From the IMG/VR virus record IMGVR_UViG_3300018016_000008, positions 1 through 24,487 of that record: a DNA stretch of 24,487 nt; one strand, given 5' to 3'. Each line of letters begins with the position of its first letter. Positions within the stretch are counted from its first letter, which is position 1. This DNA is from a virus. Shown piece by piece: positions 1 through 24,487 of the stretch. A program made the translations under genes and the position numbers. The notes beneath the pieces were generated by a model. The model did no database searches. It was not told where the DNA came from and worked only from the letters and a program-made list of their open reading frames with translations.

Positions 1-60
1 GCAAAGAAAAGAAAGGTTAAGATGCATGGGTCAATTGGGGAGCTGATGAAAGATCGTTAG
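1..60 (+). CDS. C-terminal fragment of an unknown protein
   Basis: Frame 1 is open from the first base to a TAG at 58-60 and gives 19 residues, basic at the start (AKKRKVK) and ending ELMKDR. The other two forward frames stop early in this stretch. It points rightward, toward the leftward gene that ends at 125, so the two are convergent. Only the tail is present, so no function can be assigned. It may be a chance open stretch. Confidence 0.4.
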   Translation, partial: AKKRKVKMHGSIGELMKDR

Positions 61-124
61 AAAACCAGCCCATGCTTGCTGAGTATTCGAAGCAGAGGAG
101 CTGGCCGTGTTAGAGATATTGTGG

Positions 125-901
125 CTATTTCACCGGGTCGGGCAAATCCGCATCGATTTTCTTAGCGTAGTCGATTAAATCCTTGATTGCTTGCTGGTCA
201 AAGGGGGTTTTACGGGTGCATTCCAGCCCTTTATCATAAGTTTTTCCCGTCCACGTGATTTCATAAATATAACCGGATTGCTCATCTCCCTGCCCGCTTT
301 TTGTGGTGGGCTTATTATTTATTTCATAAGTTGTAAAGTTTGGATCATATTTGATTATTAAATACATTCGCGCCGTTGTCGGATTAGACCCGATTTTCTC
401 AACTGAATGCCTGCATGTTCCAAAAGTATCATGCAAAAAATACCCAGTTACGCCAGTCCATAGATGATTCTTACTCTGATACTTGTCCGGTGTTTCTGTT
501 CCTGATGGAACATATCCTAATATGTGGTCTTGAGGAACCGATGAAAGCCCAGCATAGGTAAAATTTAAAGGAAATCCTTTGGTACTGGCCCGCAACATTT
601 CGTAGTATGGGTCGTCAGCGGTCTCAATTAGTCCCTTATATCTTCTTTGTTCAACTTCTTTCAAACCGACGGCAGCTTCCGAGTATTCCTTATAATATCC
701 ATAAGCGTCAATTTGACGGCGTCTTTCTTTAAAATTTTCTTTCTGCTCATCATTATAACCTTGAAATCTTTTTTCTTCTGCCTCCTTTTCTGACATTATT
801 ACGTAACTAGGAGGGGTTGCTGATTCTTCAGTATTTATTAGATCGCTAGCAAATAAATTTGTTGCAAATAACATCGTAGAAATTATAATAGCTTTTTTCA
901 T
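125..901 (-). CDS. Secreted/periplasmic protein of unknown function (258 aa)
   Basis: The protein opens with a clear Sec signal peptide: MKK, then a hydrophobic stretch (residues 4-15), with probable cleavage after LFA at about residue 18. Residues 38-90 are charged and probably helical (many E, K, R). The rest has mixed composition and two cysteines, C163 and C228, that could form a disulfide in the periplasm. No membrane segment follows the signal. An AAAGGA site lies 8 bases before the ATG. It starts 22 bases after the stop of the secreted gene at 924-1292, and the two probably share a transcript. I do not recognise the family. Export of both members of the pair suggests an accessory or lysogenic-conversion role rather than a virion part, but this is inference. 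Confidence 0.8.
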   Translation of the reverse strand: MKKAIIISTMLFATNLFASDLINTEESATPPSYVIMSEKEAEEKRFQGYNDEQKENFKERRRQIDAYGYYKEYSEAAVGLKEVEQRRYKGLIETADDPYYEMLRASTKGFPLNFTYAGLSSVPQDHILGYVPSGTETPDKYQSKNHLWTGVTGYFLHDTFGTCRHSVEKIGSNPTTARMYLIIKYDPNFTTYEINNKPTTKSGQGDEQSGYIYEITWTGKTYDKGLECTRKTPFDQQAIKDLIDYAKKIDADLPDPVK

Positions 902-923
902 TTAAATATCCTTTTGTATAAAC

Positions 924-1292
924 TTACCAATTCCACCAGCCATCATATATGTTGCAGCCTTCCGCGCGTGTAATGTACGTTTTGATTTTTTTTGTATCCT
1001 GATCTGTTATATCATGAACACCATCCACAACCCATCCAGAAACGCTCTCGCCATAGTGTACGGCGGCTGAACGTCTCCCGACTTCCGATTTTGTGAGTAT
1101 TTCATGTGACTTTTTACCATCTCTCGTCCAATGCGTACTTTTAGTTTGAAAAAGCCGGGGCTTTGTCCAATCCCATGATATTGATTCGTTATTAACACAG
1201 TTTGCTCGACTATGAATGCTAAGACCATTTACTGCTGCGTGGGATAGATTAGCGGCTAGTAGTAGCGACATAACGATTATGTGCTTTTTCAT
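924..1292 (-). CDS. Small secreted Trp-rich protein of unknown function (122 aa)
   Basis: A typical Sec signal peptide (MKKHIIV followed by a Leu/Ala core) ends at about residue 19 (SHA). The mature part is about 103 residues with exactly two cysteines, C32 and C113, well placed for one disulfide that would tie the two ends together. Tryptophans are frequent and the C-terminus is WWNW. The start is supported by a strong AAGGAGGT site six bases upstream. It is the first gene of the secreted pair and probably supplies the transcript for the gene at 125-901. No enzyme motif is visible. It could be a small binding protein, an inhibitor or a toxin-like factor; the sequence does not decide. Confidence 0.8.
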   Translation of the reverse strand: MKKHIIVMSLLLAANLSHAAVNGLSIHSRANCVNNESISWDWTKPRLFQTKSTHWTRDGKKSHEILTKSEVGRRSAAVHYGESVSGWVVDGVHDITDQDTKKIKTYITRAEGCNIYDGWWNW

Positions 1293-1341
1293 TTTACCTC
1301 CTTGGTTAAGATATTTTATTAAAAAATCGCGTTAATAAAGA

Positions 1342-1358
1342 AAAGATAAATTATCTTT
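1342..1358. repeat. Perfect 17-bp palindrome before the secreted pair
   Basis: AAAGATAA and TTATCTTT are exact inverted repeats around one central base. The site lies about 50 bases before the start of the secreted gene at 1292, in a 180-base gap (1293-1472) that must hold both the end of the upstream operon and any promoter of the pair. On the minus strand it contains GATAAT, which resembles a -10 box, but no good -35 lies at the right distance. It may be an operator. It could also be a weak AT-only hairpin. Confidence 0.4.
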
Positions 1359-1472
1359 ATTTGCAAATTAATATTGTTGCCAATAATCCGCCCAATATAT
1401 TCCTGTCAATGCCCAGACTTTCTAAAAAGACTGAGCAACCGTACCAGATGGGGAGGAAAAAAATCCACATCA

Positions 1473-1787
1473 TCAATAATTTCCAGAAATTCCATATATA
1501 ACATCCAAACCTAAATATTCTTCTGGGATTTTGTCGAATTCTTCCAGGAATTTGATGTCTACATCAGATTTTTCGCAATCACTTTTAAAACAATTAAAAG
1601 ATTCACCAACTCTTAAGTAATGAGATCCATAAGGGATCCTGTTGCTGTGACTTATAGCCCCCTTTAAATCATAAACTTTAATTATATTGCTTAAATGCCA
1701 TTCATTGGATATATCTGAACCAGATTCAAACAATGTGTAACCATAACAATGACCGTTGTTAGAGTCACAAAATATATATTTATTCAT
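1473..1787 (-). CDS. Hypothetical phage protein (104 aa), last gene of the leftward small-gene operon
   Basis: The protein is mixed alpha/beta in appearance with four cysteines: C7 and C14 near the N-terminus and a CxxxxxC pair in the middle. The acidic C-terminal third ends in GNY. There is no signal peptide or membrane segment. Its ATG overlaps the stop of the 65-residue gene before it by four bases (ATGA), so translation is probably coupled. A GGTGAAG sequence just upstream could act as ribosome-binding site. No family is recognised. It is the last gene of a chain that begins at 3278, and no convincing intrinsic terminator follows it. Confidence 0.7.
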   Translation of the reverse strand: MNKYIFCDSNNGHCYGYTLFESGSDISNEWHLSNIIKVYDLKGAISHSNRIPYGSHYLRVGESFNCFKSDCEKSDVDIKFLEEFDKIPEEYLGLDVIYGISGNY

Positions 1788-1981
1788 ATCTTCACCACGT
1801 CAAAATAAATAGGTAGAGATAGCTCAACCCCCTGTTTGATTAATCTGGGGCTTGCCTCTATAAAGTCATTGAACATGCAAGCAGCATTGTCCTCATCATA
1901 GCCTTGACCTTTGTCAAATATTCTTACCATTTCCACTGATTCGCCATTATCACATTCGATTTTCATCGTGATTTTAAACAT
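1784..1981 (-). CDS. Hypothetical small phage protein (65 aa)
   Basis: This acidic small protein begins MFKITMKIECDNGESVE and ends in an alternating hydrophobic segment (LPIYFDVVKI) that suggests a beta strand. The whole looks like a compact alpha/beta fold. An AGGA site lies seven bases before the ATG. A 25-base gap separates it from the stop of the membrane-protein gene at 2007-2261, and it overlaps the next gene (1473-1787) by four bases. No function can be named. Confidence 0.7.
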   Translation of the reverse strand: MFKITMKIECDNGESVEMVRIFDKGQGYDEDNAACMFNDFIEASPRLIKQGVELSLPIYFDVVKI

Positions 1982-2006
1982 TTTACAATCCTATTTAAAT
2001 AAATTA

Positions 2007-2261
2007 TTAGCCAAACATCCACAAACAAGACATAAACATCATCGCACTTAATCCAGCAGTGATGATTATGTAGTTGTACATCACTCGAATCTCACGGTTT
2101 AGCTTGAGAATCTCATTGTTTAGTTCTTTATATCTAACAGTTGATTCTGTATCGATTTGAATAGTAACTAAGTCAAAGCCATTGATTCTATTTTCAAGAA
2201 CTTCAAGGCGTTTCTTGTAGACGTTTCCAGCGTCTGTCATTAAGATGTTTTTGTTGCTCAT
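2007..2261 (-). CDS. Small C-terminally anchored membrane protein (84 aa)
   Basis: Residues 1-58 are charged and helical, probably a coiled coil (ENRINGFDLV, then KELNNEILKLNREIRV). Residues about 61-82 form one hydrophobic segment that ends at the C-terminus, so this looks like a tail-anchored inner-membrane protein with a cytoplasmic coiled coil. An AAGGAG site lies inside the end of the preceding gene, and the ATG overlaps that gene's stop by four bases. The preceding 55-residue protein has the same coiled-coil-plus-membrane plan, so the two may work as a pair. A role in lysis timing or superinfection exclusion is possible but not shown by the sequence. Confidence 0.75.
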   Translation of the reverse strand: MSNKNILMTDAGNVYKKRLEVLENRINGFDLVTIQIDTESTVRYKELNNEILKLNREIRVMYNYIIITAGLSAMMFMSCLWMFG

Positions 2262-2425
2262 TGTAAAAACTCCTTTGCTGTGTGTAACAACATTGATAAA
2301 GCTAGAATAGCTCCTAGAATGTTGATTCTGAATATTTGCTTTTCAATTCTATCAATGCGTTCGTTTTGAAACATTTTGATTATATTCTTCTCTATTTCAT
2401 CAGTGTTTAATTCGTAATCTTTCAT
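2258..2425 (-). CDS. Tiny membrane protein (55 aa)
   Basis: This gene runs from the ATG at 2425 to a TGA at 2260-2258. The product starts MKDYELNTDEIEKN, continues with a charged helix (NERIDRIEKQIF) and ends in a hydrophobic segment at about residues 34-49. It has a good GAGGAG site 8 bases upstream and 4-base ATGA overlaps with the genes on both sides (2422-2568 and 2007-2261), which strongly supports a real gene despite its size. The plan matches the 84-residue neighbour: soluble helix first, membrane helix last. Function is unknown. It could be a small holin-like or exclusion protein, but nothing in the sequence is diagnostic. Confidence 0.7.
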   Translation of the reverse strand: MKDYELNTDEIEKNIIKMFQNERIDRIEKQIFRINILGAILALSMLLHTAKEFLQ

Positions 2426-2568
2426 TGTTTCAGCTCCTCTTCGATTATATATTGCTCATATTCCGCATCCTGTCTGTCGCCCTCGTCTTGCTCAAGTGCG
2501 TGGTAATCATGGAAAGAATCCCAGCGGATGTTGTCGTCATGGTTGCGCGCGTCGTCGATGTCTTTCAT
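2422..2568 (-). CDS. Tiny acidic protein (48 aa)
   Basis: The product begins MKDIDDARNHDDNIRWD and is very rich in Asp, Glu, His and Gln with almost no hydrophobic residues. It is probably a short acidic helix or a disordered protein. It is joined by ATGA overlaps to the zinc-ribbon gene upstream (stop 2565) and to the 55-residue membrane gene downstream (start 2425). That perfect coupling on both sides is the main evidence that it is translated. Small acidic phage proteins can act as inhibitors or nucleic-acid mimics, but nothing here proves it. Confidence 0.65.
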   Translation of the reverse strand: MKDIDDARNHDDNIRWDSFHDYHALEQDEGDRQDAEYEQYIIEEELKQ

Positions 2569-2849
2569 TTTATAAATCCTTTTGCGTCCATAATTGCGTC
2601 AGTAATAACCCTTAATGCTTTCAGTTCATTTTCCAATGATATGATTAGGTTGTCTTGATACTCGATGAGATTAGACATTTTTTGATATACGGTAATTTCT
2701 AATTGAGACCTTACGCTCTCTGGTAATGAGCATCTATTTTTGCATTCTTTGGATTCATTCATTCTGATCAACTCTTTTTCGCGACATGAAATACATAGTG
2801 CGTCAAAAGTACCAGTGCTAATCCCGCAAAGCAAACATTTTTCATACAT
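2565..2849 (-). CDS. Small zinc-ribbon protein with helical tail (94 aa)
   Basis: Residues 5-22 hold a CX2C-X10-CX2C pattern (C5, C8, C19, C22), a typical zinc-ribbon or treble-clef metal site. After it come a charged linker and a long helix (about residues 45-94) suited to dimerisation. I chose the ATG at 2849. A TTG three bases upstream (2852) would sit at a better distance, 8 bases, from the GAGGA sequence, so the protein may be one residue longer. It starts 7 bases after the stop of the coiled-coil gene at 2857-3150 and overlaps the 48-residue gene by four bases. A zinc ribbon plus helix suggests nucleic-acid or protein binding; the target is unknown. Confidence 0.75.
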   Translation of the reverse strand: MYEKCLLCGISTGTFDALCISCREKELIRMNESKECKNRCSLPESVRSQLEITVYQKMSNLIEYQDNLIISLENELKALRVITDAIMDAKGFIK

Positions 2850-2856
2850 CAATTAT

Positions 2857-3150
2857 TTAGTCCTCATCATATACATCTGATATCGTCGCCGGTGATGGCG
2901 CTGTTCTGACTTTTGACATGCCAGCCAATCTTTTCTCTTGTAAGTCTATGTAGCTCCTATACTCCCTCTTAAGCTTCTCAAAAAAATCAGTCGCCGTTTT
3001 CTCATCCATCAAATTGTGCATGTTTGCAGACGTGATTTTTGCATTCTGTTGTTCTATCCATTCCATTAACTGGCCTATGCTGCCCTTTTGAAATTTAATA
3101 GTTCTTTTTGCCTCTTTTAACTCTGATTTTAAAGATTCCAGTTCGGTCAT
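2857..3150 (-). CDS. Coiled-coil protein (97 aa)
   Basis: Residues 1-75 are almost entirely helix-forming and charged with heptad-like spacing (LESLKSELKEAKRTIKFQK, later FFEKLKREYRSYIDLQ). A short disordered acidic end (SPATISDVYDED) follows. There is no membrane segment or enzyme motif. The ATG overlaps the stop of the 43-residue gene upstream by four bases. The coiled coil suggests an oligomer or an adaptor for a partner encoded in the same operon. Function unknown. Confidence 0.75.
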   Translation of the reverse strand: MTELESLKSELKEAKRTIKFQKGSIGQLMEWIEQQNAKITSANMHNLMDEKTATDFFEKLKREYRSYIDLQEKRLAGMSKVRTAPSPATISDVYDED

Positions 3151-3278
3151 TTAAAGAACTCCATAACTTTTGTGGCGCATTTTTCTGCTAATCCACTCCG
3201 ATGATCAGAGGGGTAATATGTGATATTAACCAAATAATGATTTCCCCAATTTGTTAGCACAATTTCATTGATTCCCAT
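3147..3278 (-). CDS. Tiny protein, first gene of the leftward operon (43 aa)
   Basis: The ATG at 3278 opens a frame that ends in a TGA at 3149-3147, overlapping the next ATG by four bases. The product begins MGINEIVLTNWGNHYLVNIT and ends in a short helix (AEKCATKVMEFFK). An in-frame TGA upstream excludes a longer form. The ribosome-binding site is weak, so the main support is the coupling to the next gene and the good promoter about 50 bases upstream. It looks like a small strand-strand-helix fold. No family is recognised. Confidence 0.6.
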   Translation of the reverse strand: MGINEIVLTNWGNHYLVNITYYPSDHRSGLAEKCATKVMEFFK

Positions 3279-3326
3279 TTCTAAAGCTTTTCATTTTAAA
3301 TTCCCCGTTGTTGCGTTGATGCAGCC

Positions 3327-3354
3327 ATTATACATGACGAAAAGTAAAAAACAA
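3327..3354 (-). promoter_or_regulatory. Promoter of the leftward small-gene operon
   Basis: On the minus strand a perfect TATAAT (3332-3327) is preceded 16 bases upstream by TTGTTT (3354-3349). Transcription would start near 3320, about 42 bases before the first small gene (start 3278). It lies in an AT-rich gap between divergent gene blocks, where a promoter is expected. The -35 box matches consensus only in TTG. Confidence 0.6.
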
Positions 3355-3477
3355 TAGTAAATGTGAATTATTTTAATTTTATTCGGAGTGGATTTGTACT
3401 GTTGTAATGGTGTAATGGTACAGCATAATGAGTTAGGTGGTGTGCTAGAGTGATAACACTGGATTTCTCCCATTTAA

Positions 3478-3493
3478 CATAATATTTATTATG
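3478..3493. repeat. Perfect 16-bp palindrome, possible operator
   Basis: CATAATA and TATTATG are exact inverted repeats around TT. The site lies in the 259-base gap 3279-3537 between the leftward small-gene operon and the rightward Cys-rich gene, and ends 44 bases before that gene. Its place between divergent units suggests a regulator-binding site. The rest of the gap holds the leftward promoter and no convincing gene. Confidence 0.45.
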
Positions 3494-3537
3494 CGCACCG
3501 AGTTGCTTACCTGAAGATTATTGGATACTCTCTCGCT

Positions 3538-3717
3538 ATGAAAACATTCAAGCAATTATGTGACGAACTAACTACGGATTACTGCACAACTTGCAAATCA
3601 AAAGTAGAGTCATGCAAGAACAGGGACGGCACAAGTGAGTATGCAGACTGCATAATCAAAAATTGTAATGAGATGATCGTGAATTATTATTCTCGGCGCG
3701 ATTGGCGACATTCTTAA
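3538..3717 (+). CDS. Small Cys-rich, probably zinc-binding protein (59 aa)
   Basis: The ATG at 3538 opens a 59-codon gene ending in TAA. The product has six cysteines (C8, C16, C19, C26, C38, C43). C16-X2-C19 and C38-X4-C43 give a CX2C-X18-CX4C pattern, close to the CX2C-X22-CX4C metal site of Ogr/Delta late-gene activators of P2-like phages. The rest of that family's signature is not evident. The C-terminus is basic and aromatic (NYYSRRDWRHS). There is no clear ribosome-binding site. A weak promoter (TTGCTT, 17 bases, TACTCT at 3503-3531) would start the RNA about at the ATG, so the message may be leaderless. It lies directly before the late promoters, which suits a small regulator, but that role is inferred. 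Confidence 0.6.
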   Translation: MKTFKQLCDELTTDYCTTCKSKVESCKNRDGTSEYADCIIKNCNEMIVNYYSRRDWRHS

Positions 3718-3730
3718 GCTTTGATATACT
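3702..3730 (+). promoter_or_regulatory. Promoter directly upstream of a terminator
   Basis: TTGGCG (3702-3707) and TATACT (3725-3730) are separated by exactly 17 bases and match the sigma70 consensus at four and five of six positions. The start would be near 3737, only about 55 bases before the end of a strong terminator (3762-3794). Such a short terminated leader resembles the lambda late promoter with its antitermination-controlled terminator. The -35 box overlaps the end of the 59-residue gene. Confidence 0.5.
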
Positions 3731-3761
3731 GCGCGAGTCTAGTCACAAAACGAAGACAACT

Positions 3762-3794
3762 GGGGGCGTTATACAATCCAGCGCCCCTTTTTAC
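3762..3794 (+). terminator. Intrinsic terminator before the late operon
   Basis: GGGGCG (3763-3768) pairs with CGCCCC (3782-3787), and a G-U pair can extend the stem. The loop is about 11-13 bases, and TTTTT follows directly (3788-3792). It ends transcription of the 59-residue gene at 3538-3717 and of any RNA started at the promoter at 3702-3730. It stands before the packaging genes, so late expression must start after it or read through it. Confidence 0.8.
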
Positions 3795-3828
3795 TTATTC
3801 CCCTACCTCTTTTAATCCTTTGCTAATG

Positions 3829-3837
3829 TGCTAGAAT
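3829..3837 (+). promoter_or_regulatory. Extended -10 promoter candidate for the packaging genes
   Basis: TG, one base, then TAGAAT (3832-3837) forms an extended -10 element with no convincing -35 box upstream. The start would be near 3844, some 24 bases before the small-terminase ATG and just after the terminator at 3762-3794. It is the simplest source of the late transcript if the terminator is not read through. Confidence 0.45.
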
Positions 3838-3867
3838 CAACTCATACCACAATGGGATTATTAGTAC

Positions 3868-4365
3868 ATGCTCGAAAGAGATCACACTATAGTAGATGCA
3901 AGACCTCAAGGCGCTATGCCTGGGCGTTCTGATTTGCCTTTGACAGCAAGCGGAAATGTTCGCCACGCCGACTCTAAATACAAGCCTCATTTTCCCGACC
4001 GACTAATTGAGATGATGACGGCGGGGTGCTCCTATGCACAAGTAGCAAAAGAATTTGAGACCCATCCAAGAACAATGCATTATTGGTGTGATAACTTTCC
4101 AGAGTTTGAGGAAGCATACAGACGCGGTGCAGCTGCAAGAGAGGCGTACTTTGATAAGCTTGCACTTGAGCATCTGGTCACGGACAAAGAAGGCCCTAAG
4201 TTTGATACACGCTTATATATGTATATTAAAAGGGCAGACTTTCAGCGTTACGACACTCAGCAAGCCAACATCAACTTTAACGTTAATCAGCAGCCAGAAG
4301 GTGAGAAAGAAGTCAAAGAACTGGTGACCAAGTATATCGACACGAAGCACAAAGAGACTATATGA
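3868..4365 (+). CDS. terS: Terminase small subunit (DNA recognition), 165 aa
   Basis: The small terminase recognises the phage packaging site and guides the large subunit. Residues about 45-80 form a helix-turn-helix of the kind seen in small terminases (MTAGCSYAQVAKEF, then THPRTMHYW and FPEFEEAY), followed by a helical region and a hydrophilic tail (residues 130-165, Gln/Asn/Glu/Lys-rich). Position and length fit: it is the first gene of the packaging block, with the large subunit about 0.95 kb downstream. The ATG at 3868 has only a weak ribosome-binding site. An in-frame ATG at 3916 (MPGRSDLP) lies four bases after AAGG and could be the true start. The stop overlaps the next gene by four bases. 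The family is confident; the exact start is less so. Confidence 0.82.
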   Translation: MLERDHTIVDARPQGAMPGRSDLPLTASGNVRHADSKYKPHFPDRLIEMMTAGCSYAQVAKEFETHPRTMHYWCDNFPEFEEAYRRGAAAREAYFDKLALEHLVTDKEGPKFDTRLYMYIKRADFQRYDTQQANINFNVNQQPEGEKEVKELVTKYIDTKHKETI

Positions 4366-4568
4366 GTGATGCACACGATTATTTAGATCACACATCTTTG
4401 CTGCTAGACACAGCCATCATGCTACGCGAGCTTGAAATCACCATTTCAAAAGCCAAGCAGCTGCATAGTGAATATATCGACGCCTATTCAAAGTCTGGAA
4501 TACTTACACTCCATGATATGCGAGCACTTAATCTAATTAACATCGAGAGCACTTATGAACATTATTGA
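4362..4568 (+). CDS. Small helical protein between the terminase genes (68 aa)
   Basis: The protein is acidic and probably all helix (LLDTAIMLRELEITISKAKQ), with no membrane segment and no cysteine. Its ATG overlaps the stop of the small terminase by four bases (ATGA), and its own end overlaps the next gene by 14 bases. This arrangement supports translation coupled to the small terminase. No family is recognised. Its place inside the terminase locus suggests a packaging accessory, but the sequence does not prove it. Confidence 0.65.
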   Translation: MSDAHDYLDHTSLLLDTAIMLRELEITISKAKQLHSEYIDAYSKSGILTLHDMRALNLINIESTYEHY

Positions 4569-4812
4569 AAAACTTTTTAGCACAATCAAACCCTCAGGCA
4601 TTGATGCTGCGCTTAATGACATGCTCAAGGCAATCGCTGCGCATCATGATGCAATCATCGCGCACATTAACAGCCTGCCAGACTCAATCAAAGGCGAGCT
4701 AATCAAAGAGATTGCAACCATGGCAGTAAACGATATTTCTGAGCATGAGGGCCTTGTGGGCTCATCTAATGTGTCTGCAACTGTGGTGGCATCACCCGAG
4801 GTGACATCATGA
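4555..4812 (+). CDS. Small protein between the terminase genes (85 aa)
   Basis: The first 65 residues look helical and amphipathic (IDAALNDMLKAIAAHHDAIIAHI, given here in part). The last 20 are Ser/Val/Thr-rich and probably disordered. It overlaps the 68-residue gene by 14 bases, and its TGA overlaps the next ATG by four. A GAGAG sequence 5 bases before the ATG is a modest ribosome-binding site. The next gene encodes a one-helix membrane protein, and the pair might act together. Function unknown. Confidence 0.65.
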   Translation: MNIIEKLFSTIKPSGIDAALNDMLKAIAAHHDAIIAHINSLPDSIKGELIKEIATMAVNDISEHEGLVGSSNVSATVVASPEVTS

Positions 4813-4967
4813 GCATATTCGATAAAGTGCTTAAAGATGCAATGAATCTGATGAAGAAACATGAGAAAGAAACACAAGCAATTATCCTGGCGCTTGCTAT
4901 GGCTGCTGCAACTGCGGGCGTGGCTATTGCTGAATCTGAAGAGGTGAAAGAAAATGCCGCTGGTTAA
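4809..4967 (+). CDS. Tiny single-span membrane protein (52 aa)
   Basis: The ATG at 4809 overlaps the preceding stop by four bases and the frame runs to a TAA at 4965-4967. The first 22 residues are a charged amphipathic helix ([19 protein letters not shown]). Residues about 24-41 are an Ala/Leu-rich hydrophobic segment, and the end is acidic. It overlaps the next gene by 14 bases. A short one-helix membrane protein in a late operon could be a holin or pinholin, but no lytic enzyme is next to it, so this is only a possibility. Confidence 0.65.
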
Positions 4968-5115
4968 ATCATCAAGCAAGAAAGCACGAGAAAAGAACAT
5001 CGAGACGGAAATTAAAGCCGGAAAAAAGCCCTCTCAAGCTGTAGCGATTGGCTACTCTATACAAGATAGGGCTAAATCTAAAACCAAATCTAAACCGAAA
5101 GGAAAATCGAAATGA
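4954..5115 (+). CDS. Small Lys-rich phage protein (53 aa)
   Basis: A GAGGTG site seven bases before the ATG gives good translation support. The centre ([21 protein letters not shown]) reads like a small conserved phage protein type with an 'E-x-KAGK-x-x-x-QA-x-AI-x-YS' pattern that I recall from other phage genomes without a known role. The last 15 residues are Lys/Ser/Pro-rich and disordered. It starts inside the 52-residue gene (14-base overlap), and its TGA overlaps the next ATG by four bases. The strong positive charge suggests DNA or RNA contact, by inference. Confidence 0.65.
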
Positions 5116-5309
5116 TGAACGAAATGCGCGAAATGAAAGAGCATGAAATGAAATACGAGTCTGAAGAACGTAAATCAAAGAAGCGTGATGAAAAGATGCC
5201 AGCAAAGTCTAGCATGAAAAAAGACGGCGGACTCAAAGCAGTCACTCTTGAAGGCTCAGGCCGTGCTTGCTACCCCAAGCTTAAGAAGATGAATAACAAG
5301 CCTTACTGA
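5112..5309 (+). CDS. Small charged protein coupled to the large terminase (65 aa)
   Basis: The first 38 residues are a very charged Met/Glu/Lys-rich helix ([20 protein letters not shown]). The end ([21 protein letters not shown]) is more compact and basic. It begins in an ATGA overlap with the 53-residue gene. Its TGA shares its last base with the ATG of the large terminase (TGATG), so terminase translation is probably coupled to it. A second ATG directly follows the first. No family is recognised. Confidence 0.6.
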
Positions 5310-6877
5310 TGACAATACAAGACCACGGACACTTAACCGTCCCGACTCTTGCAGAATATGACTACACGAGCGCAGACCTGAAGGGTTCCTTCTTGCTTTT
5401 CGTTCGTGTTTTCTATGAACTCAAGAACGGGCGACCCTTCAGTATTTCTTGCCCACCCGGCAAGGAGCCGCACGTTATTACAATGGCGCGTGAACTAAAG
5501 GCTGTCTTCAATATGGAGACAACGCGATTGGTAATCAATGTTCCGCCTGGTTACGGTAAGTCAACATTGTTAGTTTACTGGGTAGCGTGGTGTTATGCTA
5601 ATTATCCTGATTGCAATTTTTTATATATATCTGTGGGGTACGACCTCGCAGTAAAGCATACATCAACCATTAAAGAAATCATGGAAATGAGCGAGTATAA
5701 ACGGCTTTTTGGTGTGCATCTGAGGCAAGACTCAAAGAGCAAGGGCAATTTCAAAACGGAGGCTGGCGGCATTTGTACGGCCTTCGGTGCTGAAATGACT
5801 ATCGTTGGGGCTGATGCTGGATTGCCCAATTGCGACCGCTTTTCCGGTTGCGTTCTGATGGATGACATGCACAAGTACACTGATACATTCTCAGAGCTAT
5901 TGCGTAACAAGGTGATTGATAACTACAAGGGCACGATCACAATGCGCCCTCGCTCGCACAATGTGGCGCGTATATTCATCGGTCAGCGTCTCCATGAGGA
6001 TGACTTACCGGCTTTCTTTCTTGATGGCAAAGAGGGCTACGAGTGGAAAAAAGTCATCTTAACAGCACTGGATGAGCACGATAACGCACTGTACCCCGAG
6101 GAGCACCCCAAGTCCGAACTTCTGATAATGCGCGACAAAGACCCATACAACTTTTGGGCACAACAGATGCAGCAACCCCAACCACCTGGGGGCGGCATAT
6201 TTCAGCGCGATTGGTTCCATTTGACGGACATTGACCCTCCTATTCTGTCTACATTCTTGACAATTGACAGCGCGGAAACTGATAAGACCTGGAACGACGC
6301 GACCGCCATGTCATTCTGGGGCATATATAAGATAGAGCATCGAGGCATTGACTTTGGTGTCTATGGCCTGCATTGGCTGGGTTGTCGAGAAGTTCGCATC
6401 GAGCCTAAAGACCTAGAGGCTGAGTTCTATGACTTCTACCAAGAATGTATGCGCTATCCCATTAGACCTGATTGGGTCTTGATTGAAAAGAAATCAACAG
6501 GCGTCACGTTGACCTCGATACTTAAGACAGTGCCAGGTCTGCGCATTATGGACGTTGAGCGCAATGCAGGGGGCGGTAATAAAACTGCGCGTTTCTTTGA
6601 ATGCCAGAAGTTTGTGGCATCCAAGCAGATATCAATACCACGTACTGGCAAACATACTGAGCGATGTTTGGAGCATATGCGCAAAATCACAGGCAACCAA
6701 TCACACGCCCATGATGATATAGCTGACTCACTTGAAATGGCCTGCCGAGCCACCCTCATTGATGGAACTATCTTACCTCATGAAGACAAACAGTCTGAAG
6801 TCTTAAAAGCCTTTGTAGGCTCAGCAAACAGACTAGACGCACTTAGACAACAAAACCTTAATTCGATGCACTTATAA
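5309..6877 (+). CDS. terL: Terminase large subunit (packaging ATPase and nuclease), 522 aa
   Basis: The large terminase cuts the concatemer and drives DNA into the procapsid with ATP. The ATPase half shows a Walker A-type loop at residues 79-86 (PPGYGKST), Walker B at 181-186 (CVLMDD) and a coupling motif at about 222-233 (IFIGQRLHEDDL). The nuclease half has an RNase H-like acidic set: D320 in LTIDSAETDK, E393 in LIEKKSTG, and D469/D470 in HAHDDIADS. Length is usual for the family. No strong ribosome-binding site precedes the ATG, but its first base is the last base of the previous stop (TGATG), which points to coupled translation. The portal gene follows after 11 bases, as in P22. Confidence 0.96.
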   Translation: MTIQDHGHLTVPTLAEYDYTSADLKGSFLLFVRVFYELKNGRPFSISCPPGKEPHVITMARELKAVFNMETTRLVINVPPGYGKSTLLVYWVAWCYANYPDCNFLYISVGYDLAVKHTSTIKEIMEMSEYKRLFGVHLRQDSKSKGNFKTEAGGICTAFGAEMTIVGADAGLPNCDRFSGCVLMDDMHKYTDTFSELLRNKVIDNYKGTITMRPRSHNVARIFIGQRLHEDDLPAFFLDGKEGYEWKKVILTALDEHDNALYPEEHPKSELLIMRDKDPYNFWAQQMQQPQPPGGGIFQRDWFHLTDIDPPILSTFLTIDSAETDKTWNDATAMSFWGIYKIEHRGIDFGVYGLHWLGCREVRIEPKDLEAEFYDFYQECMRYPIRPDWVLIEKKSTGVTLTSILKTVPGLRIMDVERNAGGGNKTARFFECQKFVASKQISIPRTGKHTERCLEHMRKITGNQSHAHDDIADSLEMACRATLIDGTILPHEDKQSEVLKAFVGSANRLDALRQQNLNSMHL

Positions 6878-6888
6878 GCAGGTAACCC

Positions 6889-9141
6889 ATGGACGATATA
6901 CAAAAAGGTATACAGCTCAAAAGAATCAAAAAGAATATTGAGAATAGTTACCAGGGCTTCAAAGGTAACTATGAGCGATACACTCGCTTCCGTAATTTCA
7001 TCTTTGTCACAACCATGGGCGACTCAGGCAAGAACGTCAACAATGAACTGTTAAGAAACAGTTTAGAGTTCAATATTCTTGAAGCTTACTTATCTAGGCT
7101 CATCGGCGAGTTTGCTAAGCACGAGCCGTCTATCGAAATCCACACATCTGATGACTATATGCCGGGGGATATGCAGCAAAAGAAACTGCAAGCTGAGCAA
7201 ATACGTGTGCTTGAGGGCTTCATGCGCTATACCCTGCAAGAGTCTAACAAGCGCGGAATGGAGAAGGAAGTCTATCGAGACAGTCTATCAGGTGGTTATA
7301 GCTCGGTTAAAATCTTTACTGATTATGTGGATTCCAAGTCATTCTTACAGCATATCAAGATGCAGCGCACATATGATCAAACGCTGGTTGGCTTTGATTC
7401 CTTGGCCGCTGCCCCGGACAAATCAGATGGTGACTATTGTTTTGAGATTGTCCCCATGCGCAAAGAAGACTTTGAGCGTGAGTTCCCCGAGGTCGATATC
7501 TCTAAGTATAAGTTTCAGGATAAATTCATCACTTCCAGTTCCGGTATGGGTTCTTTTGGCCCGTTTAACTGGTCATTCAAAGTAGGCCAAGACCATATCA
7601 TCATGGTGGCTGATTACTATGAGAAGGTTAAGAAGAAGGTCAAATTACATCGACTATCGAACGATGAAAACATGACCGACAAAGAATATAAGAATTTTGT
7701 CAAAGCATGGGAAGAAGCCGGAATATTGGCTCAAGTGCCAATGATAGTTGATACCCGTGAAACTGAAATCACCACGATTAAACGCTTCCAAATGGTGCGC
7801 AATGACATTTTGAACGAAGAAGACACAGATTATCCATGTTTGCCCATCAAGTTCTTTGATGGTAACTCAGTAGTATCCAAAGACGATACAACAGGCTCAA
7901 GCTATCAAATGACCAAGCCTATCTTTTATAATGCTGAAGGTGCTCAGCGGATGAAGAACTTTGCGGGTCAAGTATTGGTCAATGAGATTGAAAACATGCG
8001 CCCCGCGCAAATCATTGCCTCCTTGGAAAGTATCCCGCCTCAATATTTAGATTTGTATCGTAAGCCACAAAACACAACAACCCTTATTTATAATGCTTTC
8101 CACAATGGCAACCCTAATGTGCCCTTGCAGCCTCCCATAATTGCGCCTAGGCAAGGTTTGCCACAAGACGTGATGGAAGCTTTTATGGCTGCTGATACGG
8201 TCATCCAAAACGCTTTGGGTAACTTTGACACCAGCATGACTCAACTCACATCAGCCGAAATGTCAGGTAAGGCTGTGCAGGAAATCACAACGCTGAGTAA
8301 CGCATCAGCAATGCCCTATATGAATAACTATCTTTTGGGTTTAGAATCATGCGCGCAGATGGTTATAGACATGATGCCAATGTACTACAAGACTCCGCGT
8401 TCTATACCTGTGATATCGCCAGAAGGTAAACGCTCATATGAGATGATTAACCAACCTGGCGGGGTGATGATAGATTTTGAGCCTGGTGCCTTTAAAATCA
8501 AAATATCTGCTGGTGTCAGCTTTGGTCTACAACAGTCTCGCGCACTTCAGCAAGTTATTGCACTCAGTAATGCCATACCTAGCCTTGGTCAATTTATCAA
8601 TGATGCATGTGGTGACTTGGTTCTCGACAATGTAGAAATGCGCAATGCTGAAACTATGAAAGTACGCTGGGAAGAATATAGCCAGCAACAAGCTGAAATG
8701 AAGCAAAAAGCGATGGAAATGCAATCACAACAGCCTAAGATAGACCAACAAATGGTTCAAATCGCTGCTCAGCAAGTCCAGTCAGAAAATCAAGTCGGAA
8801 TGGCCAAGGTTCAGCAAGCTGCGCGCTCGGAAGAGATGAAATCAGCGGCTAAGATGGCTGAACTTGAGATGGATAACAAGAAGCTACAAGTCGAAATTGC
8901 TAAGATTTTGGCAGAATTGTCTATTGCGGAAACAAAAGTGGGCATTGAGCAGCAGAAAGCCGATGATGAGCGCATCAATAAGGTTATAGACGCTGCAATC
9001 AAAGAGAGTGAACATAAGCATGGCTTGGCTGGTAAACAGGCTGACAGGGCCTTAGCTGCTTTGGCTGCTGATAGAGAGCACGAACGCGCAGAATCAGAGG
9101 CAGACAGGGCTATGGAGAAAATAGTGAAAGGTGAAAAATGA
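6889..9141 (+). CDS. Portal protein, P22 gp1 type (750 aa)
   Basis: The portal forms the ring at one vertex through which DNA enters and leaves. At 750 residues it is close to the P22 portal (about 725). The N-terminal 580 residues are the wing/stem/crown part. From about residue 600 the chain becomes one long Gln/Ala/Glu/Lys-rich helix to the end (AEMKQKAMEMQSQQ, later KIVKGEK), matching the long C-terminal coiled-coil barrel of P22-type portals. An AGG site lies about 7 bases before the ATG. The position directly after the large terminase is typical. The TGA overlaps the next ATG by four bases. The P22 class is inferred from length, barrel and gene order. Confidence 0.93.
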   Translation: MDDIQKGIQLKRIKKNIENSYQGFKGNYERYTRFRNFIFVTTMGDSGKNVNNELLRNSLEFNILEAYLSRLIGEFAKHEPSIEIHTSDDYMPGDMQQKKLQAEQIRVLEGFMRYTLQESNKRGMEKEVYRDSLSGGYSSVKIFTDYVDSKSFLQHIKMQRTYDQTLVGFDSLAAAPDKSDGDYCFEIVPMRKEDFEREFPEVDISKYKFQDKFITSSSGMGSFGPFNWSFKVGQDHIIMVADYYEKVKKKVKLHRLSNDENMTDKEYKNFVKAWEEAGILAQVPMIVDTRETEITTIKRFQMVRNDILNEEDTDYPCLPIKFFDGNSVVSKDDTTGSSYQMTKPIFYNAEGAQRMKNFAGQVLVNEIENMRPAQIIASLESIPPQYLDLYRKPQNTTTLIYNAFHNGNPNVPLQPPIIAPRQGLPQDVMEAFMAADTVIQNALGNFDTSMTQLTSAEMSGKAVQEITTLSNASAMPYMNNYLLGLESCAQMVIDMMPMYYKTPRSIPVISPEGKRSYEMINQPGGVMIDFEPGAFKIKISAGVSFGLQQSRALQQVIALSNAIPSLGQFINDACGDLVLDNVEMRNAETMKVRWEEYSQQQAEMKQKAMEMQSQQPKIDQQMVQIAAQQVQSENQVGMAKVQQAARSEEMKSAAKMAELEMDNKKLQVEIAKILAELSIAETKVGIEQQKADDERINKVIDAAIKESEHKHGLAGKQADRALAALAADREHERAESEADRAMEKIVKGEK

Positions 9142-9329
9142 GTTTGGTTGACGAAAGAAACGAATGGTTTAGGCTTTATTCAGAAACAAGCGCTAGACCG
9201 TTCTATTTAATTCAGTATGAAACCAATCGAAACAGTGAGCTGTGGCGCGCGGCAAGAGAACATGAAAAGCTATGTGAGTATGCCAAGGCATTGGAAGGAA
9301 AGCTAAGGGCTATCCATGACATTTTGTGA
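9138..9329 (+). CDS. Small protein after the portal (63 aa)
   Basis: The gene starts in an ATGA overlap with the portal stop, with AAAGGTG upstream. The product is a helical, charged and aromatic small protein (NEWFRLYSETSARPFY) with no membrane segment. It ends only five bases before the convergent end of the leftward pair at 9335, with no terminator between them. Function unknown. Its coupling to the portal suggests a minor head-assembly role, by inference. Confidence 0.65.
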   Translation: MSLVDERNEWFRLYSETSARPFYLIQYETNRNSELWRAAREHEKLCEYAKALEGKLRAIHDIL

Positions 9330-9334
9330 GCTTC

Positions 9335-9601
9335 TTATGATTTTGGGAGCAATTTTACTGCCTGTTCTAGTGGGGTGGGCTGTTGTTTGGTTGATTCGTT
9401 CTTTAATAAAGTTTGGTTGAAATCAAAACTTGCTTTGTCGTTCCATCCATCGCCCAAATCAACAGATATCCGGCGACCAATGAAAGCCTGGGGCTTTGTT
9501 TTCATGCATAGATGTCCAATCTCAGCCCAGAAGTTGTCTGGGCGTTCTTTGGTAGGCTTTACTGGGCCAATGGCTGACTTAAGAGTGTCTAAAAACTTCA
9601 T
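9335..9601 (-). CDS. Moron-type accessory protein, distal gene (88 aa)
   Basis: This is a leftward gene inside a rightward late operon. The product is soluble and mixed, with an amphipathic N-terminus (MKFLDTLKSAIGPVK), a central beta-like segment (FIGRRISVDLGDGW) and a hydrophilic helical end. Its ATG overlaps the stop of the 133-residue gene by four bases. No family is recognised. Opposite orientation and an independent promoter mark the pair as a moron, a gene expressed outside the lytic programme. Such genes often change the host cell or block other phages, but the activity is not visible here. Confidence 0.7.
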   Translation of the reverse strand: MKFLDTLKSAIGPVKPTKERPDNFWAEIGHLCMKTKPQAFIGRRISVDLGDGWNDKASFDFNQTLLKNESTKQQPTPLEQAVKLLPKS

Positions 9602-9999
9602 TCTTCTTCGTGATTTGCCATGTAATCGCTAAATTCTTCAACAACTGAAGTTAATGCAGTTGCTGCAACTGCACCTCCAATCGCTCCGCCAATGATATTG
9701 GTAAAATCAACTTTTTGTTGGTCTGAAAACAGTTTTGGCTCTTGGTCATCCATATTGGTAGGCTTGACTTTCATTCCCTCGCAAATCAAATCAATTGCTT
9801 TTTCTCTGTCTGCCTCTGCAATGTTAGAGAAAATGCAATAACGAAGATAGTTAGCTGCTGCTGTTACTTGGATTTCACCATATTCTTGGGGAGTGATTGC
9901 TTCTTCGGTCAGTGGCCTAAAAAACTTTTCATTTGCTGAGCTGAGAGCGTCAAACAAATGAAATATAGCTTTATCGATAACTTGCTTGCGATTTGACAT
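9598..9999 (-). CDS. Moron-type accessory protein, proximal gene (133 aa)
   Basis: The best start is the ATG at 9999, seven bases after an AGGA site; an in-frame TTG eight codons upstream gives a 141-residue form that is less likely. The first 90 residues are helical (KQVIDKAIFHLFDAL; EYGEIQVTAAANYLRYCIF). Residues about 94-122 contain a Gly/Ala-rich hydrophobic segment (IIGGAIGGAVAATALTSVV) that could insert in or lie on a membrane. The end is acidic (NHEEE). It is first in a leftward pair with an extended -10 promoter and a palindrome over the -35 region, so it is probably under its own repressor-type control. Function unknown. Confidence 0.75.
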   Translation of the reverse strand: MSNRKQVIDKAIFHLFDALSSANEKFFRPLTEEAITPQEYGEIQVTAAANYLRYCIFSNIAEADREKAIDLICEGMKVKPTNMDDQEPKLFSDQQKVDFTNIIGGAIGGAVAATALTSVVEEFSDYMANHEEE

Positions 10000-10023
10000 G
10001 AATAATTCCTGGTTAAAAATCAA

Positions 10024-10059
10024 ATTCTATCACAGGGTGAACTATTCGATTAAATCGAA
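10024..10059 (-). promoter_or_regulatory. Moron promoter with palindromic operator candidate
   Basis: On the minus strand TGA-TAGAAT (10032-10024) forms an extended -10 box, with transcription predicted from about 10017, just before the AGGA site and the ATG at 9999. The -35 region falls on a perfect 15-base palindrome at 10045-10059 (TTCGATT-A-AATCGAA). A dimeric repressor bound there would block polymerase, so the leftward pair is probably controlled separately from the late operon. Confidence 0.55.
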
Positions 10060-10126
10060 GAGTTGAATTTTTCATGGTTATTTACTGATCAATTAATAGC
10101 TATTTGCACAAATCATACCAATACGG

Positions 10127-10155
10127 TTGATTTCCATAATATTTAACGCTATATT
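10127..10155 (+). promoter_or_regulatory. Promoter of the scaffold-coat transcript
   Basis: TTGATT (10127-10132) and TATATT (10150-10155) lie exactly 17 bases apart and match the sigma70 boxes at four and five of six positions. The start falls near 10161, at the first bases of a structured leader. This gives the most highly needed virion genes a promoter of their own after the leftward insertion. Confidence 0.6.
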
Positions 10156-10159
10156 ATTA

Positions 10160-10278
10160 GTGCCGCTAACGAGAGCGTAATCTCGGGACAACCTGGCTGA
10201 AGGGTTCTACAGTTGTGACGGGCACAAATCTCCGGGTCTACCTGTGACACAGGGTTCAAATGTCGAAAGAGGTTTTTA
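10160..10278 (+). promoter_or_regulatory. Structured untranslated leader RNA before the scaffold gene
   Basis: About 118 bases between promoter and ATG carry several consistent helices. GTGCC (10160-10164) pairs with GGCAC (10221-10225) and closes a junction holding two arms: CGAGA/TCTCG (10170-10174/10181-10185), and ACAAC/GTTGT (10188-10192/10212-10216) extended by TG/CA past one bulged C. A fourth hairpin, CCTGT-GAC-ACAGG (10241-10253), lies 25 bases before the ATG, followed by the AAAGAGG ribosome-binding site. The predicted RNA start is at 10161-10162, so the first bases of the closing stem may be missing in transcripts from this promoter. It may be a regulatory or stability element. It does not match a riboswitch or ribozyme class I can name. 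Confidence 0.5.
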
Positions 10279-11004
10279 ATGACGAATGAAGTTTTGGTTA
10301 ATCAGAATCAGGCTAGTACTGATGCTGGGCTTTCTAACGTCGGTACTTCGCAAGAGTACATGACACAGGATAAAGCGAATTACTTGATTACTAAGGCTAA
10401 GGAGTCTGCTTATGAGCGCGGACGCAATGAAGCCTTGGCGAGTCAGCAATCTGCTTCCCACGCACCGGTGAACATGGCAACACTGACTGAGGCTCAGATT
10501 ATCGATTTAATCGATAAGCGAAGCGATGAAAAAGTGACTGCCAAGGTTCAGGCCCTTGCTCAAGAGCAATCTAACGCTAACGTAGCCAGACAAATTGTGT
10601 CTGAGTATGCAGCGAAGATGGCAGAAGGACGCAAGGAATATGACGATTTTGATGAAGTTGTAGGCGCGTTTAATATCCAGAACAGCCCCCAAATGGTGGC
10701 CCTGGTTAACAGCGTACCTGGAACTGAGCATTGCATGTATGAGATGGGTCAACATCCTGAGAAATTCAGTGATATTGAAAACTTGCTAAGGAATGGTCAT
10801 CGTGTCGCTGCTGAGCGAGCCATGAAAAAGTTAAGTGATTCGATACTGAAGAATAAGGAAAAGGCACAGACTGCACAAGCAACGAAAGAGCCAAAGCCAT
10901 TGAGTCAGTTGAAATCCTCTACCGCGTCCGTTGACGGTAGTTCGACTGTTCCGATGACTCAAAAATCAATGAAAGATGCTATTAGGGCGCTTCGTAAATA
11001 TTGA
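10279..11004 (+). CDS. Scaffold protein (241 aa)
   Basis: Scaffold guides coat into a correct procapsid and then leaves. The evidence is position between portal and coat plus composition: highly charged, mainly helical, no enzyme motif, with a Lys/Arg-rich helical end (MTQKSMKDAIRALRKY) like the basic coat-binding end of P22-type scaffolds. Residues 85-120 look like a coiled coil. P22 scaffold is about 300 residues, so this one is a little shorter. AAAGAGG six bases before the ATG is a good ribosome-binding site. Its leader RNA and own promoter suggest that its expression level is set separately. Sequence identity with known scaffolds is not evident by eye. Confidence 0.8.
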   Translation: MTNEVLVNQNQASTDAGLSNVGTSQEYMTQDKANYLITKAKESAYERGRNEALASQQSASHAPVNMATLTEAQIIDLIDKRSDEKVTAKVQALAQEQSNANVARQIVSEYAAKMAEGRKEYDDFDEVVGAFNIQNSPQMVALVNSVPGTEHCMYEMGQHPEKFSDIENLLRNGHRVAAERAMKKLSDSILKNKEKAQTAQATKEPKPLSQLKSSTASVDGSSTVPMTQKSMKDAIRALRKY

Positions 11005-11032
11005 GACAGGGTAACCGACAGTAAGAGACCGG

Positions 11033-11051
11033 CAACGAAGTTTGATCGTTG
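11033..11051 (+). promoter_or_regulatory. Hairpin just before the coat ribosome-binding site
   Basis: CAACGA (11033-11038) and TCGTTG (11046-11051) form a six-pair stem with a seven-base loop, two bases before the GGAG site of the coat gene, in the 61-base scaffold-coat gap (11005-11065). It may protect the 5' end of a processed coat message or keep the ribosome site open. There is no U-tract, so it is not a terminator. Confidence 0.45.
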
Positions 11052-11065
11052 ATGGAGACTTTTAC

Positions 11066-12343
11066 ATGGTACCTGCAAATATTTTACAACAAGTTGTGAC
11101 CTGGAACATGGCCGACTTGGAAATCTTCCAAAACAACTGTTGCGTAGTTTCTACGGCCAATACTCGTTTTCGTGACCCAGAAAACTTCCCGGGCAATTTA
11201 GGCTCCAGTGTCAGCTACGAAACCCAGCCTCGTTTTGTGTCTCAAGATTCCTTGGTTGTTAACTTCCAAGAAATCCAACAGAACTCACGTACATTGACCG
11301 TTAACAAACAAGAAAACGTGTCATATGCTGGTACTGCTGAACAAATCGTATTCAACAATCTTGAAGAATACACCACACGTCTTGGCGACGCCGCAATGGC
11401 AGAGCTGGCTTCTAAAGTCGAATCAGACGTTACAACCCTCTTTGAAACCATTCCTTATCGTTTCTTCGGTAACGGTACTAACCCAATCAACTCTGCCCAA
11501 CAATTGGCTCAGATGATTGCTAATTTCCGTTCATACTCAAGTGCCCCAGGCATATTGAAAGTCTATCTTGACCTTCAATCCATTCCTGCGATTGTTTCTA
11601 CCATGCAAAACCAATTCACTCTTGAGCGAAACAATGAAAACGCCATGAGCTGGATGGTGGGTAACTGGGCTGGGGTCGAGTTTTATAGCTCCAACTTGCT
11701 GCCAATTCACTTCTCAGGTACTGTTGGTAATGCAACTTATCCTTCAAGCGTATTGACTGTTCTTAGTACCAATGACCCTACTGGTAACAATATTACCCAA
11801 ATCACTTGGTCTGGTGCGGGCACTAGTGATGTGAACGCTATTAAGGCTTACGATCACTGCCAATTCGTTAACTATGGTGGGGCAACTGTTCCTTACTGGC
11901 TAACCTGGACTGGCCACAACCAAACCAGTTTGCCTGTACAGTTACAAATCACTGCTGATGCGGCTTCAGATGGTTCAGGTCATGTGACAACCAGTATCTA
12001 TCCTGCCCTTTGTGCTACTGCTGGCAATATGAATCAGAACATCCCAATCAACATCGTTGCGGGCATGACTGCACAGTTTGTGCCTTCAGCTAAAGTGGGT
12101 TGTGCTGTGTCTGATAATGCTTTGTATGTGGCTATGCCTAAGCTGCCAAGTACTTATCCTTTCCCATCCTCTACGGCTACCGATGAAGATACCACTGTGT
12201 CTGTGCGTTTGTACTATGGTGTTATCCCATTCCAAAACGTTTACGGTTGGACAAGGGACGTGATTTGGGGTAAAGACATGGTTCCACAAAACTCCATGGC
12301 AATGTTCTTCCCATTGACCCAAAACAACGGCATTGGTATGTAA
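11066..12343 (+). CDS. Major coat protein, P22 gp5 type (425 aa)
   Basis: The coat protein builds the icosahedral shell. Length (P22 gp5 is 430), place directly after scaffold, and the general plan fit: N-terminal arm (MVPANILQQVVTW), a region with VSYETQPRFV and VVNFQEI, a helical spine (FNNLEEYTTRLGDAAMAEL), a beta-rich middle, and a C-terminal strand region ending in FFPLTQNN. Residues about 270-335 are Ser/Thr/Gly-rich and may be an inserted surface domain. I chose the ATG at 11066, eight bases after GGAG; the TTG at 11042 would lie inside the upstream hairpin. Codons appear biased toward those common in strongly expressed genes (cgt, aac, ggt). A large hairpin covers the stop. Confidence 0.88.
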   Translation: MVPANILQQVVTWNMADLEIFQNNCCVVSTANTRFRDPENFPGNLGSSVSYETQPRFVSQDSLVVNFQEIQQNSRTLTVNKQENVSYAGTAEQIVFNNLEEYTTRLGDAAMAELASKVESDVTTLFETIPYRFFGNGTNPINSAQQLAQMIANFRSYSSAPGILKVYLDLQSIPAIVSTMQNQFTLERNNENAMSWMVGNWAGVEFYSSNLLPIHFSGTVGNATYPSSVLTVLSTNDPTGNNITQITWSGAGTSDVNAIKAYDHCQFVNYGGATVPYWLTWTGHNQTSLPVQLQITADAASDGSGHVTTSIYPALCATAGNMNQNIPINIVAGMTAQFVPSAKVGCAVSDNALYVAMPKLPSTYPFPSSTATDEDTTVSVRLYYGVIPFQNVYGWTRDVIWGKDMVPQNSMAMFFPLTQNNGIGM

Positions 12344-12394
12344 ACCAGGGCGCGAGAAGTGCACCGGCAATTGGGCTGGTGCACTCTGGGTTTA
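12341..12394 (+). promoter_or_regulatory. Large hairpin over the coat stop codon
   Basis: An 11-pair stem with one G-U pair is formed by 12358-12368 and 12375-12385 around a six-base loop. An outer stem, TAAACC (12341-12346) with GGTTTA (12389-12394), takes in the coat stop codon itself. No U-tract follows, so it is probably not a strong terminator. It more likely protects the coat message from 3' decay or lowers downstream expression. The GGAGGG site of the next gene begins six bases later. Confidence 0.6.
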
Positions 12395-12407
12395 ACGGAG
12401 GGAATTC

Positions 12408-13145
12408 ATGGCTGTTGCTTACACTACTCGTCAGTTAATTATTGACTCATATTATCTGAGCGGTATTGTAGGACGCAATTATGAGTTCACCACCGGTGAT
12501 GAAATCAACGACGGGTTAGACCGTCTTAATGATTTTTTGCAAATCAAAGGCGCAGAAACAAAGTTTATTCAATATTACACCAAGTTTGAAGACAATTTTG
12601 TCATTGGACAAGAAGTCTATTTCATCCCAAACCTAGTTGAAATAGATACTTTCACTTTCTTTTTAACTAATCCATATCAAACGTCTACCACAACAGTACG
12701 TTTTCAAATGGAGAACTTAAGTCGAGAGGAATATTTTGCCTATCCCAGGGCAGAGGGAGTGAAGTCACTTCCATATACCTGGCATATGGAACGATGTCTT
12801 GGTGGGTGTAACATTTATGTTTACTTCCTTCCTGTGCAGCCTTACTTATTTCAAATTACGGGTAAGTTTGCGCTGCTAAATACGGGCTTGAATCAAGATT
12901 TAAGTCAATTATTTGATGGATGGTATTTGACCTATCTTAAATATGGCTTGGCAATATGGCTATGCGAATGGCGTTCTGTTACTCCTCCATTGAGTGTTGT
13001 TAAGACATTTGAGCAAATGGAACAATCTTTGAGTACATTGAGCCCTTTTGATTTTACTCTTAGGAAGTTGGAGTATTTTGCAACTGGGGGAGGATTGAAT
13101 TGGGGCGATATAACATACGGCAAAGGGTGGCGCAAGCCCAGTTAA
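12408..13145 (+). CDS. Head-completion / tail-adaptor protein, P22 gp4 type (245 aa)
   Basis: P22 gp4 binds the portal ring after packaging and forms the platform for gp10. The N-terminus (VAYTTRQLIIDSYYLSGI, then TTGDEINDGLDRLNDFL) matches the helical start typical of gp4-like proteins, with the 'D-INDGL-RLN-L' pattern. The chain continues with beta-rich segments and a helical part rich in Trp/Tyr (about residues 165-195). It is longer than P22 gp4 (about 166 residues), with extra C-terminal material ending GWRKPS. A strong GGAGGG site lies five bases before the ATG. The place after the coat gene matches P22 order. Transcription and translation may be tuned by the coat stop-codon hairpin. 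Confidence 0.82.
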   Translation: MAVAYTTRQLIIDSYYLSGIVGRNYEFTTGDEINDGLDRLNDFLQIKGAETKFIQYYTKFEDNFVIGQEVYFIPNLVEIDTFTFFLTNPYQTSTTTVRFQMENLSREEYFAYPRAEGVKSLPYTWHMERCLGGCNIYVYFLPVQPYLFQITGKFALLNTGLNQDLSQLFDGWYLTYLKYGLAIWLCEWRSVTPPLSVVKTFEQMEQSLSTLSPFDFTLRKLEYFATGGGLNWGDITYGKGWRKPS

Positions 13146-13220
13146 AGCCACCATTATATTATTATATCCTTTATTTGAAAGGGATGAAATAGGAGGTCTA
13201 AAAGTAATTGCAAGTTTATG

Positions 13221-13249
13221 TTGATATAAATGGAGGACTAAATTATAAT
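13221..13249 (+). promoter_or_regulatory. Near-consensus promoter of the endonuclease gene
   Basis: TTGATA (13221-13226) and a perfect TATAAT (13244-13249) are spaced by exactly 17 bases, five and six matches to the sigma70 boxes. This is the best promoter in the window. The start is near 13256, followed by AGGAG at 13267 and the ATG at 13280. It lies in the 134-base gap 13146-13279, in the middle of a late operon. Confidence 0.7.
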
Positions 13250-13279
13250 CCTGGTTATCAAAACTTAGGAGTATTTTCT

Positions 13280-13864
13280 ATGTCTGAAATTATCAAAACT
13301 TGCAAAGTCCATGGCCCATTAACTATTGACCAGGTCTCAGTTAACCCACGGAAAGATAGACCTAATGGAAAGGGCGAAATTAGATGTTTGCAGTGCAAAA
13401 GTGCCATTGCTGCTAGAGCATATGAAAAAAGAAAGACAATTTTTATTGAAACTGCGACTGACGAAGAAAAGAAAGGGGTCAGAGATGAGATTAATGCAAA
13501 GGTGAGAGCAGATAGACTGATTGATCCAGAAAAATATCGTAATCAAGAAAATAAAAAGAGACAAAAGAATTTAGAGCGCTCAAGAAAGTTAGACATCTTA
13601 AAAAAGTACAATTTCACAGAAAAGCAATATGATGACATGCTTGAGACTCAGGGTCATAGATGCGCAATATGCAAAGAATATGAAACTCGAAAGAGCAGAA
13701 CTCCTGGAGAAATATCTAGGCTTGCTGTAGATCACTGCCATAAAACGGGTAAAGTTAGAGCTTTTTTATGTCACAAATGCAATCAGTTCATTGGATTCTG
13801 CAATGAGGATGAAAATATATTGATGGAAGGCATAATTTATCTTAGGAAACACAACACAGAATGA
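13280..13864 (+). CDS. Endonuclease VII family HNH/treble-clef nuclease (194 aa)
   Basis: The catalytic half is unmistakable for the recombination endonuclease VII family: C128-X2-C131, then D151-H152-C153-H154 with T-G-K-V-R, then C164-X2-C167-N168, giving two zinc knuckles around the ββα-metal active site. The N-terminal 45 residues carry a second probable zinc site (C8, H11, C36, C39). A very basic helix (residues 60-110) links the two and probably binds DNA. AGGAG eight bases before the ATG at 13280 fixes the start; an in-frame TTG at 13208 lies before the promoter and is rejected. The TGA overlaps the gp10-like gene by four bases. With its own promoter inside structural genes it looks like a free-standing homing-type nuclease. 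A role in resolving packaging DNA is the alternative. Confidence 0.93.
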   Translation: MSEIIKTCKVHGPLTIDQVSVNPRKDRPNGKGEIRCLQCKSAIAARAYEKRKTIFIETATDEEKKGVRDEINAKVRADRLIDPEKYRNQENKKRQKNLERSRKLDILKKYNFTEKQYDDMLETQGHRCAICKEYETRKSRTPGEISRLAVDHCHKTGKVRAFLCHKCNQFIGFCNEDENILMEGIIYLRKHNTE

Positions 13865-15492
13865 CTATGCGCCCCGCACCATCACCCCCAAAATCTGAAG
13901 TCCCTTTGAAAATTGTGGGAGGATGTACTTTTGGACGTAACCATAAAATCTCTTCTGAACGTACTTATAACATGTTCGTCTCAGATGACACACTCATTCA
14001 AACGCCTGGTTATCGTGTAGTCATTACCCCCAAAATTGGTGGTAAAGGTCGGGGTATATTTGCCTCATCTCGTGGTGGCTTCATGGTGACCGTGATAGAC
14101 AATGTTGTCTCACGTGTCCAGGGGCCTGAGGGTGCGCTCGAAGAAACAACCTTGTTTGAGCTGGGAACATATTTTGGTGATGTCACCATTGAAGAAAACT
14201 CAAATTATCAGATAGCCATTTGTGATGGCCTTGATTTGTGGATTTATAACTGGAAAACAGGGGTTCATGGCAAGGCAACACTCCCCGACAGCGAAATAAC
14301 GGGCCAAGACATTATTCCTGGTTACGTCACATACCATGATGGCTACTTTATTGTGCCAGACACCTCAACTAACCAATGGTTTATTTCAAAGCCTAATGAT
14401 GGATTGGTCTGGGATTGGGGTGCCGGCTCAACATCAGTGAATGGAGCCATTCAGACAAAGCCTGACTTTGCCGAGGCTGTCCTTCGTGCGCCAGGTAAAG
14501 GCTCATTAATTTATGTTTTCGGTCAAAACGTAACCGAACTGTTTAACGATATTGGCGCGCAATTGTTTCCTTACCAGAGACAAAGTTCTGTTTCCATCGA
14601 TTATGGCTGCATCAGTTCAAATACTATCGCCACAATGGATGAGTACGTGGCTTTCCTTGGCGTGAATGAAAAAGCAGGCCCAGCCATTTTGGTGAGTGCT
14701 GGTGGCCCCTTTGAACGTATATCAAACGATGGTATTGACTTCAAACTAGCTGAAGTTGTCGCACCGCAATCGTCTACAGCATTCTTTTATAAATTGGGTG
14801 GACATGTTTTTTATCAAATCACATTCTTTGACCCACGTGATAACTTTTCACTGTTATATGATTTCAACACAAAAGATTTCTTTTATGTCACCGATGAAAA
14901 TATGAATTATTCCATTATTCATTCTGTGGCTTTTTACAATAATGTTTATTATTTTGTTTCCCTAAATGATGGCAATATATATGAGTTTGATATATTGCTT
15001 ACACAATATGATTATACTCCACCTGGGGCTATTCCGATGTCACAGGCGAAGATGATTCCGTGTATTCGCATATGCAACACGGCTGAGCAAGCGGATTCCA
15101 GTCAATTTATTGCCAATTCTCTTAGCTTTATCATGGAGCAGGGGATGGATCCGTATTGGAAGTCAATGCCTCAACGTTATATCACGACTGAGGGCGGTCA
15201 AGTTATTACTACTGAGGCCGAGCCAACCTATGTGGGAGTGTTCTTACAAACTGAACTGGTGCTGCCTGATTACGCTCCAAGAATAGATTTATCCATTTCT
15301 AAAGATGCGGGTGTGACATTTGGTTCATTCTATGGAAAAGAGTTAAATACCTTAGGAAATCGCAAGAACAGAGTGGTATTCTGGGGATTGGGAATATCCA
15401 ATAGCTTTACTGTGCAATTAAGATTTTGGAGCAAATTCCGTAAAACGATTAGCAATGGAGTTATATCTGCGAGAGAAAGAGAAACATTATGA
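13861..15492 (+). CDS. Packaged-DNA stabilisation / tail-hub protein, P22 gp10 type (543 aa)
   Basis: P22 gp10 forms the hexameric hub under gp4 and keeps DNA in the head. Here, repeated beta segments are consistent with its propeller-like fold: GIFASSRGGFMVTVIDN, then YQIAICDGLDLWIYN, then EYVAFLGVNEKAGPAI. The C-terminal part (LSISKDAGVTFGSFYG, then RVVFWGLG and FTVQLRFWSK) parallels the end of P22 gp10, which also has a 'S-DG-N-G' turn followed by a W-K-R segment. It is about 70 residues longer than P22 gp10 (472). The ATG overlaps the end of the endonuclease gene by four bases, so it is now translationally coupled to it. Its own stop overlaps the 88-residue gene by four bases. Confidence 0.86.
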   Translation: MTMRPAPSPPKSEVPLKIVGGCTFGRNHKISSERTYNMFVSDDTLIQTPGYRVVITPKIGGKGRGIFASSRGGFMVTVIDNVVSRVQGPEGALEETTLFELGTYFGDVTIEENSNYQIAICDGLDLWIYNWKTGVHGKATLPDSEITGQDIIPGYVTYHDGYFIVPDTSTNQWFISKPNDGLVWDWGAGSTSVNGAIQTKPDFAEAVLRAPGKGSLIYVFGQNVTELFNDIGAQLFPYQRQSSVSIDYGCISSNTIATMDEYVAFLGVNEKAGPAILVSAGGPFERISNDGIDFKLAEVVAPQSSTAFFYKLGGHVFYQITFFDPRDNFSLLYDFNTKDFFYVTDENMNYSIIHSVAFYNNVYYFVSLNDGNIYEFDILLTQYDYTPPGAIPMSQAKMIPCIRICNTAEQADSSQFIANSLSFIMEQGMDPYWKSMPQRYITTEGGQVITTEAEPTYVGVFLQTELVLPDYAPRIDLSISKDAGVTFGSFYGKELNTLGNRKNRVVFWGLGISNSFTVQLRFWSKFRKTISNGVISARERETL

Positions 15493-15755
15493 ATATACCT
15501 ACTTTTACTAATAGTAAGGTTGTGGATGAGAATGGGTATTTTACCCCTGAATGGTCTAATCTTATGAATACTTTGATTAGCCAGGTTCAATTGAATCTTG
15601 GGAATGAGGGATATGTAGTTCCTCAACAGCCAGCGACTAATATTGCAGAATTGACCGATGCAAGTAAGTCTACTGGTGCCATTGTTTATAATTCGACTGA
15701 CAACACCATGATGGGTAATATCGATGGTACTTGGAAGACGTTTACTTTAACTTAA
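15489..15755 (+). CDS. Small tail-associated protein in the tail-needle position (88 aa)
   Basis: The first 35 residues look helical after a short strand (MNIPTFTNSKVVDENGYFT, then EWSNLMNTLISQVQ). The rest is a small beta domain with AIVYNSTDNTMMGNIDGTW, of the type often seen in phage tail/fibre proteins ('I-YN-T-T-M-G---GTW'). It overlaps gp10-like by four bases. In P22 the needle gp26 (233 residues) follows gp10, but this protein is far too short and lacks a long trimeric coiled coil. It may be a minor tail tip part. Family only partly recognised. Confidence 0.7.
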   Translation: MNIPTFTNSKVVDENGYFTPEWSNLMNTLISQVQLNLGNEGYVVPQQPATNIAELTDASKSTGAIVYNSTDNTMMGNIDGTWKTFTLT

Positions 15756-15765
15756 GGACAATATT

Positions 15766-16413
15766 ATGTGGAATCCTTTTGCGGGAAATGAGGCTTCAGA
15801 ATGGCTGGATAAAAGTGCAGACATGTACAAGCAATATTATTCGCCGTATGTTGAGGCTGGACAGCGTTCTATTCCTACGCTTGAGGAACAGTATCAAATT
15901 TTATTAAACAATCCTCAGGCGATGCAGGAATTGTTAGGTGGTGGATATGAGCAATCTCCTGGATATCAATATCAATATGATTCTGCCATGAATGGGGTCA
16001 ATTCAGCAGCGGCTATGGGTGGTGCATTGGGAACGCAATCGCATCAGCAGCAAGCAGGTCGTACAGCTCAAGGATTGACTAATCAGGATTACTGGAATTA
16101 TTACGACGCAAATTCGGATTTATATAATAAAGGTTTAAGTGGAACTCGGGATTTATACACGGGTGGGTTGAATGCAACTAATTCGTTGACTTCAGGACTT
16201 GGTAATGTTTATGGTTCTCAAGCAGATTTGTCTAGCTCTCAATACGAATCGATGATGAAAGCGCTGGGTAAGTCTTTGGCGATGGGTAAGGAGCAAGGTG
16301 GCTGGCAAGGTGCTTTAACGGCTGGTCTGGGGGGTGTAGGGGCAGTATTTGGTGGGCCTGCTGGTGCTCTTCTTGGTTCGTATGGTGGACAAACATTGGG
16401 CAATTGGATTTGA
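15766..16413 (+). CDS. DNA-ejection/internal virion protein, small (215 aa)
   Basis: The pattern PGYQYQYDSAMNGVNSAAAM followed by GGALGTQSHQQQAGR and DYWNYYDA is the hallmark seen in many podovirus ejection or tail-tube proteins (PGY-F-L--G---L---AA-GG--SG-------). The C-terminal 40 residues are Gly/Ala-rich and hydrophobic (GGVGAVFGGPAGALLGSYGG), suited to membrane insertion. The place corresponds to P22 genes 14/7. The stop codon TAA of the previous gene is part of the TAAGGA ribosome site here, so reinitiation is probable. The exact P22 equivalent is uncertain. Confidence 0.75.
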   Translation: MWNPFAGNEASEWLDKSADMYKQYYSPYVEAGQRSIPTLEEQYQILLNNPQAMQELLGGGYEQSPGYQYQYDSAMNGVNSAAAMGGALGTQSHQQQAGRTAQGLTNQDYWNYYDANSDLYNKGLSGTRDLYTGGLNATNSLTSGLGNVYGSQADLSSSQYESMMKALGKSLAMGKEQGGWQGALTAGLGGVGAVFGGPAGALLGSYGGQTLGNWI

Positions 16414-16428
16414 TTCGAGGATATTAAG

Positions 16429-17661
16429 ATGGCTCAAAGATTTGGAGTAGTAGACCCAATTGGAGATATGATATCTGCCGAATTAGGTTTGCGTCAAAAT
16501 CGTGAAAAACAATTGGCTAATGAGAAAACTGAGGCGGGAGCTCCTTATTGGGCTCAAAATGCCCAAAGTGAAGCTGATATCCATCAAACAAAGGCTATGT
16601 ATGGCCCTCAAAAAGCAATGATGGATTATCAACAATCTATAGTTGACCTAGAGAAAGCAAGACTTGAGCTTGAAATGTATCCTGAGAATCAGAATTCATT
16701 AAACAATTATCGAAATGCTTTAACCAATCAAAATATTATCAAGAACAATAATCCTGGTTTGCTTGGATCAGGACGTGGAAAAGATATTGCAACATTAGAT
16801 GTCATTGAAGGAATAGGCGGAAGAGGCCAGCCAATGGCCGGTTATGCTTCATATGGTGGGCAGAATGGTCTGCCTCCTATTGCGCCTAAGGCAAATCCTA
16901 ATATGGTAACTAATCCCATGGAGAATGCTGGTGTAAATGCTCAGATAGCTGCAAATCCTGCATTAGACAATAATAATTACCCAGAAGTTTCACCTGTTCA
17001 AGCTGCTGGCGGAAGAGATCCAATCGCTGTTGCACGCGAAGAACTTGGTAAATCAGGTGCTGAACTAGCAAGAGAAAAACAAACAGCTGTAGAAGAAGTT
17101 AAAAATTATGAACAAAGAATGGGTGCGCTGGAAATAGCGGCTGAAAAAGCAGCTACTTCTAATTTTGGTTTAGAATCTATTTTAAATGCTTATAAAGCAG
17201 TTCCTGATTTTCAAAAAGGGATAGTCCTTGGAAATTTACCTGCGGGGAGTCAAGGCGCAATCATGTTTGAGGCTCTTGAGAAAGGAGCAATCCTTGGTGA
17301 ATTAGACAAGTTAAAAGGCACTCAAAGTGAAGCCGATAGAGAAACAATTGAAAAGCGTTTTGCTGGGCGACGCCTAACAGATGAAAATAAAGAAGAATTA
17401 TTTACAATTTATAAGATAGGAAATGATAGAGAAATAGAAAAATTAAAATTTTATGGTGATAGGAAAGGACAAAATCCTTATAAGATTGCATCAGAATGGA
17501 ATGATATGATAAAGCAAAGGTCTATTTTTAAAGATCCACAATATATTGCCATGAAAAGACGCCAGCAATTAAGAAATATGACGCCTGCGCAAAGAGAACA
17601 ACAAAGATTGATTCTTTCACAGGAAATCGCGCTTACTGAAGCGCAGGAGGCTAAACAATGA
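16429..17661 (+). CDS. DNA-ejection protein (410 aa)
   Basis: Residues 15-95 are helical and Gln/Ala/Glu-rich. Residues 105-200 are Asn/Pro/Gly-rich and flexible. Residues 200-410 are helical again, with a segment (GTQSEADRETIEKRFAGRR, then ENKEELFTIYKIGNDREIEK) like the helical end of P22-type ejection proteins. There is no membrane helix. Position between the small ejection protein and the 479-residue protein fits P22 gp7/gp20. GAGGA lies 7-8 bases before the ATG, and the stop overlaps the next gene by four bases. Codons here are more AT-rich (aga, aat, tta) than in the coat gene. Assignment rests on order and composition more than on identity. Confidence 0.72.
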   Translation: MAQRFGVVDPIGDMISAELGLRQNREKQLANEKTEAGAPYWAQNAQSEADIHQTKAMYGPQKAMMDYQQSIVDLEKARLELEMYPENQNSLNNYRNALTNQNIIKNNNPGLLGSGRGKDIATLDVIEGIGGRGQPMAGYASYGGQNGLPPIAPKANPNMVTNPMENAGVNAQIAANPALDNNNYPEVSPVQAAGGRDPIAVAREELGKSGAELAREKQTAVEEVKNYEQRMGALEIAAEKAATSNFGLESILNAYKAVPDFQKGIVLGNLPAGSQGAIMFEALEKGAILGELDKLKGTQSEADRETIEKRFAGRRLTDENKEELFTIYKIGNDREIEKLKFYGDRKGQNPYKIASEWNDMIKQRSIFKDPQYIAMKRRQQLRNMTPAQREQQRLILSQEIALTEAQEAKQ

Positions 17662-19097
17662 CCAGAGCTGAAGAACTAAGAGCTGAACTTAACGCATTAG
17701 ATGAATTTGAAGCTATGAGTTCTGGACAACCAATCCCGAGCTCTGGATTTATGGGAAAATTAGAAAGTGTTGCTAATTCACCTTATACACAAGGTGTTCT
17801 TGGCCTAGGTGACTCTCTTGTTAATCAAATGAAAGCAGCCGGTTCTACATTGTCAAAAATTCCAAACCAAATTGGAGCTACTGACTGGCAGGGATTACCA
17901 TACAATCCCGTTAAATCTGGACAAGGAACTGCATATGAAGGGGGTCAAATAGCAGGAAATATTGCGCCATGGTTGATTCCAGGCCCTCACACTGCAACAA
18001 TTCCAGCTAGATTAGCAGCGTCAACAGGAGCAGGTTATTTATTTAATCCAGAAGATAATCTTCAAGGAGCAGCAGAGGGCCTTGGTGCAGGTCTTATTGG
18101 GGAAGCCCTCGGCCCGACAGCAAAGATATTGGGAGAGACTGGGAAATATCTTGGCGGAAAAATCACAAGAATTCCTGAAATGGAAAAAGCCTTGGGGGCT
18201 TTAAAGGGTAATTATAATGAAAGCAAAGAAAAGGCATTAAATTATCTTCGTCCAGTTTTGAAAGAATTTGGCACAGAATATCTTCCTGAGTTTGAGCAAT
18301 TAAGAATAAATGAAATATATGGGCAAATGAAAGATATGTTAAGCCCCAAGACAAAAAAACTTTACCAAGAATTTGAGAAAAATCCTACATTTCAAAATGC
18401 TTTTGGTCTTCAAAGCCAAGCGGGTCACACAACCAGGCAAAATAAAGCGGGCGGTGTTGTTACAGAATATGAAAAACAAGCATCTCAGATTCTTAAAGAT
18501 CAGACCCTTGAATCCATGGAAAATTTTTTGAAAAATCCACCAATAGAAAATAAACAATTTAGAATTGGTGAATCGCCAATTGATGAATTGTCTCCTTGGG
18601 ATGCTTTTTCTAAATTCAGAAAAGTATACGCGCAAGATGTCAGCCCATATCTAAATGAAAAGTCATTGCGAGATATTGCACAAGGAAAAACACACGGAAT
18701 GACCCCAAAGAAATTAGATTCATTATTGGCTAAATCATCTGAAGGTGAAAAAGCTATTTTGAACCCATCACATTTTGCCGCACAAGTAGGCGAAGAGTTT
18801 GGCGGAAAACTTCAAAAAAGCAAAGCTTATCAGGATGCAATGACCGTTTTATCGAGCCTGCTAGGTACTGGAGCGGGAGCAATTGGAGGAGGAACTCTCG
18901 GTGCCACTTTAGGTGGAATTGCAGGATATGGCGCCAGCAGAGTGGCACAACCTGCTTATGATTTATTAATGAATCCAAAATCAGCTGAAATAATTTCTAA
19001 ATATCTTGCTCCTACATATAGAACTGGAAGAAATGCGGCTGTAGGACAATATAATGCTCCTCCAGAGCCAGTAGAAATAGAATTATACGGAGAATAA
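17658..19097 (+). CDS. DNA-ejection protein with membrane-active segments, P22 gp16-like position (479 aa)
   Basis: A short N-terminal helix (TRAEELRAELNALDEFEAM) is followed by hydrophobic Gly/Ala/Pro segments at about residues 95-128 and 138-165, a long charged helical middle (170-395), and a strongly hydrophobic Gly-rich stretch at about 396-425 (LLGTGAGAIGGGTLGATLGG). This layout suits a protein packed in the head and then inserted in the host envelope to carry DNA, as P22 gp16 does (about 609 residues). A good AGGAGG site sits 7-8 bases before the ATG, inside the end of the previous gene. The next gene follows after one base. Enzyme motifs such as a lysozyme domain are not seen. Confidence 0.72.
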   Translation: MTRAEELRAELNALDEFEAMSSGQPIPSSGFMGKLESVANSPYTQGVLGLGDSLVNQMKAAGSTLSKIPNQIGATDWQGLPYNPVKSGQGTAYEGGQIAGNIAPWLIPGPHTATIPARLAASTGAGYLFNPEDNLQGAAEGLGAGLIGEALGPTAKILGETGKYLGGKITRIPEMEKALGALKGNYNESKEKALNYLRPVLKEFGTEYLPEFEQLRINEIYGQMKDMLSPKTKKLYQEFEKNPTFQNAFGLQSQAGHTTRQNKAGGVVTEYEKQASQILKDQTLESMENFLKNPPIENKQFRIGESPIDELSPWDAFSKFRKVYAQDVSPYLNEKSLRDIAQGKTHGMTPKKLDSLLAKSSEGEKAILNPSHFAAQVGEEFGGKLQKSKAYQDAMTVLSSLLGTGAGAIGGGTLGATLGGIAGYGASRVAQPAYDLLMNPKSAEIISKYLAPTYRTGRNAAVGQYNAPPEPVEIELYGE

Positions 19098-19098
19098 A

Positions 19099-21513
19099 AT
19101 GTCCACAAACCCACTATACATCGCATCTCCACCATTACAATATTTTTTCGTCGACCGAGATACTGGGGAACCTCTCTCAGGAGGGCGGATATTCACATAC
19201 AGCGACATCAATCGCGCTACCCCCAAAAATACCTATCAACTACAAGGCAATCAAGCAAACTACACTTATGTTCCTTTGCCCAATCCAATCATACTAAGCG
19301 CAGAAGGCACCATAGTCGATAATAACGGCAATAACGTTGTCCCCCTCTGGTACCCGTACAATGCTGAAGGTGAGCCAGAACTATATTACGTGGTTGTTCA
19401 AAGTGCAACAGGTGTCCCACAATTCACCTTGCAAGCATGGCCCTATCCTTCTGCAACAAACTCAAATACCAATAATGAAAATAGTATTTTTAACTATATC
19501 CCGAATGGCCAATTCTTAGCACATACTGATTTGCCTGACAATGTCTTATTGCCTGGAACCAATGTCATCGCTCAAGGTGGGTGGACAATTGAACTTGATT
19601 CTGGAGCAACGTCAACAAATACGCTGACTTTTATTGAGAATGCGTATACTCAAAATCCTCCGGAATCCCCGCGTTATTCAATTAACTTTGCGTGTACTGT
19701 TCCTGTTGGAAATGAAGTTCTGAAAGACATTCGGATTAAATTTCCAGACGTGAATAAGTTTAGCGACCAAGGTCTTTATACTTATGGGTTCTGGATGAAA
19801 TCCACATTTACAGTTCCCTTTGTCGTGGAAGTCGTGGCCTATTATGGTACTGGAGGAACCCCACGTCCTGCGTATGATCAACAAATTGGACAAGTTACCA
19901 CAGAAGGAACCTTCTTCAGCTTCCCAATCAACTTTGGGTCGGGCTCAGGCTATAACGTAGGGCCTGACGGTGATGACTTCATCGCGATAGATATATCGTT
20001 CCCAACCGATACAGCTTTCAATATTACATTTACCGATGCTGTCCTCGCTTATGGTTTGACTACTGCTCTAGTGGCATTCCCTACGCAAACCAATGCGGAT
20101 ATGCTGACTAGGGGTGTAGCAGGATGGATGCCAACGCCTAATCCCGATGGGTCGGATTTGTATCTACCGTTGGTCTTGACTAAGTCAGGGATGATTTTTG
20201 ACCCAAGTTCTATTGGTCAAATAATCACATTGCCTGCTGCCATACCGGCTCCATCAGATCCATTAGCCACTACTAATCTAATGACCTTTGATGCTTCTAG
20301 CTATATTAATTCTGAATATAGTGCTCTTGGTATTCCTTACTCAAGACTGGGCACTTTCCTGCTGGATAATTCACCAATAGCCAATATTCCTCTTTTTGGA
20401 ACGGGTGCAGATTTTGCTACATGCTATGCCTATGCCGGAAGTCCGATAACTTTAAGATTGCCATTCAATGCTTTTGGAACGGGTTCTACGGCAGCATTTG
20501 ATGGTAATACAGTCTGGGCATTTACCACTATTCCGACATTCAATGGATCTACGACAGGTTCGGCTAGTATGGGTATTTTAGCCGTCTCTAATGTTGCAAA
20601 TACTTTACTTGCTTATTACGCTACATCTTTTGGTGCAACTATTGCTCCTGATGCAGGTACATCTGGATTTACGATTAATATTCTAAACCCATACACTGGA
20701 TCGGTTATCAATCAAAATCTTTCTCAAACACTTTCCACCTATACTATCCTGGCCGTGGGAGGGTCTACATTTGTGACTGGCTCAGCAGGAAAATATTTTA
20801 CATTTCCCAATTCAGTAACATCAGTTATAAATGGAATGTGGTTTAACACAGGAACTGAAACAGTTCCAACAGTTTCAGGAAGTCCTCCATTGATTGAAGT
20901 CTTTATTGCTGCAACTGCAACTGCTCAAGATGTTGCTAACATTGTTAGAGAAACACTGAATGCTTTGCAAAGTACTCAATTTGTTGTGTCAACAGTTCCA
21001 AGTTTTGCTTCTCAAGCTACATGGTATTGGGAATTTTATACTAATCCTGCATCACCAACACATTTCTATGTTTGGTATAAATTGGGAACATTAGGAACAG
21101 ATCCGAATATCCCCAATGCAACAGGAATATTGGTTCAGTTAAACGGTTCAGGTGAAACAACCACAACAGTTGCCACCAAAACATTGCAAGCCATTAATGC
21201 TTATCAATATGCAGTCCCTGGCCCAGGTATGTTCCTCAGGTCTTATGATCCAACCGGTGTCTGGGATTTTGATGTTGCACAACGCTGGTCAAGCATTTCC
21301 GGTCTGTCGGGCGCTAACTATGGTACGTTTGAGTTCGATCAGTTCCAGCAACATGGCCATCCGAATGATGTTTCTACAAGCTATTCTGTGACATCTAATC
21401 GACGCTTTTCTCAGACTAACACTAATACCTCGTCTACAGGTGCCACAGCATCCTCTGGCGGTAGTGAAACACGCCCAGTGAACATGTTCGTCAATTACGC
21501 AATCAGATATTAA
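19099..21513 (+). CDS. Tail fibre / receptor-binding protein (804 aa)
   Basis: Residues 1-125 form a virion-attachment domain of the tail-fibre/tailspike kind (GRIFTYSDIN, NPIILSAEGTIVDN, ELYYVVVQSATGVPQFT). Residues about 130-320 look like a jelly-roll carbohydrate-binding-type module (NGQFLAHTDLP, GGWTIELDSG, YTYGFWMKS). The middle is a long Thr/Ser/Gly/Ala beta-rich region. The end has HGH (residues 752-754), Asn/Thr/Ser-rich linkers and GSETRPVNMFVNYAIRY, the classic end of long-tail-fibre tips where His-x-His metal-binding trimers occur. GGAG lies inside the end of the preceding gene, 8 bases upstream. It probably recognises the host surface. Confidence 0.85.
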   Translation: MSTNPLYIASPPLQYFFVDRDTGEPLSGGRIFTYSDINRATPKNTYQLQGNQANYTYVPLPNPIILSAEGTIVDNNGNNVVPLWYPYNAEGEPELYYVVVQSATGVPQFTLQAWPYPSATNSNTNNENSIFNYIPNGQFLAHTDLPDNVLLPGTNVIAQGGWTIELDSGATSTNTLTFIENAYTQNPPESPRYSINFACTVPVGNEVLKDIRIKFPDVNKFSDQGLYTYGFWMKSTFTVPFVVEVVAYYGTGGTPRPAYDQQIGQVTTEGTFFSFPINFGSGSGYNVGPDGDDFIAIDISFPTDTAFNITFTDAVLAYGLTTALVAFPTQTNADMLTRGVAGWMPTPNPDGSDLYLPLVLTKSGMIFDPSSIGQIITLPAAIPAPSDPLATTNLMTFDASSYINSEYSALGIPYSRLGTFLLDNSPIANIPLFGTGADFATCYAYAGSPITLRLPFNAFGTGSTAAFDGNTVWAFTTIPTFNGSTTGSASMGILAVSNVANTLLAYYATSFGATIAPDAGTSGFTINILNPYTGSVINQNLSQTLSTYTILAVGGSTFVTGSAGKYFTFPNSVTSVINGMWFNTGTETVPTVSGSPPLIEVFIAATATAQDVANIVRETLNALQSTQFVVSTVPSFASQATWYWEFYTNPASPTHFYVWYKLGTLGTDPNIPNATGILVQLNGSGETTTTVATKTLQAINAYQYAVPGPGMFLRSYDPTGVWDFDVAQRWSSISGLSGANYGTFEFDQFQQHGHPNDVSTSYSVTSNRRFSQTNTNTSSTGATASSGGSETRPVNMFVNYAIRY

Positions 21514-21522
21514 GGAAAAACC

Positions 21523-21894
21523 ATGTCAACTCCATTACACATCATGCGCGATATCAATGGCCAGCTTACCTCAGGTACTTTGACCGGCCTCGATTTCCCA
21601 ACCTATACCCAAACTGCACTATTAACCGAAGGGGATGTGACAACGTTTACTGTTCCCCAAGCATCTAATGGCAAAATGATTGCCTATTTTGGGATCTCAA
21701 AATCAGCCGATTTATTTGTTAAATCAGGCTCTGCAACTACCCTTGTAGTTCCCACAGGGACTGTTACACTTGATACATCAGAACTTAATCCAAGCCCAAG
21801 GATTGTCTACGCAGGGCAAACAATTCAGTTCTTAAGTCCTCAAGCAGACACCTATCTGACTGTGACTTATTATGATGTTCCGACGAATAACTAA
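21523..21894 (+). CDS. Small beta-rich tail or decoration protein (123 aa)
   Basis: The product is almost all beta-like (TFTVPQASNGKMIAYFGIS, SATTLVVPTGTVTLD, TYLTVTYYDVP), with no cysteine or membrane segment. It looks like a one-domain immunoglobulin- or jelly-roll-like structure. It starts nine bases after the fibre stop, with TAAGGA joining stop and ribosome site, and the next gene starts in the same style. The place between the fibre and the adhesin array suggests a virion surface or fibre-associated protein. It does not share the array's C-terminal domain. Confidence 0.7.
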   Translation: MSTPLHIMRDINGQLTSGTLTGLDFPTYTQTALLTEGDVTTFTVPQASNGKMIAYFGISKSADLFVKSGSATTLVVPTGTVTLDTSELNPSPRIVYAGQTIQFLSPQADTYLTVTYYDVPTNN

Positions 21895-21905
21895 GGACGG
21901 TAGCC

Positions 21906-22814
21906 ATGAGCGCAGCTGGATACGATTCAATACCCATTAGCCAGCTCCCACTCGGAGCAGCAGTGCTATCGACAGATGTCTATCCGGCAACAAATACTGT
22001 CGACTATACCGAAAGCCCTAGCGGAACAACTTATAAATATACAGTCGCACAACTATCCCAATATATCCTTGGTATAAGTTCAGGTAGCAATATCCAGTCT
22101 GCCTATGTGGCCACCACGGCGCCCCTAACCGCAACTTATGATAACGGCATAGCCAATAACGGAATCGGCGCAACCTTAACCAATGCCGGAACTATCCAAG
22201 CCCTGGTCATAGATGGCGTAACCCTCGCAGTTGGTGAACGAGTCTTGGTTAACAATCAAGTGGCACCTCTTCAAAACGGTGTATATGTGGTTACAGTCGC
22301 CGGAGATGTCGCCACGGCTTGGGTTCTTACTCGGGCGACCGATTATGACAGCTCAGTCAGAAATCCTATGCAAGGCGATTTTATTGCGATTATTGCTGGA
22401 GATCAGAATGCGCTGACATTTTGGATTGAGACAGATCCAAATCCCATCGTCATCGGCACCAGTCCCATTCAATTCTCCCTATACTCAAACACAAACTGGG
22501 TCTCAGTCACTGGAACATCACAATTAGTCCAAAACAATGTGAACTATATCCCTTTAAATGGCTCGCTAACCACGTTCACACTTCCCGCTACATGCCCCGT
22601 AGGCTTTCGATTTAATATTGAAGGGCTAGGCGCAGGCGGATGGACAATCCAAGCAGGCGGTGGGCAATATCTGAGATTTTTATCAACGTCCTCTAGCGCA
22701 GGCGGAACAGTTAGCTCCAAACTTCAATATGACAACTGTGCAGTCGTCTGTGTCACCGCAAATGTCGAATTCAAATTAATGACCGCTGGCTCATCCAGCA
22801 TACAATTCACTTAA
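21906..22814 (+). CDS. Multidomain tail fibre protein, first member of the paralogue array (302 aa)
   Basis: Three parts are visible. Residues 1-58 are a short attachment-like segment (ISQLPLGAAVLSTDVYP, then YTVAQLSQYI). Residues 65-195 match a domain common in phage tail proteins, with the run 'YVATTAPLTATYDNG', 'GIGATLTNAG', 'VIDGVTLAVGERVLVNNQ', 'QNGVYVV' and 'WVLTRATDYDSS'. Residues 203-302 are a C-terminal beta domain (FTLPATCPVGFRFNIEGLG, AGGWTIQAGGGQ, then a VxxxANxxF segment) that returns in the next three genes. Codons are richer in C than in neighbouring genes. It is probably a fibre or collar protein carrying a receptor-binding tip. Confidence 0.8.
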   Translation: MSAAGYDSIPISQLPLGAAVLSTDVYPATNTVDYTESPSGTTYKYTVAQLSQYILGISSGSNIQSAYVATTAPLTATYDNGIANNGIGATLTNAGTIQALVIDGVTLAVGERVLVNNQVAPLQNGVYVVTVAGDVATAWVLTRATDYDSSVRNPMQGDFIAIIAGDQNALTFWIETDPNPIVIGTSPIQFSLYSNTNWVSVTGTSQLVQNNVNYIPLNGSLTTFTLPATCPVGFRFNIEGLGAGGWTIQAGGGQYLRFLSTSSSAGGTVSSKLQYDNCAVVCVTANVEFKLMTAGSSSIQFT

Positions 22815-22831
22815 CATAAGGATATAGTCAG

Positions 22832-23377
22832 ATGGCTGTCGGAACTAACACAATGCTTGATACTGGGACAGTCCCAGTTAACGTCTCTGAAGGCGGCACA
22901 GGATTAGCAACCCTAACTACTTATGAACTCATGGCAGCGGGTACAACCGCAACCGGTGCTATGCAACAAGTCTCAGGTGTCGGCACAGCAGGCCAGGTTC
23001 TTACCTCAGCCGGTGCCGGTGCTTTGCCAGTCTGGTCTAATCCAACCGGTGGCGCATATGTCAGCATCGCTGGCACAACCCAGGCGGCTGCTGTTAACAC
23101 CGTTTATCTGGTAGCTAATGCTGGTCAAACCACAATCACACTGCCAGCCACTGCGGCTATTGGGCAAATTGTGGGCGTTGACGGATTAGGCGCTGGTGGT
23201 TGGATATTGACTGCTAACACTGGGCAGACGATCCATGTGGGCCAAACCAACTCATCTGTAGCCGGCACCGTTACTTCAGCTGGTAACTATAACTCTGCGA
23301 CTTTCCGTTGCATCATAGCCAATACAGCCTGGTCAATGGTAGCTGGCGGGCCTAGCAGTGGTCTTGTTTGTGCTTAA
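22832..23377 (+). CDS. Adhesin-like tail protein, paralogue 2 (181 aa)
   Basis: Residues 1-70 hold the fibre motif LDTGTVPVNVSEGGTG followed by GQVLTSAGAGALPVW. Residues about 80-181 are the shared C-terminal beta domain: TITLPATAAIGQIVGVDGLG, AGGWILTANTGQTI, SSVAGTVTS and CIIANTAWSMVAGG. It is a free-standing small version of the tip in the 302-residue protein. AAGGA lies about 10 bases before the ATG. It is nearest to paralogue 3, which follows after 11 bases. It probably trimerises as a short spike or caps a fibre, by inference. Confidence 0.78.
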   Translation: MAVGTNTMLDTGTVPVNVSEGGTGLATLTTYELMAAGTTATGAMQQVSGVGTAGQVLTSAGAGALPVWSNPTGGAYVSIAGTTQAAAVNTVYLVANAGQTTITLPATAAIGQIVGVDGLGAGGWILTANTGQTIHVGQTNSSVAGTVTSAGNYNSATFRCIIANTAWSMVAGGPSSGLVCA

Positions 23378-23388
23378 GGGGTAGTTGA

Positions 23389-23946
23389 ATGGCTACGGGT
23401 GTGAATAGTTTACTCGATACTGGAACGGTTCCCATACCAGTTCCAGACGGAGGCACAGGTGTAGCCTCGACCACAGCATATGCCGTGGTGTGTGGTGGCA
23501 CTAGCTCCACTTCTGCGCTGCAAGCTATTGCCAGTGTTGGGTCGTCTGGCCAAGTGCTAACCAGTAATGGTGCGGGTGCTTTGCCCACGTTTCAGGCAGC
23601 GGGCGGTGGAGGTGGGCTAACTTTTGTTGATGTTGGTTCGACTCCTCAGGCTATTTCTGTCAATAATTTATATTTTACTGATAATGGGTCTACACAGGTT
23701 ATTTACACACTGCCCACAACTGTCACAAAAGGATCTATATTCCAAATTGTTGGGAGTTCTTCGGGCGGATGGCAAATAACACAAGCATCAGGTCAGCGAA
23801 TATTTGGTGGAAACCTGGCTACTACTTTAGGAGCTACTGGAACATTAACATCAAGTCAGGCACTTGATAGTGTCATGTTGATCTGTACTGTGGCTAATAC
23901 AACATTCCAAGTAATTGCCTATAGCGGCAATCCAATTGCAGCATAG
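23389..23946 (+). CDS. Adhesin-like tail protein, paralogue 3 (185 aa)
   Basis: The N-terminal half repeats the plan of paralogue 2 (SLLDTGTVPIPVPDGGTG; GQVLTSNGAGALPTFQ), then a Gly run (AAGGGGG), then the shared beta domain (YTLPTTVTKGSIFQIVG, SGGWQITQASGQRIFGG, CTVANTTFQVIAYSG). Protein similarity is clear while codons differ widely, which points to an old duplication or separate acquisition kept by selection. The TAAGGGG at the preceding stop serves as its ribosome site. Probable role: surface-exposed tip protein with its own specificity. Confidence 0.78.
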   Translation: MATGVNSLLDTGTVPIPVPDGGTGVASTTAYAVVCGGTSSTSALQAIASVGSSGQVLTSNGAGALPTFQAAGGGGGLTFVDVGSTPQAISVNNLYFTDNGSTQVIYTLPTTVTKGSIFQIVGSSSGGWQITQASGQRIFGGNLATTLGATGTLTSSQALDSVMLICTVANTTFQVIAYSGNPIAA

Positions 23947-23954
23947 GAGATGAA

Positions 23955-24487
23955 ATGACCGTAGGTATTTTTAATTCCCTTAATGCAAACGCTACTACTC
24001 CTTTGCCAGCTAATCAGGGCGGGACAGGTCAATCAAATTTATCAGGGCCAGCAGTAGTAACCGTAAATAATTCGGGTGTATTTGGGACTTCTTCGGGCAC
24101 GACAAATAGTCTGTTGACAGGGGCTTCGTCGGGGAGTGTTTCTTTTTCCTCACAAGCATTTCCTGTTTTTTCGGCATCAAGCGCATCGAGCTCAATTACA
24201 GGGGCAATTTCGACTGGCTATGTTTTAACTGGCGGAAGTCTGCAAACCCTAACGCTACCCACTACATTTGCTGCAGGAAACATGATTGCCATCCAGGGAC
24301 AAGGCGCGGGCTTATGGAAATTGGGAGCGGGCGCAAGTAGAACAATCGTTTATTTAGGAAGCACAACATCTTCTGGTGGTTCTTTAAGTGCTGCAAGCAG
24401 GTATGACAATATCCTTGTTGTGGGGATTGTGGCCAATTCAACATGGGCTGTTTTCAGTTCGTCTTCATCCGGCCTCGTAGTCGCATA
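23955..24487 (+). CDS. Adhesin-like tail protein, paralogue 4 (177 aa, stop cut by window edge)
   Basis: The ATG at 23955 lies five bases after AGGAG, and the frame stays open to the last bases (GTC GCA TA). The missing base would probably complete a stop, since the end SSSGLVVA matches the end of paralogue 2 (SSGLVCA). The N-terminal half has PLPANQGGTG and a Ser/Thr/Gly-rich stretch. The shared domain follows (LTLPTTFAAGNMIAIQGQG, AGLWKLGAGASRTI, GIVANSTWAVFSSSS). The N-terminal half differs strongly from paralogues 2 and 3, while the tip domain is kept. Confidence 0.75.
   Translation, partial: MTVGIFNSLNANATTPLPANQGGTGQSNLSGPAVVTVNNSGVFGTSSGTTNSLLTGASSGSVSFSSQAFPVFSASSASSSITGAISTGYVLTGGSLQTLTLPTTFAAGNMIAIQGQGAGLWKLGAGASRTIVYLGSTTSSGGSLSAASRYDNILVVGIVANSTWAVFSSSSSGLVVA

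Follow-up and report, generated by a model that had tools for sequence, protein, structure and literature searches.

A predicted promoter-terminator unit ahead of the terminase genes of a virus

Introduction

Why should a strong candidate promoter be followed almost at once by a hairpin terminator, directly ahead of a late operon? This question is raised by an uncultured phage whose linear record, IMGVR_UViG_3300018016_000008, runs to 24,487 bases; the whole of it was analyzed and is referred to here as the window. The arrangement itself is of a known kind; its regulatory role in this phage, as read from the sequence, is unproven. Here, we describe the unit, its conservation, and its distribution among terminase relatives, and weigh what it might do.

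Results

According to the ORF list of the window, leftward ORFs occupy approximately 125-3278. These are followed by a rightward series comprising a 59-codon ORF, the terminase small subunit gene (terS), several small ORFs, the terminase large subunit gene (terL), and a portal gene from 6889. The promoter-hairpin site sits between the leftward ORFs and the rightward terS-terL late operon. The features of the region are as follows.

3292..3862, no strand: control region, the block in common with contigs L002/L003 (92% DNA identity; 92.7% over 3305-3862)
3327..3354, minus strand: candidate leftward early promoter, TTGTTT-16-TATAAT (rank 24 over both strands by an ad hoc scorer)
3538..3717, plus strand: Cys-rich 59-codon ORF (ORF list)
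3702..3730, plus strand: candidate promoter TTGGCG-17-TATACT with a TGn extension (consensus and weighted scans; one substitution in the relative, at 3713 in the spacer)
3737..3792, plus strand: predicted terminated leader or small RNA of ~55 nt (fold and pair scan)
3762..3792, plus strand: predicted intrinsic terminator with a 9-bp stem, a 9-nt loop, and five T (fold and terminator scan)
3810..3837, plus strand: candidate second promoter with extended -10 TGCTAGAAT, a weak -35 (TTTTAA), and a 16-nt spacer (score 8.3)
3868..4365, plus strand: terS (PHROG 309, E 6.5e-9; Pfam Sf6_terminase, E 0.0082, below the cut-off)
5309..6877, plus strand: terL (PHROG 38, E 3.1e-67)

A related contig, G002, extends past the window and carries more rightward ORFs, a RusA resolvase, a lysozyme-like gene (a weak match; Pfam SLT, E 0.038, below the cut-off), and then leftward ORFs. 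A near-mode DNA search of phages gave no match, while a distant-mode search returned 13 records with short matches only (4-6% of the query, E 0.2-0.6). Alignment searches with TerS found four loci, including the distant L036 (32% over 68 residues). One terL relative, L018, is held in a bacterial bin. Only one of 13 genomes of L018's order matched, which was L018's own, and thus no host is named.

The observation of a promoter followed by a hairpin is confirmed. The -35 hexamer TTGGCG lies at 3702-3707 and the -10 hexamer TATACT at 3725-3730, separated by a 17-nt spacer that ends in TGA (TG at 3722-3723). Transcription would start at approximately 3736-3737, in agreement with the start given by the first-pass annotation. 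With a weighted ad hoc scorer, this promoter ranks second among all positions of the window on both strands (score 12.2). Promoter-like sites are nevertheless frequent, as a standard scan of 2500-5500 found nine, the 3702 promoter among them, against 7.2 expected. In a lambda control (L037), the same scorer placed first a TTGACT-17-TAAATT site, which presumably corresponds to pR'. The 3702 promoter overlaps the end of the 59-codon ORF.

The hairpin at 3762-3788 is GC-rich, begins 25 nt after the predicted start, and runs directly into a T-tract (3788-3792), the first T of which is also the last base of the stem. By sequence it thus has the form of an intrinsic terminator. It is the top plus-strand site in a terminator scan of the window; one minus-strand hairpin is lower in energy (-16.4 versus -14.3) but has a poorer T-tract. 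Folding of 3737-3800 gave -18.3 kcal/mol (z -3.57), which none of 200 shuffles equaled. When the fold was extended to 3867, z fell to -1.95 and eight of 200 shuffles did as well. Two hairpins of -13 kcal/mol or lower occur in the window over both strands, compared with an average of 0.53 over 30 shuffles, and so the hairpin by itself is not improbable. A standard scan of 2500-5500 found two terminator-like sites (2.6 expected), neither of which is this hairpin, because its 9-nt loop exceeds the loop limit of 8. In a laxer scan that did not enforce the closing pair, it came only sixth on the plus strand.

As a pair, the two elements are less easily explained by chance. A promoter and hairpin of this strength within 60 nt were found in none of 100 shuffles, although looser limits admitted more (1 of 100 at a promoter score of 10 and a hairpin of -12; 19 of 100 at 8 and -9). 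The window holds a second, weaker plus-strand pair (start 244, hairpin 292-311), which falls within a leftward ORF. A match of an 18-mer from the leader to L033, an unrelated contig, was taken as chance.

Beyond the hairpin lies the third element claimed by the first-pass annotation, an extended -10 promoter (TG-C-TAGAAT, 3829-3837) followed by terS, which we likewise recover. This promoter ranks 40th over both strands and 19th on the plus strand, and its score is clearly lower than that of the 3702 promoter (8.3 versus 12.2).

Protein and pattern searches found one independent close relative with the unit, L002 and L003 being identical across the aligned stretch. Relative to L002/L003, there are 45 substitutions across 3305-3867. 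One of these falls in 3702-3736, none in 3737-3758, and three at the hairpin base or immediately ahead of it, leaving the loop and T-tract unchanged. The closing pair G3762-U3788 becomes A-U, a one-sided change. Positions 3829-3849 are also unchanged, while the preceding 3794-3827 has seven substitutions in 34. The keeping of the promoter hexamers and of the hairpin pairing lends the unit weak support. The leader lies within an unchanged run of 46 nt (3714-3759), but 63% of random placements of 45 substitutions in 3305-3867 produced one of 46 nt or more. The unchanged leader is thus by itself no evidence of constraint. The longest unchanged run is 88 nt (3488-3575; P = 0.016 under random placement) and lies away from the leader.

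Two further features of these relatives were noted. L001 matches the window only from 3787 on, its position 1 coinciding with the hairpin edge, which may reflect either the end of a genome or a break in the assembly. TerS (window 3868-4365 versus L002 1343-1825) is 56-58% identical at the protein level, whereas TerL beyond it is listed as 100% identical; judged from the alignments, this contrast marks an abrupt mosaic exchange within the packaging genes.

The 59-codon ORF is possibly not a gene. Compared with L003, it has two synonymous and four amino acid-changing codons, and so shows no sign of selection on its protein. The protein has no match in Pfam or PHROGs, and nothing significant among solved structures (best sequence match E 4.7; best PDB fold E 5.6). 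Its predicted structure consists of helices (pLDDT 79) and was built from two sequences. A profile of the protein, searched against 28 records, matched its relative and, weakly, a stretch of 21 residues in G023 (E 0.002), which lies just upstream of terL on the opposite strand and was taken as chance. The hairpin begins 45 nt past the end of this ORF, a normal spot for the end of a gene.

We surveyed terL relatives for similar units, starting from the best 80 loci among the matches listed in a TerL alignment. The scanned set comprised 43 loci, which fall into 36 clusters when grouped at 90% identity; 41 of these loci came from the best 80, and the other two are L023 and L025. The remaining 39 of the 80 were left out as having little DNA before terL (7), being copies of the window phage (5), having a partial terL (1), or being no more than 34% identical (26). 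The scan reached up to 6 kb upstream of terL, but only 1.1-2 kb in some loci, so that units farther away are missed. A unit was defined as a promoter with a score of at least 8 and a hairpin of -12 or lower within 60 nt. Applied to the lambda control, the pair scan missed the pR'-tR' site; these hairpin limits do not catch tR', and the survey thus undercounts promoter-hairpin units.

Five units were found in 185,043 upstream plus-strand bases, none on the upstream minus strand, and one in 172,547 downstream bases. The upstream units belong to L038 and L086 (one cluster, with identical DNA there), L050, L019 (the contig of L003), and L025. The L050 unit, which precedes leftward ORFs, satisfies the limits but was excluded from the count. 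In 3 of 36 clusters, therefore, a unit stands at the head of the rightward operon: the window phage's own, L038/L086, and L025. In the remaining 33, some of which have little upstream DNA, no unit was found at that position by limits that also miss lambda's terminator.

The distance from start to hairpin is 46 nt in L038/L086 and 31 nt in L025. The -35 of the L038 unit, like that of the window, overlaps the end of the ORF before it. The following ORF, which is an open frame only, begins 22 nt past the hairpin. This gap leaves almost no room for a promoter between hairpin and ORF; lower-scoring promoter-like sites lie farther on, with starts at approximately 1859, 1873, and 2116. In L025, divergent ORFs are ~550 nt apart; the unit is located in this gap, which contains three hairpins, and terL follows 3.5 kb and several ORFs later. 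L018, L023, and L070 have promoter-like sites in the gap before their rightward genes (scores 10.8, 6.7, and 13.9, respectively, that of L023 being weak), and no terminator was found in those gaps.

The first-pass annotation suggested that the unit follows the logic of lambdoid phages, in which a Q-type antiterminator opens a short terminated leader. As judged from the DNA letters only, the layout is that of a Q leader, with a sigma70-type promoter and then a terminator before a late operon. As at pR'-tR' of the lambdoid phages (lambda, 21, and 82), there is a promoter adjoining the end of the preceding ORF, a short leader, an intrinsic terminator, and late genes. Two features set it apart from pR'-tR': terS follows at once, and there is a candidate second promoter downstream of the terminator. 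The suggestion stands for the layout, which recurs in similar form in two more distant relatives. A search for a Q-like gene, as the annotation proposed, gave no match to PF06530 or PF03589 in seven records or in 23 more selected from the best 80 terL loci, all of them fragments and none known to be complete; PF06323 gave none in the seven fragments, with its control silent.

According to the available text of PMC6606751, Q depends both on a -10-like sequence and on a binding element within the promoter. Between +1 and +22, the window has no -10-like pause element (A2, T6, and at least three of six matches); L003 has GACAAT at +19, which is not common to both. By eye, the 17-nt spacer holds no obvious Q binding element. 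The available part of PMC7171158 describes three Q families as lacking significant sequence similarity to one another. Antitermination is described in other systems as well. AlpA of Pseudomonas aeruginosa reads past terminators whose distances from the start site are 54 and 26 nt (alpB and PA0807; PMC7969949, in part), compared with 25 nt here. GafZ is described, in an excerpt of PMC11150451, as antiterminating a gene transfer agent cluster. P7 of Xp10 reads past terminators ahead of late genes (PMC6624301, in part), and this 7-kDa phage protein is described as capable of antitermination (PMC4513864 and PMC6624301, both in part). Here too a terminator precedes late genes and a very small protein is a candidate, although the 59-codon ORF has no significant match among solved proteins.

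Discussion

Conserved in a close relative, the unit probably serves either to shield the late genes or to gate them. The safest reading, which we consider close to an even call, is that the terminator insulates and that late transcription has a promoter of its own. Polymerase starting near 3737, or arriving through the 59-codon ORF, would be released near 3792. The hairpin would then end both the transcript of that ORF and an RNA of ~55 nt, insulating terS and the genes after it, and basal late transcription would begin at the extended -10 promoter, with a start near 3844. This reading draws on the quality of the hairpin and promoter, their conservation with the closing pair kept, and the 45-nt spacing to the ORF end. 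It also draws on the unchanged run that contains the extended -10, and on the terminator-less gaps of L018, L023, and L070. The simpler account in the first-pass annotation, in which the hairpin ends the 59-codon gene and the promoter at 3829 starts late RNA, fits these data but leaves the upkeep of the 3702 promoter unexplained. Against insulation count the strong promoter kept 25 nt before a terminator, the lower score of the site at 3829, and the single independent relative. We infer that the 3702 promoter would fire, that the hairpin would terminate transcription, and that the RNA would be stable, and likewise which promoter would drive the late genes.

A gated leader is a less likely explanation but the main rival. 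The 3702 promoter would be active early and its transcripts would stop at 3792 until a phage factor overrode terminators and switched on the late operon. That factor would work like Q, AlpA, or P7 and would be an unrecognized protein, perhaps encoded by the 59-codon ORF or by an early gene. Gating is consistent with the Q-like layout, the AlpA-like distance to the hairpin, the size of p7, the units that also head the rightward operon in L038/L086 and L025, and the lack of room for a promoter behind the L038 hairpin. It sits poorly with the Pfam searches, the missing shared pause element, the promoter after the terminator, and the rarity of the unit among terminase clusters, the window phage's own included. 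The promoter-like sites farther on in L038, in which the ORF after the hairpin is no more than an open frame, and the absence of a solved fold matching the model of the 59-codon protein also argue against it. We think it doubtful that the idea extends to a group of these phages, some of which would gate late genes through a terminator 25-46 nt after the promoter by means of an antiterminator unrelated to Q, AlpA, and P7, possibly encoded by a Cys-rich ORF with the promoter in its 3' end.

A small RNA gene, with the ~55-nt RNA as its product acting in trans on phage or host mRNA, appears unlikely. The relative has the leader and loop without change but differs in the DNA immediately past the terminator, and in size and promoter-terminator form the unit resembles the phage RNAs VpdS, sar, and OOP (VpdS, ~50 nt; sar, 68/69 nt; PMC12197685, in part). 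However, a leader run of this length is expected by chance, the window has no Rfam match at gathering scores, and predicted duplexes with 34 translation starts, scanned without a control set, were unremarkable and gave no convincing target. Unlike VpdS, sar, and OOP, this RNA is a prediction. Less probable still is a chance or relic promoter at 3702, which would leave only the terminator and the 3829 promoter as functional parts. Consensus sites are indeed common and only one independent relative keeps this one, but it has the second rank on both strands, a single substitution in 3702-3736, and no equal for the pair among the shuffles. A DNA element rather than an RNA signal, either a genome end or a packaging site beside terS, seems highly improbable. 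Contig L001/L011 begins at the hairpin edge, although L002, L003, and the window continue across the site. TerS is weakly Sf6-like (below the cut-off), and the Sf6 type is a headful packager. Assemblies, too, can break at hairpins.

Should the leader be gated, these phages would encode an unrecognized late-gene antiterminator, which could be found by testing early genes on the leader. If it is not, the locus would be a tidy case of an insulated late promoter, and the predicted RNA could be sought in metatranscriptomes.

Several observations concern other parts of these genomes. A leader sequence of approximately ATCAACGCAACAACRGGA (minus strand) is repeated directly before successive leftward ORFs, with similar copies in L019 (3493-3515, 3723-3745, and 3963-3985) and in the window (3303-3320); it is perhaps a 5' UTR module. 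In L018, a long low-complexity stretch (1161-1448), GYGDGSGS-like in one minus-strand frame, lies ~600 bases before a likely terS. The phage contig L050 has a 66-residue ORF at 2240-2440 that by eye resembles a cold-shock protein. Among the rightward genes of the window, 13208-13864 encodes an Endonuclease VII domain (PF02945, E 6e-21).
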